Source of the DNA: a virus
Reading direction: 5' to 3' (one strand)
DNA length: 64,000 bases
Virus record (IMG/VR): IMGVR_UViG_3300042561_002100
Coordinates: 1-64,000 of that record
Part shown: one piece after another, positions 1 through 64,000 of the stretch
Layout: the number at the start of each line of letters is the position of its first letter
Numbering within the stretch: position 1 is the first letter of the stretch
The notes under the pieces: generated by a model
What the model was told of the DNA's origin: nothing
Databases searched by the model: none
Seen by the model: the letters and a program-made list of their open reading frames with translations, nothing else
Program-made: the position numbers and the translations under genes

Positions 1-435
1 ACTTCCCTTACCAGCTTTTGCACCCGCATTATGAGCATCTGGTACCCGAACTATTTTATGACCTCTCTTGATGTATTCTCTAGATTGTTGTATAGGACTT
101 ACCTTCTTTGCTCTTTTCATGAGTTCTTCACCTTCATATTTTTGTAGTAGCTCCTTTTTCTTTTCTCTAGATTTTTTATGTGATATTGTATTTGTTACTT
201 TAGGATTAACAAATTTAAGATTCACTCTAGAATAACCATAATCATTACCCACTCTAGGTGTAGGAGTTGTATATACAGTTTTATTAGTTTTTTCTGGATG
301 ATAAGTTCCCGATGACGGAGATTCTTTGAAGCCTGATTTTAAAATGGAATTTTTATTTTCTCTAGAAGTGTAATGAGCGGTTCTCAAAACTCTCATTCTT
401 TTGGCTTCGGTAATAAACTGGCGAAAGGTTTTCAT
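1..435 (-). CDS. Capsid-targeted protein, possible ADP-ribosyltransferase-like fold (partial)
   Basis: The gene starts at 435 and runs off the left edge, so 145 residues are visible and no stop is seen. The N-terminus MKTFRQFITEA closely resembles the capsid-targeting peptide of T4 internal proteins (MKTYQEFIAEA), and ITE|A fits the gp21 cleavage rule (L/I-x-E). Next comes HYTSRENKNSILKSGF, reminiscent of the H-x-T then ILxxGF pattern of ADP-ribosyltransferase and PARP-like folds. Further on are VYTTPTP, DYGYSRVNL and KIVRVPDAHNAGAKAG, in a plausible order for that fold. The assignment is by eye and weak, because the C-terminal half with any catalytic glutamate is outside the window. The start overlaps the upstream gene's stop (ATGA), so translation is probably coupled. 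A basic structural head protein is the alternative. Confidence 0.5.
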   Translation of the reverse strand, partial: MKTFRQFITEAKRMRVLRTAHYTSRENKNSILKSGFKESPSSGTYHPEKTNKTVYTTPTPRVGNDYGYSRVNLKFVNPKVTNTISHKKSREKKKELLQKYEGEELMKRAKKVSPIQQSREYIKRGHKIVRVPDAHNAGAKAGKGS

Positions 436-845
436 CTTCCAAATTTTCTAATATTACTTTTTGCATTACCAACTTCAATATATTTTTTTGTTTTTCGGTT
501 TTCTATATCACGTTTCATCTCTCTTGATTCGGGATGACTTAAATCACCACGAACCATTCTAGAAAACATTCTTCCCTGCCTATAACCTTTTAGTTTATCA
601 ATTCTAGTCCTAACCTCTTTTTTAGTGTCGGGTAAATTACCACTGTCTGTTCTATAATCATCCCGGGATTTTTTATCATATTTGGCGCCTCTGTTTGCAG
701 AATGAAACATGCGCCTGATTCCAGTTTGTCGATCTCTTAATGAAGTTGATCCTGTTGCTCTTTTGTTTCTTATGTCCTCTTTTTCTAAAGGACTAAGATT
801 TTTTTCTTGTTTGGCCTCGGCCATAAACTCTCTATAAGTCTTCAT
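432..845 (-). CDS. Small basic capsid-targeted protein
   Basis: A 137-residue protein starts at 845. A longer in-frame start at 989 exists, but MKTYREFMAEA at 845 matches the T4 capsid-targeting peptide almost residue for residue, with MAE|A as the expected gp21 cut, so 845 is chosen. The rest is rich in Arg and Lys with no hydrophobic segment or recognised enzyme motif, much like the small basic internal proteins IPI-IPIII of T4. Known internal proteins are packaged with the DNA and injected. By inference this one is too, as a DNA-associated or anti-host protein. It lies one base after the metallopeptidase stop and overlaps the next start by ATGA. Confidence 0.65.
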   Translation of the reverse strand: MKTYREFMAEAKQEKNLSPLEKEDIRNKRATGSTSLRDRQTGIRRMFHSANRGAKYDKKSRDDYRTDSGNLPDTKKEVRTRIDKLKGYRQGRMFSRMVRGDLSHPESREMKRDIENRKTKKYIEVGNAKSNIRKFGR

Positions 846-846
846 A

Positions 847-1221
847 TTAATAACCGTGTTTTGGAATTTGATGTGAATATTGACGAAGTATAACAGCAGC
901 AGTAGCATTAGCCTCATTTTCAATATCGCTACCATCACCACCATCCATCTCTTTACCACTTGCTTTTTGTTTATAATGAACCAACTCATGAGCCAGTGTG
1001 CGATAAATGTCCATAGGATGACGTTCTGCGATCTGAATTCTTATCGTATCGTCAGAAAGATTATACATTCCAAAGGTCTTATGTTTCGCCGAAAATTCAG
1101 GATTATCAATAATAATAACATTAGGAGTTTCTTCTATTTCAAGATGGTCACAAGCAAACTTAAGAAAGTCTTTGACTTGCGATCTTTTTGATTCAGTAAG
1201 AAATTCAGTGTACTTCTTCAT
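847..1221 (-). CDS. Capsid-targeted zinc metallopeptidase (HExxH)
   Basis: A 124-residue protein. The N-terminus MKKYTEFLTES matches the capsid-targeting pattern, and LTE|S fits the prohead-protease site. The catalytic motif AHELVHYKQ is at residues 77-85, with H78, E79 and H82. A downstream ENEANATAA around 101-109 could supply a third zinc ligand (E101 or E103), as in gluzincin-type peptidases. The domain is minimal, with no signal peptide or membrane segment. Its position between other targeted proteins, under a late promoter, suggests it is made late, packaged and released into the next host cell. The substrate is unknown. Alternatively it acts in virion maturation. The start overlaps the preceding gene by 17 bases. 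Confidence 0.75.
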   Translation of the reverse strand: MKKYTEFLTESKRSQVKDFLKFACDHLEIEETPNVIIIDNPEFSAKHKTFGMYNLSDDTIRIQIAERHPMDIYRTLAHELVHYKQKASGKEMDGGDGSDIENEANATAAVILRQYSHQIPKHGY

Positions 1222-1783
1222 CTAGAATACTTTGAATCCAGTTTTCACTCATCGCTTCCATAATATTTCTTGCAGCTTTTTCGGTTTTTGCAAAATTATT
1301 GTCCACCAAATAAGCAATAATAGTATCAACTTCCTCTTTTCTTAATCCAATTTCTTTATCTTCTCTTCTTCTAGTACCAATAACTGCATTCATTCGCCTT
1401 TTTAGCTTTTGTTTGGCCTGAGAATCTTCACCCCAATTTCGCTCATCTGGATGAGGATCTTTCCAGTCATCATGTTTTCCGATATCTCTTTCGCGGCTTT
1501 TAGGTAAAAATGTTGTTTTTACTGAGTCCCGCGACCTTAATTTGGAATCCTCTTTCACTAATTTTCTAACAGTTTCACGTCTTTTATTGTGAAGATGTTC
1601 TACATCCTTTCTTGTGAATTTTGGATCTGCAGCTTTTTTGGCACCCTTCTCAATATTTTTCTTCACTGCTTCAATATCAACAGCTTCATTAACACGATAG
1701 CGAATTCTTTCTGCATAAGGAAAGAATTCTCTCGTGACAGTACAACCATACATGTCATAATAAGAATCCAGTAATTCGTCCAT
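1205..1783 (-). CDS. Late virion-type protein with C-terminal DYL-x-E-x-W module
   Basis: A 192-residue, highly charged protein, first gene of the minus-strand operon and directly behind a late promoter at 1807-1813. The N-terminal part (MDELLDSYYDMYGCTV) has no clear match to the capsid-targeting peptide. The middle is rich in Lys and Arg. The C-terminus (about residues 148-190) reads as a helical module, EVDTIIAYLVDNNFAK then IMEAMSENWIQSILDE. The same module occurs twice in the protein at 57246-57965, and modules of this kind recur in T4-like cyanophage virion proteins. Function is unknown; a head-internal or structural role is inferred from the module and the operon. Confidence 0.6.
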   Translation of the reverse strand: MDELLDSYYDMYGCTVTREFFPYAERIRYRVNEAVDIEAVKKNIEKGAKKAADPKFTRKDVEHLHNKRRETVRKLVKEDSKLRSRDSVKTTFLPKSRERDIGKHDDWKDPHPDERNWGEDSQAKQKLKRRMNAVIGTRRREDKEIGLRKEEVDTIIAYLVDNNFAKTEKAARNIMEAMSENWIQSILDEEVH

Positions 1784-1806
1784 CGGGTGCGCCTAGTAGA
1801 TAATCC

Positions 1807-1813
1807 TATTTAG
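1807..1813 (-). promoter_or_regulatory. Late promoter core, minus strand
   Basis: CTAAATA on the minus strand, 24 bases before the start at 1783. It matches the -10-like core used by gp55-type late sigma factors (T4 consensus TATAAATA) and the same word found before many virion genes here. Confidence 0.6.
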
Positions 1814-1824
1814 AATTTTGACAC

Positions 1825-1831
1825 CTAAATA
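1825..1831 (+). promoter_or_regulatory. Late promoter core, plus strand
   Basis: CTAAATA on the plus strand, back to back with the minus-strand copy 11 bases away. It would drive the virion operon starting at 1895. A GGAG ribosome site lies just before that ATG. Confidence 0.6.
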
Positions 1832-1894
1832 ACCTTGGTGATTAAGGAACCACCTTAAAAGTTTCTCTTAATCCAAATTTAGGAGAATAGACTA

Positions 1895-2095
1895 ATGCCT
1901 GCTGTAGACCGCGATGTGATGTATATGCAAGAGACATTTGGTACCACTTGTCTCGCAACTGATTATGGTGCTCTTGAACTTCGGGAAGTAATTCACGATC
2001 GCAAAGATAAAAAAGTTAAAACCGAAGATAAAGAACTGTTTTCTCTAGAATCTTCTTGGGATTATGGTCTTGAACCGAATGTTATTAACGGCTAA
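1895..2095 (+). CDS. Small conserved-type protein upstream of gene 25
   Basis: A 66-residue protein preceded by an AGGAGA ribosome site eight bases before ATG. It is acidic and polar (MPAVDRDVMYMQETFGTTC at the N-terminus) with no membrane segment or recognised motif. It is the first gene of the rightward baseplate operon, behind the late promoter at 1825, and its stop lies inside the next late promoter. A virion or baseplate-assembly role is inferred from position only. Confidence 0.6.
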   Translation: MPAVDRDVMYMQETFGTTCLATDYGALELREVIHDRKDKKVKTEDKELFSLESSWDYGLEPNVING

Positions 2096-2098
2096 ATA
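2092..2098 (+). promoter_or_regulatory. Late promoter core before gene 25
   Basis: CTAAATA overlapping the stop codon of the preceding small gene and 20 bases before the gene 25 start. Confidence 0.6.
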
Positions 2099-2117
2099 AC
2101 TCTTAATTTAGTATAAA

Positions 2118-2516
2118 ATGCCAGTAGAGCGGATAAGTCGTTCTTTTAAGGATATAAGTATTTCATTTGATGTTAATCCATTAACTCGTGATCTTATCGT
2201 ACTTAAAAATGAAACGGCTATTGTCCGCTCTATTCGCAATTTAATCTCAACAATAAAAGGAGAGATCCCCTATTCAGATAAAGGTAGTAATATTACTAAT
2301 CTTTTATTTGAAAATATGAATTCCATAACTTCGTCGCTGATTGAAAGTGAAGTCACTGATACCATTACTCGCTATGAGCCTAGAGTGTCTCTTATAAGCG
2401 TAGTTGTGAATCCCGATTACGATAATAACACTTATGATATTGTAATTACATATACGATCGTAGGAATAGATGTTCCACCACAACAACTAACTCTGGTTCT
2501 TAATACCGTCCGATAA
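2118..2516 (+). CDS. 25: Baseplate wedge subunit gp25
   Basis: The protein is 132 residues, the same length as T4 gp25. It has the GPW/gp25 lysozyme-like fold family pattern: an N-terminal segment with VNPLTRDLIVLKNETAIVRS, then IRNLISTIKGEIPY, and the conserved YEPRV near residue 88 (the family EPR signature). Gp25 is the central wedge protein that initiates sheath polymerisation with gp6 and gp53. Its stop overlaps the ATG of gene 6 (TAATG), as expected for coupled translation of wedge partners. Confidence 0.93.
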   Translation: MPVERISRSFKDISISFDVNPLTRDLIVLKNETAIVRSIRNLISTIKGEIPYSDKGSNITNLLFENMNSITSSLIESEVTDTITRYEPRVSLISVVVNPDYDNNTYDIVITYTIVGIDVPPQQLTLVLNTVR

Positions 2517-4414
2517 TGGCCATAGTCAATCTCACTTCACTAGATTTCAATGAAATAAAAGCCTCTTTAAGAGATTATCTTAGAGCCAATTCAAACTTTA
2601 GTGATTATGATTTTGAGGGTTCTAACTTTTCTACTATTATTGATATTCTTGCCTATAATACTTACATCTCCTCATACAATACCAACATGGTATCTAATGA
2701 GGTTTTTCTTGATTCGGCAACATTAAGAGAGAATGTTGTATCAAGAGCAAAAGAAATCGGTTATACTCCAAGATCCAGAACCGCTGCAAGAGCCAATATT
2801 AGTTTTACCGTTGACACCACTAATCTACCCATTAATCCAATCACACTGACTCTTAAAAAGGGAGTTGTGGTTACGAGTGATTCTTTTAATGGTGCTAGTT
2901 ACACTTTTTCTATTCTTGAAGATATTATCGCACCAGTTATTAATAACATTGCAACCTTCAATAACATTTCAGTTTATGAAGGATCTTTTATTGTTCAGAA
3001 TTTTACCGTAGTTGATGATAATTCAAGATTTCGTCTTGATAACGAGGGAATTGATACTTCGCTTATTAATGTTCTTATTCGTGAAAGCAATCTAACAAAC
3101 GTAACACAAAAATATAATCTTACTAAAAATCTTTTTAATGTAACGTCCACTTCTAAAGTTTTCTTTGTACAAGAAGTAGAAGACGAAAGATATGAACTTC
3201 TTTTTGGTGATGATATTTTTGGGAAGAAATTGGAGTCCAATACTCTTATTGATGTCTCTTATATTATTACAAGTGGCGAAGATGGTAATGGCATCGGAAC
3301 ATTTAATTTCAATGGTAGAATTGTTGATAATAATGGTAGAATCGTAAATTCCGATATTTCTAAAATCACCACTAATACGCCGGCTTTTGGTGGTAAGGCT
3401 ATTGAGTCTCTTTCTTCAATCAAAAAGTTTGCACCATTAAATTATTCTACACAACAAAGAGCCGTAACCGCCGCTGATTATGAGGCTATTATTCCTCAGA
3501 TCTATCCGGAAGCAGAATCGGTATCGGCTTTTGGTGGCGAAACATTAACACCACCAAAGTACGGAAAGGTTTATATTTCAATTAAGCCAATCAATGGACC
3601 ATTCGTTTCTAATGGAGTAAAAGATAATATCAAGACACTACTTCGCAAATACTCTGTTGGTGGTATTGTTCCTGAGATTATTGATCTCAAATATCTTTAC
3701 ATTGAATTTGAGTCTGCTGTTTATTATAATTCCAATTTTTCAACATCACCTGAAACTCTTAAAACCACAATTACTAATAATATTGAATCTTACGCTAATT
3801 CTTCTGAATTGAATCGCTATGGTGCGAGATTCAAATATAGCAAGTTTCTTAAAATTATTGACGAAAGCGATAGTGCAATAACATCAAATATTACAAAGAT
3901 AACAATCCGCCGTGGAATGAAGGCGGAGATTAATAAATTCGCTTTCTATGAAATTTGTTTTGGTAATGCGATTCATATCAATAAGCAGACCGGTTATAAT
4001 ATCAAGTCTACCGCATTTAGAATCGCGGGTTCAAGTTATGATGTTTATTTTTCAGATAGACCATCTAATGATGAAACTGGAACAATTTTCATCTTCCGTC
4101 TTGATGCATCTCAACAACCAGTTGTTATTAGAAACAACGTGGGAACGATAAATTACAAAAAAGGAGAGATTCTTCTTAACCCCATAAATATTACATCTAC
4201 TCAAAAAACAGTAGGTTTTGATAATATTATTGATCTTAAAGTGACACCCAAATCAAACGATGTTATTGGTCTACAAGATCTATATTTACAACTGATTACA
4301 AGTTCAAGTACAGTAAATATGCTTTCTGATACCATCTCTTCTGGTTATGATATTTCAGGTGTCAATTATGTTTCAACTTCTAGCTATTTTAACGGGGAAT
4401 TAATCATCAAATAA
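2516..4414 (+). CDS. 6: Baseplate wedge subunit gp6
   Basis: 632 residues, close to T4 gp6 (660). It has a baseplate J-like N-terminus (FNEIKASLRDYLRANSNFSD, then ILAYNTYISSYNTNMVSNE), typical of gp6/J proteins, and a central segment TAADYEAIIPQIYPEAESV that is also characteristic of this family. Gp6 dimers form the continuous inner ring of the baseplate around the hub. It overlaps gene 25 by one base and is followed one base later by the giant protein. Confidence 0.93.
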   Translation: MAIVNLTSLDFNEIKASLRDYLRANSNFSDYDFEGSNFSTIIDILAYNTYISSYNTNMVSNEVFLDSATLRENVVSRAKEIGYTPRSRTAARANISFTVDTTNLPINPITLTLKKGVVVTSDSFNGASYTFSILEDIIAPVINNIATFNNISVYEGSFIVQNFTVVDDNSRFRLDNEGIDTSLINVLIRESNLTNVTQKYNLTKNLFNVTSTSKVFFVQEVEDERYELLFGDDIFGKKLESNTLIDVSYIITSGEDGNGIGTFNFNGRIVDNNGRIVNSDISKITTNTPAFGGKAIESLSSIKKFAPLNYSTQQRAVTAADYEAIIPQIYPEAESVSAFGGETLTPPKYGKVYISIKPINGPFVSNGVKDNIKTLLRKYSVGGIVPEIIDLKYLYIEFESAVYYNSNFSTSPETLKTTITNNIESYANSSELNRYGARFKYSKFLKIIDESDSAITSNITKITIRRGMKAEINKFAFYEICFGNAIHINKQTGYNIKSTAFRIAGSSYDVYFSDRPSNDETGTIFIFRLDASQQPVVIRNNVGTINYKKGEILLNPINITSTQKTVGFDNIIDLKVTPKSNDVIGLQDLYLQLITSSSTVNMLSDTISSGYDISGVNYVSTSSYFNGELIIK

Positions 4415-4415
4415 T

Positions 4416-7400
4416 ATGAAAATTGAACTCTCATCTATTGTAGAAAATCAGTTACCTCTCTATGTTAGAGAAGAATATCCTTTAGCTGCAGAGTTTCTTA
4501 AGCAATATTACATATCAGATAATGCTAATAAGATCGTTCAAAATATTGATGAATATTTGGATCTTGATGTAATTTTTGATATTCCCGAAAGCACAATTCT
4601 TTTAAATTCAATTGATTTTGACGATGATGTTATTAATGTATCATCAACAAAAGGATCTCCTGAGACTTATGGTCTTCTGAAGATTGATAATGAAATAATT
4701 ACATATATTTCAAAAACTGATACATCTTTTAATGGATGCATTAGAGGATTCAGTGCAGTAGAAAGAGCAGCTTCTTCGCAACTTGTTTTTACTGATTCCA
4801 ACGCGGCAATTCATAATTCAGAATCAAAAGTTTATAATCTTAGTTCATTTTTTCTTAAAGAATTCTTTTTCAAGATCAAACAGAAAATTGCTCCGGGTTT
4901 TGAGAATCGCAATCTGTATTCTTCTCTTAACCAAGCTAATTTTCTAAAGCATCTTAAAGACTTTTATCAATCAAAAGGTACCGAAGAATCTTTTCGTCTA
5001 CTCTTTGCCGCTCTTTATGGAACCGATGTAAAACTCATTCTACCACGAGATCGGCTATTTTCAGCTTCCAATGCACAATATAGAGTTACAAAGAAACTTG
5101 TTGTTGAAGCACTTCAAGGAAATCCGAAGGAATTAGTTAATGGTACTATCTACCAAGATTCCGATGGTTTTATTCCGGAAGCAAGAGGAACCATTACCTA
5201 TATTGAACAGATTATTCGCAACAATAAACCATACTTCGTCATTAGTCTAGACTACGATTACGATAAAGATATTGATGTATCAGGTTCCCTAAAGAGTGAA
5301 TTCACCGTTCATCCACAAACACTAACTCTTTCCGTTTCCACCTCTAACTCATCATTTATTGATGTAGATTCCACGGTTGGATTTCCTGATAGCGGCACTC
5401 TCATCACAAAAAACGAAGATGGGACCGATCTTGTTATTCAATACACATCAAAGAGTTTAAATCAATTTCTCGGTTGTAGTGGAATAACTTCTGAAATTAA
5501 ACAAGGATCTTCAGTTCGGTTTGATTCTTTCGCTTATGGTTATAATTCTAATCAAGAAATCGTAAAGCTAAGAGTCACTGGAGTTCTTGATGAACCTCAA
5601 TTTATTGATGATACAAATTCTTATAATCCAAAAGAGGAGTTTGAAATTGAAACTCTAGGATTTCCTTCGGTGGATCTAAGAGCCAACGATTGGAAATTCA
5701 ATATTCCACTAACTTATAATATCGCTAGTATTGAATTACTTGATTTTAGTGATCTCTCTTATAAAGTAGAGACGATTGATAATTGTGTATTTTCTGTTGG
5801 TGATAATTGTGTATTAGTTCCACCATCTTCAATTGAGAATCCTGGAACAGTTTCCAATATTCTTAATAACAACACAATCGTCGCCAGTTTTGATTCCCCT
5901 GTTAATCTGGAACAGACTCACGTACTTAAAAAGATTATCACGAAAACTAGATTTCAAGATGCACCAGAGCTTGACATTTATAATGCCAATGTTCAAAATA
6001 CCTATCTTGATTCAGATAAGAATGTATATGTTCTTTCTCCGTCACTACCTTCCTATCTGTTTGCAGAACTCACAACAAATACGGGTAAAATAACATTCTC
6101 TGGAACTTTCAATAATCAAATTGATTTACCAACCGATCATCCATTTTTTACCGGTGATATTATCGTTTATCGTCCTGATAGTTCAACAAACAAACTTCTT
6201 GATGAAGGAATTTATTTTATTAAGAAGGTGGATGAAAAAACAATTAAACTCGCACTCAGTAGAGAAAATCTTTACAATCAAACATATGTTGAATTTTCTG
6301 GAAGTGTCACTAATAGTACATTAGAATTCTTTGAATTCACTGGTTTAAATCTCGCACCGAAGAGCATCCAACCTCAAAATCTGATTAGGAAGCTAGTCAC
6401 ACCAAGGCTTTCTAGTCAAAGAAATGAGACAACCTTATCTGCTGTTGGTATTCTCAAAAACGGTGTTGAGATTATGAATTATAAATCTCCACATCAGATC
6501 TTTTATGGTCCAATAACAAAAGTTGTTGCATCTGCTCCAGGTAAAGATTATGATATTATCAATCCTCCTACCTTAACATTAACAGATCAAAGCGGATCTG
6601 GGGCATTAATTCATCCTGCAATAACTGGTTCACTAAAGCGAATTGATCTAGTATATTCTGGATTTGATTATATTGATGAGCCTTCAATTACAATAAAAGG
6701 GGGTAATGGTAAAAATGCCTCAGCTAAGGCTAATCTTATTGACTTTGATCATATTGAATTTTTCAATGCTAATAATGTTTCATTAACTCAAGAGATTATT
6801 GGATTTTCAACTTACCATAAATTCCGCCATGGAGAAGAAGTTGTTTATAATGCTAATGGTCAGCCTCCAGTTGGTGGATTGATTTCGCGTGAAAAGTATT
6901 TTATCAATGTTAAAAATGGCATAGAAGTATCTTTACATAAAAACCAGTCTGATGCTATTTCTGGTATCAGTAGCATCAATTTAACAACCAAAAGCACTGG
7001 ACTACATTCACTAAAAGCTCTTAATAAGAAAAAGAAAATTGGATCTATTTCAGTTCTAAGCGAAGGGGAAAATTATAAGTACAGAAAAAATCTGATTACT
7101 GGTATTAACACTTCTACTGGTATTATTGAAGTAAAAGATCATAAATTTGAAAGCGGAGAATTAGTATTCTACTACACATCTTCAACTCCATCAACAGGAA
7201 TAACCAATAATACTCAGTATTATGTTAATGTTATTGATGAAAATCATGTGACATTAGCCGGAATTAATACTATCAAGTCGGATGATTTTAATTACCTCAG
7301 TGGTCAATATATCGGTATCACATCTCTCAGTTCTTCTATTCAATATCTTTCATATCCTCCTATTGAAGTTGAGTTAAAAGGTAGAATCGGAGTAACGACT

Positions 7401-10400
7401 TTTGATTCTACAACATTTAATTCAGAAATTATTCCAATTTTCAGAGGTGGAATAGTAGATGTCACTCTTGAGTCTGGTGGCAGTTCTTATGGTTCTCAAG
7501 ATATTCTAGATTATTCTATTGAACCAAAAATCACAATAACAAAAGGTAGTGGAGCACAATTAAAACCTATAATTAATAACGGGAAAATTATAGGTGTTAT
7601 TATTCAATATGCGGGTTCTAATTATAAATCAACACCAGATGTAATTGTTCAAGGTGACGGTTATAATGCAATTCTAACACCAATTATTCAAAATGGTATT
7701 ATTGTTGATGTAAAAATTATATCTGGTGGATTTGGTTATACCACAGAAAAAACATTCATTACAATAAATTCTTCTGGTGAAGGTGCCCAATTTAAAACAA
7801 CTATTAGATCGTGGAGAATTAATAACTTTGAAAAGCTCTATAAATCAAATTACTTTAGTGAAGATGACGGTGTTATTGCTAATGCTCTTAATCCAAATAA
7901 TGGATTACAATATTATCACCTGTTTGCACCAAGAAAGCTAAGATCATCCACATATTCAAAGAATGTCTTAAATGGTGTTACAGTTTTTCAAAAGGATCTT
8001 CAAGTAGATCAAAACAATAAAGAAATAGATTCCACCGTACATTCACCAATTCTGGGTTGGGCTTATGATGGAAATCCCATTTATGGTCCTTATGGATATG
8101 CCTCAAGATTTAACTCAACCAGTATAAAACAATTAACAAGTGGCTACACACTAAAAACAAATCTGGCACTTGAAAATGAAAATAGGCCAGATCAAAACAT
8201 CTATACTGTAGGATTATTTGTAGAAGATTATGAATATACAGCTTCTGGTGATCTGGATGAACATAATGGTCGCTATTGTGTAACTCCAGAGTTCCCAAAT
8301 GGTGTTTATGCATATTTTACCACTTTTGAAGATGTTGCATCAACGTCAGGTGCATTTGCAAACTATAAAAAACCAAAATTTCCTTATGTTATTGGTAACT
8401 CTTACTATTCTAAGGCAATTGATTTTAATTTTGATCCAAAATCAAACCAATCCCAAGTCAATTTTAGTGATTTAGGATTACTAAGAAATACTTTACCATA
8501 TAATTTGAAATCTAACAACACTAATTATGAAGGACTATTGTTACCTTATGAAGTAAAAAAGGCTATTTTTACTATAAAAACAGTAAATCCATCAAATATT
8601 AATAAAATTGACGTACTTCATGGTGGAGATGGATATAAGGTCAACGATACTATTGAACTGGAGAGCAATAATTTAGCAAAAATCTCAAAAATTAGAGGAA
8701 AATCAGTAACCGGAGTTGCCTGTTCTGAGAATTTCGTAGAAAATCTAGAACTCCTGTCTAAAAATAGTGAATTAATCGCTTATTCTACCACACCTCACCC
8801 ATTTAAAGATGGCGATTCCCTATTTTTCAGTTCTTATGATGGTAAAAATACAAAACAAAAGGTAAAAATTAGAGAAAATCAGCTTATTTTATCAGTTGGA
8901 GTACAATCAAGTAGTATTACCGGAATTGTTACTCATTTTAATGTCTATGGAAATCTTTCAGAAGACGATATAAAACCAAATGATATCTATAAAATCGGAA
9001 ATGAAGAAATAAAAATTCTAACGGTTGATAATATTGGGTCAAGAGTCTGGATAGAAAGACAATATAATGGAACATCGGGGATAAACTCTTTTCCTGTGGG
9101 ATTTGCTTTCACTGAAAAATCAAGAAAGTTGATTTTTTCCAATAATATTGGAATTAGTAGCAATATAATCAACAAACAGTATTATTTTAAGCCTTCTGAA
9201 TCTGTGGGTCTGGGTACTACCACCACTAATAGAGTTTTTATTAGTTCTCCTGGTGTTGGTGCAACATTTATTGATATTCCAGCAAGATCAATTTATCTTG
9301 AAAATCATAATTTACAAACTAATGCAAAACTATCTTATAGTGCTCATGGAAATCAACCAATTTCAGTTTTAATTAATGGTGTAACTGGAGTACTTCTTAA
9401 CACATTTTCAAGTCTTTATGTTGCAAGATATAATGATAATTTAATTGGTCTTTCAACAACTCCCATCGGAATTGGATCTACTGGATCTTTTATTGGTATT
9501 GGTACAACCACATCTCTTTTGAGTTTTACAAATTTTGGTGACGGTTCGTACCATAGTTTTAACACACAATATACCTCATTAAAAGGTGATGTGATTAAAC
9601 AGGATATTATTGTATCAGCCGCCTCAAGTCACAATTTAAGTCTTGAAGATAATATTAATCTTTCTGTAATTTCTGGAATAACAACTCATATTAGACTAAA
9701 ATATTCCGATTATAATAGAAGAATTACATCAAAAGAAGTATCAATTCAAAATGTTGACATTGACAATAATATACTAAAATTCAACGAACATTCTTTTAAA
9801 ACCTGTGAAAGGGTAATCTATACTACAACATCAAGTATTTCAGGACTCAATAACAACGGAATTTATTATGTCATATCTATAAACAAATTTAAGTTAAAAC
9901 TTGCAACCTCAAAATATAATGCAGAAAATCTTATTGAAGTAGATTTACAATCTGGTGGTTCGGGTTCACTTTCGTCTATCAATCCACCTTTAAGACTTGA
10001 AAGAAATTCCACTATCGTTTTTGATCTTTCTGATTCTTCTCTTGGTTATGTAAAAAATGGTTTTTCATATTCGGCATTTTCTTTTGATGTATATTATGAT
10101 CCGGAATTAAATTTCTCCTATTTTAATAATGGAAAATCTCCCCAATTAAATCTAACTTTTTCTGGTAGTATTGGAGTTAATACTGATGCAAGAGCAACTC
10201 TTAAAATAGATGAATTTACTCCTTCAATTCTTTATTATGATCTAAAGCCCCTCAATAGAGAAGTGCCTACAGTCAAATATGAAAAAGTTATTGATATTAT
10301 TCAAATCAATTATAACACTCTTCGGATTGAAGAATCATCACTCAGCGGGAATTATAAAATTAAGTCCTTCGGAGAAGATACTTTTGTTCTAGAGTCTAGA

Positions 10401-13400
10401 AATCTTATTGATAATAAAACATATCTTGATGATGATAATACTTTAACTTATACAACAAATTCTGAAAGTAGCTCTGGTGCTATTGTAGAAATTCAACTCA
10501 CCAAAAATAATAATAACAATTATAAACTTCCGAATATCACAAAAATTAATTCGGTAAACGGTTCGGATGCGAATCTAGAAGTATCACGAGTTGGTATTGG
10601 TTCTATTAAAACGATAACACTAAATGATATTGGTTTTGATTATTCTTCAGATTATACGGTTAAACCAAAATTAAATCTTCCAAAAATTCTAAAGTCTGAA
10701 CCTCTTTATACTATTGATAGAGTTGAGGTTATCAGCACACCAGTTACTTACTATGTTCCACCAAAACTGGTTCTTATTGATAATCACAATAATAAACCTC
10801 TACTGGATGCGGTATTCAGTTATAATACACAACAAGGAACTGTTGATATTATTAAGAACACAAAGAATATTATTGGAACAAATCCATATATTGTTCCCAC
10901 CAATAATTCTTTTGGTCTTGAGATCAGCAATATTAGTTTCAATCCAACCACTAAAGATGTCACGGTTCAATTAAATCAAGAATTTAATGAATTATCGGAA
11001 TTCCCATTTGAAGTGGGTGAAGGTGTTCTAATTGAAAATGTGATCGTAGGAGAAAATGAGAAGGGATATAATTCTTCTGGATACGATTATACACTCTTCA
11101 CAATTAAAAATATTGATCCAAATATTGGTGGTATTGGTGCGACATTTGGATATAGTATGTCAGACATTCTTGAACAAAATGAAGTTTTGGGGATTTATAC
11201 TGGACAAACTCTAAAAGGGAATGCCGTACCAGAAAAATACTTACCAACTTTTAATGTTTCTGTTAATCAAACAGAATTTGTTATTGGTGAGAATATCCAT
11301 TGCGATGGTTCTAGTGGTATTATCGTTGATCAAAATTTAAGCAATAATTTTATCAAAGTTCTAACCAAAGATGATCTAAAAATTGGAAGTAAATTAACAG
11401 GACAAACTTCTAAGACTAATATTATTATTTCCGATATTGTAGACTTTGAAGGTTATTTAAATGTCAAATCAACTTCTACCGTTATTGATGGTTGGAAAAG
11501 AGAAACGGGTTTCTTTAATAATAATTTACAGCGCATCCACGATAATGATTATTATCAGTATTTTTCATATTCTTTAAGTTCTGATGTTGAATACTCCAAG
11601 TGGAATGAAGTTGTTAGCGATCTGGTGCATCCAGCAGGATTCAAGAAATTTAGTGATTTAACTGTTTATTGTGAATCACCAGAAACCGAGTTCGCTAGTA
11701 CACTTGATGTTGAAGTTACTCCTATTGTTGATATTGAAATTGATCTAAATCTTAACTGTGTTGATAATTTTGATCTAGTTAGAGAAAATTCATTTATTAT
11801 TGATGATGAATTAGCGTCCAATGAGATATATTTTAATTCAACATTATTGCAAGATTATGTGGAATCCATTGGTAATAGAGTTATAAGTATTGATGACTTT
11901 GTTCTAGATTTTTCTAATCCACCGAATGATATTGAATCAGTGGCATTAGATTCATTCAATAAAAACGACTATTACTATAAGCGCTATTTTATTTCAGTTC
12001 GGGATAAATGGTATCAAGAAAAATCCAATCTTATTATTGTCAACGTTCTCCACAATAATACTGAGGTTGATAGCAATCAATATGCCGAATTATACACTGA
12101 GGATTCTTTTGGATATTTTGATGCCACACTCACTAATAATAATTGTGACCTCCAATTCTATCCTGAAGATTTTGAGGGTTCCAATTATTACCTAGAATCG
12201 CTGTCTTATGGCATTGGAAAAAATACATTAGGTGTCTCAACTGTCAATCTTGGAAATATGGCTCGGATTGAATATTCAGGTTCAATTCACCCAGTTGGAA
12301 TTGCTACAACAACTATCGTCGGTATTTCATCTTCAATTCTGGCAGCTAAAATTATTGTTGGAATTGCTTACACCAATAATTCTCATTATGAGGTTGATGA
12401 ACTTAATCTCGTTCATAATGGATCAACAATTAGACTTGTTAATTATGGAGAACTTGTTTTATCATCAATCTCTTCGGGTATCGGAACTTATTACGCTTAT
12501 TACACTGGAAATAAAATCAATATTGATCTGATTCCAAATGTTGTAGGAACTGGTACTCAATATTATTTGAATACCATAACCAATACTATCAGTAATATAG
12601 TCGGAGTCGGCTCAACCGCGATAGGTCAAAGTATTATTGTTTCATCTGCTAGTACGACATCCTTAGGTATTGCAACAGAAGTAGTCAGATATTCTAACAA
12701 TAATAGTGGATCTTATAGTATTGTTTCTATTGATAATCTAACAAATTTAACTTCGTCGGTTGTTGAATTTACATCCCTTTATAATAAAAAAACCAACAAT
12801 ACGGTTTACACTTCTTATGCCGAGAATGTAACGAACGGTTCCTTAGGAATCATCAGCAGTTATGTGAAAAATGATAACATTATTGTTGAATTCAAACCTA
12901 ATAATTCGGATTCATATTCAATTAGAGCAATCAATAATATTCTAGCTACATCTCAAGACAAAACTTCAGTTGGAGTTAATACATCATTTGTTATTGAAAC
13001 CGATTACTCTCAATATGACGCTAGAAATTATGGTTTCGTGGATAATTTTGAAGCTCTCCATAATGAAAATCCTATTTTCTCAAAAACTTTTAATGGAGAA
13101 TCGGTTAATAATGTTTTAATTTCAGAAAATAAAATCCGACTTCCTAATCACTATTTTGTTAGTGGTGAAGAAGTTACTTATGAATATGATTCATCTCCGA
13201 TTGGAATCGGTACTACTTTTATTGTTGGTATTGGCATAACTACGAAATTACCATCTAAGATCTTTATTATTAAGGTTGATGATCTTGATGTGAAAGTTGC
13301 AGCATCTGCGAGTGAGGCACTTTCTCTACCACCTAAACCATTGACGATAACTTCAATCGGAATAGGTAGCCAACATAAAGTAACATCAACATCCCAGACT

Positions 13401-15857
13401 AATAGATCTTTGGTGACTGTTGACAATATGATTCAATCTCCATTCGTATCAACAGCTCAAACTTCATTTACCGTCAAGTCTGTTGGATTATTTGATAGTG
13501 AGATATCCCTTAATAGTATTGAGAACTTTGCTTCCGGTGATTTTCTTAAGATCCAAAATGAATATGTAAAAGTTCTTTCCGTTGGAATAGGTTCAACTAA
13601 TGTATTACTGGTTGATAGAGCAAAATTAGGTTCTTCGTTGTCCCAGTATTCTCAAAATACAACCATAACTAAGGTAAAAGGAAACTATATTATAAACAAT
13701 AATAGAATTTATTATGATTCAATAAATTCTAATCAATCTATGGATGGTGACTCTTCTTATACTTTTGGTGGTAGAGTCTTTAATCGTACAGGTGAACCTG
13801 GATCTAGTAATAAAACCTATTTTGACAACTATATTTTTGATGATATAACAGATAATTTTAATGGTAGCAATAAAGTCTTTAAATTGAAAGTTGATAATAG
13901 TGAAATTGAAACACATGATAATCGTAATGCAGTTGTACTCATTAATGGAATTTTCCAACATCCAGGTCAAGAGTACACCATTACTGAAAATTTAGGAATT
14001 TCTTCCATATCTTTTATTGGATCCGCTAGTTCTGTATCATATGACGTGAATACTGCGACCATTCCTAGAGGAGGAACTATTGTTTCCTTTGCTACCACTC
14101 AAGGGTTTGGTTATCAACCACTCGTTTCAGCCGGAGGAACTGCTGTTGTTTCTCTCGCTGGTTCTATTCAATCTATTTCTATTGGTAATAGTGGTTCTGG
14201 TTATAGAGTTGGTATTCAGACAGTAAGAGTTGGAATTCAAACACAAAATCTAGAGTCCACATCAATAACATATGTTGGTGTTGCTAGTATTTCTAATGGT
14301 AACATTGTTAGTGTAGCAATAACAAATCCAGGTGTAGGTTACACAGCTTCTAGCGCCAACGTTATTTTTGATGCACCACTACCATACTCAAACATTCCAT
14401 TAATCTCCTCGGGAGTAGGAACGGGTGCAAGTATTTCAATTGTTGTTGGGCAAGGTAGTAGTATTATTGATTATGAATTAACAAATACTGGTTATGGGTA
14501 TAACAGTGGTGAAGAATTATCCCTGATGGTTGGTATTCCGACCACACCTGGACCTTTTGTTCCATTTAAGTTGAAAGTTGATGATACTTTTGATGATCAG
14601 TTTTCTTCCTGGGTTATTGGTGATTTACAGCCGCTTGATTCTTTTGATTCGTTCTTTGATGGTAGAAGAAGAAATTTCCAATTGAGAATATCAAATACTC
14701 CTATTTCAATTCAGAAAAATCCAGGGTCAACTCTAGATCTGGATCATACATTATTGATTTTTATTAATGATGTCTTACAGATTCCCGGTGTTTCTTATAT
14801 CTTTAATGGTGGTAGTGTTGTACGATTTATTGAATCACCAAAAGCTACTGATAAATCTAAGATCTTATTCTATCGTGGTACGAGTCAATATGACGTTGCC
14901 AATGTAGATGTAATAGAAGAGCTTAAAATTGGGGATAATGTACTAATTAATAGTGAAGATTTAGATTATCAACAAAGTGATCGTCTCATTACCGATATTC
15001 TTTCAACAGAAACAGTGGAAACCTATTTTTATAATGGTTCAGGAATATCTGATGATGAATCTAGAACTCGTCCGATAACACTCTGTCGCCAAACCGAAGA
15101 TCTTATTATAAATGGTCAAGTGATAGGTAAAAATAGAACTTTTTATGATACATTAATAAATCCTACAACAAAACTGATTTCTTCGGTGAGCATCGGTGCA
15201 ACTCAAATATTTGTTGAAAATGTTAGAGCATTTTTTGATAATAAAAAAGAGTACCAAGAAACCGATACTCCACAAAAAACCGTACAAATTATTTCACAAG
15301 ATGATAATAATTTAAAATATGAGACTTTAACTACTGTTAAATACGATGGTGATTATGGTGTTATTTCTGGTATTAAAACTGCTCCAATTGGTATTGGATC
15401 TACAGGAATTGTATTCCAACTTTATATTCCACAAGAATCGCCATTAAGAATTGATTCTTATGTTAATGGTGGTGTGAGCGGAATTAAAACAGGATATTAT
15501 TTTAGTGTCAATAATTCCAATCTATCTAACGGTATTATATCACTGAATAATAATGAAACGGTAGTGGGTGTTGGTACAACATTCTTAAACAACGTTTACC
15601 GAGCATATTCAGTTTCTATTGCTCAGACTTCTGTTCCAGGTGTCGGAATTACCAATGTGGTTGAGGTTACAGCAAAAGTAGATCGTTTTGTGAGCGGAGT
15701 AGGAATTAGTAATTATTATGGAAATTATAGTTGGGGTAGATTGTATGACTACCTTAGAATTGATCCTAAAGAGTTTTTAGTAAATAATAGTGGCTTATCA
15801 ACAGCCCCAATTGTTCAAAGAGCTAAAACAATAAAAACTGATAACTATTACAGCTAA
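4416..15857 (+). CDS. Giant baseplate protein in gene 7 position, with YHYH domain
   Basis: A single uninterrupted frame of 3813 residues lies between genes 6 and 8, exactly where T4 has gene 7 (1032 residues). The N-terminal 270 residues are helical (LPLYVREEYPLAAEFLKQYY, later FLKHLKDFYQSKGTEESFRL) and probably dock onto the wedge. Around residues 1213-1231 is GWAYDGNPIYGPYGYASRF, a YHYH-domain signature. The rest is beta-rich, Asn/Ser/Gly-rich and full of short repeats: GIGTTT or GIGSTG words, and G-x-x-Y-x-x-x-P units such as ITNPGVGYTASSANVIF. Two related modules with LINGIFQHPGQEY and IFINDVLQIPGVSY lie near residues 3170 and 3440. Most likely it is an enlarged gp7-like wedge or adsorption structure. 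Homology to gp7 rests on order, not on a motif. Confidence 0.75.
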   Translation: MKIELSSIVENQLPLYVREEYPLAAEFLKQYYISDNANKIVQNIDEYLDLDVIFDIPESTILLNSIDFDDDVINVSSTKGSPETYGLLKIDNEIITYISKTDTSFNGCIRGFSAVERAASSQLVFTDSNAAIHNSESKVYNLSSFFLKEFFFKIKQKIAPGFENRNLYSSLNQANFLKHLKDFYQSKGTEESFRLLFAALYGTDVKLILPRDRLFSASNAQYRVTKKLVVEALQGNPKELVNGTIYQDSDGFIPEARGTITYIEQIIRNNKPYFVISLDYDYDKDIDVSGSLKSEFTVHPQTLTLSVSTSNSSFIDVDSTVGFPDSGTLITKNEDGTDLVIQYTSKSLNQFLGCSGITSEIKQGSSVRFDSFAYGYNSNQEIVKLRVTGVLDEPQFIDDTNSYNPKEEFEIETLGFPSVDLRANDWKFNIPLTYNIASIELLDFSDLSYKVETIDNCVFSVGDNCVLVPPSSIENPGTVSNILNNNTIVASFDSPVNLEQTHVLKKIITKTRFQDAPELDIYNANVQNTYLDSDKNVYVLSPSLPSYLFAELTTNTGKITFSGTFNNQIDLPTDHPFFTGDIIVYRPDSSTNKLLDEGIYFIKKVDEKTIKLALSRENLYNQTYVEFSGSVTNSTLEFFEFTGLNLAPKSIQPQNLIRKLVTPRLSSQRNETTLSAVGILKNGVEIMNYKSPHQIFYGPITKVVASAPGKDYDIINPPTLTLTDQSGSGALIHPAITGSLKRIDLVYSGFDYIDEPSITIKGGNGKNASAKANLIDFDHIEFFNANNVSLTQEIIGFSTYHKFRHGEEVVYNANGQPPVGGLISREKYFINVKNGIEVSLHKNQSDAISGISSINLTTKSTGLHSLKALNKKKKIGSISVLSEGENYKYRKNLITGINTSTGIIEVKDHKFESGELVFYYTSSTPSTGITNNTQYYVNVIDENHVTLAGINTIKSDDFNYLSGQYIGITSLSSSIQYLSYPPIEVELKGRIGVTTFDSTTFNSEIIPIFRGGIVDVTLESGGSSYGSQDILDYSIEPKITITKGSGAQLKPIINNGKIIGVIIQYAGSNYKSTPDVIVQGDGYNAILTPIIQNGIIVDVKIISGGFGYTTEKTFITINSSGEGAQFKTTIRSWRINNFEKLYKSNYFSEDDGVIANALNPNNGLQYYHLFAPRKLRSSTYSKNVLNGVTVFQKDLQVDQNNKEIDSTVHSPILGWAYDGNPIYGPYGYASRFNSTSIKQLTSGYTLKTNLALENENRPDQNIYTVGLFVEDYEYTASGDLDEHNGRYCVTPEFPNGVYAYFTTFEDVASTSGAFANYKKPKFPYVIGNSYYSKAIDFNFDPKSNQSQVNFSDLGLLRNTLPYNLKSNNTNYEGLLLPYEVKKAIFTIKTVNPSNINKIDVLHGGDGYKVNDTIELESNNLAKISKIRGKSVTGVACSENFVENLELLSKNSELIAYSTTPHPFKDGDSLFFSSYDGKNTKQKVKIRENQLILSVGVQSSSITGIVTHFNVYGNLSEDDIKPNDIYKIGNEEIKILTVDNIGSRVWIERQYNGTSGINSFPVGFAFTEKSRKLIFSNNIGISSNIINKQYYFKPSESVGLGTTTTNRVFISSPGVGATFIDIPARSIYLENHNLQTNAKLSYSAHGNQPISVLINGVTGVLLNTFSSLYVARYNDNLIGLSTTPIGIGSTGSFIGIGTTTSLLSFTNFGDGSYHSFNTQYTSLKGDVIKQDIIVSAASSHNLSLEDNINLSVISGITTHIRLKYSDYNRRITSKEVSIQNVDIDNNILKFNEHSFKTCERVIYTTTSSISGLNNNGIYYVISINKFKLKLATSKYNAENLIEVDLQSGGSGSLSSINPPLRLERNSTIVFDLSDSSLGYVKNGFSYSAFSFDVYYDPELNFSYFNNGKSPQLNLTFSGSIGVNTDARATLKIDEFTPSILYYDLKPLNREVPTVKYEKVIDIIQINYNTLRIEESSLSGNYKIKSFGEDTFVLESRNLIDNKTYLDDDNTLTYTTNSESSSGAIVEIQLTKNNNNNYKLPNITKINSVNGSDANLEVSRVGIGSIKTITLNDIGFDYSSDYTVKPKLNLPKILKSEPLYTIDRVEVISTPVTYYVPPKLVLIDNHNNKPLLDAVFSYNTQQGTVDIIKNTKNIIGTNPYIVPTNNSFGLEISNISFNPTTKDVTVQLNQEFNELSEFPFEVGEGVLIENVIVGENEKGYNSSGYDYTLFTIKNIDPNIGGIGATFGYSMSDILEQNEVLGIYTGQTLKGNAVPEKYLPTFNVSVNQTEFVIGENIHCDGSSGIIVDQNLSNNFIKVLTKDDLKIGSKLTGQTSKTNIIISDIVDFEGYLNVKSTSTVIDGWKRETGFFNNNLQRIHDNDYYQYFSYSLSSDVEYSKWNEVVSDLVHPAGFKKFSDLTVYCESPETEFASTLDVEVTPIVDIEIDLNLNCVDNFDLVRENSFIIDDELASNEIYFNSTLLQDYVESIGNRVISIDDFVLDFSNPPNDIESVALDSFNKNDYYYKRYFISVRDKWYQEKSNLIIVNVLHNNTEVDSNQYAELYTEDSFGYFDATLTNNNCDLQFYPEDFEGSNYYLESLSYGIGKNTLGVSTVNLGNMARIEYSGSIHPVGIATTTIVGISSSILAAKIIVGIAYTNNSHYEVDELNLVHNGSTIRLVNYGELVLSSISSGIGTYYAYYTGNKINIDLIPNVVGTGTQYYLNTITNTISNIVGVGSTAIGQSIIVSSASTTSLGIATEVVRYSNNNSGSYSIVSIDNLTNLTSSVVEFTSLYNKKTNNTVYTSYAENVTNGSLGIISSYVKNDNIIVEFKPNNSDSYSIRAINNILATSQDKTSVGVNTSFVIETDYSQYDARNYGFVDNFEALHNENPIFSKTFNGESVNNVLISENKIRLPNHYFVSGEEVTYEYDSSPIGIGTTFIVGIGITTKLPSKIFIIKVDDLDVKVAASASEALSLPPKPLTITSIGIGSQHKVTSTSQTNRSLVTVDNMIQSPFVSTAQTSFTVKSVGLFDSEISLNSIENFASGDFLKIQNEYVKVLSVGIGSTNVLLVDRAKLGSSLSQYSQNTTITKVKGNYIINNNRIYYDSINSNQSMDGDSSYTFGGRVFNRTGEPGSSNKTYFDNYIFDDITDNFNGSNKVFKLKVDNSEIETHDNRNAVVLINGIFQHPGQEYTITENLGISSISFIGSASSVSYDVNTATIPRGGTIVSFATTQGFGYQPLVSAGGTAVVSLAGSIQSISIGNSGSGYRVGIQTVRVGIQTQNLESTSITYVGVASISNGNIVSVAITNPGVGYTASSANVIFDAPLPYSNIPLISSGVGTGASISIVVGQGSSIIDYELTNTGYGYNSGEELSLMVGIPTTPGPFVPFKLKVDDTFDDQFSSWVIGDLQPLDSFDSFFDGRRRNFQLRISNTPISIQKNPGSTLDLDHTLLIFINDVLQIPGVSYIFNGGSVVRFIESPKATDKSKILFYRGTSQYDVANVDVIEELKIGDNVLINSEDLDYQQSDRLITDILSTETVETYFYNGSGISDDESRTRPITLCRQTEDLIINGQVIGKNRTFYDTLINPTTKLISSVSIGATQIFVENVRAFFDNKKEYQETDTPQKTVQIISQDDNNLKYETLTTVKYDGDYGVISGIKTAPIGIGSTGIVFQLYIPQESPLRIDSYVNGGVSGIKTGYYFSVNNSNLSNGIISLNNNETVVGVGTTFLNNVYRAYSVSIAQTSVPGVGITNVVEVTAKVDRFVSGVGISNYYGNYSWGRLYDYLRIDPKEFLVNNSGLSTAPIVQRAKTIKTDNYYS

Positions 15858-15860
15858 ATA
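15854..15860 (+). promoter_or_regulatory. Late promoter core before gene 8
   Basis: CTAAATA overlapping the stop of the giant gene, 18 bases before the gene 8 start. Confidence 0.55.
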
Positions 15861-15877
15861 AGTAAAAACATTAAGAA

Positions 15878-17464
15878 ATGGCGTCCATTAAAAGGGATAA
15901 ATTAAGAATAACCAACGCTAAGCAATTCGTTGTCGGTATAACCACAACTACGAATTCTTATTATACTTTTATTGGTCTTTTGAATCCCGAAGCATATAAG
16001 TCAGATTGGAATATATCTCCTCAGTTACCTAGAGATAATTTTTCAGAAGAGAATGATTATTGGGACACCATGATCGCTCTTAAAAAAGTGAAGGTTGATG
16101 ATGTTCGGATGATTGTTAAAAAAAATGTCTGGACTTCGGGTACAGTCTATGATATGTACCGCCATGATATTAGTGTTGTTAATACAGCTAAACCTTCTGG
16201 TGCAACTAGCCTTTTTACATCCAATTACTACGCTATTAATAGTAATTACGATGTGTATATTTGTTTGAATAATGGAACTAATCCCGAATATCCATCTGGT
16301 AGACCTTCATTAGATGAACCATTTTCCAAAGATTTAGAACCAACAACACCCGGAACAAGTGGTGATGGTTATGTTTGGAAGTATCTTTACACAATTAAAC
16401 CCAGTGATATTATCAAGTTTGATAGTAAATTTTATATTCCGCTCCCGAGAGAATGGGGCGCTGATTCTCAAACATCATTAGTAAAAAATAATGCGATCAC
16501 TAGCGGACAACTTAAAACAGTAGTTATTAAAAATCGCGGTCTTAATGTAGGAACACCCAATTCAACCTACGCGAATGTACCCATTAAAGGTGATGGTTCG
16601 GGTGCTCTCGCAACAATCGTAGTCAATAATGATTCTAAAGTTGATTCAATAACGGTATCAAGTGGTGGTAGTAATTATACTTATGGTAGTGTAGACTTAA
16701 CGGGTGGTGGAGTTCCTCTTGGTACCACTAGACCCGAATTTGATGTTATAATTCCTCCTTCTGGTGGACATGGATTTGACATTTATAATGAATTGGGTTC
16801 TTATCGGGTGATGGTTCAAGTTCAAAATGAAAACGATGAAACTAATCCCGACTTTATTCAACAAAATGAATTTTCTAGAGTAGGATTGATTCAGAATCCA
16901 CAAAAATTTAACTCTAATACTCTCTTAACCGATGATAAAGTTAGTGCTCTTTATGCCTTAAAACTTGTTGGTATCACAAGTGTCAATGACTACAAAAACG
17001 CTAAATTTACTCAAGATAGTATTATCACCCAGACTATTGGAACTGGTATTACGGCTGCAGGTAGAGTTGCATCTTATGATTACTCAACTGGAGTTCTTAA
17101 GTATTGGCAAGATCGTAGTTTGGTAGGATTTAACACAGATGGAACTCAAAATAATACTCCAATCTATGGATTTAATCTAAACAGATTTACTCCCAATATA
17201 ACATCCGGTGGCTCATTGGTGATTTCAGGTGAGTCTAATAATTTGAATCTTAAAATTGATTCTTCTTTTGGTACAGAAAGTAATCCGGGTATAACCACAG
17301 TAATAAATAATAGAACATATCAATTAGGACAATCTTTTATTGGTGGTGTTTCCCAACCCGAAGTTAAAAAATACTCTGGGGATATCTTAGTTGTTGAGAA
17401 TAGGGCACCAGTTCCTAGATCACCAAGCCAAAAAGAACATATCAAAATTAACATTCAATTCTAA
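15878..17464 (+). CDS. 8: Baseplate wedge subunit gp8
   Basis: 528 residues (T4 gp8: 334). Two T4 gp8 landmarks are recognisable: GDGYVWKYLYTIKP near residue 162 (T4 GDGYVWEYLFEIPP) and the C-terminal ENRAPVPRSPSQKEHIKI leading to INIQF (T4 ENRPPI...INILFTF). The extra length sits in the middle and includes a glycine-tyrosine repeat (VSSGGSNYTYGSVDL) of the kind seen in the flanking giant proteins. Gp8 forms a dimer in each wedge and binds gp7 and gp10. Confidence 0.9.
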   Translation: MASIKRDKLRITNAKQFVVGITTTTNSYYTFIGLLNPEAYKSDWNISPQLPRDNFSEENDYWDTMIALKKVKVDDVRMIVKKNVWTSGTVYDMYRHDISVVNTAKPSGATSLFTSNYYAINSNYDVYICLNNGTNPEYPSGRPSLDEPFSKDLEPTTPGTSGDGYVWKYLYTIKPSDIIKFDSKFYIPLPREWGADSQTSLVKNNAITSGQLKTVVIKNRGLNVGTPNSTYANVPIKGDGSGALATIVVNNDSKVDSITVSSGGSNYTYGSVDLTGGGVPLGTTRPEFDVIIPPSGGHGFDIYNELGSYRVMVQVQNENDETNPDFIQQNEFSRVGLIQNPQKFNSNTLLTDDKVSALYALKLVGITSVNDYKNAKFTQDSIITQTIGTGITAAGRVASYDYSTGVLKYWQDRSLVGFNTDGTQNNTPIYGFNLNRFTPNITSGGSLVISGESNNLNLKIDSSFGTESNPGITTVINNRTYQLGQSFIGGVSQPEVKKYSGDILVVENRAPVPRSPSQKEHIKINIQF

Positions 17465-17469
17465 TTACA

Positions 17470-20400
17470 ATGCCACAAGAGACCAACTTAAACGTATCTC
17501 CATATTTTGATGATTTTGACAAGGATAAAAAGTATTATAAGGTTTTAATAAAACCCGAATCTCCAGTACAAGCAAGAGAGATCAATAATCTTCAGTCTAT
17601 TTTTCAAAATCAAATTGAGTCTCTAGGTGATCACATTTTTAGAGAAGGCGCAAAAGTCATTCCTGGACAAACGAGTTATAATCGCTACTATAATGCTGTT
17701 GAACTTGAAAACAGTTTTTCTGGAGTAGATTTAGAAACTTATCTTTCATTCATAGTTGGAAAGAAAATCATCGGATCAACTTCCGGCGTTGAAGCTGTTA
17801 TTGATAGTGCTATCACATCTAATGAATCTGAACGGAATAATGTAACCATTTACGTTAATTATCTATCAGCAAGTAGTGTTAATAATTCAACATTAACTTT
17901 TCTTGACGGAGAGAATCTTTTAATTCAAGAAAGTATTATCACTTCCTCTATTGCTTTTGAGGCCGGACAGGCAATAGCTAAAACTATCTCACTGAGTAGT
18001 AATTCTCTATCATCAACTTTTACTGTCTCTGAAGGTGTTTATTATCTTCGTGGGCATTTTGTTGTTGTAGATACTCAGACATTAATTCTAGATCAATACG
18101 ATAATAATCCAACTTATAAGATTGGATTTACTATTGAAGAAGAAATTATAACTTCCGATATTGATCCTTCACTCACCGATAATGCAAAAGGATTCAATAA
18201 CTATGCCGCTCCTGGTGCAGATAGATTTAAAATAACAGCAATTCTGGATAAAAAGGAAATCGGTGATACACTCTCCGATAATTTTGTAGAGATTACTAGA
18301 ATAGAAAATGGAATTATTCGTAATAATCCTAATGATCCATTATACAATATTATTGAGGAAAAGTTTGCAAAAAGAACTTATGACGAATCAGGTGATTACT
18401 ACGTTCGTAGATATGATGTTTCCTGTGAAGAGTCTTTAAATAATAGAATTGGAAATAATGGTATCTTTTTTGAAGGTGCCAAGACCTATCAGGGTAATAC
18501 TCCTTCAGATGATCTCGCAATCTATAAAGTATCTCCTGGTAAAGCTTATGTTAGAGGATATGAAGTAGAAATAAATGCTCCAACTTTCTTAGATATCACA
18601 AAACCTAGAACCACGAAAGTTATTGGAAACCAGTCATTAATTTATTCAACTGGAACGACTCTCTCATTAAACAATGTTTACGGTACACCTGAGATCGGTA
18701 TTGGTAATACATTCACTCTTTCTCTTAGAGATTCAAGAATAGGTGTTGGTCTTTCTACTGCATCGGGTGATGAAATTGGTTTGGCCAGAGTGTATGATTA
18801 TGCACTAGAATCTGGTTCTTATCAAACATTATTAACAACCAATGTTTGGGATCTAACACTTTATGATATTCAACCTTATACTAAGATAACACTCAACCAA
18901 CCAGCCACGATTTCAACACCTGCTTATTTCGTCGGTAATTCTAGCGGTGCTACTGGTTATCTCAAAACCAGTATTAGTAATTCATCCAATGTTGTTCTTT
19001 ATAATGTTTCTGGTAAGTTTGTTGAAAATGAATCATTTACTATCAATAATATTACAAACAGTAGAATTGGTACCGCTGTTACATCTTATGGTATTTCGGA
19101 TGTTAAATCTGTTTATGGTTCTTCTACATATGGTCCTTTTAATGGTGACGTTGTTCAAACAGATTTCTTATCCGTTGGTATCTGCTCTATTACTGCAGAA
19201 GTTGCAAATGAATCCACAATTACGATCAGTGGTTTAAACTATATTAATAGCTTCAATAAAAATGATCTTGTTAGATTCTCATTACCAACTCAAGGTACAT
19301 TACCTTTTGTTGCGAAAGTAAAATCTTTTAGTAATACCAGTCAAGCTACTAATCTTGTTGTTACTGGAGTTACTACAGTTGCTGGAGTTTATGATGGTAA
19401 GTTACCTTCCAGTGGAACTAATCTTACAGATTTAACTCTTATTAAGACTAGCACCGGTTCGGGTAATCAAACTCAACTTTATACTCCACTCTCTAGACAA
19501 AATGTTAGAAATGTTGATCTAAGTGAATCTAATCTCATTATCAGGAAGCAGTATAAAGTAAACATTACTACAAATTCTACTAATACACTAACTGCTGGGG
19601 ATGATTACTTTTTCTTACCATATGACGAAGAGCGTTATTCACTAATTCGCTCTGATGGTGTTGTTGAACCTCTAACCTCTGATAAGTTTGATATCTCTTC
19701 TGGCGGTAAACAGCTCACTATTAATGGTTTGGGGTCCAATGATACCAATTCAGTTTTAATTACTACACAGAGAAAAATTAACGTAACAGCTAAAGTAAAG
19801 CAAAAACAGAGAGTTAATTCAATCGTTATTGATAAATCTTCGCTGCCTTCTTCTGGTATTGGAACTACTACCCGCAATGATAAACTCATTTACGGTAATT
19901 ATCCTTATGGTACTAGAGTTCAAGATACGGAAATTTCATTAAATGTTCCTGATGTTATTGTGGTTCATGGTATTTTTGAATCACAAAATTTAGAAGAACC
20001 AACGGCACCTAAAATGGTTCTTTCTAATATCAGTCCAACCAATAATACTAGCGCAATTCTTATTGGTGAACAATTTATTGGACAGACGAGTGGCGCAGTT
20101 GCAATCTGCGCGGATATTGTGGATAGCGACGAGATTCATTTTATCTATAAAAACAGCACGGTATTCCAAACTGGTGAAGTTGTATCCTTTAAGGAATCAC
20201 AACTAACAGCGAAAGTTAGTCAGATTACCTCCAACAGCAAGAACATTACAAATTCTTATCTCTTTGATAATGGACAAAGAGAATCATATTATGATTATAG
20301 TAAAATTATCAGAAGATCTGGTGCATTAGAGCCACAATCAAAAATTATTGTTTATTTTGATAATCTCACATATAGCAGTCAAGATGCAGGTGATATTACT

Positions 20401-23400
20401 ACGGCATCATCTTACATAACTTTTGATTATAAGAACGATATTCAATCTCATAATAATATAAGAAATACTGATATTGTTGATATTAGACCCAGAGTTGATA
20501 ATTACACTGTTCAAATAGATGCGAGATCACCTTTTGAATTTGAAGGTAGAAAATTCACACAAACAGGAAACTCGTCCACTAATATTCTTGCTTCAGACGA
20601 AGAATTAATTCTCAACTTTGATTATTATCAACCGAGAATTGATAGAATTTTTCTCAATAAAGAAGGGAACTTTATTGTTCAAAAGGGAACACCTTCTGAT
20701 GAACCAGCACTACCCCAATCCGTAGATGATTCTATTGAAATTGCAAAGGTATTTTTACCAGCATATCTCTATGACACAAACAAAGCTTCAGTAACACAAT
20801 ATGATTATAAGAGATATCAGATGTCTGATATCTCAAAACTAGAGACAAGAATTAAAAATCTTGAAGCCTACACCACATTATCTCTTCTTGAAACCGAAAC
20901 GTCCAATCTTTTTATTCCTGATGCTAGTAATCCAGGTCTAAACCGTTTTAAATCGGGTTTCTTTGTTGATAATTTTAAAACTTTAACCGCACAAGATGAA
21001 AGTGTTGGTATAAGAAATGCCGTAGATCCTAAAAATGGAGGAATGAGACCATCTCACTATACTTCTTCAATTCCTCTTGTAATCGGAACAAAAGAACTTC
21101 TTGGTGTTGGGAGTACAACCAATATTGATTATTCCAATATTACCACAAGCGATATTTTGGGTGATAATATTCAAAAAACAGGTGATATTATTACCCTGAA
21201 ATATAATAGTATTAAATGGTTAGAACAACCATTCGCTACTCGTGTTGAAAATGTACAACCTTTCATTCTTAGTTTCTGGGAAGGAACACTTTCTCTTAAT
21301 CCCTCTTCTGATATTTGGGTTGATACAGTAAGACTTAATCCCAAAACAATTCAAGTAGAAGGTGATTATCTCGCTACTCTTAACAGATTGGTCGCTTCTA
21401 ATGGTATAAATGCTCAAACAGGAATCGGTCCTACTATCTGGGGTTCATGGTCATTACTCGGTTATGGTAATCCTCGCTGGGTAAGAAGCTCTGGATTCAC
21501 TAATGGTATTCCTTCAGTATTTCAAGGAAGAAGCGTATTGGGTCCGGCTCGCTGGTCTGGACATGCAGTAGATTCAGTCAGTAGTGGTATTATTCCTACC
21601 ACTGGTCTATATGTGGAAGCTAGAGATTCATTTTCTTCACGAACCGGATCCCAGATGATCGTATCTGAAATATTTGATACTAGATCTCTTGGTGATTCGG
21701 TAGTGGCGGTTGATATTCTTCCAAATATGAGATCCCGGAATATTGAATTCCGATGCTCAGGTATGCAAAAAGGAATATTAGTGTATCCTTTCTTTGAAGG
21801 TGTAGATGTGAGCCGTTATTGTTTCCCTAAACTACTTGAGATCTCAATGACCTCAGGCACTTTCATTATCGGTGAAACAGTAAGAATTAAAACAACAGCT
21901 AATAATATTGAAGGATATTTCCGTATTGCACAACCTAATCATAAAAATGGAGGATTTAATTCACCTTCAGAATTTTATTCAAGTGAACCTTATCGCAATA
22001 CCGTATTACCTACTTCTTATACCTCAACATCAACTATTCTTAATGTTGATACTGGATCACTGGCTCTCAAATCACAGGGCAATTATTATGGTAAAGTTCA
22101 GAATGGGTTTATTCTTATTGGCGAGAGTAGTGGTGCAGAAGCAACTGTTTCTGAGCTGAGATTGGTTACTGATAATAACGGAGAAATTGTTGGTTCTTTT
22201 TATATTCCAGATCCTAATATTCCAGAGAATCCAGTATTTTCCACAGGCACCAAGATCTTTAAACTAACCAGTAATGTAACAAACACTCCAATTAAAGGGA
22301 GTCCGTTAAGTGCAGCAGAGTCTAAATTCTTTGCTGAAGGTAAGAGGCAATCTATCCAAGAAAAAGTTCTTTCTGTTAGAAACGCTTCCGTTACTACCAG
22401 AACATTCACGGAAACTAAATCGGAAGAAGTCTTCACTGGTCTTTATATTGATCCTCTCGCACAATCTTTCTCATGTGATGAACCAACTGGTGTATATCTT
22501 ACACATGTTGATGTCTACTTTGAGTCCAAGGATGCATCTATTCCAGTTAGATGCCAAATCAGAACGATGGAGCTTGGTACTCCAACTCAGACAATTCTTC
22601 CATTCAGTGAGATTTCCCTGAATCCAGATGATGTCAATATTTCTTCTGATGGTTCAGTATCAACAACTTTTAAATTCAGTTCTCCTGTTTATATTGAACC
22701 GGGTCAAGAAAACGCATTTGTTTTACTTTCTAACTCAACATCTTATAGAGTCTGGATTTCTAGACTTGGTGAACGCGATGTGTTTAGTAAAAAAATAGTT
22801 GAGACTCAACCAACTTTAGGATCCCTATTTAAGTCTCAAAATGCATCAACTTGGACACCTAGCCAATTTGAAGATCTTAAGTTCACTCTTTATCGGGCAG
22901 AGTTTGCTACCACTTCTGGATATGTGAATTTCTATAATCCAGATCTCAATGAAGCTAATTCACAGATTCCTATTCTTACCAATAATCCATTAGATCTTAT
23001 CTCAAGAAAAGTTAGACTTGGACTTGCAGTAACTATCACAGAAAGCGATAATAACTTTAAATATGGACAAACAGTATATCAACCTAGCACCAATGCTCAG
23101 GGTATATACATTTCAAAAGTAGGATTAGCAACAGGGGGAACATCAAATGGTGGTTTAACAATAACTTCTGCTGGAATTGGTTATACTCCAACATCAGGTA
23201 CTCTCACGTATAATAATATTTCACTTTCACCAATAACCGGATCTGGACGCAACGCAACAGCCAATATCACTATTTCCAATGGTGTTGCAATTGGCGCAAC
23301 CGTTGTTAATAGTGGAACTGGTTATCAAGTGGGCGACGTATTAACCGCCACACAAATTGGAGCAAATGCCTTAGGTAGAAATCTTAGAATCTCTATTGGT

Positions 23401-24930
23401 AATGTAACACAATTTAATGAACTCGTTCTTGATAATGTCCAAGGTAATTTTGCTACGGGAGTTGGTGTTGGTAATAGTCTATATTATTATAATTCTTCTG
23501 GTATTTCATCTCAGATCAATTTTGCGACTGGTGGTAATGTGACAATAACACCTCCAATCCGAGTGGAAGAAGATGGTCTTCACTTTAGAGTTAAACATTC
23601 TAATCACGGAATGCATTCTAAATTGAATTATGTTGTAGTTAAAAATGCTAAAGCTGATACCCCGACAGCAACAATAACAGCTCCGATATCCAACACTTCA
23701 ACTACGAGTATTCCAGTTAATAATTCAACCATTTTTGAATCATTTGAAGGTCAATTAGTCTCTACTAATAATCCGGGTTATATTATCATCAACGATGAAA
23801 TTATTAAATATACTTCTGTTACTTCAGGATTACTCAATAATATCACAAGAGGTATTGATTCCACTCTCCCGATTACACATTCTATCAATTCAGAAATTCA
23901 AAAATATGAACTGAATGGTGTATCACTATTACGAATCAATAGAACTCATAAATTAGAAGATGCCACAGTAAGCAATCCTATCGGTCTAGATTATTATAGT
24001 ATTAGACTATCACAGTCATCCGAAACGATCGGAACTAAGAATATTATTGATAGAACAGGATCCGGATTGTATTCAGCTCTTTATTTTAATGCCAATAAGA
24101 GTGCTGGTGGGAATGTTGTGAGATCATCCCAGAACATGCCATATGAGCTTATCACTCCTATTTTTGAAAGCTTTATTCCCAATAATACAAGCATTGAAGC
24201 AAAATTGAGAAGTGTATCTGGAACCAGTATTTCAGGTAACGAAAATTCGTTTGAGGATAGGGGATATTATGACATAACACTTGGAGAATATAATTATCTT
24301 GAGACTCCAAGAATTATTGCATCTAAAGTCAACGAAACCAATAATTTAACCGAACTACCAGGTAACAAATCTCTTAATATTATTACAACTTTAACGACTG
24401 CCGATTCAAGAATTAGTCCTTGTATTGATCTTACTAGAGTGAGTGTTATCACTACTTCTAATAGAATCAATAAGATTGTTGATAATTATGTCGGAGATAA
24501 CAGAGTCAATTCCCTTAATAGAGATCAAAATGCATTTATTTACGTTTCTAAACCCCATAGATTAGAATTCCCAGCATCTTCTATTAAACTTTATGTGAGT
24601 GCTGATGTTAATAATTACTCCGATATCAGAGCACTATATTCCATTGATTCCGAAGAAAACCCAAATCCGATTTTTGAATTATTTCCAGGATTCAGTAACA
24701 TTGATTCTCTTGGCAATACCGTTAATAGTAGTCTTAATGATGGAACTCCAGATAGATTCACTCAAACCAATAACACTCTTTCTTTTGAAGCACAAAATTA
24801 TAGAGAGTATGAATTTACCTCTAACAATCTACCTCCATTTAGATACTTTAGAGTTAAATTAATCTTCACTTCTACCAATCAGGCATACGTGCCTAAGGTA
24901 AAAGACATCCGTACCATCGCTCTCGCCTAA
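17470..24930 (+). CDS. Large tail/baseplate structural protein (DUF4815-type), gene 9/10 position
   Basis: 2486 residues. The N-terminus (NVSPYFDDFDKDKKYYKVLI, then PVQAREINNLQSIFQNQIES) is the typical start of DUF4815-type phage tail proteins. A short coiled coil near residue 1120 (LETRIKNLEAYTTLSLLETE) may trimerise it. Near residue 1660 comes a conserved segment with DPLAQSFSCDEPTGVYLTHV, followed by RVWISRLGERDVFSKKIVET. Glycine-tyrosine repeats such as ITSAGIGYTPTSGTL follow. The position after gene 8 corresponds to T4 genes 9-10, which link the wedge to the fibres. A peripheral baseplate or fibre-anchor role is inferred; direct homology to gp9 or gp10 is not shown. Confidence 0.8.
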   Translation: MPQETNLNVSPYFDDFDKDKKYYKVLIKPESPVQAREINNLQSIFQNQIESLGDHIFREGAKVIPGQTSYNRYYNAVELENSFSGVDLETYLSFIVGKKIIGSTSGVEAVIDSAITSNESERNNVTIYVNYLSASSVNNSTLTFLDGENLLIQESIITSSIAFEAGQAIAKTISLSSNSLSSTFTVSEGVYYLRGHFVVVDTQTLILDQYDNNPTYKIGFTIEEEIITSDIDPSLTDNAKGFNNYAAPGADRFKITAILDKKEIGDTLSDNFVEITRIENGIIRNNPNDPLYNIIEEKFAKRTYDESGDYYVRRYDVSCEESLNNRIGNNGIFFEGAKTYQGNTPSDDLAIYKVSPGKAYVRGYEVEINAPTFLDITKPRTTKVIGNQSLIYSTGTTLSLNNVYGTPEIGIGNTFTLSLRDSRIGVGLSTASGDEIGLARVYDYALESGSYQTLLTTNVWDLTLYDIQPYTKITLNQPATISTPAYFVGNSSGATGYLKTSISNSSNVVLYNVSGKFVENESFTINNITNSRIGTAVTSYGISDVKSVYGSSTYGPFNGDVVQTDFLSVGICSITAEVANESTITISGLNYINSFNKNDLVRFSLPTQGTLPFVAKVKSFSNTSQATNLVVTGVTTVAGVYDGKLPSSGTNLTDLTLIKTSTGSGNQTQLYTPLSRQNVRNVDLSESNLIIRKQYKVNITTNSTNTLTAGDDYFFLPYDEERYSLIRSDGVVEPLTSDKFDISSGGKQLTINGLGSNDTNSVLITTQRKINVTAKVKQKQRVNSIVIDKSSLPSSGIGTTTRNDKLIYGNYPYGTRVQDTEISLNVPDVIVVHGIFESQNLEEPTAPKMVLSNISPTNNTSAILIGEQFIGQTSGAVAICADIVDSDEIHFIYKNSTVFQTGEVVSFKESQLTAKVSQITSNSKNITNSYLFDNGQRESYYDYSKIIRRSGALEPQSKIIVYFDNLTYSSQDAGDITTASSYITFDYKNDIQSHNNIRNTDIVDIRPRVDNYTVQIDARSPFEFEGRKFTQTGNSSTNILASDEELILNFDYYQPRIDRIFLNKEGNFIVQKGTPSDEPALPQSVDDSIEIAKVFLPAYLYDTNKASVTQYDYKRYQMSDISKLETRIKNLEAYTTLSLLETETSNLFIPDASNPGLNRFKSGFFVDNFKTLTAQDESVGIRNAVDPKNGGMRPSHYTSSIPLVIGTKELLGVGSTTNIDYSNITTSDILGDNIQKTGDIITLKYNSIKWLEQPFATRVENVQPFILSFWEGTLSLNPSSDIWVDTVRLNPKTIQVEGDYLATLNRLVASNGINAQTGIGPTIWGSWSLLGYGNPRWVRSSGFTNGIPSVFQGRSVLGPARWSGHAVDSVSSGIIPTTGLYVEARDSFSSRTGSQMIVSEIFDTRSLGDSVVAVDILPNMRSRNIEFRCSGMQKGILVYPFFEGVDVSRYCFPKLLEISMTSGTFIIGETVRIKTTANNIEGYFRIAQPNHKNGGFNSPSEFYSSEPYRNTVLPTSYTSTSTILNVDTGSLALKSQGNYYGKVQNGFILIGESSGAEATVSELRLVTDNNGEIVGSFYIPDPNIPENPVFSTGTKIFKLTSNVTNTPIKGSPLSAAESKFFAEGKRQSIQEKVLSVRNASVTTRTFTETKSEEVFTGLYIDPLAQSFSCDEPTGVYLTHVDVYFESKDASIPVRCQIRTMELGTPTQTILPFSEISLNPDDVNISSDGSVSTTFKFSSPVYIEPGQENAFVLLSNSTSYRVWISRLGERDVFSKKIVETQPTLGSLFKSQNASTWTPSQFEDLKFTLYRAEFATTSGYVNFYNPDLNEANSQIPILTNNPLDLISRKVRLGLAVTITESDNNFKYGQTVYQPSTNAQGIYISKVGLATGGTSNGGLTITSAGIGYTPTSGTLTYNNISLSPITGSGRNATANITISNGVAIGATVVNSGTGYQVGDVLTATQIGANALGRNLRISIGNVTQFNELVLDNVQGNFATGVGVGNSLYYYNSSGISSQINFATGGNVTITPPIRVEEDGLHFRVKHSNHGMHSKLNYVVVKNAKADTPTATITAPISNTSTTSIPVNNSTIFESFEGQLVSTNNPGYIIINDEIIKYTSVTSGLLNNITRGIDSTLPITHSINSEIQKYELNGVSLLRINRTHKLEDATVSNPIGLDYYSIRLSQSSETIGTKNIIDRTGSGLYSALYFNANKSAGGNVVRSSQNMPYELITPIFESFIPNNTSIEAKLRSVSGTSISGNENSFEDRGYYDITLGEYNYLETPRIIASKVNETNNLTELPGNKSLNIITTLTTADSRISPCIDLTRVSVITTSNRINKIVDNYVGDNRVNSLNRDQNAFIYVSKPHRLEFPASSIKLYVSADVNNYSDIRALYSIDSEENPNPIFELFPGFSNIDSLGNTVNSSLNDGTPDRFTQTNNTLSFEAQNYREYEFTSNNLPPFRYFRVKLIFTSTNQAYVPKVKDIRTIALA

Positions 24931-24932
24931 CA

Positions 24933-25154
24933 ATGACTCAGCTAGTTTCTATTGAATCTGATACCAATCTCGCAAGAGATTTATCAACCAACACCATTGT
25001 AAACACCAATGGTAATGCTTATGAGAAATATATAAGCTGCAAAAAGCGACAGGAAGAAGATAAAACTAAGCTAGAGAATATGCAAACTGAAATTGAATCC
25101 ATGAAAGACGATTTACAGATTATTAAAAATCTATTGCTATCATTCCATAAATGA
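24933..25154 (+). CDS. Small coiled-coil protein
   Basis: 73 residues. The C-terminal half, with KTKLENMQTEIESMKDDLQI, is a strong heptad coiled coil; the N-terminal half is polar. It starts two bases after the large structural gene and its TGA overlaps the ATG of the next gene. It occupies the place of T4 genes 11-wac, but there is no sequence evidence that it is one of them. A small structural or chaperone role is possible. Confidence 0.7.
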   Translation: MTQLVSIESDTNLARDLSTNTIVNTNGNAYEKYISCKKRQEEDKTKLENMQTEIESMKDDLQIIKNLLLSFHK

Positions 25155-25324
25155 ATCCAAACACAATTAATTTAAAGACATTAAGTTTTTCCTTTGAATA
25201 TGAAAAACTATCAAGAGATATTGATAGCTTAAATAATATAGATGATGCTAAGGATCTAGCTAAGTATTTTATGAAGCTATATTTTTATCAACAAGAAACT
25301 ATCTCTAGTCTAGGTAAACTATAA
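25151..25324 (+). CDS. Very small protein between the coiled-coil gene and gene 13
   Basis: 57 residues, MNPNTINLKTLSFSFEYEKL at the start and FYQQETISSLGKL at the end, mostly helical and acidic. It has the ATGA overlap upstream and the TAATG overlap with gene 13 downstream, a tight coupling that supports it as a real gene despite its length. No family recognised. Confidence 0.7.
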   Translation: MNPNTINLKTLSFSFEYEKLSRDIDSLNNIDDAKDLAKYFMKLYFYQQETISSLGKL

Positions 25325-26145
25325 TGGCACAACCAACGAATAGACAAGAATTTATTGATTATTGCCTAAGAAGTCTTGGTGCTCCTGTTCTTGAGATTAA
25401 TGTGGCTCAAGAACAGATTGAAGATAGAGTTGATGATGCAATTCAATATTTTCAAGAAAGGCATTTTGATGGTGTAGAGTTGACCTACTTGAAATATAAA
25501 ATAACTCAAGAAGATATTGATCGGGCAGGAGGTAAAATCAATCCTGGTATAACAACTACCAATAGCGCGGGAAAAGATTATACATTCCAAGACGACAGAA
25601 ATTATATTCAGATTCCCGATTATATCTTTGGTGTAACTAAAATCTTTAAATTTGAGGGAACTAACACACTCTCCAGCAATATGTTTAGTATTAAATATCA
25701 ATTATTTTTGAATGATCTTTATTATTGGGGATCAACTGAGCTATTGTCTTATACCATGGTTAAGCGTTATCTTGAAGATATTGACTGGATTCTTTCTACC
25801 GAAAAACCTATCAGATTCAATAAAAGACAAGGACGCCTTTATATTGATGTTGATTGGAAAACGATGTCAAAGGATTCTTATCTACTCATTGAGTGTTATA
25901 GAGCACTCAATCCAACAGAATCAACTAAAGTTTGGAATGACTCTTTTCTTAAAAGGTATGCAACCGCTCTCATCAAAAGACAATGGGGATCCAATCTATC
26001 ATCTAAATTTAGAGGAATGAAACTTCCAGGAGGAGTTGAACTTAATGGTAGAGAGATGTATGATGATGCTCAACGAGAACTTGATATTATTGAAGAAAAA
26101 ATGAGTAGTTATTATGAACTCCCGCCTCTAGATCTTATTGCATAA
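25324..26145 (+). CDS. 13: Neck protein gp13
   Basis: 273 residues (T4: 309). The N-terminus RQEFIDYCLRSLGAPVLEIN followed by VAQEQIEDRVDDAIQYFQE is the gp13 family hallmark. Gp13 completes the head neck and, with gp14, closes the filled head for tail joining. The order 13-14-15-16-17 is the T4 order. Confidence 0.93.
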   Translation: MAQPTNRQEFIDYCLRSLGAPVLEINVAQEQIEDRVDDAIQYFQERHFDGVELTYLKYKITQEDIDRAGGKINPGITTTNSAGKDYTFQDDRNYIQIPDYIFGVTKIFKFEGTNTLSSNMFSIKYQLFLNDLYYWGSTELLSYTMVKRYLEDIDWILSTEKPIRFNKRQGRLYIDVDWKTMSKDSYLLIECYRALNPTESTKVWNDSFLKRYATALIKRQWGSNLSSKFRGMKLPGGVELNGREMYDDAQRELDIIEEKMSSYYELPPLDLIA

Positions 26146-26150
26146 AATAG

Positions 26151-27551
26151 ATGTTAAATCCTTTCTTTTTGCAAGGCTCAAAAACAGAACAAGGTCTTCT
26201 ACAAGATCTAATAAATGAATCAATTCAGATTCATGGTGTAGATATCTACTATCTCCCGAGACTTTATGTAACAAAAAGAAAGGTTGTTAGGGAAGTTATT
26301 GAATCAAAATTTACATCCGCGTTTCCTTTAGAAGCATATATTGAAAGTTATGATGGTTATGAAGGAGCTGGTACACTTTTAAGTAAATTTGGTATCAAGC
26401 CAGAACTAGATCTCAATATTATTATTTCCAAAGAGCGATTTGGATCATATATCACTCCTTTGATTCAACATATCCCGGATATTGAATTACCAACAAGACC
26501 TAAAGAAGGAGATTTAATATGGTTTCCTCTTGGAGATCGTCTTTTTGAAATCAAGTTTGTTGAACATGAAGCACCTTTTTATCAACTACAAAACAATTAT
26601 GTTTATGCTTTAAGATGTGAACTCTTCCGCTATCAAGATGAGATTATTGCCACCGGATATGAATTTATTGATGAAACTGTTAAAAATCAAATTTATACTG
26701 AAATCTATCAACTTATTGGGGTCGGTAATACCGCTTCCGCCATCACATCTATTCTTAATGGTGGAGTAACAAGTGTCACAATCACCAATAGAGGTGATGG
26801 ATATCGTAGTGCTCCAAATGTAGCTTTTACAACTTCTCCTGGAACCACAGCAGTTGGTATTGCGTCAATGATCGGTGGTATTGTTGATCTTTGTGAACCA
26901 GATTCTTCTCGTTTTAGAGTTCAAAACGTAGAAATAACAAATCCTGGTTTCGGATACACCGTTGCTCCAACAGTTGGATTTTATGGAGGAGATGGTTCTG
27001 GTGCATCTGCTTATGCAACAATCGCTGATGGTATTGTTGGTATTATTACAATAACAAATCCAGGAAGCGGTTATACTGGGGTACCAGATATTAATGTTGT
27101 TGGAGTAGCATCCACACCAGCTATTCTAAGAGGTATTGTTCAGAATGGATCTCTTTCCGAAATCAGAATCATTCAAGCTGGTATTGGCTACACTGTTCCA
27201 CCACAAATAACGATAAGTAATCCTTCTAATAGTGCTACTGGAACATTCACTTTTAATGAGATCGTTTCAGGTAATATTACTGGTAATTCTGCAAGAGTTA
27301 AAAAATGGGATAAACCAACTAATATTCTTGAAGTTGGTAATATGACGGGATCCTTTGTTCCCGGAGAACTTTTAACCGGAATGGAATCTGGTGCTCAATA
27401 TGCAGTGCAAAGTGGAATTTCATCTTTGACTAATGAAGAGTTCACACAGATCGGAATTACGATTAATCCTTATGCACAAAATAATGATATCCAAGTGGAA
27501 GCCAATAAGGTTATTGATGATACAGAGTACAATATCTTTGGTAAGATCTAA
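26151..27551 (+). CDS. 14: Neck protein gp14 with a glycine-rich repeat extension
   Basis: 466 residues, against about 256 in T4. The first 190 residues are typical gp14 (GVDIYYLPRLYVTKRKVVRE and LSKFGIKPELDLNIIISKER). Residues about 200-375 are an insertion of four G-x-x-Y-x-x-x-P units: ITNRGDGYRSAPNVAF, ITNPGFGYTVAPTVGF, ITNPGSGYTGVPDINV and IIQAGIGYTVPPQITI. The gp14-type C-terminus (INPYAQNNDIQVEANKVID) resumes after it. The same repeat type occurs in the giant baseplate proteins, so the neck may carry an added surface domain. Confidence 0.9.
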   Translation: MLNPFFLQGSKTEQGLLQDLINESIQIHGVDIYYLPRLYVTKRKVVREVIESKFTSAFPLEAYIESYDGYEGAGTLLSKFGIKPELDLNIIISKERFGSYITPLIQHIPDIELPTRPKEGDLIWFPLGDRLFEIKFVEHEAPFYQLQNNYVYALRCELFRYQDEIIATGYEFIDETVKNQIYTEIYQLIGVGNTASAITSILNGGVTSVTITNRGDGYRSAPNVAFTTSPGTTAVGIASMIGGIVDLCEPDSSRFRVQNVEITNPGFGYTVAPTVGFYGGDGSGASAYATIADGIVGIITITNPGSGYTGVPDINVVGVASTPAILRGIVQNGSLSEIRIIQAGIGYTVPPQITISNPSNSATGTFTFNEIVSGNITGNSARVKKWDKPTNILEVGNMTGSFVPGELLTGMESGAQYAVQSGISSLTNEEFTQIGITINPYAQNNDIQVEANKVIDDTEYNIFGKI

Positions 27552-28558
27552 TGTTTCAACACTTCTATCACGAAACACTCAGACGTGTTATCTACGCTTT
27601 CGGAACACTTTTTAATAATATCTACATCAAACATAAAAATGACGAAGGTGAAGTTATTTCAACATTAAGAGTGCCAGTTGCATATGGACCGACTCAAAAA
27701 TTTCTAGCAAGACTTGAACAATCTCCAGATTTAAGTAAACCTATTCAGATCACTCTTCCAAGAATGTCAATGGAGATTACCAATATTAAGTATGATAGTG
27801 CAAGACAGACGACTGCCACGCAAACTTTTATTGCTCCCGATAAAAATAGTAAACCACGAAAAGGATATCTACCAATAGCATATACTTTATTTTTAGAACT
27901 TGGTATTTTTACTAAACTAGAAGATGATATGTTTCAGATAGTTGAACAGATTCTTCCATATTTTCGTCCAAGCTATACCGTTAGTATTGATTTTCTAGAT
28001 GAAATCAACGAGAAGAGAGATATAATTTTTACACTCAATGATATTGAAATGACTGATGATTATGAAGGAAATTTTGATAAAAGACGTTCACTCATCTGGA
28101 CTTTAAGATTTTCTGCTGACATCTTCTTCTTTATTCCGATTTCAGGAGAAAATGAGGCATCTAAGAATATTATCAATAAGGTTTCTTTTGGATTTATTGC
28201 TGGTGATTATGATGGCAAAAATAAAAAAGAAGATATTAGATATACAGTAACACCAAAAGCCACAAAAAATTATACTGGAACTGTTATCACTTCATTGGCT
28301 AAAGATTCATCCGAATCCGATACTCTTATTGAAGTAACTGATTCCACTAACATTACAGAAAAAACTTTCATCTCAATTAATGATGAGACACTTTATGTTA
28401 AATCAATACAAGGAAATATTTTGAATGTTGATCGTGGAATCTATGATACTACCACGAAACTTCATATTAAAGGATCCGATGTATTAAATATTACTACCAT
28501 AGATAATGCACTTATTGCTCCACAAGATCCATTCTCTTTTATTGGAATTTTTGAATAA
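27551..28558 (+). CDS. 15: Tail sheath stabiliser gp15
   Basis: 335 residues (T4: 272). The N-terminus FYHETLRRVIYAFGTLFNNI followed by VPVAYGPTQKFLARLEQSPD is the conserved gp15 region. Gp15 caps the tail and forms the connector to the neck. The C-terminal 80 residues are extra. It overlaps gene 14 by one base. Confidence 0.92.
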   Translation: MFQHFYHETLRRVIYAFGTLFNNIYIKHKNDEGEVISTLRVPVAYGPTQKFLARLEQSPDLSKPIQITLPRMSMEITNIKYDSARQTTATQTFIAPDKNSKPRKGYLPIAYTLFLELGIFTKLEDDMFQIVEQILPYFRPSYTVSIDFLDEINEKRDIIFTLNDIEMTDDYEGNFDKRRSLIWTLRFSADIFFFIPISGENEASKNIINKVSFGFIAGDYDGKNKKEDIRYTVTPKATKNYTGTVITSLAKDSSESDTLIEVTDSTNITEKTFISINDETLYVKSIQGNILNVDRGIYDTTTKLHIKGSDVLNITTIDNALIAPQDPFSFIGIFE

Positions 28559-28560
28559 TC

Positions 28561-28992
28561 ATGCCAAAACAAAAAAAGTTTGAAGAATTACATGCAACGT
28601 TCAATATTGAACCCGTTATTGAAAAAACAGAAGTTGAGCAAAAAGAGGTAGAAGTTCTACCAGATCAAAAACCGTCAGCTTTTGATGCTGATGTACAATA
28701 CGTTTTTGGTGTCATTAAAGCAACAATCATAAAAACTCAAGAGGCTCTTGATAATGCACTTGAATTGGCACAGGAAACGGATTCAGCTAGAGCTTATGAA
28801 GTTGTTGGTCAATTATCAAAGCAAAGCGTAGAATCAGCCGAGAAGATTATTGATATTCACCAAAAACTTAAAGATATGGATGAAGGTAGAAACAATAATA
28901 GTAATGGGAATGTCACTCAAAACAATGCAATATTCGTCGGAACTACTGCAGAAGCAATAAAATTAGTAAAAGCACAGATAAGCGATAAATAA
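28561..28992 (+). CDS. 16: Terminase small subunit gp16
   Basis: 143 residues (T4: 164). The central helical pair FDADVQYVFGVIKATIIKTQ and ARAYEVVGQLSKQSVESAEK is typical of gp16, which forms a ring that regulates the gp17 motor and DNA recognition. The Asn-rich linker (NNNSNGNVTQNN) precedes a short C-terminal helix likely to contact gp17. In T4, gene 17 follows directly; here another gene intervenes. Confidence 0.88.
   Translation: MPKQKKFEELHATFNIEPVIEKTEVEQKEVEVLPDQKPSAFDADVQYVFGVIKATIIKTQEALDNALELAQETDSARAYEVVGQLSKQSVESAEKIIDIHQKLKDMDEGRNNNSNGNVTQNNAIFVGTTAEAIKLVKAQISDK
28984..28991 (+). promoter_or_regulatory. Late promoter core (GATAAATA)
   Basis: GATAAATA overlaps the end of gene 16, 20 bases before the start at 29011. 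It differs from T4 TATAAATA at one base. Confidence 0.5.
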
Positions 28993-29010
28993 TTATTAAT
29001 TTTACACAAA

Positions 29011-30609
29011 ATGTCAGTATTTTCAGAAGACCATAAAGAGATTGAAAGTGGTAAAAGAAAGGATGAAGAAGGCTACATGGCTCACATTGAGTTGGATAGC
29101 ATTGAAAAATCGGTCAGTAGACTGAGAAAAGTTATTAAAAAATCCGATCAACAACTTCCTGCCTGGGTTCAATCTAAAATCACAAGAGCTACTGATTTTA
29201 TTGACACTGCAGCAGAATATCTATCTTCTGATGAAAAACTGAGCGAAGGTGCAAGTTTTCAAATTAATCCAGAAAAACATAAAAAAGCAAGACCTCCAGT
29301 TGGTGCGGAAAAACTCAGAAGTATGTCGGCAAGACAGAGAGCACAATTACCCAATCAAGAACTCGTAAGAAGTAAAGTTGGTATTCAACTTCCTAAACTT
29401 AAAGAATCTTCTCTGACAGATCGTATTCTTGCAGAAATGGGTTGTGATTGTGATATGAAGCCACATAAGAGTGTTAATGAGATTGCCAAAAAGCATAATA
29501 CCTCAGTTGAAAGAATTGAAAAACAACTGAAAAAAGGTATTAAAGTTGAAATGGAACATACTACTGATAAGTCAGAAGCAGAGAGTATCGCACTACAACA
29601 TCTAGCAGAAAGACCAGATTATTATGCCAAACTTTCTAAAGTGGAAAATGCTCCCATTCAGGAAGAAACAAAATCTGGTGATAGTAGTTTAAGAGATTGG
29701 TTTTCAAAATCTAGTGGCAGAGATCCTAAAACAGGTAAAAAGGTTCCGGGTTGGGTGCAGATTGGTGGTCCTTATGCTGGTGCTCCATGTGCAAGACAGC
29801 CCGGCCAGAAATCAACTCCAAAATGCGGAAGTTCTAAAATGGCAGGAAATCTTTCCGATAAGGAAGAAGAAAAAGCCTTTAAACGTAAGAATAGAAAAGA
29901 TCCCAATCAACCGGAAAAATCAGGAGCATCTAAACCGACATACGTTAAAACCGAAGAGTATCTAGTTAAAGAAGATAAAAAAGAAAAGAGTAAAAAAGAC
30001 GCTTGTTACCACAAAGTTAAATCACGATATGATGTTTGGCCTAGTGCATATTCAAGTGCTTCTTTAGTAAAATGTCGCAAAGTTGGTGCAGCTAACTGGG
30101 GCACAAAATCAGAAGAGACGATTCAAGAAGGAGTAAGAATTCAATCTCAAAGTGGCCAATTAATGAACATTATGCTTAACTGGCGCAATAAAATTATTGT
30201 CACTCAAATGTTCTTTCCGCAAGTAAGAATTCCTAAGAAGTTAGAAGTATTATCCGCTGTTGAAAAGGTTTACCCTGGTGCAAAAGTTCTTACTTTTAGA
30301 GTAAGTGTTATTGATCCAAAAATGCCTTTAGTTCAAGTTAAAGAAGATACCGAAGCCTGGCAAAAAGTAAATCGTAAAGATAGAGTTGATGGTTTAAGTC
30401 AAAAAGCTGTGAATACTTACAGAAGAGAACATCCAGGTTCAAAACTTCAAACCGCTGTTACTGAAAAAAATCCAACAGGTAAAAGAAAAAAGCGCAGAAA
30501 ATCTTATTGTAGTAGATCTGAAGGTCAGATGAAAATGCATAATATTAGCTGTTCCGAAGATCCCAAAAAGCCTATTTGTAAAGCCAGACGACGTTGGAAT
30601 TGTGAATAA
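29011..30609 (+). CDS. Multi-module basic protein with cysteine-rich repeats
   Basis: 532 residues, Lys-rich, between genes 16 and 17. Modules in order: an N-terminal helical unit (LRKVIKKSDQQLPAWVQSKI) often seen in marine T4-like virion proteins; about residues 145-215, a helical unit with EHTTDKSEAESIALQHLAER; about 220-310, a unit with GWVQIGGPYAGAPCARQPGQ and CGSSKM; about 330-365, DACYHKVKSRYDVWPSAYSS; and a C-terminal unit with KSYCSRSEGQMKMHNISC and PICKARRRWNC. The cysteine units resemble small domains known only as DUFs in phages and large viruses (names from memory, not checked). Paired cysteines suggest metal binding. A virion or DNA-associated role is inferred from the late promoter and basic charge. 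Confidence 0.65.
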   Translation: MSVFSEDHKEIESGKRKDEEGYMAHIELDSIEKSVSRLRKVIKKSDQQLPAWVQSKITRATDFIDTAAEYLSSDEKLSEGASFQINPEKHKKARPPVGAEKLRSMSARQRAQLPNQELVRSKVGIQLPKLKESSLTDRILAEMGCDCDMKPHKSVNEIAKKHNTSVERIEKQLKKGIKVEMEHTTDKSEAESIALQHLAERPDYYAKLSKVENAPIQEETKSGDSSLRDWFSKSSGRDPKTGKKVPGWVQIGGPYAGAPCARQPGQKSTPKCGSSKMAGNLSDKEEEKAFKRKNRKDPNQPEKSGASKPTYVKTEEYLVKEDKKEKSKKDACYHKVKSRYDVWPSAYSSASLVKCRKVGAANWGTKSEETIQEGVRIQSQSGQLMNIMLNWRNKIIVTQMFFPQVRIPKKLEVLSAVEKVYPGAKVLTFRVSVIDPKMPLVQVKEDTEAWQKVNRKDRVDGLSQKAVNTYRREHPGSKLQTAVTEKNPTGKRKKRRKSYCSRSEGQMKMHNISCSEDPKKPICKARRRWNCE

Positions 30610-30612
30610 TTT

Positions 30613-33606
30613 ATGCCAAAAAAAGAAGAGCATTATTTAGGTAATCCCCTATTAAAAAGATCTAATATTGATGTAGAGCTAACTCAGGAACAGTTTATTG
30701 AATTAGCAAAATGTGCTGATGATCCGATTTATTTTGCTAAGAATTATATTAAAATTGTAACTCTTAATGAAGGTCTAGTAAATTTTAAGCCTTATCCTTT
30801 TCAGGAAGAAATGCTTAAAAACTTCTATGAGAAAAGATTTAATATTTGCAAACTGCCCAGGCAAAGCGGAAAATCAACGACTACTGTTGCATTCTTGATT
30901 CATAACATGCTTTTTGATGAGCACACATCTATTGCGATTCTTGCTAACAAAGCCCAGACAGCAAAAGAAATTTTATCAAGACTTCAAACGGCATATGAGA
31001 ATCTTCCAAAATGGATGCAACAGGGTGTTAAATCTTGCAATAAAACTTCAATGGAGCTTGAGAATGGCTCTAAGGTAATTGCCGCATCTACTTCGGCATC
31101 AGCGGTTAGAGGTGGTACTTATTCACTGCTAATGTTGGATGAATATGCATTCGTTCCCGAACAGATTGCTAATAACTTTATGCGATCTGTTTATCCAACG
31201 ATCTCGTCCGGTGATAATTCTAAAGTTATTGTGGTATCTTGTGTCACTAAAGATACTTATCTCTTAACACCTTCGGGATATAGAAAAATTGAGCGCCTAA
31301 TTGACGAAAAGAAAGAAGGTGCTTATTTTACAAATGAATATACCGTGATGGGTAGAGATAAATTCTATTCAAGTAATATAATTGTTAATAACGGAAAATC
31401 AACAACTAATATCATTAAAACTCGTTATGAAGAACTTGAATGCTCCGAAAACCATAAGTTATGGGCACATAAAAATGGTAGATATGATTATTTTAAGAGT
31501 AGTGAATTAGCTGTTGGTGACTATATTGCCTTAAAATATAACACTCAAGTTTTCGGTAATAACGATTATGTTGGATATTACCCCGAAAAGGGTAAAAATA
31601 AAAATCATTTTTCTTGTTCATATATTAACGAGGATATCGCCTATTTCGTTGGTCTTTATATCTCAGAAGGTTATGCTAGAGACCATTATTCAAAGTCTAG
31701 TGGAAATTTAATCGGTGGACAAATAGTAATATCTTGTGGAGACGATATTTCAGAATCACTGAGCAAACTAGGTTTAAAGTTCAGAAAAATTGATGATGTT
31801 CATTACATCATAAATTCAAAAAATTTAGTAGGATTTTTAAAGGAATTAGGTTTTGATGTTACAAAGAAAGCTCCATCTAAAACGATCCCCGATAAAGTAC
31901 TATCATGGTCTAAAAATAACATAACAGCATTACTCAGGGGAATGTTTGATGGTGATGGTGGAATCACAAAGAGAGGCAGAATTCATTATTCCTCAACTTC
32001 TAGAGAATTAATAAGACAAGTTCAACTTTTATTATCTAATTTGGGAATTTTGGGTTCAATTTATAAATCTATAACACCCCCCACAGAGAAAGTAAAAGTT
32101 TATTCTACAGTTTATACTATTGAAATTGAAGGCAGGTTTTCTACAGCTTATAAAGATCAAATAGGATTCGGATTAAAAAGAAAAAAAGACTTATTTTCAT
32201 ACATAAAAATTCCAAGTAGAACTGGACATCCTACAGATGTTGTTCCAGAGTCTGCTTTAACAATAATAAAAAATGGCAACAAAGAAATAGAAAAACTTTA
32301 TCTTATTCCTAAACGGAAAAAGAAGGTTTTTACTACTTTTTCAAGAAGTTTACTATTAGAGCACAAATCTAAAATTTATCCTTTAGCTGATGATAATCTC
32401 AAAGAATTTTTTGATGATAATGTAGACGAGAATCTAATCTGGTTAAAAATTAAAGATACCCAAAAATCAGAAAATGAAGTTTTTGATGTTTCTCTTCCTG
32501 ATGTAAAAGATGATAAATGGTGTCACTCGGTTCTTTATAATAACTTTTTAGGTCATCAGACGCCACAAGGCATGAATCATTTTTATAATCTTTGGATGAG
32601 CGCAAAGAAAGGTAAAAATGGTTACCATCCATTTGAGATCCATTGGTCTGACGTACCGGGAAGAGACGAAAAATGGAAACAACAACAGATTGCTAACACT
32701 AGCGAAAAAGACTTCAACCAAGAATTCAATACTGAATTTTTAGGCTCAACAGAAACTCTTATTTCAGGCCAAAAGCTCGTTAAAATTCACACCTCTGATC
32801 CATTAAGATCAATAAACTCTCTTGATGTTTACGAAGAACCCAAAGAAGATCATGTTTATGTAACATTAGTAGATACTGCCCAAGGAGTAGAAAAAGATTA
32901 TCATGCTTTTGTTATTATTGACATAACAAACAACTCCAACAACAAAGGATTACCCGCATACAACGTAGTAGCAAAATATAAAAATAATGAAATCAAACCT
33001 GAAATTTATTCCAGTGTTGTTAAAGATATAGCTTTTGTTTATAATCAATCATTTTTATTATGCGAAGTTAATGAAACGGGTAGACAAGTAGCGAATGATC
33101 TATTAGAGGATGGTTATCCTAATATGTTACAGTGTTCAACAAAAGCCAGAAGTGGTCAGTTTATTGGTCAAAATTTCTCTGGTAAATATGAACCCGGTGT
33201 TAAGATGCAGAAGAACGTCAAAAAGATTGGCTGCATAAAACTCAAGACTCTTATTGAAGAAAATATCCTGTTCATCAATGATAGAGACATCTTTGCTGAA
33301 TTAACAACCTTCGTTCAAAAAGGTTCAACATTTGAAGCAGAAGCTGGTAAAAATGACGATCTTGTTATGTGTCTAGTGATGTTCTCTTGGCTAACAACCA
33401 ATCAGTATTTCAAAGATCTTGTTGATGATGATTTAAGAAAAAGACTACTACAAGAGAAAAAAGACCAAGAGGAATCTGATATTTTACCTTTTGGTTTTGC
33501 TCCTTATGAAGAAGAAGTGATAGTTGATGAAAAAACCGGAAATGTATGGCAAGTTGTTGAAGAAGATGAAATGAATGCTATGTTAAATCTATTCAATTAC
33601 TATTAA
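30613..33606 (+). CDS. 17: Terminase large subunit gp17 interrupted by an intein
   Basis: A 997-residue precursor: an N-extein of 209, an intein of 440 and a C-extein of 348 residues, giving a 557-residue spliced motor (T4: 610). ATPase features are Walker A LPRQSGKSTT (residues 81-90), Walker B LLMLDEYAF near 173, and coupling motif KVIVVS joined by splicing to TPQGMNHFYNLW. The C-terminal nuclease has the acidic strand VTLVDTAQG and the late NDDLVM. Gp17 pumps and cuts concatemeric DNA at the portal. The intein splits the protein inside the coupling motif, so no active motor can exist before splicing. Confidence 0.95.
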   Translation: MPKKEEHYLGNPLLKRSNIDVELTQEQFIELAKCADDPIYFAKNYIKIVTLNEGLVNFKPYPFQEEMLKNFYEKRFNICKLPRQSGKSTTTVAFLIHNMLFDEHTSIAILANKAQTAKEILSRLQTAYENLPKWMQQGVKSCNKTSMELENGSKVIAASTSASAVRGGTYSLLMLDEYAFVPEQIANNFMRSVYPTISSGDNSKVIVVSCVTKDTYLLTPSGYRKIERLIDEKKEGAYFTNEYTVMGRDKFYSSNIIVNNGKSTTNIIKTRYEELECSENHKLWAHKNGRYDYFKSSELAVGDYIALKYNTQVFGNNDYVGYYPEKGKNKNHFSCSYINEDIAYFVGLYISEGYARDHYSKSSGNLIGGQIVISCGDDISESLSKLGLKFRKIDDVHYIINSKNLVGFLKELGFDVTKKAPSKTIPDKVLSWSKNNITALLRGMFDGDGGITKRGRIHYSSTSRELIRQVQLLLSNLGILGSIYKSITPPTEKVKVYSTVYTIEIEGRFSTAYKDQIGFGLKRKKDLFSYIKIPSRTGHPTDVVPESALTIIKNGNKEIEKLYLIPKRKKKVFTTFSRSLLLEHKSKIYPLADDNLKEFFDDNVDENLIWLKIKDTQKSENEVFDVSLPDVKDDKWCHSVLYNNFLGHQTPQGMNHFYNLWMSAKKGKNGYHPFEIHWSDVPGRDEKWKQQQIANTSEKDFNQEFNTEFLGSTETLISGQKLVKIHTSDPLRSINSLDVYEEPKEDHVYVTLVDTAQGVEKDYHAFVIIDITNNSNNKGLPAYNVVAKYKNNEIKPEIYSSVVKDIAFVYNQSFLLCEVNETGRQVANDLLEDGYPNMLQCSTKARSGQFIGQNFSGKYEPGVKMQKNVKKIGCIKLKTLIEENILFINDRDIFAELTTFVQKGSTFEAEAGKNDDLVMCLVMFSWLTTNQYFKDLVDDDLRKRLLQEKKDQEESDILPFGFAPYEEEVIVDEKTGNVWQVVEEDEMNAMLNLFNYY
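31240..32559 (+). mobile_element. LAGLIDADG intein in gene 17
   Basis: A 440-residue intein. It starts with Cys (CVTKDTYLLTPSGYRKIE, block A), has block B LECSENHKLWAHK, then two homing-endonuclease motifs, YFVGLYISEGY and LLRGMFDGDGG (LAGLIDADG blocks C and E). It ends with VFDVSLPDVKDDKWCHSV and LYNNFLGHQ before Thr+1. The last residue is Gln rather than the usual Asn, a known but uncommon variant. Boundaries are supported by the restored gp17 motif VVS-TPQG. The host-gene insertion point is the ATPase coupling motif, a typical conserved intein site. Confidence 0.92.
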
Positions 33607-33619
33607 AAAGACCGTTTAC

Positions 33620-33626
33620 CTAAATA
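33620..33626 (+). promoter_or_regulatory. Late promoter core before gene 18
   Basis: CTAAATA 35 bases before the tail sheath start; a GGAG ribosome site follows at 33651-33654. Confidence 0.65.
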
Positions 33627-33660
33627 ATTTTTAGCAAGCTGAATTATTTTGGAGCAATAA

Positions 33661-35841
33661 ATGGCAACACCTCAATTATCTCCAGGGGTTCTTACTAGGG
33701 AAGTAGATCTTACTGTAGGTCGTGCAGATAATGTACTTGATAACATCGGCGCTTTTGCTGGTCCCTTTCCTATTGGCCCGGTAGAAGATCCGATTGATAT
33801 TATCACCGAGCAAGATCTTATTAAAGTATTTGGTAAACCAGAAAATACTAATAATCAATATGAATATTGGATGTCTGCCAGTTCATATCTGAGTTATGGT
33901 GGTATTCTAAAGGTCGTTCGTGTAGATGATGCAAATCTTGTTAACGCTAACGCAATTCGTAATTCTTCTGGAGTTTCAACTTGTGGTGATACTACACTCA
34001 AAATCAAAAACTTTGATGACTACGAATTAAATCATTCTGACGATATTGCCAATTATATCTTTGCTGCCAAAAATCCCGGAGAGTGGGCCAACAGTCTTAA
34101 GGTTTGCATTGTTGATAACAAGGCCGATCAGACTTTAACCGTTTCTGCTGGTACTGCTACATCTACCGCTATTGGTATGGGTGTTACTGTTGCTCTCACC
34201 AATCAAGTTGTGGCTGGCGCTGGTTCTACTAGCCTCTTCAATGGTTATCTGAAGGGTATTGTAACTGGTAAATCCAGTGCATCTCTTGATGTTAAAATTG
34301 TCTCAAGAGTAGCTACTGGTAGTACAGAAGAGCAACTCGTTGAGTACAGAAACGGCGACCAATTAACTTCTATCGTATCTGGTAGCACTATTACTGTTAC
34401 TAATTCTGTGGGTGCTGCACAAACCACCCAAACTCTTGCTGCAGATTCTGTTGTTGATTGGTATGATCAACAAAAACTGGAACTCGTTAATACTACCATT
34501 TATTGGAATTCCATTGCACCTAAGCCCATCAGTAGCGAATTTGCGGCTGAAAGAAATGGTAGAAACGATTCTATTCATATTGCTATTGTTGATGACACTG
34601 GAACTGTCACCGGCATTCAAGGCAATCTTCTAGAGAAACATCTATTCCTTTCTAAGGCAACCGATGCCATTTCTGCAGTAAATTCACCTCAGAAAATCTG
34701 GTGGAAGGATTATCTTGCTCAGTTTTCTAATTTTGTTTTTGTTGGTGATGATCCATCTGACAACAGCAATCCTAATGAGGTAGTTTATCAAACTGGTTTC
34801 TCTAGTGGTTTTGTTGGTATTACTACCGCTCAGGGTCAATGGAATCAGCCAGCACAAAGCAAAACTTTCTCAGCTATCGGTAACGTAACCTATAATCTGT
34901 CCGGTGGTAAGAACTATGGCAGCACAAGCGGTTTGACTGCTACTCTTGCCAATTTGGTCTCCGCATATAGATTGTTCAATAACAGAGACGAGATCCCTGT
35001 TGACTACCTGATTATGGGACCCGGTTTGACCAATAAGGCAGAGTCTCAGGCTAAGGCCCAGGAACTCATCGCTATTGCAAATCGAAGAAAGGATTGTATC
35101 GCAACTATCTCACCTCATAGAGATGATGTAGTTGGAGTAACTAACCGTGAAACCCAGACCGATAATGTCATTTCGTTCTATGCTCCATTATCATCTTCAT
35201 CTTATGCGATTTTTGATGATAATTACAAATATACTTTTGATCGCTTCAATAATAAGTTCCGATATGTGCCAACCAATGCCGATGTTGCAGGTCTTTGTGT
35301 AAGAACCAGTATCGTTGCATATCCTTGGTTCTCTCCTGCAGGACAACAAAGAGGTATTCTCAATAATGCTATCAAACTTGCTTATAATTCTGAGCGTCCT
35401 CAGAGAGATCGGCTTTATTCTCAGAGAATCAACTCTGTAATCAATCAGCCTGGTATCGGAATTCTACTTTACGGTGATAAGACTGCATTGGGTTATGCAT
35501 CGGCGTTTGATAGAATCAACGTTCGTAGACTCTTTCTTACTATTGAACAAGCATTTGAAAGACTTGCACAGGCTCAACTATTTGAAATCAACGACGATAT
35601 TTCTCGTTCTAATTTCATCAACAGAGTTGAACCTTATCTACGTGATGTTCAAGCCAAGCGCGGTCTTTATGATTTCCGTGTTGTTTGTGATGAATCTAAT
35701 AACACTCCCGATGTTATTGATAACAATGAATTTAGAGGAGATATTTACCTCAAGCCTGCCAAAACAACCAACTTCATCACTCTTACTTATGTTGCAACCC
35801 GAACTGGAGTAAGTTTTGAAGAAGTTGTTGGTAGAGTATAA
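33661..35841 (+). CDS. 18: Tail sheath protein gp18
   Basis: 726 residues (T4: 659). The N-terminus LSPGVLTREVDLTVGRADNV and the C-terminal region (GDIYLKPAKTTNFITLTYVA) are classic for myovirus sheath proteins. It forms the contractile outer tail. Codon use is visibly less AT-rich than in the baseplate genes, as expected for a highly expressed protein. It is behind a strong late promoter and a good ribosome site. Confidence 0.95.
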   Translation: MATPQLSPGVLTREVDLTVGRADNVLDNIGAFAGPFPIGPVEDPIDIITEQDLIKVFGKPENTNNQYEYWMSASSYLSYGGILKVVRVDDANLVNANAIRNSSGVSTCGDTTLKIKNFDDYELNHSDDIANYIFAAKNPGEWANSLKVCIVDNKADQTLTVSAGTATSTAIGMGVTVALTNQVVAGAGSTSLFNGYLKGIVTGKSSASLDVKIVSRVATGSTEEQLVEYRNGDQLTSIVSGSTITVTNSVGAAQTTQTLAADSVVDWYDQQKLELVNTTIYWNSIAPKPISSEFAAERNGRNDSIHIAIVDDTGTVTGIQGNLLEKHLFLSKATDAISAVNSPQKIWWKDYLAQFSNFVFVGDDPSDNSNPNEVVYQTGFSSGFVGITTAQGQWNQPAQSKTFSAIGNVTYNLSGGKNYGSTSGLTATLANLVSAYRLFNNRDEIPVDYLIMGPGLTNKAESQAKAQELIAIANRRKDCIATISPHRDDVVGVTNRETQTDNVISFYAPLSSSSYAIFDDNYKYTFDRFNNKFRYVPTNADVAGLCVRTSIVAYPWFSPAGQQRGILNNAIKLAYNSERPQRDRLYSQRINSVINQPGIGILLYGDKTALGYASAFDRINVRRLFLTIEQAFERLAQAQLFEINDDISRSNFINRVEPYLRDVQAKRGLYDFRVVCDESNNTPDVIDNNEFRGDIYLKPAKTTNFITLTYVATRTGVSFEEVVGRV

Positions 35842-35845
35842 TTAT

Positions 35846-35853
35846 ATTAAATA
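35846..35853 (+). promoter_or_regulatory. Possible late promoter core before gene 19
   Basis: ATTAAATA lies 21 bases before gene 19, with an excellent GGAGG ribosome site at 35862-35866. It is a weaker match than the CTAAATA sites. Confidence 0.4.
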
Positions 35854-35874
35854 CTTATTACGGAGGATAAATTA

Positions 35875-36510
35875 ATGTCTACTCTAAGAACAATTACTGG
35901 CTTCAAACAAAGATTAAGAGGTGGTGGCTCTCGTCCTAATCTTTTTGAAGTCAGTATTCCCGCTTTTCCATCTACTCTAGGTATTACCTGGGGTAGACAG
36001 GAAGCAGAAGATTTTAACTTCTTTTGTAAATCGGCTGCTATTCCGGGCTCAACCGTCAATCCGATTGATGTGCCATTTCGCGGACGTTCATTAAAAATTG
36101 CGGGCGATAGAACCGTTGCACCTTGGACAGTAACCGTTACTAACGATGAATCATTCAATCTTCATAATGCCTTTTTGCAGTGGCAGAATGGTATGAATAA
36201 GATGGAAAACGCTACTGGTGCAACATCTCCTTCTGCATATATGGTCAATGCTTATGTTGATCAATTAGGAAGAGGTGCAGACGCTGGACGTTATTCTACT
36301 CGCAACTCCGCTACTGGTGGCGCGGTTGGTAACGTGTCTATTCCTCCGGTCCGTAGATTCAAACTTATTGATGTCTGGCCTTCGGATGTAGGTGAGATCG
36401 CTCTTTCTTATGAACAAGACAACACTATTGAAGAATTTAGTGTTGAGTTCCAGATTCAATACATCGCTGTTGGTGAAGATGGAGATCAAAACGGAGTGAT
36501 TATTCGCTAA
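35875..36510 (+). CDS. 19: Tail tube protein gp19
   Basis: 211 residues (T4: 163). Tail-tube features are the N-terminal GGGSRPNLFEVSIPAFPS, FFCKSAAIPGSTVNPIDVPF and RFKLIDVWPSDVGEIALSYE near the C-terminus. It polymerises into the inner tube inside the sheath. The extra length is a Gly/Ala-rich segment around residues 125-160. Confidence 0.94.
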   Translation: MSTLRTITGFKQRLRGGGSRPNLFEVSIPAFPSTLGITWGRQEAEDFNFFCKSAAIPGSTVNPIDVPFRGRSLKIAGDRTVAPWTVTVTNDESFNLHNAFLQWQNGMNKMENATGATSPSAYMVNAYVDQLGRGADAGRYSTRNSATGGAVGNVSIPPVRRFKLIDVWPSDVGEIALSYEQDNTIEEFSVEFQIQYIAVGEDGDQNGVIIR

Positions 36511-36516
36511 TAAATA
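36509..36516 (+). promoter_or_regulatory. Late promoter core before gene 20
   Basis: AATAAATA overlaps the gene 19 stop, 24 bases before the portal start. Confidence 0.5.
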
Positions 36517-36539
36517 GATCACTTAGAACTGTTTGATAT

Positions 36540-38663
36540 ATGACTAAACTTTTTGGTTTTTCAATTGATGATGATAGCGAATTATCTCCTAGTACACTTT
36601 CCCCCGTTGCTCCTTCAGATGAGGACGGGGCTGATTTTTATCTAACTAGCGGATTTTTCGGTACTCATATTGATATTGAAAATATCTATAGAACCGAATT
36701 TGATCTTATTCGTAGATATCGTGAAATGGCGCTACATCCAGAGGTTGATTCCGCTATTGAAGATATCGTAAATGAGGCTATTGTTTCTGATACTAATGAT
36801 TCTCCAGTTCAAATTGAATTGTCTAATCTTAATGCAAGTGATAAACTAAAAGCAGACATTAGACAAGAATTCAAGTATATTTTAGAAATGTTAGATTTTG
36901 ATAAAAAAGCTCACGAGATTTACCGTAACTGGTATGTTGATGGAAGACTGTATTATCATAAAGTTATTGATATCAAAAGACCCAAAGACGGCATTCAGGA
37001 TCTTCGCTACATTGATTCCATGAAAATGCGTTATGTTCGTCAAGAAGTAAAAACCGAAAACGAAAAAATTTCAGCTAGACAATTCGGTGATGCTGATCCG
37101 ATGAACTATAAGTTCCCGAAGATTGAGGAATATTTTATATACACACCAAACACATCTTATCCTGTGGGTGGACCAAAAGAAATGACCGCAGGACACGAAA
37201 AAGGTGTTAAATTTGCTCGTGATTCTATTGTTTATTGTACGAGTGGTCTTCTTGATAGAAATAAAGGAACAACATTATCATATCTCAATAAGGCATCTAA
37301 AACACTCAATCAATTAAGAATGATTGAAGATAGTCTTGTTATTTACCGACTTCTTCGTAGTTCTGAACGTCGGGTATTTTATATTGACGTTGGTAATCTA
37401 CCAAAAGTGAAAGCAGAACAACATCTTCGGGATGTGATGATGCGTTATCGTAATCGGTTGACTTATTCTACATCCGATGGTACTATTAAGGATGATAAGA
37501 AATTTATGGCAATGATGGAAGATTTCTTTCTTCCTAGACGTGAAGGTGGCAGAGGGACTCAGCTTGATATTGTTCCTGGTGGTTGCCTTGCTATGAATAC
37601 TAAAGTATCTCTTTTGGATGGTAGAGAACTTTCTATCTCAGAAATTGAAAATGAGATGAAGGATGGTAAAAAACTTTGGACTTATTCATGTCATCCAACA
37701 ACAGGTGAATTCGCTCCCGGATTAATTTCATGGGCGGGTGTTACACAGAAAAAAGCTAAAGTATTAAGAATCACTTTGGATAATGGTGAGAGTGTGGTGT
37801 GTACTTACGATCACAAGTTCCCAATTTATGATGTTGGTTTTGTTGAAGCTCAAGAATTAACGACGGAATCTAGAGTAATTAGTGCTCATAAAAATCCCAA
37901 CATCATTCCAACTATCGTTAATATTGAATATCTTCCAGATGAAATTGAAGTCGGTACTCTTACTATTGATTCCGATGAAACTATCCACAATTATCATACA
38001 TTCGCATTATCTTGTGGAATTTATACAAAAAACAGTAATCTCGGCGAATTAACCGATATAAACTACTTCCAACGTAAGCTCTATAAGGATCTTGGTGTTC
38101 CCGAATCTCGCATTGGCGGTGACTCAGGTTTTAATCTTGGTAGATCTTCTGAAATTCTGCGCGATGAAGTTAAATTCTCTAAATTCGTTGGAAGACTTCG
38201 CAAGAGATTTGCGGGATTATTCACCGATATGTTAAAAACTCAACTCATTCTTAAAAATATCATCACACCACAAGATTGGTCACAAATGAGTGAGCACATT
38301 CAGTTTGACTTCTTGTATGATAATCACTTTGCCGAACTCAAAGAAGCCGAATTGCTCACAGAGAGAATGAATAATCTTTCTATAGCAGAACCTTATATCG
38401 GAAAATATTTTTCTCGTGATTATGCTCGTCGTAAGATTCTTCGTCAGACGGATCAAGAGATTGTTGAAGAAGATGCTAAGATCAAAAAAGAAATTAAAGA
38501 TGGTGTTATTCCCGATCCAAACATTCCAGTTGATCCTAATACCGGTCTTCCTCTACCTATGGAGAGTCCAGGCAATAACATTCAAGGTGATATGGGTAAA
38601 ATTCCCGTAGAACCAAAAGTGGATAGCTCCGCCGTTGAAGCCCCGAAAGGTGGCGAAATCTAA
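36540..38663 (+). CDS. 20: Portal vertex protein gp20 interrupted by a mini-intein
   Basis: A 707-residue precursor: 348 residues of N-extein, 150 of intein and 209 of C-extein, which splice to 557 residues (T4: 524). Portal features include EVDSAIEDIVNEAIVSDTND, YIDSMKMRYVRQEVKTE and SSERRVFYIDVGNLPKVKAE. The motif LDIVPGG joined to SNLGELTDINYF corresponds to the T4 region LPGG...GEMDDIEYF. The portal dodecamer nucleates the prohead, is the docking site for gp17 and later carries the neck. The C-terminus is Pro/acid-rich. Confidence 0.95.
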   Translation: MTKLFGFSIDDDSELSPSTLSPVAPSDEDGADFYLTSGFFGTHIDIENIYRTEFDLIRRYREMALHPEVDSAIEDIVNEAIVSDTNDSPVQIELSNLNASDKLKADIRQEFKYILEMLDFDKKAHEIYRNWYVDGRLYYHKVIDIKRPKDGIQDLRYIDSMKMRYVRQEVKTENEKISARQFGDADPMNYKFPKIEEYFIYTPNTSYPVGGPKEMTAGHEKGVKFARDSIVYCTSGLLDRNKGTTLSYLNKASKTLNQLRMIEDSLVIYRLLRSSERRVFYIDVGNLPKVKAEQHLRDVMMRYRNRLTYSTSDGTIKDDKKFMAMMEDFFLPRREGGRGTQLDIVPGGCLAMNTKVSLLDGRELSISEIENEMKDGKKLWTYSCHPTTGEFAPGLISWAGVTQKKAKVLRITLDNGESVVCTYDHKFPIYDVGFVEAQELTTESRVISAHKNPNIIPTIVNIEYLPDEIEVGTLTIDSDETIHNYHTFALSCGIYTKNSNLGELTDINYFQRKLYKDLGVPESRIGGDSGFNLGRSSEILRDEVKFSKFVGRLRKRFAGLFTDMLKTQLILKNIITPQDWSQMSEHIQFDFLYDNHFAELKEAELLTERMNNLSIAEPYIGKYFSRDYARRKILRQTDQEIVEEDAKIKKEIKDGVIPDPNIPVDPNTGLPLPMESPGNNIQGDMGKIPVEPKVDSSAVEAPKGGEI
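37584..38033 (+). mobile_element. Mini-intein in gene 20 (no endonuclease domain)
   Basis: 150 residues. Block A is CLAMNTKVSLLDGRELSISE, block B is LDNGESVVCTYDHKFPIYD (T-x-x-H as TYDH), block F is TIDSDETIHNYHTFAL, and it ends SCGIYTKN before Ser+1. No LAGLIDADG motif is present and the length matches a bare splicing domain. The penultimate residue is Lys instead of the usual His, so C-terminal cleavage must rely on another residue. The boundary is supported by the restored portal sequence PGG-SNLGELTDINYF. Confidence 0.9.
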
Positions 38664-38666
38664 ATA
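38660..38666 (+). promoter_or_regulatory. Late promoter core after gene 20
   Basis: CTAAATA over the gene 20 stop codon, 20 bases before the small gene at 38687. Confidence 0.55.
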
Positions 38667-38686
38667 CAATTATTCTAAAAACAATT

Positions 38687-38842
38687 ATGGAAAATCTAGC
38701 TCAAATGATTCTTCAAAAAGAATCTCCTTCAAAAATTTCTGATTATATCAAAGACCAACTGAATCTAAAAGCGGTTGAAAAAATTGATCAATTCCGACCA
38801 GAAGTAGCCGCTAATCTTTTTGGCGTAGAAGAAGAAAATTGA
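38687..38842 (+). CDS. Small protein in gene 67/68 position (possible prohead core)
   Basis: 51 residues beginning MENLAQMILQKESPSKISDY and ending VAANLFGVEEEN. It sits directly after the portal gene, where T4 has the prohead core genes 67 and 68. Its pattern of a short amphipathic helix, then an R-x-E-V-A-x-N-L-F ending and an acidic tail, resembles the small prohead core proteins of T4-like cyanophages as I recall them. The assignment is by position and pattern only. Confidence 0.55.
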   Translation: MENLAQMILQKESPSKISDYIKDQLNLKAVEKIDQFRPEVAANLFGVEEEN

Positions 38843-38843
38843 A

Positions 38844-39515
38844 ATGGATCTGAGTGATCTTTTTCAATTAGTATCCGAAGAAAAGAAAAAACAAAAAGAG
38901 GAGTTTGATAATCTCGTATCAGACTCCTTTGAAAATCTAGTCTGGAATCAATTAGAAGAGAAAACTAAACCTAAAAAGAAAAAGAAGAAAGTAATAAAAG
39001 AAGAGGTATTACCACCTCAACCACAAACATTACTAGAGCGTTCTTTAGGAATATTATCGGAGCCTTCTGATAAAAAACAAGACCGTGATCCACTAACACC
39101 ATTAGATCAAAAGTTTGTAACATTTGAAGAGCTTCAAAAACATTACACACTATTCATCTCAAGAATCCAACAGCAGTTATCCACATTAGGTGGAGGTGGT
39201 GAAGCTAATCTAGCCTTTATGACGTTGCCGGTAAGAACGGTAACGTCTTCTTCTTATATAATCACACATAGAGATTATTATGTTGGAGTTAATTATGCAG
39301 GAGCGGTTACGATTACTTTACCTAAAGCCGACCGTGAAGGTAGAAAATATACAATAAAAGATGAATTAGGTCAAGCATCTAGAGGAACTAATCGCTACAT
39401 AACAATCGTTCCTCAATCTGGTGATCTTATTGATGGAAGAAATAATGCAATATTAGCTTTTGATTATGGTAGTCTAACATTTATATGGAAAAGTAATTCC
39501 TGGAGAATCATATGA
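38844..39515 (+). CDS. Virion protein with C-terminal beta domain
   Basis: 223 residues. The first 70 are highly charged and helical, including a KPKKKKKKVIKEE stretch. A Gly hinge (LGGGGE) at about 116-121 leads to a C-terminal beta domain, residues about 135-223: YYVGVNYAGAVTITLPKADR, YTIKDELGQASRG and LTFIWKSNSWRII. This domain type is common in phage fibre and decoration proteins and recalls the N-terminal part of T4 gp10. It overlaps the next gene by four bases. A head-surface or fibre role is inferred. Confidence 0.6.
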   Translation: MDLSDLFQLVSEEKKKQKEEFDNLVSDSFENLVWNQLEEKTKPKKKKKKVIKEEVLPPQPQTLLERSLGILSEPSDKKQDRDPLTPLDQKFVTFEELQKHYTLFISRIQQQLSTLGGGGEANLAFMTLPVRTVTSSSYIITHRDYYVGVNYAGAVTITLPKADREGRKYTIKDELGQASRGTNRYITIVPQSGDLIDGRNNAILAFDYGSLTFIWKSNSWRII

Positions 39516-40762
39516 GTCATCTTTTTGCACCACCGAAACAAGAACAAGATGCATTTGGTAGATTAAGAATTTCTGATCCCTTTACTCTAGGTGATTATAA
39601 ACATATCTTTTATCTTAATCCTGAATTTATTAATGCAGTTTCAGGTGCAGGATCTTCAGTTTATTACGATAAAAATCAATCTGCAGCTATTCTTCAGGTT
39701 GGTGTAACGTCTGGTGCCTATGCGATTCATCAAACAAGACAATATCATCCATATGCACCAGGAAAATCTCAGCTAATCTTATCTTCTATCAATTTCAAAG
39801 AAGCTGTTCCCAATAACATCAGAAGAACAGGATATTTTGATGATCATAATGGAATTTTTGTAGAAGTTGATGCATCAGGTAGAATAAATTTTGTTATAAG
39901 ATCTGATGTTTCTGGAGTTATTTCTGAAAGAAGAGTAACCCAATCGGATTGGAATAAAGATCCGTTAAACGGTGGTGGTCCTTCTGGTTATAATATCAAT
40001 ATCAATAAAACTCAACTTTTTATTACCGATTTTGAATGGTTAGGTGTTGGAGTTGTCCGATGTGGTTTTGCTATTGATGGAAGAAACATAATCTGTCATG
40101 AATTTTATAATGCAAATAATCTTGAAACCGTTTACATGAGAATGCCGAATCTTCCTGTTAGATGTGAAATTAGAAACGTTGGAACTATTGGAGCTGCTAC
40201 TTCTTTCACTCAGATTTGCTCAACTGTTATTAGTGAAGGTGGTTATGAGGAAACTGGATTTGAATGGTCACATACTACACCCCTAAGATCAATTAGTGTT
40301 GGATCTTCTTTACCCGCGATTACAATAAAGCTTAAAAATACTTTTAAAGACGATAAAAATAGAGTAAACGTTAAACTCACTAACGTTTCTGTATTTGCTG
40401 TTGGTGGTAATGTTCGCTACGAAATCGTCAAAATTCCAACAAGTGTGGGTATTAATACATCAGGAACATGGATCTCAGAAAACGATAATTCGGCAGTTGA
40501 ATACAATCAAACCGCAACTGGTATATCTTCCGTTTATTATGAAGATGTTTCTGGTGGTTATGCTGCAGGAAGTAGTCAAAATGCAAACGTTATTAATGGT
40601 TCTTCTTCTACAGCACAGATAGGACCAAAAGCCAAAAAGAATTTTATCTGTCAAAATTATGATTCTACTGATTCAGAATTATTCTCAGTAAGAGTTTATA
40701 ATATAGATTCTAGTTATACTGCTCAAGTTGGCGTTTCTATACATTGGAAGGAAATATACTAA
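39512..40762 (+). CDS. Putative virion structural protein
   Basis: 416 residues starting at an ATGA overlap. The N-terminus QEQDAFGRLRISDPFTLGDY is a pattern I recognise from structural proteins of marine phages and some large viruses. The rest is beta-rich (RRTGYFDDHNGIFVEVDASG and GVGVVRCGFAIDGRNIICHE), with no enzymatic motif or membrane segment. It lies between portal and prohead protease, with late promoters on both sides, so it is probably a head-decoration or neck-associated protein. Exact role unknown. Confidence 0.6.
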   Translation: MSHLFAPPKQEQDAFGRLRISDPFTLGDYKHIFYLNPEFINAVSGAGSSVYYDKNQSAAILQVGVTSGAYAIHQTRQYHPYAPGKSQLILSSINFKEAVPNNIRRTGYFDDHNGIFVEVDASGRINFVIRSDVSGVISERRVTQSDWNKDPLNGGGPSGYNININKTQLFITDFEWLGVGVVRCGFAIDGRNIICHEFYNANNLETVYMRMPNLPVRCEIRNVGTIGAATSFTQICSTVISEGGYEETGFEWSHTTPLRSISVGSSLPAITIKLKNTFKDDKNRVNVKLTNVSVFAVGGNVRYEIVKIPTSVGINTSGTWISENDNSAVEYNQTATGISSVYYEDVSGGYAAGSSQNANVINGSSSTAQIGPKAKKNFICQNYDSTDSELFSVRVYNIDSSYTAQVGVSIHWKEIY

Positions 40763-40765
40763 ATC

Positions 40766-40772
40766 CTAAATA
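40766..40772 (+). promoter_or_regulatory. Late promoter core
   Basis: CTAAATA 24 bases before the gene at 40797. Confidence 0.55.
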
Positions 40773-40796
40773 GGTTATAGTTAAAATTGTCTTATA

Positions 40797-41348
40797 ATGG
40801 CTCATAAACCCGTAGGTATTGGTAGTTCTTTTTCGGTTTCATCTGGAGCTGCTACTACATCACAACCATTTCAAGTTTATAGTGATACTCTGAGAATTGT
40901 ATCAACGGCACCCGCTTTTGTTAAAATTGATTCTGAGCCAACGGCATCGCCAAGTAATTATTACGTCTCTAACACAAGAGAATATACTTTAGCTCTTTCT
41001 CCCACTTCGGCAAGAATTGCTGGAATTACTACTGGTGCAACAACTATTATTGATTTTCTAGAAGGAACATTTTCTCCTTTTGGTGTGGGTGATTATGTTT
41101 CCTTAACATCACCAAATCAATCATATTATAACTTTACTCATAAAAAAGTTCTTAATGTTCAAACATCAGCAATGGGTGTTGATGGTTATCATTCTCGTAG
41201 AATTATTGTTGAGAATAATTCATCGGGTATCGTGACAGCATATACCGCTAATGATGCAGATCTTAGAACCTCAGCAAAGATTTCTGCATATGGTTTGGGT
41301 GCTGGTGCGATTTATTATCATCAGGTCCAAATCTCTGGTGATGCATAA
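40797..41348 (+). CDS. Putative virion structural protein
   Basis: 183 residues, beta-rich, Ser/Thr/Ala-rich, starting MAHKPVGIGSSFSVSSGAAT. No catalytic motif, signal or coiled coil. It is a single gene between its own late promoter and the gene 21 promoter, in a group of three virion-type genes that separates the portal from the protease. It may be a capsid decoration protein; this rests on position and composition. Confidence 0.55.
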   Translation: MAHKPVGIGSSFSVSSGAATTSQPFQVYSDTLRIVSTAPAFVKIDSEPTASPSNYYVSNTREYTLALSPTSARIAGITTGATTIIDFLEGTFSPFGVGDYVSLTSPNQSYYNFTHKKVLNVQTSAMGVDGYHSRRIIVENNSSGIVTAYTANDADLRTSAKISAYGLGAGAIYYHQVQISGDA

Positions 41349-41362
41349 AATCTTCACTTTCT

Positions 41363-41369
41363 CTAAATA
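41363..41369 (+). promoter_or_regulatory. Late promoter core before gene 21
   Basis: CTAAATA 23 bases before the prohead protease start. Confidence 0.6.
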
Positions 41370-41392
41370 GTTTATAATTATTCCGATTAATA

Positions 41393-42043
41393 ATGAAACT
41401 TATTAGAGAAGAAGCTGAATCCGTAAAAATTCTCACAGAAGAAAAGAACGGTAGAAAGACTCTCTATATTGAGGGTAATTTTATGATGGGTGATAAACCC
41501 AATAGAAATAACCGAATCTATCCGATGAATACTTTGAGAAATGCGGTTAGAACTTATAATGAAAACTTCGTTAAGCAAAATCGCTCTGTTGGTGAACTCA
41601 ATCATAACAGTACACCCTCTATTGATCTTACTAAAGTTTCCCATATGATTACCAAGCTTGAAGAGCGAGGTAATTATTTTTATGGTAAAGCAAAAATTCT
41701 TAATACTCCAATGGGAACAATCGCCCAATCTCTTATTGATGAAGGAGTTGTTCTCGGTGTGAGTAGTAGAGCATTAGGTTCCGTTCGGCCCAATAATGAA
41801 GGATTCAATGTTGTCGGTGATGATCTTCTGATTTCAACCGTAGACATCGTTGCTGATCCCAGTGTCGGCTCTGCCGCTTTTGTTAATGGAATCTATGAAG
41901 GTAAAGAATGGCTCTATGATACAAAATCAAAAGAGTATGTAGCCTACAATATTAAAAATCAGATTGAAAAAGATGTTATCGCTCGTAGACTCACTGAAGA
42001 AAGAATGCTTCTTCATTTTGAAAATTATCTGAATCTTATCTGA
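41393..42043 (+). CDS. 21: Prohead core protease gp21
   Basis: 216 residues (T4: 212), a herpesvirus-assemblin-like serine protease. Likely catalytic His lies in GELNHN (about residue 67) and Ser in GVSSRALG (about residue 125). In T4 it cleaves scaffold, capsid and packaged proteins at L/I-x-E sites during head maturation. Candidate targets in this window are LLTE|S in gp23 and the N-termini of the proteins at 1-1221. Confidence 0.94.
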   Translation: MKLIREEAESVKILTEEKNGRKTLYIEGNFMMGDKPNRNNRIYPMNTLRNAVRTYNENFVKQNRSVGELNHNSTPSIDLTKVSHMITKLEERGNYFYGKAKILNTPMGTIAQSLIDEGVVLGVSSRALGSVRPNNEGFNVVGDDLLISTVDIVADPSVGSAAFVNGIYEGKEWLYDTKSKEYVAYNIKNQIEKDVIARRLTEERMLLHFENYLNLI

Positions 42044-42059
42044 TAAAATATCAAGTTTT

Positions 42060-42066
42060 CTAAATA
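42060..42066 (+). promoter_or_regulatory. Late promoter core before gene 22
   Basis: CTAAATA, immediately followed by a second AAATA, 37 bases before the gene 22 ATG. Confidence 0.6.
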
Positions 42067-42103
42067 AATACAGAATCATTAAAACAGGTTATTGGAGAAA
42101 AAG

Positions 42104-43321
42104 ATGCCTCGTACTAAAAGAACTCTTAATGAAATGGACGCTAAAAATCCCCATTCAGTGACAGCCGTGAATCGTAATGCCAAACCTGGCGAACCGATGA
42201 AGAAGCTCACCACTGGTATTCCTGATGGCCAAAGTGGTAATTGGGAAGATCTTGGTGGCCCAACTCCAGAAAATTCAAAGCCTGATGACGATTCAAATAA
42301 ACTTGCCGATGCTGGTGCTCGTCTAAAGCGTGTATCCGATGCTGTTACTCGTAATGCTAAACCAGCAGAGCCAATGCAAAAGATGCGCGAAGAATACGAC
42401 GAAGAGGATGAAGATTTAGAATATGAAGAAGATGAAGATCTAGAAGATGAGGATGAAGATCTTCAGGAAGAGAAAGAAGAAGATGAAGATGAAGAGGACG
42501 AAAAGCCTTCTAAGAAGTCCAGAAAGTCCGAGAAAGAAGAAGAGGACGAAGATGAAGAAGAAGATTCTATGAAAGAATCTGCTGAAGAGGAATTCAATCT
42601 TGACGAAGATGTTGAGGCTATCGTGGCCGGTGAAGGTCTTTCTGAAGAATTCAAAGAAAAGACTCGCGTGATTTATGAGGCTGCGGTTCGCTCTAAAGTC
42701 GGCGAAATCCGCGATCGTCTTGAAGAGCAATATCAAGCCGCTCTCGTTGAAGAAGTTCAAGAGATCGCTGTTGAACTTCAAGAGCGTGTTGATGCTTATC
42801 TAGAGTATGTTGCTGACGAGTGGATGACCGATAATCAACTCGCCATTGAATATGGTATTAAGGAACAGATCGCTGAATCTTTCCTTAGTAATCTGTTTAA
42901 ACTTTTTGAAGATCATAATGTAAATCTCCCTGAGGAGAAGTATGATGTAGTAGAGAATATGGTAGAAAAACTTGATGAGATGGAGAATAAACTCAACGAG
43001 CAAATCGAGAAAAATATGCAACTAACTCAGAAACTCTCTGAGTCCACTGCAGATAAAATCTTTGATGAAGTTGCTACTGGTCTAGCCAGAACACAACAAG
43101 AAAAGCTCGCTTCACTTGCAGAGAGTGTTGAGTTTGAGAGTGAGGAAACCTATCGTGACAAATTAGAGACTCTTCGGGAATCTTATTTCCCTCAACAAAA
43201 GAGAAGTCTAAATGCTCAACTTGAAACGCTATCTGAAGGTACTGAAGTTCCTTCTGCACCTGATTATTCTGGTGCAATGGAACAATATCTTAGAGTCGCT
43301 TCGCTTTCAGCAAAAATTTGA
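42104..43321 (+). CDS. 22: Prohead scaffold protein gp22
   Basis: 405 residues (T4: 269). The ATG at 42104 is chosen over an in-frame TTG at 42092 because GGAG at 42094-42097 is its ribosome site. The order is a polar N-terminal region with two similar segments (VNRNAKPGEPMKKL and VTRNAKPAEPMQKM), an extreme Asp/Glu tract at about 85-165, and then the gp22-like helical core (YEAAVRSKVGEIRDRLEEQY, VDAYLEYVADEWMTDNQLAI). The scaffold fills the prohead and is degraded by gp21. The repeated N-terminal segments and acid tract account for the extra length. Confidence 0.9.
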   Translation: MPRTKRTLNEMDAKNPHSVTAVNRNAKPGEPMKKLTTGIPDGQSGNWEDLGGPTPENSKPDDDSNKLADAGARLKRVSDAVTRNAKPAEPMQKMREEYDEEDEDLEYEEDEDLEDEDEDLQEEKEEDEDEEDEKPSKKSRKSEKEEEDEDEEEDSMKESAEEEFNLDEDVEAIVAGEGLSEEFKEKTRVIYEAAVRSKVGEIRDRLEEQYQAALVEEVQEIAVELQERVDAYLEYVADEWMTDNQLAIEYGIKEQIAESFLSNLFKLFEDHNVNLPEEKYDVVENMVEKLDEMENKLNEQIEKNMQLTQKLSESTADKIFDEVATGLARTQQEKLASLAESVEFESEETYRDKLETLRESYFPQQKRSLNAQLETLSEGTEVPSAPDYSGAMEQYLRVASLSAKI

Positions 43322-43369
43322 ATTTAACATTCAATCAAACCAAAACACCACATTTAAGAGGTAAAGTAA

Positions 43370-44776
43370 ATGTTTACTGTTGACACTCATCTGCTAGAAA
43401 AGTGGAATCCACTTTTAAATCTTCCAGAACTAGATCCAATTAAAGATTCTCATCGTAGAGCTGTTACCGCACAGCTCCTAGAAAATACCGAAAATTCTCT
43501 TCGGGACATCGAAGCTTTTGATCGTGGCTCTCTTCTAACAGAATCTCCCACTAACTCAGCCAACGCTCCAGGTTTTTCTGGTGGTTATGGTAGTGCATCC
43601 GCTGCCGCTGGTCCTGTAGCCGGTTTTGATCCAATTCTAATCAGCCTTATTCGCCGCGCTATGCCGAATCTGGTTGCTTATGATCTAGCTGGCGTACAAC
43701 CTATGAATGGTCCTGCCGGTCTAATTTTTGCCATGCGCAGTCGTTATACTAATCAAAGTGGCGCTGAGACCTTCTTTGATGAAGTGAACACTTCATTCTC
43801 TGGTCAAAATAGTGGCTTCAATCTTGCCGGTTTCGGTTCAACCGCTGCTGGTATTGGTACCACTACTCAACGTGGTAGCAATCCTGGTCTACTGAACCCA
43901 ACTGAAACTTCAACTGAAGTCTTTAATGTTGGTCAAGGTATGGAAACTGGCGATGCTGAAAATCTTGGTAATGGCGTTGATAATCAGTTCAATGAAATGT
44001 CATTCAGCATTGAGCGAGTTCCTGTTCAAGCTCAAAGCCGCGCACTTGCTGGTGAGTATAGCTTAGAGCTGATGCAGGATCTAAAAGCGATCCATAACCT
44101 TTCTGCCGAAGGTGAACTCGCTAATATTCTTTCCACCGAGATTCTTTCTGAAATCAACCGGGAAGTTATGCGGACAATTTATCTGACTGCAGAACAAGGT
44201 GCTGTTAATAACGTAGCCACTCCTGGTGTATTTGACCTTGATATTGACTCCAATGGCCGTTGGTCTGTTGAGAAATTTAAAGGCCTTATTTACCAGATTG
44301 AAAGAGATGCTAACGCTATTAACCAGCGTACTCGTAGAGGAAAGGGTAACGTTATCACATGCTCCGCTGATGTGGCTTCTGCGCTAACTATGGCTGGTGT
44401 GCTTGATTATACTCCTGCTCTTGATACTAATCTTAATGTTGATGATAGTGCTGATCTGTTTGCTGGAACCATGCAGCGAGGCAGATATAGAGTTTATATT
44501 GATCCATTTATGTCTAACGTAAGTAATACCCACTTTTATGTGGTTGGTTACAAGGGTAAGAATGCTATGGATGCTGGACTATTTTATTGTCCCTATATTC
44601 CACTTCAAATGGTACGTGCTGTTGATCCCAAAACTTTTCAACCTCGTCTCGGATTTAAGAGTAGATACGGAATGGTTGCTAATCCTTACGCAGAAGGTCT
44701 AACTCAAGGTCTAGGTCGTCTTCGTACCAATAGCAATAGATATTACAGAAGAGTTGCTGTACGAAATTTAATGTGA
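43370..44776 (+). CDS. 23: Major capsid protein gp23
   Basis: 468 residues (T4: 521). The N-terminus LEKWNPLLNLPELDPIKDSH is the conserved scaffold-contact region. A gp21 site LLTE|S at residues 55-59 would remove a 58-residue propeptide, close in size to the T4 one. The HK97-fold core includes ISLIRRAMPNLVAYDLAGVQ and the C-terminal GFKSRYGMVANPYA. Codon use is richer in GC at third positions than in neighbours, and an AGAGG ribosome site precedes ATG. A strong terminator follows. Confidence 0.97.
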   Translation: MFTVDTHLLEKWNPLLNLPELDPIKDSHRRAVTAQLLENTENSLRDIEAFDRGSLLTESPTNSANAPGFSGGYGSASAAAGPVAGFDPILISLIRRAMPNLVAYDLAGVQPMNGPAGLIFAMRSRYTNQSGAETFFDEVNTSFSGQNSGFNLAGFGSTAAGIGTTTQRGSNPGLLNPTETSTEVFNVGQGMETGDAENLGNGVDNQFNEMSFSIERVPVQAQSRALAGEYSLELMQDLKAIHNLSAEGELANILSTEILSEINREVMRTIYLTAEQGAVNNVATPGVFDLDIDSNGRWSVEKFKGLIYQIERDANAINQRTRRGKGNVITCSADVASALTMAGVLDYTPALDTNLNVDDSADLFAGTMQRGRYRVYIDPFMSNVSNTHFYVVGYKGKNAMDAGLFYCPYIPLQMVRAVDPKTFQPRLGFKSRYGMVANPYAEGLTQGLGRLRTNSNRYYRRVAVRNLM

Positions 44777-44798
44777 GCTACTGCTTACATTTTTGTAG

Positions 44799-44825
44799 AG
44801 GAGGCAGAAATGCCTCCTTTTTTAT
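44799..44825 (+). terminator. Rho-independent terminator after gene 23
   Basis: A perfect stem, GGAGGCA paired with TGCCTCC around a GAAA loop (44800-44817), is followed by six T. It ends the capsid transcript just before the convergent endonuclease gene, whose stop lies in the T-run. Confidence 0.93.
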
Positions 44826-46327
44826 TGCAATTTTAATCTCAAATAACCACAATCAAATAACTTCTTATACTTCGGCTTATCACAATAAAAACACTCATGT
44901 TCATTCCCATTACATTCTTCTTCAATAATATCACGATTAAACAAAAATAAGTATCTCCTATTAGTATAATAATAACTAGGAGCAATAACAGAATCAACAA
45001 CAAATCCATAACTTTTTAATAATTTACCATCAGAAAAACGACGATCAATATCGCAATATAAATCACCAGAATTAAACTTCTTAAATTCATCTAAACACAT
45101 CTTAAATCCACCAATAACACTAACACCCATTCTTGATTCATTCCTAACAACAAACCATTTATTATCAATAAGCTTAAAACACAATAAATGAATCAGACTA
45201 CGTTTATCATATAAACCAACAGAGATAAACTCATCTTCTAACGAACCAAAGATACTATTTGTAACTAAAAATTCATTAGATATTTTCTTATCAATAAATT
45301 TAACCTGACACTCTTTACTATGAATTCGTCTATTCTTTAATAACTTTCTTTTCACTAGACTCTTACAAATTAAATTATTATAATCCCATTCAGAGCTAAA
45401 AAATTGTATAAGTTGAACACCATTCTCTAAAGCTTTTTCAGTCTTAATTAAATGATATTCTGGCCCCTTGATTAAACAAGGCTTTTTCTCATTAGGCTTA
45501 TAACAGTGTGAATATAATCCATTATACTCAAAAGCAATATTTTTAGAAGGAACAAAAACATCTAATTCTTTTCCACGTAAAAGAAATCTATCATTTCCAA
45601 TAACATTACAATCCGTTATTCTTTTAACATATGATGATAATTTCTTCTCTCCTTTACTTGTAAACTTACGAGTAGGAACATGTTCATTTGAACTTCTTAT
45701 TCTGATGTCATGTTTGATTAATGCCTCACGAACGTAAGCAACATTAGACGAAAGAATCTTTGCTATTTGACGATAAGTGAGTTTTTGTGTAACATATAGA
45801 TCATACATTTTATTTTTATCTTCTAATGTGGCTTTTGTTTCTTCGCTGATTGCTCTCGCATTTTTAACAGCATCTTTTAATCCATGTTTTTCTATCCATC
45901 TAACAACAGTTGGCTCCGAAACTCCAAGTTCTTTTCCTATACGCTCATAACCTTTCTTTAAAACGACTCGTTGATTATAAACCCAATCATAATTTCCCAA
46001 TTTATTCTTCACTTCGTCTGAAATCTTACAATCTCCTCTATGACATTCTGGGCCACAATAAAGTCTAAAACCTTCAATGGCATTTCCATAATTTAATATA
46101 GCAGGTCTACCACAATTCGCTTTACATTGAGGAATATTGGCTTTGGTGATATTATTTTTAATACAATAAGCTCTAGATCTTAGTTGTATATTATCATAAT
46201 AATCATCTAGAAAGAGGGTTTCTTTTTCTATTGCTTCTCTTAATTCTTTTTTAGTTGCAAGAGATATAAAACCACCTTTGTCCCAATGCTCTTCAATAAT
46301 CTTCTTCAAATCCATAACAGCACTCAT
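44822..46327 (-). CDS. Free-standing homing endonuclease, VSR/EDxHD-like
   Basis: 501 residues, opposite to its neighbours. An N-terminal zinc-finger-like group (C68, C72, C91, C95, C100) is followed by two helix-turn-helix segments, YERIGKELGVSEPTVVRWIE (127-146) and YRQIAKILSSNVAYVREALI (185-204). The nuclease core is GKELDVFVP (252-260), IAFEYNGLYSH (264-274), YHLIKTEKALENGVQLIQFF (291-310) and SEW. This is the pattern of very-short-patch-repair-like homing endonucleases found in phages. A C-terminal Cys group (C472, C479, C482, C493) may bind zinc. It has its own early promoter. Its target is presumably in related phages lacking this insertion between gene 23 and the next gene. Confidence 0.82.
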   Translation of the reverse strand: MSAVMDLKKIIEEHWDKGGFISLATKKELREAIEKETLFLDDYYDNIQLRSRAYCIKNNITKANIPQCKANCGRPAILNYGNAIEGFRLYCGPECHRGDCKISDEVKNKLGNYDWVYNQRVVLKKGYERIGKELGVSEPTVVRWIEKHGLKDAVKNARAISEETKATLEDKNKMYDLYVTQKLTYRQIAKILSSNVAYVREALIKHDIRIRSSNEHVPTRKFTSKGEKKLSSYVKRITDCNVIGNDRFLLRGKELDVFVPSKNIAFEYNGLYSHCYKPNEKKPCLIKGPEYHLIKTEKALENGVQLIQFFSSEWDYNNLICKSLVKRKLLKNRRIHSKECQVKFIDKKISNEFLVTNSIFGSLEDEFISVGLYDKRSLIHLLCFKLIDNKWFVVRNESRMGVSVIGGFKMCLDEFKKFNSGDLYCDIDRRFSDGKLLKSYGFVVDSVIAPSYYYTNRRYLFLFNRDIIEEECNGNEHECFYCDKPKYKKLFDCGYLRLKLQ

Positions 46328-46340
46328 TCTTCACTTCACC

Positions 46341-46369
46341 ATCTTAGCACAATAACTCCATTTTGTCAA
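46341..46369 (-). promoter_or_regulatory. Early sigma70-type promoter for the homing endonuclease
   Basis: On the minus strand, TTGACA (46364-46369), a 17-base spacer with TGTGC before the -10, and TAAGAT (46341-46346). It shares the TTGACAAA start and GTGC-TA motif with the other early promoters here. The ATG is 14 bases beyond the -10. Confidence 0.8.
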
Positions 46370-46378
46370 GTTCATTCT

Positions 46379-46386
46379 GATAAATA
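46379..46386 (+). promoter_or_regulatory. Late promoter core (GATAAATA)
   Basis: GATAAATA, one mismatch to T4 TATAAATA, 21 bases before the tube-like gene at 46408. Confidence 0.6.
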
Positions 46387-46407
46387 ATCAATCAATAACA
46401 TTCAATA

Positions 46408-46974
46408 ATGCCCGATACATCTTATAACATTCCAAGTAATCAAATAGAAAATAGAAACTTTTCATATCCAACAAAATATCGCTTTACTCTAAACCGATAT
46501 CCTAAAGCGATATTTTTTGCTAATTCTGCTTCTATTCCTGGACTTGAATTAACATTGGCAACACAACCAACTTCTCTAGGAAGAGACATTCCACAACCAG
46601 GAAATAAACTCCGAATGGATTCATTTGATTTAAGATTTATCGTAGACGAGGATCTAGTCAATTATAATGAAATCAATAAATGGTTAAGAGGTCTTGGATA
46701 TCCAGAATCATTGCAACAAATTTACGATTTACAAAAAGAAGGTAATAATAACTCATATAAGTCTGGACTAGATTTATATTCCGATGGTACTCTTCAAGTT
46801 CTTAATTCTAATGATAAGCCTACAGTACAAGTTCGTTATTATGACTTATTTCCATTTTCAATAACACCACTGGTTTTTGATGCCACAATCTCTAAGCCAG
46901 ATCCATTTCTTGCCACGGTCAAGTTCCAATATACATACTTTGAACTTTTGGATAAGAGTGGAAATCCTCTATGA
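46408..46974 (+). CDS. Tail-tube-like virion protein
   Basis: 188 residues. The pattern YRFTLNRYPKAIFFANSASI then PGLELTLATQPT, FDLRFIVDEDLVNYNEINKW and LRGLGYPES recalls the tail-tube family, which includes gp19 and the tube initiator or terminator proteins (gp54, gp3). It may be the tube terminator or initiator, but I cannot tell which. It has a late promoter and overlaps uvsY by four bases, an early-type gene, which suggests mixed regulation. Confidence 0.6.
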   Translation: MPDTSYNIPSNQIENRNFSYPTKYRFTLNRYPKAIFFANSASIPGLELTLATQPTSLGRDIPQPGNKLRMDSFDLRFIVDEDLVNYNEINKWLRGLGYPESLQQIYDLQKEGNNNSYKSGLDLYSDGTLQVLNSNDKPTVQVRYYDLFPFSITPLVFDATISKPDPFLATVKFQYTYFELLDKSGNPL

Positions 46975-47396
46975 AGCATAGTGAAATTGAACAAATGTGG
47001 AAACAAGACTCGGTTATTGATCCCGATAATCTTCATCTTGAGTCCATAAAAATTCCACAATTACATGGAAAATATTATGAAATTTTAAACCGAGTTTTTA
47101 TTCTTAAAAAACAAAAAGAATTAGAATACAAAAGACTTTATAAGAATCAATGGTTATATTTCTCAGGTAAAGCCGATCCCGAAGTTTACCAAGAAAAGCC
47201 ATTTCCCCATAAGATTATGAAGCAAGATGTTGGAATTTATATTGAAGCTGATGAGGATCTTAATAAAATCAAAAGCATGTTAGAGTATTATTCACATACG
47301 ATTGATTATCTTAAAGACATTCTTAAGCAGATTCATAATCGCACTTTTCAGATTAGAGATAATATAGAATACAGTAAATTTATCGCAGGTCAATAA
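46971..47396 (+). CDS. uvsY: Recombination mediator UvsY
   Basis: 141 residues (T4: 137), basic and helical, starting MKHSEIEQMWKQDSVIDPDN. The segment IPQLHGKYYEILNRVFILKK and the C-terminal helix TIDYLKDILKQIHNRTFQIR are typical of UvsY. It loads the UvsX recombinase on gp32-coated single-stranded DNA. It overlaps the preceding gene (ATGA) and uvsW (one base). Confidence 0.9.
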   Translation: MKHSEIEQMWKQDSVIDPDNLHLESIKIPQLHGKYYEILNRVFILKKQKELEYKRLYKNQWLYFSGKADPEVYQEKPFPHKIMKQDVGIYIEADEDLNKIKSMLEYYSHTIDYLKDILKQIHNRTFQIRDNIEYSKFIAGQ

Positions 47397-48859
47397 TGGC
47401 TGATGTAACAATTCAAAAGAAAAATGAGATTTACATAAAACTCATATGTGAACCATACGTTCTTTATGAAATGGCACAATACTTCACCTTTGATGTTCCT
47501 GGTGCGAAGTATTCACCTGCATACAAAAAGGGTGGTTGGGATGGTAAGATTTCACTTCTCTCAACGTCTACTGGTGAAATCTATTGTGGTCTTTTGGATA
47601 GAATTATCGCTAAGCTGAAGATTCATGGATTTTCTTATGAATTTAAAGACAATAAGCAATACGGCTTACCCTTTGAGATCAATCCAGAAATAACACTAGA
47701 AGGTGTCACTGGATTCATGAATGTTCTTGGACCAAAAGCCAATCTTATTCCCGATGATTATCAAATTAATGCAGTATATGAATGTCTAAAGTACAACAGA
47801 AAAACAATCGTATCACCCACATCTTCTGGTAAAACATTCCAGATTTTTGGATTGGTTCGCTATTATATGATGAAGAATTATAAGATTCTTATTGTCTTTC
47901 CTCAAACAAGTCTTATTCGGCAAACCTATAAAGAATTTGAAGACTATGGATTAGATTCAGAATCTACTTGTCATATGATCTATCAAGGACAATATAAAAA
48001 ATCAGATAAGCAAGTACATCTTTCAACTTATCAATCCATTTATGATCTAGATAAATCTTTTTTCAACCAATATGATGTTGTTATTGTTGATGAGTGTCAC
48101 AGAACAACATCAAAGAGTCTTATTGGTATTATGAAGAAATGTCCTGACGTGAAGTATCGTTTTGGATTTACTGGAACTCTTAGTAACAACGATGATTCAA
48201 AAGCTCCTAACGAATTAACAATTTCTGGACTTTTTGGACCTTCTTATAGAACCACCAATACCAAAGAACTCATTGAAAAAGGAAGAGTTTCACAATTAGA
48301 TATTCGTTGTGTTGTTCTAAAGCACAAACCACAAAAGTTTGATCGTTATGAAGATGAAGTTCAATATCTTATTAGTAACGAAAAAAGAAACAATTTTATC
48401 TGCGATCTTTCTAGTAAACTCAACAACAACACTCTTGTTATATTCTCCAGAGTTGAGAGTCATGGTCAACTGCTTTATGATATTCTAAAAGAAAATAAGA
48501 ACAAAAAAATCTTCTTTATTCATGGTGGTGTTGAGGTTGAAGAGCGCGAAAGAGTTAGACAGATTTGTGAACAAGAAAATAATGCAATTATTATCGCATC
48601 TTATGGTGTCTTTAGTACCGGAATTAATATTAAGAATTTACACAACATCATATTGGCATCTTCTTCTAAAGGAAAAATTCGGATTCTTCAGACTATCGGT
48701 AGAGGATTAAGAAAACACAAGTCTAAAGATAGAGCAACTCTTTATGATATCGCTGATGATTGTGGAAAAAATTACACTCTTAATCATTTCTTAGAAAGAA
48801 TCAAAATTTATAATGAAGAAGAATTTGATTATGACATTAAGACCATAGAACTCAAGTAA
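47396..48859 (+). CDS. uvsW: Helicase UvsW
   Basis: 487 residues, superfamily 2. Motif I is SPTSSGKT (140-147), preceded by a Q-motif region DDYQINAVYECLKYN. Motif II is VIVDECHR, motif III GFTGTL, and motif VI QTIGRGLRKHKSKDR. It remodels branched DNA and unwinds R-loops, marking the switch from origin- to recombination-dependent replication in T4. Its last 31 bases overlap the convergent LRV gene at 48829. Confidence 0.94.
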   Translation: MADVTIQKKNEIYIKLICEPYVLYEMAQYFTFDVPGAKYSPAYKKGGWDGKISLLSTSTGEIYCGLLDRIIAKLKIHGFSYEFKDNKQYGLPFEINPEITLEGVTGFMNVLGPKANLIPDDYQINAVYECLKYNRKTIVSPTSSGKTFQIFGLVRYYMMKNYKILIVFPQTSLIRQTYKEFEDYGLDSESTCHMIYQGQYKKSDKQVHLSTYQSIYDLDKSFFNQYDVVIVDECHRTTSKSLIGIMKKCPDVKYRFGFTGTLSNNDDSKAPNELTISGLFGPSYRTTNTKELIEKGRVSQLDIRCVVLKHKPQKFDRYEDEVQYLISNEKRNNFICDLSSKLNNNTLVIFSRVESHGQLLYDILKENKNKKIFFIHGGVEVEERERVRQICEQENNAIIIASYGVFSTGINIKNLHNIILASSSKGKIRILQTIGRGLRKHKSKDRATLYDIADDCGKNYTLNHFLERIKIYNEEEFDYDIKTIELK

Positions 48860-49164
48860 TCTTTAATCTTAATATACTTTTTGATGTAGTGTGGAGTGTT
48901 TGGATTATATGCTACACTGCGACGAACAAGACAATGATCATCGGATGCTAGATGTTCTAGAACTTTTGGTGGTGTGTTTGGATTATATGCTACACTGCGA
49001 CGAACAAGACAATGATCATCGGATGCTAGATGTTCTAGAAATTTTGGTGGTGTGTTTGGATTTAGTGCTACCCTATAACGAACCAACCAATCCTCATCGG
49101 TCGCTAGTTGTTCTAGAGTTTTTGGTGAAGTGTTTGGATTACTGGCTTGTTCAAGTTTGTTCAT
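48829..49164 (-). CDS. LRV-type repeat protein A
   Basis: 111 residues from ATG at 49164 (a TTG at 49170 is less likely). The start MNKLEQASNPNT leads into three full 26-residue repeats of the form NPNTPPKxLExLAxDDxxxVRxxVAx, with a C-terminal cap NPNTPHYIKKYIKIKDYL. Repeats 2 and 3 are nearly identical even at the DNA level (78-base period). The unit matches the leucine-rich repeat variant (LRV) family, an all-helical HEAT-like solenoid used for binding. The partner is unknown. The end overlaps uvsW on the other strand by 31 bases. Confidence 0.85.
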   Translation of the reverse strand: MNKLEQASNPNTSPKTLEQLATDEDWLVRYRVALNPNTPPKFLEHLASDDHCLVRRSVAYNPNTPPKVLEHLASDDHCLVRRSVAYNPNTPHYIKKYIKIKDYLSSMVLMS

Positions 49165-49166
49165 AA

Positions 49167-49322
49167 TCAATTCTCATCTTTTGTATAAACTTGTTCACAT
49201 TCACCTCTCCTCTTACATACAATAATAACTCTAGTTGTTGAAAATAATTCAAGATTTTTATTCAGACAAGATAAATTTTTACCAGAATTACAAATCATAA
49301 TCGTTGTTATGAAATCAAGCAT
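49167..49322 (-). CDS. Small cysteine-containing protein
   Basis: A 51-residue frame, MLDFITTIMICNSGKNLSCL at the start and VIIVCKRRGECEQVYTKDEN at the end. AGGA lies 8 bases before ATG, and its stop is two bases before the start of LRV gene A, as for coupled genes in this operon. Four cysteines. No family recognised. The frame fills an otherwise empty 200-base gap. Confidence 0.5.
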   Translation of the reverse strand: MLDFITTIMICNSGKNLSCLNKNLELFSTTRVIIVCKRRGECEQVYTKDEN

Positions 49323-49369
49323 TTAAGGTTCCTAATATAATTGCGTTGTTTATTATTATGAAAGAATTG

Positions 49370-49936
49370 TTATGTTTTATCTAACTTAGCTAGTTGTTCT
49401 TGAATTTTAATATACTTTTTGATGTAGTGTGGTGTGTTTGGATTTTGTGCTACTCCACAACGAACATCAGAATTCTTATTGGTCGCTAGTTGTTCTAGTG
49501 CTTTTGGTGGTGTGTTTGGATTACATGCTACCCAATAACGAATAGAATAATCATCATCAGTCGCTAGTTGTTCTAGGGCTTTTGGTGGTGTGTTTGGGTT
49601 TTGTGCTAACGCCACACAAATATAATACCTATCATTGGTCACAAAACTCTTTATTGTCGTTGGTTGGGTATCTGAAATTTTTAATGCTTGCCAACAAATT
49701 TTCCAGCCCTCATCTGCCATTAGAAGTTCTAATGTTTCAGGTGAAGTGTTTGGATTTCTTGCTACTCCACAACGAACCCAATACTCTTCATCAGTAGCTA
49801 GACGCTCTAGCTCTTCTCGTGGTGTGTTTGGATTACATGCTACCCAATAACGAATAGAATAATCATCATCAGTCGCTAGTTTTTCTAGAGTTTTTGGTGA
49901 AGTGTTTGGATTACTGGCTTGTTCAAGTTTGTTCAT
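49370..49936 (-). CDS. LRV-type repeat protein B
   Basis: 188 residues with six 26-residue LRV units and the cap NPNTPHYIKKYIKIQEQL. The fourth unit is degenerate (ISDTQPTTIKSFVTNDRYY) and has lost the NPNT signature; the others are regular. A stretch of about 50 bases at 49518-49568 is repeated at 49830-49880 within the gene, showing internal duplication. The start ATG overlaps the stop of protein C (ATGA). It is probably a helical-solenoid binding protein. Confidence 0.85.
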   Translation of the reverse strand: MNKLEQASNPNTSPKTLEKLATDDDYSIRYWVACNPNTPREELERLATDEEYWVRCGVARNPNTSPETLELLMADEGWKICWQALKISDTQPTTIKSFVTNDRYYICVALAQNPNTPPKALEQLATDDDYSIRYWVACNPNTPPKALEQLATNKNSDVRCGVAQNPNTPHYIKKYIKIQEQLAKLDKT

Positions 49937-50412
49937 AATCTAGCTAATTGGTCTTGAATTTTAAGATACTTTTTGATGTAGTGTGGTGTGTTTGGATTTC
50001 TTGCTACACATTCACGAACCTCAGAACTCTTATCGGTCGCTAGGAGTTCTAGTGTTTTTGGATGTGTATTTGGATTTCGTGCTACCCGATAATAAACATA
50101 AAAACATTCATCGGTCGCTAAAAGTTCTAGAGTTTCTGGTGGTGTGTTTTGATTATATGCTACATTATAACGAACACCAGAATTCTCATCGGTTGCCAGT
50201 TGTTCTAGGATTTCTAGTGGAGTGTTTAGATTTTCTGCTACAACAATACGGACACGATAATCCTCATCGGTTGCTAGTTGTACTAAAATTTTTTGTGGTG
50301 TGTTTGGGTTATGTGCTACACAACAACGAACACCAGATTCCTCATCGGTTGCCAGAATTTCTATTACATTTGGTGGTGTATTTGGATCTCTAGCTTGTTC
50401 AAGTTTGTTCAT
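49933..50412 (-). CDS. LRV-type repeat protein C
   Basis: 159 residues with five LRV units and the cap NPNTPHYIKKYLKIQDQL. The start is MNKLEQARDPNTPPNVIEIL. The residues that vary between units (after ATDE and around VRxxVA) are concentrated at positions expected on one face of the solenoid. ATGA overlaps join it to proteins D and B. Confidence 0.85.
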   Translation of the reverse strand: MNKLEQARDPNTPPNVIEILATDEESGVRCCVAHNPNTPQKILVQLATDEDYRVRIVVAENLNTPLEILEQLATDENSGVRYNVAYNQNTPPETLELLATDECFYVYYRVARNPNTHPKTLELLATDKSSEVRECVARNPNTPHYIKKYLKIQDQLARL

Positions 50413-50759
50413 AACGTCGCCAGATGTTCTTGAATTTTAATATACTTTTTGATGTAGTGTGGTGTGTTTGGATTTAGTGCTACCCTATAACGAACAACAG
50501 AATTCTCATCGGTCGCTAGTTGTTCTAGGGCTTTTGGTGGTGTGTTTGGATGTATTGCTACACAATAACGAACACTAGAATCCTCATCGGTCGCTAGTTG
50601 TTCTAGGGCTTTTGGTGGTGTGTTTGGATTATGTGCTACCAAATAACGAACATTAGGATCCCCATTGGTGACTAAAAGTTCTAATAGTTTCGCCTGAGTA
50701 TTTTGATTCCATATAGTATTTGGATCCAAAATAAAGTCAATAAAATTCACATTAGACAT
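50409..50759 (-). CDS. LRV-type repeat protein D
   Basis: 116 residues. The N-terminus MSNVNFIDFILDPNTIWNQN differs from the MNKLEQ starts of its neighbours. Three LRV units follow, then the cap NPNTPHYIKKYIKIQEHL. It overlaps the upstream gene by eight bases and the downstream one by ATGA. A 37-base stretch is identical at 50513 and 50591, and also in gene B at 49561. Confidence 0.83.
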   Translation of the reverse strand: MSNVNFIDFILDPNTIWNQNTQAKLLELLVTNGDPNVRYLVAHNPNTPPKALEQLATDEDSSVRYCVAIHPNTPPKALEQLATDENSVVRYRVALNPNTPHYIKKYIKIQEHLATL

Positions 50760-50955
50760 AATAAATTTTTCTCTTTGGTTGTTCTTTTCTTTTTACAATA
50801 AACTTATTAGCAGAATCAAAGGAATCAAAACATATTTCAACAGGAAAAACTTCTGCTTTGATAAAAGGCATCCAAAAAAGAAGTAACTTTCGCTGTTGTG
50901 GATAAAATTTAATGTTTCCGTTTAAATCAGTTTTTTCAACAATACGGTAGATCAT
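50752..50955 (-). CDS. Small unknown protein
   Basis: 67 residues from ATG at 50955 (MIYRIVEKTDLNGNIKFYPQ); a TTG at 50970 is the alternative. It is basic and beta-rich, ending QPKRKIYYV. The pattern of a modified YRIVEK-x-D-x-N-G strand followed by FDSFDSANKFIVKR looks like a small single-domain protein. No family recognised. Part of the minus-strand accessory operon. Confidence 0.6.
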   Translation of the reverse strand: MIYRIVEKTDLNGNIKFYPQQRKLLLFWMPFIKAEVFPVEICFDSFDSANKFIVKRKEQPKRKIYYV

Positions 50956-50963
50956 TTTAGTAA

Positions 50964-51581
50964 TTAACAAAAAGAAGTAATAACAACATTAACGTGAGAA
51001 GTAGTTCTTTTAATTTTATTGATGATTTTCTTCCACCAAGATTGACGATATCTTGAAATCATTTGGCTAAAATAACCACCTTGCGAGGTACTAATGATAA
51101 CAAGATATTCTGTTGTTGGTAATATAGTCTCTAGAAGTTTCTGTGAAATCGTATCATCTTCATCTACAATAACAACATCAAACCTATTATAACGATAACT
51201 ATTGATTGATGAACAATTAAAAACGTTAACATTTTTAGATTTAATGAAAGGTTTAATGTCATTTAATCTGGAATAGTTTGAGAAAAATACACCAACTTTC
51301 TTGTTACATAGTAAACCTAGATAATTGGCTAGATTAATAGTGAAGAAGGTTTTTCCAGATCGTCTAAATGTAGCAATTAATGTAATAGGACTTTTGAAAC
51401 AAGAACGAAACCACTTTCTTTGATAACGTTTTAATCCTTTAGTCTCCACAAAAGAAGGATAGATTCTTGTTCCTTTAATGAAACAATTAAACTTTTCTAG
51501 TTCATTAGAGGGATTCTGAAACAACATGTTAGATGTTCTGACAGATTTTAATAACTTATTTAACGAGTTCTTGATATTCAA
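50964..51581 (-). CDS. Orphan terminase-like ATPase without nuclease domain
   Basis: 205 residues from a TTG that overlaps the upstream TGA. It has a Q-motif-like GLKRYQRKWF (49-58), Walker A ATFRRSGKTFFT (70-81), Walker B FDVVIVDEDD (134-143) and a coupling motif YLVIISTSQGG (159-169). The order and spacing are those of the ATPase domain of phage terminase large subunits; in gp17 of this window the matching parts are LPRQSGKSTT, LLMLDEYAF and VIVVS-TPQG. The nuclease domain is absent, and the protein ends about 35 residues after the coupling motif. A degenerate terminase copy, a packaging modulator or a helicase-like enzyme are all possible. Confidence 0.65.
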   Translation of the reverse strand: MNIKNSLNKLLKSVRTSNMLFQNPSNELEKFNCFIKGTRIYPSFVETKGLKRYQRKWFRSCFKSPITLIATFRRSGKTFFTINLANYLGLLCNKKVGVFFSNYSRLNDIKPFIKSKNVNVFNCSSINSYRYNRFDVVIVDEDDTISQKLLETILPTTEYLVIISTSQGGYFSQMISRYRQSWWKKIINKIKRTTSHVNVVITSFC

Positions 51582-51799
51582 AACTTTTCTTCTCTTGTTA
51601 ATGTTGATTGATGATTTAAATGTATTTGATAGTTTAATCGTCTATAACGCTTACTAAAAACATCTGGTAACCAATAAGTTTCTAGATATTCTACTTTTAC
51701 ATTTTGAAGAAAGAAATCTAGATCATGAAAAATACCTAATTGACAATAACCATCGTGAGTGATAAAGTTATTGTCGTCAAGTCTATAGTAATAAAGCAT
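51578..51799 (-). CDS. Small unknown protein, first of the minus-strand accessory operon
   Basis: 73 residues from ATG at 51799 (MLYYYRLDDNNFITHDGYCQ); a TTG at 51829 would add ten residues. It is aromatic-rich, with LGIFHDLDFFLQNVKVEYLE and a basic end. No recognised family. Its stop overlaps the TTG start of the ATPase-like gene. Confidence 0.55.
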   Translation of the reverse strand: MLYYYRLDDNNFITHDGYCQLGIFHDLDFFLQNVKVEYLETYWLPDVFSKRYRRLNYQIHLNHQSTLTREEKF

Positions 51800-51828
51800 T
51801 ATTGTATTTGACGAACGATAGTGAGTCA

Positions 51829-51843
51829 ATTCCCGAAGGGAAT
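51829..51843. repeat. Hairpin, left copy of an inverted pair
   Basis: ATTCCC-GAA-GGGAAT. The exact reverse complement is at 52257-52271, on the other side of the gene at 51877. It lies between two divergent starts, so it may be a regulatory or transcription-boundary element. Confidence 0.8.
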
Positions 51844-51876
51844 GATTAAATAATATTAGAAGTGTTAAGAAATATA

Positions 51877-52257
51877 ATGCAAGAGGAATTTTATGCGGTT
51901 GTTAAGTTAGTAAGTGGTGAAGAAATTTTTGGTATAGTATCCCCAATGGAGGAACAGGGTGAACAGTATTTGATTCTTTTAGATCCCATTAGTATCACTA
52001 GAGAAGAGTTGAATAACGTTTACATTTACAGAATAGAACCATGGATGAAGCTAACACAAGAAACGATTTTCATCTTAGAAAAGTCAAAAATAATTACGGT
52101 AGTAGAATCATTTGACGATGAGCTAATAAAGCTTTACAAACGTTATTTGAACAAAAGTGACTCTAGTGGAACCTATGTACTCAATAGATCTGAAGGATTC
52201 ATCAATAACGTTAAACGAGCTAGAATGATACTAGAGAAGATCTACAGAATCAATTAA
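51877..52257 (+). CDS. Small beta-rich protein, Sm/LSm-like by pattern
   Basis: 126 residues from ATG at 51877 (a GTG at 51862 is less likely). The core FYAVVKLVSGEEIFGIVSPM followed by LILLDPISITREE has the strand-GEEI-G-strand look of an Sm-like barrel. The end VESFDDELIKLYKRYL is shared in form with the proteins at 62718 and 63010, so the three may be paralogues. An RNA-binding role is only a guess from the fold pattern. It is a single plus-strand gene between inverted hairpins. Confidence 0.6.
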   Translation: MQEEFYAVVKLVSGEEIFGIVSPMEEQGEQYLILLDPISITREELNNVYIYRIEPWMKLTQETIFILEKSKIITVVESFDDELIKLYKRYLNKSDSSGTYVLNRSEGFINNVKRARMILEKIYRIN

Positions 52258-52271
52258 TTCCCTTCGGGAAT
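52257..52271. repeat. Hairpin, right copy of an inverted pair
   Basis: ATTCCC-TTC-GGGAAT, reverse complement of 51829-51843. It begins at the last base of the stop codon of the gene at 51877. There is no T-run, so simple termination is not obvious. Confidence 0.8.
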
Positions 52272-52436
52272 CAGCTCCTTTCAGTCGCTGGTACTAACTT
52301 TAGTTAAATTTAATCTATTAAATTTTAATAGTTACTGGTGACGTAACTCCTGTGAGTCTACTCACACTTTTTCCATTTGTCAAGCTTTAATATGCCACTT
52401 TGTTCACTGGCACACTCTACCACCTTATAACCCCTC
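52272..52436. other. Palindrome-rich non-coding region
   Basis: No convincing gene. Inverted repeats lie in series: a perfect 20-base AT-rich palindrome at 52306-52325 (nine-base arms around CT), AGTTAC/GTAACT at 52330-52348, TGTGAGT/ACTCACA at 52351-52366 and TGCCA/TGGCA at 52393-52412. A minus-strand promoter overlaps the third one. It may hold operators, RNA processing sites or a replication origin. Confidence 0.6.
52355..52383 (-). promoter_or_regulatory. Possible early promoter, minus strand
   Basis: On the minus strand, TTGACA (52378-52383), a 17-base spacer and TAGACT (52355-52360). The -35 and the AAATGG that follows match the other early promoters; the -10 is weaker and sits inside the TGTGAGT palindrome. 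It would read leftward through 51877-52257 as antisense into the accessory operon. Confidence 0.5.
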
Positions 52437-52465
52437 TTGACAAATCAGACATTATGTGTTATAGT
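52437..52465 (+). promoter_or_regulatory. Early sigma70-type promoter for gene 55
   Basis: TTGACA (52437-52442), a 17-base spacer ending TGTGT, and TATAGT (52460-52465), followed by GG. It is a near-consensus promoter for host polymerase. Confidence 0.85.
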
Positions 52466-52471
52466 GGTCTT

Positions 52472-52478
52472 CTAAATA
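52472..52478 (+). promoter_or_regulatory. Late promoter core before gene 55
   Basis: CTAAATA seven bases after the early -10 and 24 bases before gene 55. If active, it would let the late sigma factor feed its own transcription. Confidence 0.45.
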
Positions 52479-52501
52479 GGCGACCGTGAGGAAAATATTG
52501 A

Positions 52502-53020
52502 ATGATAACAACCAGTGTAATGAAAAAGAAAAAGAGATCGGTTCATTATGTTTCAAATCAAGAACTATCCGATGCATTAGTAGCTTACATCAAACTTTGT
52601 AGAGAAGCGAAAGAAAAAGGAGAACCAAGACCAAGAGTACCAGAATTTTTAGGTAAATGTTTTCTTAATATCGTAACAAGATATTCTTATCTTCCTCAGT
52701 TTGTTAATTATCCTTTTCTGAATGATATGATTTCAGATGCAATAGAAAACTGCTGTAAGTATTGTCATAATTATAATCCCGATTATGTGAGTCCAAAAAC
52801 AGGTAAGAAAATTAATGCCTTCAATTATATTACTCAATATGCCTACTTCGCTTTCATTCGTAGAATTAAACTAGAGAAGAAAGAAATGGAGAAAACGAGT
52901 AGAATGCTTGAACAACTTGATTTCAATAATGTAATGGTTGACGAAGGAGAAGGTATTGATAATTACAGTGATTATAATTCAATTAAAGACAACGTATTTT
53001 TACGACTGAGACAAGGATGA
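52502..53020 (+). CDS. 55: Late transcription sigma factor gp55
   Basis: 172 residues (T4: 185). The diagnostic region is FVNYPFLNDMISDAIENCCK, NYNPDYVSPKTGK and AFNYITQYAYFAFIRRIKLE, matching T4 gp55 region 2. Gp55 replaces the host sigma on core polymerase and reads TATAAATA-type late promoters, activated by the clamp gp45. GAGG ten bases upstream is the ribosome site. It overlaps gene 47 by four bases. Confidence 0.94.
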   Translation: MITTSVMKKKKRSVHYVSNQELSDALVAYIKLCREAKEKGEPRPRVPEFLGKCFLNIVTRYSYLPQFVNYPFLNDMISDAIENCCKYCHNYNPDYVSPKTGKKINAFNYITQYAYFAFIRRIKLEKKEMEKTSRMLEQLDFNNVMVDEGEGIDNYSDYNSIKDNVFLRLRQG

Positions 53021-54057
53021 GTAAAATAGCCATTATTACAGATCAACATTTTCAGGCAAGGAAAACCTCTAAACAATTTCACGATTATTTTCTAGAATTT
53101 TATAATAATATTTTCTTTCCTTATCTAGAGAAACATAATATCAAAACCGTTATTGATCTCGGTGACACTTTTGATAATCGCAACTTTCTTGATCCCGCTG
53201 CGATTGATTGGGCAAAAAGAAATTATTACGATCGGTTATATACCTTAGGAATTGATCATCACGTTGTTGTAGGTAATCACACTTCCAAACTTAAAAATAC
53301 CAATAAGATTAGTTCGGTTGATCTTATTCTTAGAGAGTATAGCAATATCACAATCTATAAGAATCCAACCGATACGAAAATTCAAGATCTAGATATTCTT
53401 TTTATTCCTTGGATCAATAAAGAAAACGAAGAAGAAACTCTGAATAAGATTCGTAACACCTCAGCAAAGATCGCAATGGGTCATCTGGAATTGAATGGTT
53501 TCAGTCCTTATGTTGGTCATGTTATGGAAGATGGAAGAGAATCCGATGTCTTCAAGAAGTTTCAAAAGGTTTTCTCTGGTCACTATCATACACGCTCCGA
53601 TAACGGCAAGATCTATTACATCGGTAATCCTTACGAGCTGTATTTTAACGATGTGGATGACAGACGTGGTTTTGTCATTTTTGACGCTGAAACCCTAGAC
53701 CACGACTACGTTGATAATCCGTTTCGGATGCATTACCAACTCTATTACGATGGCGGTTGTGACTTCACATTGACCGACGAGCTGAGCAATAAGATCATCA
53801 AGGTGATTGTTAAAAAAATTGATGACTTTAAGCACTTTGAAGAGTTTATTGCCGAGTTGAATAAATTACAACCTGCAGAGCTTAAAATCATTCAGGCTAT
53901 TCAGGCAGTTGATGTTGAAGAGTTTGAGACCACAGATTCAGAGGATACTCTTTCAGTTCTTCATCGCTATATTGATGAGTTTGAAAATAATTACGATAAG
54001 AGTCGGATTAAGAGTATCATCAATAATCTTTATCAAGAAGTTCATCAATTAGTCTGA
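53017..54057 (+). CDS. 47: Recombination nuclease subunit gp47 (Mre11-like)
   Basis: 346 residues (T4: 339). Phosphoesterase motifs in order are ITDQHFQAR (D-x-H), DLGDTFDNR, VVGNHT, MGHLE and SGHYHTR. With gp46 it resects DNA ends for recombination-dependent replication. The start overlaps gene 55 (ATGA) and the end overlaps the next gene (TGATG). Confidence 0.95.
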   Translation: MSKIAIITDQHFQARKTSKQFHDYFLEFYNNIFFPYLEKHNIKTVIDLGDTFDNRNFLDPAAIDWAKRNYYDRLYTLGIDHHVVVGNHTSKLKNTNKISSVDLILREYSNITIYKNPTDTKIQDLDILFIPWINKENEEETLNKIRNTSAKIAMGHLELNGFSPYVGHVMEDGRESDVFKKFQKVFSGHYHTRSDNGKIYYIGNPYELYFNDVDDRRGFVIFDAETLDHDYVDNPFRMHYQLYYDGGCDFTLTDELSNKIIKVIVKKIDDFKHFEEFIAELNKLQPAELKIIQAIQAVDVEEFETTDSEDTLSVLHRYIDEFENNYDKSRIKSIINNLYQEVHQLV

Positions 54058-54320
54058 TGTTTTTAATCACATTAAAAGATAAGAAAAAGAATGGTGCTTT
54101 TTCAATAATTAACGAAGAGAATGAAAAGATTCTATTGTTCTTTGAGATGTTTGATGATGCAGAACGTTATAGAATTTTATTAGAAGAACAAGATCTTCCT
54201 GAAATGGAGATTCTTGAATATGATGATAAGGTCCTAATAGAAACTACCGAAGCTATCGGATATAATTATACTATTATTGGTCCTTATGATCTAGTTGTTC
54301 CACCGAAAATGTACGATTGA
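54057..54320 (+). CDS. DUF3110-like small protein
   Basis: 87 residues. The segment ILLFFEMFDDAERYRILLEE followed by QDLPEMEILEYDD resembles the cyanobacterial DUF3110 family (LMFEDEDDATRYAxxLEAQ pattern), and similar genes sit after gene 47 in cyanophages as I recall. Function unknown. It is translationally coupled to gene 47 and three bases before the methyltransferase. It is a weak hint at a cyanobacterial host. Confidence 0.6.
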   Translation: MFLITLKDKKKNGAFSIINEENEKILLFFEMFDDAERYRILLEEQDLPEMEILEYDDKVLIETTEAIGYNYTIIGPYDLVVPPKMYD

Positions 54321-54323
54321 ATT

Positions 54324-55496
54324 ATGAAAATTAATTTACTAAATGGTGATTCTTTATTAATACTTAAAGAATTTGATGATAATAGTATTGATTCCATTGT
54401 TTGCGATCCTCCATATGGATTGAGTTTTATGGGAAAAAAATGGGATTATGATGTTCCTTGTGTGGAGTTATGGGCAGAATGTCTACGAGTGTTGAAACCG
54501 GGTGGACATCTTTTGGCATTTGCTGGCACACGGACACAGCATAGAATGGCATGTAGAATTGAAGATGCTGGCTTTGAGATCCGGGATATGATTGCCTGGG
54601 TCTACGGGTCGGGGTTCCCGAAGTCGCTGGATGTGAGCAAGGCGATTGATAAAGCTGCGGGCGCGGAGCGGGAGGTGGTGGGGCAACAGCATCGCCCCGA
54701 AGGAAGGCAGTTTGCGGAGGGTGCCAGCGGCTTCGCGCGTGGGGCCGTTGACATCACCGCCCCCGCCACCCCCGAAGCCCAGCAGTGGTCCGGCTGGGGC
54801 ACAGCTCTAAAACCAGCACTTGAACCAATTACTATGGCTCGTAAACCATTAGAAGGAACTGTTGCTTCTAATGTGCTGGAGCACGGCACCGGGGCGCTGA
54901 ATGTGGATGGGTGCAGAGTGGCACATAATGAGGATTGTCGGATCATGGCTCCAAGTCAATCCAACATTGACAATCCAAGTGAAAAACTTCGGCAGGGTGG
55001 TAGAAGAGAAGAAACCCTGGAACTGAAACCCTCCGGCCGCTGGCCCGCCAACCTGATCACGGATGGCAGTGACGAGGTGGTGGGGTTATTTCCAGATAGG
55101 AAAACAACATGGGTTTCCCCCAAACATAAAAATAATCGTAGTGGTGAATTTCTTGGAGAATTAAAACATCCTGGAGCACAGGGTTTCAATGACTCAGGTT
55201 CGGCTGCCCGTTTCTTTTATTGTGCTAAAACAAGCAAGAAAGAACGTGGTAACGGAAATAACCATCCAACAGTTAAACCTATTGCGCTCATGCGCTATCT
55301 TTGTCGTCTAGTCACACCTCCTGGTGGCACAGTTCTTGATCCATTTATGGGCAGCGGTTCTACAGGAATCGCGGCACTTCAAGAAAATTTTAATTTTATT
55401 GGTATAGAGTTGGATGAAAATTATTATAATATAGCAAAAGATCGCATAGACGTAGTTAAAAATAAACCAACATTAGATGTATTATTTGACCTATGA
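54324..55496 (+). CDS. DNA methyltransferase, beta-class order (N6-adenine or N4-cytosine)
   Basis: 390 residues. Catalytic motif IV CDPPYG is at residues 27-32, and SAM-binding motif I LDPFMGSGSTG at 338-348, after HPTVKPIALMRYL. The order IV to I marks beta-class amino-methyltransferases. The region between, about 90-290, is the likely target-recognition part. No restriction partner is adjacent, so it probably protects phage DNA or alters regulation. Composition is patchy: 54591-54806, 54880-54920 and 55020-55085 are strikingly GC-rich inside an AT-rich genome, implying foreign origin. It is inserted between genes 47 and 46 and overlaps gene 46 (ATGA). Confidence 0.9.
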   Translation: MKINLLNGDSLLILKEFDDNSIDSIVCDPPYGLSFMGKKWDYDVPCVELWAECLRVLKPGGHLLAFAGTRTQHRMACRIEDAGFEIRDMIAWVYGSGFPKSLDVSKAIDKAAGAEREVVGQQHRPEGRQFAEGASGFARGAVDITAPATPEAQQWSGWGTALKPALEPITMARKPLEGTVASNVLEHGTGALNVDGCRVAHNEDCRIMAPSQSNIDNPSEKLRQGGRREETLELKPSGRWPANLITDGSDEVVGLFPDRKTTWVSPKHKNNRSGEFLGELKHPGAQGFNDSGSAARFFYCAKTSKKERGNGNNHPTVKPIALMRYLCRLVTPPGGTVLDPFMGSGSTGIAALQENFNFIGIELDENYYNIAKDRIDVVKNKPTLDVLFDL

Positions 55497-57208
55497 TAAT
55501 TTTTAAGAAAGTTAGAGCAAAGAATTTCTTATCGGTTGGTAATCAATTTTTAGATTATGACCTGAATAATGAGCATTTGACTTGTATCCGTGGTGGAAAT
55601 GGACAGGGCAAAAGTTTGATGATCGATTTTATTACTTTTTCTCTCTATAAAAAAGCTTACCGAAACATCAATCTTCCACAACTTGTCAATAACATCAACC
55701 AAAAAGACTGTGTTGCTGAAATAGAATTCTCTATTGGCGATACTGAATGGATGGTAAGACGCGGACTGTCACCGAATATCTTTGAAATTTATAAAAATGG
55801 TGAAATTTTAGATCAACATTCTTCTGTTATTGAACAACAGAAGTGGTTAGAGCAAAATGTTCTTAAGATGTCCTATAAGACTTTTATTCAGATTGTCATT
55901 CTTGGTTCTAGTGCCTTTATTCCTTTTATGCAGCTCGTTCCGGCTGATAGAAGAGATGTTATTGAAGATCTTTTGGATATTAAGCTTTTCTCTTCTATGA
56001 ATATTTTGGTCAAAGAGAAGATCAAAGAGTTTAAGGATAATGTTAAGATTCTATCAATCAAGAAAGATTCTTATGAAGACAAAGTTTCAATGCAACGGAA
56101 TTTTATTGATGAGATTGAAAAACGAAGTAGAGACGACATACAAGAAAAAACCGATACCATCACAGAACTTTTTTCTTCTATTGAATCATTACAATCCAAG
56201 AATGATGAGATCAATTTAGATATTCAAAAACTCAATGAAACTCTTGATGATCTTGTGGGTGTATCTGATAACCTAAAAACACTTCTAGCTAATAAGACAA
56301 AGCTTACAGTGGAAGCCAAGAATCTCAAAGAAACCACAAACTTCTTTGTTAATAACGATGTATGTCCAACATGTTCACAGCATATTGATGATGAGTTTAA
56401 GAAATCAAAACAGAAAGATATTAAGAAACAGATGAGTTCTTTGAAGAAAACTTATGATTCTTTAATTCTTACGATTGATGAAGAAACTCAAAGACAAGAA
56501 CAATTCAAAAAGACTTCTGAAGAAACAAATACCTTAAATCAAAAGATTTCTTATAATAACTATCAGATCTCACAAGCTCAAAATAGAATTAAAGAACTAC
56601 ACGTTCAGATCAAACGTCTAACCGATGCGATCAATAATAAAAACGATGAACATCAAAAACTAGAAGAATATAACCAAACTCTAGACAATATTAAAACTGA
56701 TATCGCAGAGCTAAAAGAAGAGATTCATCATTACGATTATGTTCAGCTCATATTGAAAGATTCTGGTGTTAAATCAAGAATCATCGAAAAATACCTAAAG
56801 ATTATTAATCAACAGATTAATAAGTATCTGAATCTTTTGGAGCTTTATGTTAATTTCAATCTTGATTCGGAGTTTAACGAAAAAATCACAACTCCAACCT
56901 TTGAAAGTTTTTCGTATGGTAACTTCTCTGAAGGCCAGAAGCGACGTGTAGATCTTGCACTTCTCTTTACATGGAGATATATCAGTACATTGAAGAACTC
57001 AGCTAATACAAATTTATTGATTTGTGATGAGATTCTTGATGGATCTTTAGATGAAATGGGTCACTTTGCTTTTCTTAAGATCATTAAAGAAGAGATGAAG
57101 AACTCTAATATCTTTGTTATTTCACATAGAGATGGAATTGAACATCGTTTTGATAAAGTTATCACCATAGAAAAAAGAGGTAATTTTACGGTAAAATCAG
57201 AATCATAA
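55493..57208 (+). CDS. 46: Recombination nuclease subunit gp46 (Rad50-like)
   Basis: 571 residues (T4: 560). Walker A is RGGNGQGKS (33-41). A long coiled coil follows, with a zinc hook VCPTCSQHI near residue 290, then the ABC signature FSEGQKRRVDLAL and Walker B LLICDEILDGSLDE. It is the ATPase partner of gp47. Confidence 0.95.
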   Translation: MIIFKKVRAKNFLSVGNQFLDYDLNNEHLTCIRGGNGQGKSLMIDFITFSLYKKAYRNINLPQLVNNINQKDCVAEIEFSIGDTEWMVRRGLSPNIFEIYKNGEILDQHSSVIEQQKWLEQNVLKMSYKTFIQIVILGSSAFIPFMQLVPADRRDVIEDLLDIKLFSSMNILVKEKIKEFKDNVKILSIKKDSYEDKVSMQRNFIDEIEKRSRDDIQEKTDTITELFSSIESLQSKNDEINLDIQKLNETLDDLVGVSDNLKTLLANKTKLTVEAKNLKETTNFFVNNDVCPTCSQHIDDEFKKSKQKDIKKQMSSLKKTYDSLILTIDEETQRQEQFKKTSEETNTLNQKISYNNYQISQAQNRIKELHVQIKRLTDAINNKNDEHQKLEEYNQTLDNIKTDIAELKEEIHHYDYVQLILKDSGVKSRIIEKYLKIINQQINKYLNLLELYVNFNLDSEFNEKITTPTFESFSYGNFSEGQKRRVDLALLFTWRYISTLKNSANTNLLICDEILDGSLDEMGHFAFLKIIKEEMKNSNIFVISHRDGIEHRFDKVITIEKRGNFTVKSES

Positions 57209-57214
57209 TAAATA
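57207..57214 (+). promoter_or_regulatory. Late promoter core
   Basis: AATAAATA just after the gene 46 stop and 32 bases before the virion-type gene at 57246. Confidence 0.5.
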
Positions 57215-57245
57215 GTTCAAATAAACACTAAATTGTAAAATAACC

Positions 57246-57965
57246 ATGTCTCAATCTCATTCTTTGTTTGAAGCATATCAGGCCGTTTACACACCTCAAG
57301 AGCAAGATGATTATCAACTTGTTTTAGATTATCTTGTTTCTGAGGGATATGTTGATGACGCGGATGAAGCCGAACTCGTTATTGAACAACTAGAAGACGA
57401 TGTTATTGATGGTATTCTGGATGAAGTTAAGGGTTGTGGTGGTAAAGTGAATCCCGATAACGGAGATTATGAAAATGGTTCTGGTTCTTCTAGGATGATG
57501 ATGTCTCCTAGAAAGAAAGCTCTCGCTATGGCTAGACGCAAAGAAAATGAGGCAACTACACCTCAACATCAGCGTCAAGCCGCTAAGATGCGCAGAGTTG
57601 CTAGTAATATGAAGGAAGAATTAGACGAGGCGAACAGAGCAGAAAGAGAATTTAAATTAAACGATTCCGAAAAATTAGCAGCTAGAAATACTTCTTCTGC
57701 ATATTTTAGGGTCTCACCTAAGGATCCCACTTCCCCCAATAGAATTAGAGCAAAGGGCTCGCTACATGCTGCGGATCAAGAGAAAAGACAAAAAACACAC
57801 AAAGAAAAAAGAGGCATTAGAGAAGAATTAGACACCTACGATCTGGTTCTAGATTATCTTCTCTCTGAAGGTTTTGCTGATAATGAAGAAGCCGCTCTTC
57901 AGATTATGTCCAATATGAGCGAAGAGTGGATGGAAGAAGCTGTATCTCATTATGTGAATTCTTGA
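57246..57965 (+). CDS. Virion-type protein with two DYL-x-S-E-G modules
   Basis: 239 residues. Near the N-terminus is YQLVLDYLVSEGYVDDADEA, and near the C-terminus YDLVLDYLLSEGFADNEEAA with NMSEEWMEEAV. These are two copies of one helical module, also present once at the end of the protein at 1205-1783. Between them is a basic stretch with SPRKKALAMARRKE. The N-terminal SLFEAYQAV could be a diverged targeting sequence. A late promoter precedes it although the neighbours are early genes. Probably a head protein; function unknown. Confidence 0.6.
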   Translation: MSQSHSLFEAYQAVYTPQEQDDYQLVLDYLVSEGYVDDADEAELVIEQLEDDVIDGILDEVKGCGGKVNPDNGDYENGSGSSRMMMSPRKKALAMARRKENEATTPQHQRQAAKMRRVASNMKEELDEANRAEREFKLNDSEKLAARNTSSAYFRVSPKDPTSPNRIRAKGSLHAADQEKRQKTHKEKRGIREELDTYDLVLDYLLSEGFADNEEAALQIMSNMSEEWMEEAVSHYVNS

Positions 57966-57988
57966 AGTCAATATAAAATAAAAAGCAC

Positions 57989-58017
57989 TTGACAAATCGG
58001 AGATCTCGTGCTATAGT
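57989..58017 (+). promoter_or_regulatory. Early sigma70-type promoter
   Basis: TTGACA (57989-57994), a 17-base spacer ending CGTGC, and TATAGT (58012-58017). It drives the DUF3310 gene and probably the two LRV genes and the clamp operon. Confidence 0.85.
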
Positions 58018-58055
58018 GCCTAGGCGCCTTGAAAATGGGCATCTAGGCAATTTTT
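58017..58055 (+). promoter_or_regulatory. Inverted repeat with T-run in the leader
   Basis: TGCCTAG (58017-58023) pairs with CTAGGCA (58043-58049), followed by A and five T, with extra GCC/GGC pairing inside. The left arm begins at the promoter -10, so it could be an operator, or a shortened attenuator hairpin in the RNA. Confidence 0.45.
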
Positions 58056-58071
58056 ATGGAGTTTTATTATA

Positions 58072-58368
58072 ATGAGTGAAAATCATTTTTGGAGATACAA
58101 TGAAGATAAGATTATTCGTCAGTTAGAAGAATATCTTAAAGGAACGTATAATCAACACTATGTTGATAGAGTTAATGGTGGACAAGAACAAACGCTTGAT
58201 AAAATCAAATATAACCGAAGAGAAGGTTTTTGTGCCGGGAATGTAACAAAGTATATTGATCGTTACGACGCAAAAGGAACACCGAGAGCTGATCTCTTTA
58301 AAGTTTTGCATTATACGATGTTATTGATCAATCATCTAAATCTTATTGAAAATAATGGACAAAGTTAA
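58072..58368 (+). CDS. DUF3310 family protein
   Basis: 98 residues. The segment REGFCAGNVTKYIDRYDAKG followed by DLFKVLHYTMLLI is the DUF3310 pattern, a small helical domain common in phages, sometimes labelled nucleotide-kinase-like without proof. It is the first gene after an early promoter, with GGAG 13 bases before ATG. It overlaps the following LRV gene by 14 bases. Confidence 0.8.
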   Translation: MSENHFWRYNEDKIIRQLEEYLKGTYNQHYVDRVNGGQEQTLDKIKYNRREGFCAGNVTKYIDRYDAKGTPRADLFKVLHYTMLLINHLNLIENNGQS

Positions 58369-58819
58369 ATTAGCTAGAGATCCAAACACAACACCAGAAA
58401 TCTTAGAACAATTAGCGACTGATGAGGATTATTGGGTTCGTTATCGTGTAGCATATAATCCAAACATACCAAAAAAAGTTCTAGAACAACTAGCGACCGA
58501 AAAGGATTCTAGTGTTCGTGAATGTGTAGCACTAAATCCAAACACAACACAAAAAGTTCTAGAACAACTGGCGACCGATGAGAATTATCTTGTTCGTGAA
58601 TGTGTAGCATATAATCCAAACACACCACCAAAAGCACTAGAGCAATTAGCGACCGATGAGTATTGGGATGTTCGTTATCGGGTGACACAAAATCCAAACA
58701 CTCCGATTCATATATTGAAGATTCTCAGTAAAGATAGTGATCGTGAAACTAGAAATAGTGCATTGAAAAACTTAAAACCCAAACAATTAGAACTTGATTT
58801 ATCATTTAAATCTTATTAA
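58355..58819 (+). CDS. LRV-type repeat protein E
   Basis: 154 residues from ATG at 58355 (a TTG at 58346 is the alternative). Four LRV units (for example NPNTPPKALEQLATDEYWDV) follow MDKVKLARDPNTTPEIL. The cap NPNTPIHILKILSKDSDRET differs from the HYIKKY cap of the minus-strand genes. A tail KPKQLELDLSFKSY follows. It is clearly the same family as 48829-50759, here on the plus strand, under an early promoter. Confidence 0.83.
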   Translation: MDKVKLARDPNTTPEILEQLATDEDYWVRYRVAYNPNIPKKVLEQLATEKDSSVRECVALNPNTTQKVLEQLATDENYLVRECVAYNPNTPPKALEQLATDEYWDVRYRVTQNPNTPIHILKILSKDSDRETRNSALKNLKPKQLELDLSFKSY

Positions 58820-58824
58820 GAATT

Positions 58825-59217
58825 ATGAACAAATTTGAACAAGCAAAAAATCCAAACACACCACCAAATGTACTAAAAATTCTAGCGACCGATAAGAATT
58901 ATTGGGTTCGTTGTTGTGTAGCACATAATCCAAATACTTCAACAAAAACACTTGAACAACTAGCGACCGATGAGGATTCTTATGTTCGTTGGAGTGTGGC
59001 ACAAAATCCAAACACTCCAATAAAAACTCTGGAACTACTAGCAACCGATGATAAATGGTATGTTCGTCGTGGTGTAGCACTAAACCGAAACACACCACCA
59101 GAAATTCTTGAACAACTAGCAACCGATGAAGAATGGGATGTTCGTTATGGAGTATCAATAAATCCAAACACTCCGATTCATATATTGAAGAGTCTCACTC
59201 AAACAATTAGAACTTGA
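58825..59217 (+). CDS. LRV-type repeat protein F
   Basis: 130 residues with four LRV units after MNKFEQAKNPNTPPNVLKIL, and a short cap NPNTPIHILKSL. It starts five bases after gene E and ends nine bases before the sliding clamp. The start resembles the MNKLEQ starts of the minus-strand set, so the two loci share ancestry or exchange sequence. Confidence 0.83.
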   Translation: MNKFEQAKNPNTPPNVLKILATDKNYWVRCCVAHNPNTSTKTLEQLATDEDSYVRWSVAQNPNTPIKTLELLATDDKWYVRRGVALNRNTPPEILEQLATDEEWDVRYGVSINPNTPIHILKSLTQTIRT

Positions 59218-59226
59218 TCTATCATT

Positions 59227-59910
59227 ATGAAATTATCAAAAAACACACTTGACATTTTGAACAGTTATAGAGAAATCAATAACTCTATTGTCATCTATCC
59301 CGGAAATAAAATTAGAGTAAAAAGCGAAGATAAAAGAATCTTCGCCGAGGCGATTGTAGAAGAAACTTTTGATCGTGAATTCGGAATTTATGATCTCAAA
59401 AATTTTCTAGCTGCCTATAATATTTTGGGAACACCGGAACTGATTTTCTCCAACGAAGATTATGTTCGTCTCAAAGAAGGTAGATCTGAGATTAAATATT
59501 ATTTCTCTTCCAGTGAATTTATCACTTCTATTCCACCGGATAAGGATGTTAGACTGAAATCCAGAGACGTTTGTATTCAGTTACCACAGTCACAATTCAA
59601 TAAGATGGCAAAGATGTCAACTTTTGATAGTGATCGCACACACTGGATTGTTGAATTTCTTGGTGAAGAAGGTGAAATCTATCTGAGAGTCTATCATAAG
59701 GATGTTCCAACCTCAACTTCCTATAGTTGTGTTGTAGGAGAAACAGAAAATACATTCTCACTCAAGACCTACTTAGATGTTTTTCGTCTCATGAACGGAG
59801 ATTATGACATCGTTATCTCAAAATCACCATTCTTTCTTGAGGCAACAAACACCAGTAGAAATCTCAGATACGTTCTGCCATTATCACCAGAATCAACATA
59901 CGAGGATTGA
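59227..59910 (+). CDS. 45: Sliding clamp gp45
   Basis: 227 residues (T4: 228). The N-terminus LSKNTLDILNSYREINNSIV and the segment REFGIYDLKNFLAAYNIL match gp45. The trimeric ring tethers DNA polymerase and, in T4, activates late transcription by contacting gp55-polymerase. There is no clear ribosome site, so coupling to the preceding gene is possible. Confidence 0.93.
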   Translation: MKLSKNTLDILNSYREINNSIVIYPGNKIRVKSEDKRIFAEAIVEETFDREFGIYDLKNFLAAYNILGTPELIFSNEDYVRLKEGRSEIKYYFSSSEFITSIPPDKDVRLKSRDVCIQLPQSQFNKMAKMSTFDSDRTHWIVEFLGEEGEIYLRVYHKDVPTSTSYSCVVGETENTFSLKTYLDVFRLMNGDYDIVISKSPFFLEATNTSRNLRYVLPLSPESTYED

Positions 59911-59913
59911 TAA

Positions 59914-60846
59914 ATGAGTTATCAATATCTTTGGGTTCAAAAGTACACTCCACTCACAATTGAAGAGTGTATTCTACCAGAAGGAATCAAAAAACAGTTT
60001 ATTGATTTTCGCAATTCACAGCAAGTTCCAAATATGATTCTTGCTGGAGAAAGAGGAATCGGTAAAACCTCAACAATGATCGCTCTTGCTAAAGAGCTTG
60101 AACGCGATCTGATGATTATTAATGGCTCAGACGAAAGAACGATTGATATCATTCGTAATAAGGTAAAAAATTATGCATCTACCGTATCACTGAATCCGGG
60201 TAAGAAGATTCTTCTTATTGACGAAGGTGATAATATGACTAATGATGCACAGTTAGCACTTAGAGGTTGTATTGAAGAGTTTCAGCGAAATTGCACGTTT
60301 GTTTTCACTTGTAATAATCTTAGTGGAATTAAAGAACCTATTCAATCTAGATGTCCACCTATTGTTTTTAAGATTCCTGCTAGTGAAAAAGCAAAATTGA
60401 TGACGGAGTTCTACACTAGAATTCTTAAAATTCTTGAGCTAGAAAACGTTACCTGTGATGACAATAAAATTCTTATCAAGTTCATCAATAAGCATTTTCC
60501 TGATTTTCGTAGAACTATTCATCTACTAGAGCAAAATTCAAAAAGTGGATCCATCGGAACCAATCTTTTAGCTCAAGTGTCTGAGATGAACACCACTACT
60601 CTTTTCCGACATCTTAAAGAATGTAAATTCTTAGATGTGCGTAAATGGGTTGTTGAGAATCTAGAAAACGATCCAAATACAATCTTTCGTAAAGTTTACG
60701 ATGGTCTGGATGATGTTATGGATAAACAGTCAATTCCTGCTGCTATTTTGATTCTTTATGATCATATGAATAGCAATGTAATGGATAACGAGATTAACAT
60801 TCTTGCATGTTTTAGTAAGATTATGATGGAGTGTGAATGGCTGTAG
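59914..60846 (+). CDS. 44: Clamp loader ATPase gp44
   Basis: 310 residues (T4: 319). Walker A is GERGIGKTS (45-53), Walker B KILLIDEGDN, and the sensor/SRC motif IQSRCPP. It loads gp45 with gp62. It overlaps gene 62 by ten bases. Confidence 0.95.
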   Translation: MSYQYLWVQKYTPLTIEECILPEGIKKQFIDFRNSQQVPNMILAGERGIGKTSTMIALAKELERDLMIINGSDERTIDIIRNKVKNYASTVSLNPGKKILLIDEGDNMTNDAQLALRGCIEEFQRNCTFVFTCNNLSGIKEPIQSRCPPIVFKIPASEKAKLMTEFYTRILKILELENVTCDDNKILIKFINKHFPDFRRTIHLLEQNSKSGSIGTNLLAQVSEMNTTTLFRHLKECKFLDVRKWVVENLENDPNTIFRKVYDGLDDVMDKQSIPAAILILYDHMNSNVMDNEINILACFSKIMMECEWL

Positions 60847-61211
60847 AACTTAAAGATTGGATTAATTCAATAACTTTTTCCAAAGAAGATCTTTCTGATA
60901 ACATTTCAGAATATCCTTTCTATATTGTCAATAAAATTTTGGGATCCGATAGAGGATGTGTGTTGCTTGTCAATGAATTGAACAAGAGATACACAATGCC
61001 AGCGGATATGCAATATAAGTTTTTATTGACAGCTATTCCGAGAAAGAAAAGATTCAATCCATATCTCAAAAAAAGTAAAGACATGGACATTGAGGCTGTT
61101 AAAGAATACTTTAAAATTAGCACTGAAAAAGCAAAAGAATATCTTGAGGTACTTGATGTGGAGCAAGTACAATCAATTAAACGCCAACTGTTCAAAGGTG
61201 GCACTCCATAA
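60837..61211 (+). CDS. 62: Clamp loader small subunit gp62
   Basis: 124 residues, shorter than T4 gp62 (187). NKRYTMPADMQYKFLLTAIP and RKKRFNPYLKK are typical of the family. It is the non-ATPase partner of gp44, coupled to it by overlap. The missing C-terminal part seems normal for cyanophage-type gp62. Confidence 0.88.
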   Translation: MAVELKDWINSITFSKEDLSDNISEYPFYIVNKILGSDRGCVLLVNELNKRYTMPADMQYKFLLTAIPRKKRFNPYLKKSKDMDIEAVKEYFKISTEKAKEYLEVLDVEQVQSIKRQLFKGGTP

Positions 61212-61250
61212 ATACATTATGTTTGTTTTTAAATTTAGGATTTTTGAATT

Positions 61251-61730
61251 ATGAGTACACTTGATCGCAATTACATTCCATTTGGAGAAGTTGAACCGAT
61301 TTATGTTTCTTTAAAAGAGCCAGATGATTTTCTAAAAATTCGGGAAACAATTTCTAGAGTCGGACTTCTCTCTAGACATCAAAACGTTCTTTATCAATCT
61401 TGTCATATTCTACACACTCGTAGAGGAACGTTATCTTCTTATCGCATCTGCCATTTTAAAGAGCTTTTTGGTTTAGATGGCAAGGAAACTACGATTACTC
61501 TTGAGGATATGCAGCGTAGATCAACTACAGCAAAACTTTTAGAGCAGTGGGGACTTTTAACTATTGTTAATCCTGAAGTATTAGATAAGTATGGTTATTG
61601 TCCATTAAATAAGATTAAAGTTGTCAGCTATAAAGAAAAAGTTGATGGTACTTATCGCTTAGAAGCCAAATATACGATTGGTAATAAGGGCCAGAAACGA
61701 GAAGACACCGGTTCGGTATCTCCGACCTGA
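61251..61730 (+). CDS. regA: Translational repressor RegA
   Basis: 159 residues (T4: 122). Conserved parts are LKEPDDFLKIRETISRVGLL, NVLYQSCHILH, YRICHFKELFGLDGK and the ending RLEAKYTIGNKG. RegA binds start regions of early mRNAs. A C-terminal tail of about 14 residues is extra. The 5' region is very AU-rich, which fits autoregulation in T4 but is not proof. Confidence 0.93.
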   Translation: MSTLDRNYIPFGEVEPIYVSLKEPDDFLKIRETISRVGLLSRHQNVLYQSCHILHTRRGTLSSYRICHFKELFGLDGKETTITLEDMQRRSTTAKLLEQWGLLTIVNPEVLDKYGYCPLNKIKVVSYKEKVDGTYRLEAKYTIGNKGQKREDTGSVSPT

Positions 61731-61748
61731 TAACCACGATAGATAAAT

Positions 61749-61904
61749 ATGAAGACGTTTAAGCAGTTTTTAGAGATGGTGGATGATTTTAACGCTCCAC
61801 CTAAAAAGCCCAAAGAGAAGTGCTATAAAACAATCAAATATACAATGGCTCCGGGTGGTAAAGCCTGCGCTAAACGCTCTTCATCAAGTGCCGCTGGTGA
61901 TTAA
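61749..61904 (+). CDS. Small protein with capsid-targeting-like N-terminus
   Basis: 51 residues, MKTFKQFLEMVDDFNAPPKK and then a basic tail with KCYKTIKYTMAPGGKACAKR. The first eight residues match the targeting peptides at 1-1221, but the cleavage context is FLE|M rather than L/I-x-E, so processing is doubtful. GATAAATA overlaps the ATG, so it cannot be this gene's promoter. A small packaged protein is inferred. Confidence 0.55.
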   Translation: MKTFKQFLEMVDDFNAPPKKPKEKCYKTIKYTMAPGGKACAKRSSSSAAGD

Positions 61905-61924
61905 ATAGTCAGCGGTTAAATTCA
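61896..61924 (+). repeat. Dispersed hairpin repeat, copy 1
   Basis: GGTGATTAAATAGTC then AGCGGTTAAATTCAC. It is similar to 62124-62153, and both lie directly over a stop codon. The hairpin needs G-U pairs. Confidence 0.6.
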
Positions 61925-61941
61925 CAATATTATTGATTATT

Positions 61942-62127
61942 ATGACAGATGAACAAATTTTAAATCTTGCTGAAGAATTTAATTTCCAAGAGAGATTTAT
62001 AGAATACGATAGATTGGGTTTTGAAATTAATGAGTATATTGCCTCAGGAGAAAATTTGATAGAATTCGCTCTCGCTATTCATAAGATCGGATTTAATAAA
62101 GGTTATGCTACCGGTGCCCAACGGTGA
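61942..62127 (+). CDS. Small acidic helical protein
   Basis: 61 residues from ATG at 61942, MTDEQILNLAEEFNFQERFI and later NLIEFALAIHKIGFNKGYAT. A single helical domain of the kind common among early phage accessory proteins. No family recognised. Between two copies of a hairpin repeat. Confidence 0.6.
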   Translation: MTDEQILNLAEEFNFQERFIEYDRLGFEINEYIASGENLIEFALAIHKIGFNKGYATGAQR

Positions 62128-62153
62128 TTAAAATAGCCTGCGGCTAAATTCAT
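62124..62153 (+). repeat. Dispersed hairpin repeat, copy 2
   Basis: GGTGATTAAAATAGCC then TGCGGCTAAATTCATT. TAGCC-TGC-GGCTA forms a clean stem. It is similar to 61896-61924. Confidence 0.6.
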
Positions 62154-62170
62154 TCTAAAGCGAATACCAA

Positions 62171-62389
62171 ATGAAAGGAACGGTGTCACCCGAACTACGT
62201 TATATTTTAAATGATCCTAAACTACGAGAGAAATTTTATTCGGAATTCTTTAATAGAGATAGAACTGTAGAAAATATCAATATTAAATTGGACGATGATA
62301 CTCAAATAGCTATTAAAAACTTTGGAAATTTTACAGCTAGAAAAAATAAAAAATCTCGTAACATATTAGATTTATTACTAGGATTTTAA
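62171..62389 (+). CDS. Small unknown protein
   Basis: 72 residues, MKGTVSPELRYILNDPKLRE at the start, a basic middle (FTARKNKKSRN) and a hydrophobic end ILDLLLGF. A GAAAGG sequence overlaps the start. Not recognised. Confidence 0.55.
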   Translation: MKGTVSPELRYILNDPKLREKFYSEFFNRDRTVENINIKLDDDTQIAIKNFGNFTARKNKKSRNILDLLLGF

Positions 62390-62434
62390 GCTCACTAACA
62401 ATTAAAACATAAACATTTTACACAACACACAATT

Positions 62435-62662
62435 ATGAATCCACACGAATCAGATTTACGCTTTTGCATCTACCAAGAAGCGAGATCAATGCTAGAAAGA
62501 GAATATAATGGTAAAATTGAACTAATTGATTTATACCTACGCTCCACAGATAGGGGGATTTGGAGCAATAAACCATTGGACATGAATCCCAAATATCCAT
62601 CACCAAAGGACGTTGCTGATTTAGCCAATAGTATTAATAATTTCGTCAATAAAACCGCTTGA
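62435..62662 (+). CDS. Small unknown protein
   Basis: 75 residues, MNPHESDLRFCIYQEARSML, then LIDLYLRSTDRGIWSNKPLD and a helical end. It resembles small conserved phage proteins of unknown role. The stop lies inside the -35 of the next early promoter. Confidence 0.6.
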   Translation: MNPHESDLRFCIYQEARSMLEREYNGKIELIDLYLRSTDRGIWSNKPLDMNPKYPSPKDVADLANSINNFVNKTA

Positions 62663-62687
62663 CAAATTAAGAGAAATGTGCTAGAGT
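62659..62687 (+). promoter_or_regulatory. Early sigma70-type promoter before the polymerase group
   Basis: TTGACA (62659-62664), a 17-base spacer ending TGTGC, and TAGAGT (62682-62687). AGAGTGGA at 62683-62690 is exactly complementary to TCCACTCT at 62709-62716, just before the ATG at 62718. Confidence 0.75.
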
Positions 62688-62717
62688 GGATCTTGTTCAA
62701 AAGGCAGTTCCACTCTT

Positions 62718-63017
62718 ATGAAAATAAAGTTGGTATATTTAAAAACGGGTGAATATGTTGTAACGACATTATACCAAGTAACTGAAGGTGAAGATAAAAG
62801 TTTACTTTGTTATGTCTTTGATAATCCAAAATCGGTTCTAACAAATTCTGATTGGAGTAATGAAACCGATAGTCAACTTACGGTTCAAGCTGCTCTTGTT
62901 AGTTGGCCGGCATTCACAAAAGATAAACGAATTGAAGTCTTTCCTGATAATGTTGTAGCTGTTGTTGAGCCTTCAGATGAGTTAATTAAGTTATATGAGG
63001 AATCTATAAATGAGTGA
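62718..63017 (+). CDS. Small beta-rich protein, paralogue-like of 51877
   Basis: 99 residues, MKIKLVYLKTGEYVVTTLYQ, with strands to VSWPAFTKDKRIEVFPDNVV and the end EPSDELIKLYEESI. The opening strand with KTGEYV and the final DELIKLY match the 51877 protein in layout. The beta-barrel (Sm-like) idea is from pattern only. It overlaps the next gene by eight bases. Confidence 0.6.
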   Translation: MKIKLVYLKTGEYVVTTLYQVTEGEDKSLLCYVFDNPKSVLTNSDWSNETDSQLTVQAALVSWPAFTKDKRIEVFPDNVVAVVEPSDELIKLYEESINE

Positions 63018-63360
63018 AAAATTTAATAGTGTTGATTTGAACCAATACGATAAAAAAGATATTCTAACAAAACTTCTGGTTTTTCCTGATGGTTCAGTCT
63101 TAATCAGTAAACTTGTATATATCGCACCTCTTGATATTGGTGAACCTGATATTGTTCTAATTGAGCCACACGTAATTAGTGAAAATATTGTTCAAGATGT
63201 TCTTACTGAAGAAACACAAAGAACAACACCCTCATTGACTCCTTGGTTATTTGATTATGCCGATATCAATCAGAATCAATTCTATATTCACAGTGATAAG
63301 ATTCTGACCATGGCAACACCGAAAGCTGAAGTATTAGATGAGTATAATAAGAGGTTTTGA
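63010..63360 (+). CDS. Small beta-rich protein, third member of the family
   Basis: 116 residues. LTKLLVFPDGSVLISKLVYI, then DIVLIEPHVISENIV, FYIHSDKILTMATPKAEVLD and EYNKRF. It has the same strand order and ending as its neighbour at 62718, with a longer insert. Its stop overlaps the ATG of the polymerase gene (ATGA), so its expression is linked to polymerase. Confidence 0.6.
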   Translation: MSEKFNSVDLNQYDKKDILTKLLVFPDGSVLISKLVYIAPLDIGEPDIVLIEPHVISENIVQDVLTEETQRTTPSLTPWLFDYADINQNQFYIHSDKILTMATPKAEVLDEYNKRF

Positions 63361-64000
63361 TGAAGTGGTACACGAGTGTAAAGAGGTCAGGTAATAAACT
63401 TTATATTAGAGGTAATTATGAAGGTGTTCCTTATTCAGATGTAGTAGAATATCAGCCAACACTTTATCTTCCTTCAAAAACTCCAACTGATTATAAAAAT
63501 CTAGCGGGTGAATACTTAAGACCAATTAAACAACCATCTATTCGGGATCTAAGAGGCTTTCTTGAAAAGTATAAAGATGTAGATGGTTTTAGTGTTTATG
63601 GTAATGAGAATCCGATTTATCAATATATCGCAGACGAGTTTCCGGGTAAAATTGAGTTTGATATGAATAATATCAAAACTTATTATTTGGATATTGAGAC
63701 TACATCCGAACACGGTGGTATTGATGTTGATGCAGCAAGAGAGCAAATTCTTCTTGTTACATTGATGGATTATAAGACCAAAAAATCAATTACCTTCGGA
63801 TCAAGAACGTTCACTAAAAGAGTAGAAAACAACACATATATTGAATGTAAAGACGAAGCTGATCTTCTTAAAAAGTTTCTTATTTTCTGGGAAAAATCTT
63901 ATCCTGAGATTATTTCAGGATGGAATATTGAGACCTTTGACTTACCATATCTGATTCGTAGAATTGAAAAGACTCTAGGTGAAAACAGTGTAAAAATGCT
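63360..64000 (+). CDS. 43: DNA polymerase gp43 (N-terminal part)
   Basis: The first 213 residues are visible and the gene runs off the right edge. N-terminus MKWYTSVKRSGNKLYIRGNY. The exonuclease motif I is YYLDIETTSE and motif II ISGWNIETFDLPYLIRR, as in family B polymerases of T4-like phages. Replicative polymerase with proofreading, following the clamp operon as in T4-like genomes. Confidence 0.93.
   Translation, partial: MKWYTSVKRSGNKLYIRGNYEGVPYSDVVEYQPTLYLPSKTPTDYKNLAGEYLRPIKQPSIRDLRGFLEKYKDVDGFSVYGNENPIYQYIADEFPGKIEFDMNNIKTYYLDIETTSEHGGIDVDAAREQILLVTLMDYKTKKSITFGSRTFTKRVENNTYIECKDEADLLKKFLIFWEKSYPEIISGWNIETFDLPYLIRRIEKTLGENSVKM

Follow-up and report, generated by a model that had tools for sequence, protein, structure and literature searches.

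A putative single-core RecA-like ATPase gene, with similarity to both terminases and helicases, in an accessory cassette of a marine T4-like virus

The window, the stretch of DNA analyzed here, is the first 64 kb of the 179,526-bp record of a marine T4-like virus. On its minus strand, at the position given by an earlier note on this sequence (50964–51581), there is an open reading frame of 205 amino acids with P-loop ATPase motifs, referred to here as the ATPase ORF. It is part of a minus-strand cassette with the gene order 83-aa gene, ATPase ORF, 72-aa gene, and four leucine-rich-repeat-variant (LRV) genes, and it is flanked by plus-strand genes: uvsW (47396–48859) at one end, and at the other a 131-aa ORF followed by gp55, gp47, and gp46. 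In the related phage L018, whose gp47 is 82% identical, the 83-aa and 72-aa genes are present but the ATPase ORF is replaced by LRV genes and a 71-aa ORF; it is therefore an accessory gene, in agreement with its earlier assignment to an accessory operon. The features of the cassette are as follows, with the corresponding motifs of a relative, L015, where these differ.

48829–50759, minus strand: four tandem LRV protein genes at the end of the cassette; three of the four match Pfam LRV (E 2e-14 to 4e-36)
50752–50970, minus strand: downstream cassette gene, 72 aa, with a probable ATG start at 50955 and without a known family
50964–51581, minus strand: P-loop ATPase ORF; the TTG start shares bases with the upstream stop codon (TTGA), and the stop codon is at 50964–50966
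51075–51101, minus strand: motif III-like VIISTSQGG, residues 161–169 (VIIGTPKGG in L015)
51153–51176, minus strand: Walker B and catalytic Glu, VVIVDEDD, residues 136–143
51348–51368, minus strand: Walker A, FRRSGKT, residues 72–78 (FKRSGKT in L015)
51420–51422, minus strand: Gln54, similar to a Q (adenine) motif and invariant among the aligned cores of TerL and UvsW
51578–51829, minus strand: upstream cassette gene, 83 aa from a TTG or 72 aa from an ATG at 51796; phrog_3615/phrog_1134 family, present in cyanophages
51801–51829, minus strand: candidate sigma-70-like promoter before the cassette, TTGACT-17-TACAAT, partly kept in L015 and L018

The LRV genes are built from the unit NPNTPPxxLExLATDxxxxVR, and gene number and repeat order vary between close relatives, with four genes in the window (48829–50759, minus) and three in L015 (6134–7744); these differences suggest repeat shuffling. 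A perfect hairpin, ATTCCC(GAA/TTC)GGGAAT, is present in two copies (51829–51843 and 52257–52271; 0.01 expected by chance) that bracket the 131-aa ORF (51862–52257), and the first of these also precedes the cassette in L015 and L018. Between gp47 and gp46 there is a DNA methyltransferase-like gene (54324–55496, plus), which is probably a recent import because its middle part is 57% GC, compared with 34% for the window.

CTAAATA or NTAAATA(A/G), found 24–41 nt before plus-strand genes, is likely to serve as this phage's late promoter motif (examples on the plus strand of the window are at 2092, 15854, 33620, 40766, 41363, 42060, and 52472), and the T4 consensus TATAAATA has no occurrences in the 64 kb versus 9.7 expected from shuffles. 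A similar site, TTAAATA, is located within the ATPase ORF (51557–51563, minus) about 35 nt before the Met19 codon, a spacing like that of the late genes, and may represent either an internal late start or a chance occurrence. Sigma-70-like sites are as numerous in the region as expected by chance, and neither the candidate before the cassette nor the internal TAAATA site is decisive as to the timing of expression.

The ATPase ORF has identical copies in two other IMG/VR contigs, while a further two carry a copy with 90% identity. No further relatives were found by tblastn in 50,697 phage records and 72,556 plasmids (nothing below E 2), in 84,980 prokaryote genomes, or in 27 related virus records beyond the two already known, and a PDB sequence search gave no match. 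The window and L015 copies differ by 14.5 synonymous and 22.5 non-synonymous changes (15/5/17 differences at the three codon positions), and the dN/dS of 0.43 is below 1 (Fisher p ~0.02). By this comparison the frame is under purifying selection, but weakly so relative to gp47 (0.04) and UvsW (0.07). Because the 90% relative keeps the frame at this ratio, and because several ATPase profiles match it, the ATPase ORF is, as judged from its sequence, a real gene beyond what chance would provide. We note that it is a rare small ATPase of which two known alleles differ in the coupling motif; the differences include R73K, S164G, S166P, and Q167K, in the Walker A arginine and motif III, with GKT and DE intact in both.

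The ASCE P-loop ATPase motif set is almost complete. RRSGKT (residues 73–78), VVIVDEDD, and VIISTSQGG are all present in the order previously described as that of the gp17 ATPase domain, but the spacing does not correspond to that of gp17: the G of GKT in Walker A and the D of DE in Walker B are 64 residues apart, versus 90 in both the phage's own gp17 and T4 gp17, and 88 in a second TerL ATPase paralogue of 320 aa encoded by the same virus. The ENGS segment or NGS-x-I hairpin that lies between the Walker motifs of TerL is absent in the alignment with TerL cores. An arginine at position −3 of Walker A is found in the ATPase ORF, gp17, T4, and T7 (lysine in L015), and the (S/T)TPxG segment of motif III is STSQG in the window copy and GTPKG in L015. 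The Walker A arginine and TPKG are hallmarks of TerL, although the arginine is also found in TmcA.

The first-RecA-core motifs of SF1/SF2 helicases (Q motif, Walker A, DExx, and motif III) are likewise present. Motif III is common to TerL and helicases (PMC9958956), and therefore cannot alone separate the two. The ATPase ORF ends after the first core, with the C-terminus some 36 residues past motif III following one further helix-strand unit, and the second RecA core with motifs IV–VI is absent. The gp17 ATPase is composed of subdomain I, containing the ATP site, and subdomain II, responsible for transmission (PMC9958956); subdomain II is absent from the ATPase ORF, as is the C-terminal RNase H-like nuclease, whose absence had been correctly noted before.

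A PHROGs profile search with the ATPase ORF matches TerL families only, phrog_2 at 30 bits (5.3e-7, residues 50–179) and phrog_7579 at 5e-4. The phrog_2 match is not TerL-specific, because the phage's own PhoH (37.6 bits, 2.3e-9), RecD (26.4 bits, 5.5e-6), UvsW (17.8 bits, 0.002), and TmcA (16.5 bits, 0.006) match it too, and a gp17-family HMM built from 60 gp17 homologues scores the ATPase ORF at −0.6 bits versus 156 bits for the 320-aa paralogue. The search of TerL profiles that had been proposed as a check thus returns a match, but one to a cross-reactive family. This cross-reaction (E 2e-9 to 6e-3) is a trap when orphan terminases are named from single matches, and the ATPase ORF illustrates generic RecA-core similarity that is easily misread as terminase.

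The 320-aa paralogue, encoded outside the window at 69,398–70,360 (plus) of the record, is a genuine orphan TerL ATPase. It matches phrog_5989 at 8e-40, is related to gp17s by tblastn at ~1e-35 with ~30% identity (aligned to gp17 22–269), and contains the whole TerL ATPase domain with the nuclease absent. The gene, also located at L007:1267–2229, belongs to the replication gene cluster, with MazG (after gp41) and a 337-aa ORF as its neighbours, and only two identical copies were found among viral contigs. The label of orphan TerL ATPase truly fits this gene and not the ATPase ORF, and the nuclease-less paralogue is the better object for the question of packaging regulation. Descent of the ATPase ORF from the paralogue was considered and rejected (pairwise Z 0.4–1.6). 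The phage's own gp17 gene (30613–33606, plus) is split by an intein-like insert of ~438 residues with endonuclease-like motifs, positioned between VIVVS and TPQG, within ATPase motif III.

Profiles of helicase type also match. The PADLOC Nhi profile scores the ATPase ORF at 31 bits (2.6e-8) and L015 at 28 bits, and the AbiO profile scores them both at 27 bits (4e-7 for the ATPase ORF); the Nhi/AbiO scores are 33/33 bits for PhoH and 35/31 bits for T4 Dda, and none of five TerLs (T7, lambda, P22, the phage's own gp17, and the 320-aa paralogue) gives a match. Since PhoH and Dda match equally, membership of the ATPase ORF in these defence families was rejected as an SF1-core effect. The best Pfam match is to the NAT10/TmcA helicase domain PF05127 (15.4 bits, E 0.017), below the gathering cut-off of 22.7, and the PhoH profiles PF02562 and phrog_170 do not match; the phage's true PhoH is encoded at ~121.6 kb of the record. 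Pairwise scores are all weak (UvsW, Z 4.2, not above the best shuffle; T4 gp17, Z 2.6; TmcA, Z 2.0), and hhalign comparison of a two-row ATPase ORF profile with gp17, UvsW, PhoH, gp41, and gp46 gave no usable probability. The earlier note held that a best match to helicases or other ASCE ATPases with no TerL signal would count against a terminase affiliation; helicase-type profiles do match, yet the TerL-like phrog_2 signal remains.

AF2 modeling of the ATPase ORF from two sequences gave a pLDDT of 44, and the Foldseek matches of that model were discarded as evidence. With a mixed alignment including TerL and UvsW cores, AF2 predicts a RecA-like core at residues 61–165 (pLDDT ~70–87) with the RecA order of elements, in a model of medium confidence that is biased by the TerL and UvsW rows supplied and has no TmcA row. 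Among the PDB matches listed for this model are Dna2, DSH9, ISWI, and NAT10/TmcA, then T4 gp17 and P74-26 TerL, and the highest TM among those listed is for 2zpa (TmcA; TMq 0.52, rmsd 3.4); in BFVD, PhoH, helicases, and terminases are mixed, with terminases at TMq up to 0.53. The fold search supports a RecA core without pointing to TerL in particular: terminases are among the structural matches, in the company of helicases, TmcA/NAT10, and PhoH.

The ATPase ORF thus encodes an ASCE RecA-core ATPase with a TerL-like signal, and its designation as an orphan terminase-like ATPase is partly supported, by the phrog_2 and phrog_7579 matches, the Walker A arginine, and TPKG in L015, but not by the gp17 HMM, the spacing, or the missing TerL elements. 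The product is probably a minimal single-core RecA-like (ASCE) NTPase of the SF1/SF2-PhoH-TmcA-TerL group that acts as an oligomer or with a partner and not as a packaging motor. Its motif set suggests that it would bind and hydrolyse ATP. Because its one core lacks the second RecA domain of a monomeric helicase, and also TerL's nuclease and transmission domain, an oligomer or partner would be required; PhoH is thought to work as an oligomer, and by analogy the lone core would do so too, or would act on a partner, perhaps another cassette product. The 83-aa, 72-aa, and LRV cassette proteins would be the first candidate partners, and the role we propose is that of an accessory nucleic-acid- or protein-remodelling NTPase, most likely outside the packaging motor.

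The phrog_2 (5e-7 over residues 50–179) and phrog_7579 matches, the arginine shared with gp17, T4, and T7, the TPKG motif III of L015, and the BFVD terminases among the structural matches could also be accounted for by derivation from a packaging motor: the product would be a miniaturised and degenerate ATPase subdomain I of TerL that modulates or poisons packaging, the phage's own or a rival's. We consider this unlikely, given the spacing of 64 rather than 88–90, the missing NGS hairpin, subdomain II, and nuclease, the −0.6 bits with the gp17 profile and the distance from gp17, together with helicase-type profiles that match the ATPase ORF and not TerLs, and the unspecific nature of phrog_2. 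There is a slim chance that a TerL-derived minimal core, in a genome already encoding a second, full-length TerL ATPase paralogue, engages TerS, TerL, or portal, either to regulate packaging or to poison the motor of a co-infecting phage; were a packaging role true, the ATPase ORF would provide a natural means of regulating a viral motor.

Nor is it likely that the gene is a decayed or inactive helicase RecA1 remnant that either persists as a binding protein without enzymatic activity or is in the course of being lost. The single core, the variation of motif III and the Walker A arginine between the two alleles, a dN/dS far above those of gp47 and UvsW, and the absence of the gene from the L018 cassette are consistent with decay, but both alleles retain GKT and DE, the frame is kept, and the dN/dS is below 1. 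An ATPase of the Nhi/AbiO helicase kind serving defence or counter-defence, as might be proposed from these being the top PADLOC matches and from the variable accessory cassette with LRV repeat genes, is very improbable, since models that match PhoH and Dda equally report the SF1 core only and the ATPase ORF has neither a nuclease nor a second core.

A minimal single-core NTPase can be compared with four known systems. The phage's own UvsW (SF2) gives the top pairwise score, with ~28% identity over 84 residues around the Q motif and Walker A, but the score does not exceed the best shuffle, and the ATPase ORF has no C-terminal RecA domain and no UvsW profile match. The TerL ATPase domain (T4 gp17, PHROG 2, PF03237) presents its motifs in the same succession (Q motif, Walker A with its −3 Arg, DE, motif III), and L015 shares TPKG with it, but differs in its Walker spacing and in its NGS hairpin, subdomain II, and nuclease. 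The TmcA/NAT10 ATPase domain (PF05127) is similar in its short Walker A–B spacing (58), the Arg at −3, and LL...TT/ST-x-QG after DE, although the ATPase ORF is without the acetyltransferase domain, and the pairwise Z is just 2.0 and the Pfam score below the cut-off. PhoH and the SF1B helicases (Dda, RecD, Nhi, AbiO) differ in a spacing of 78–103 in those measured, in the second core that the ATPase ORF is without, and in the lack of a PhoH or Dda profile match, but they share the equal response to the Nhi and AbiO profiles and a short helix leading from DE to the motif III strand; PhoH, too, consists of one RecA core.
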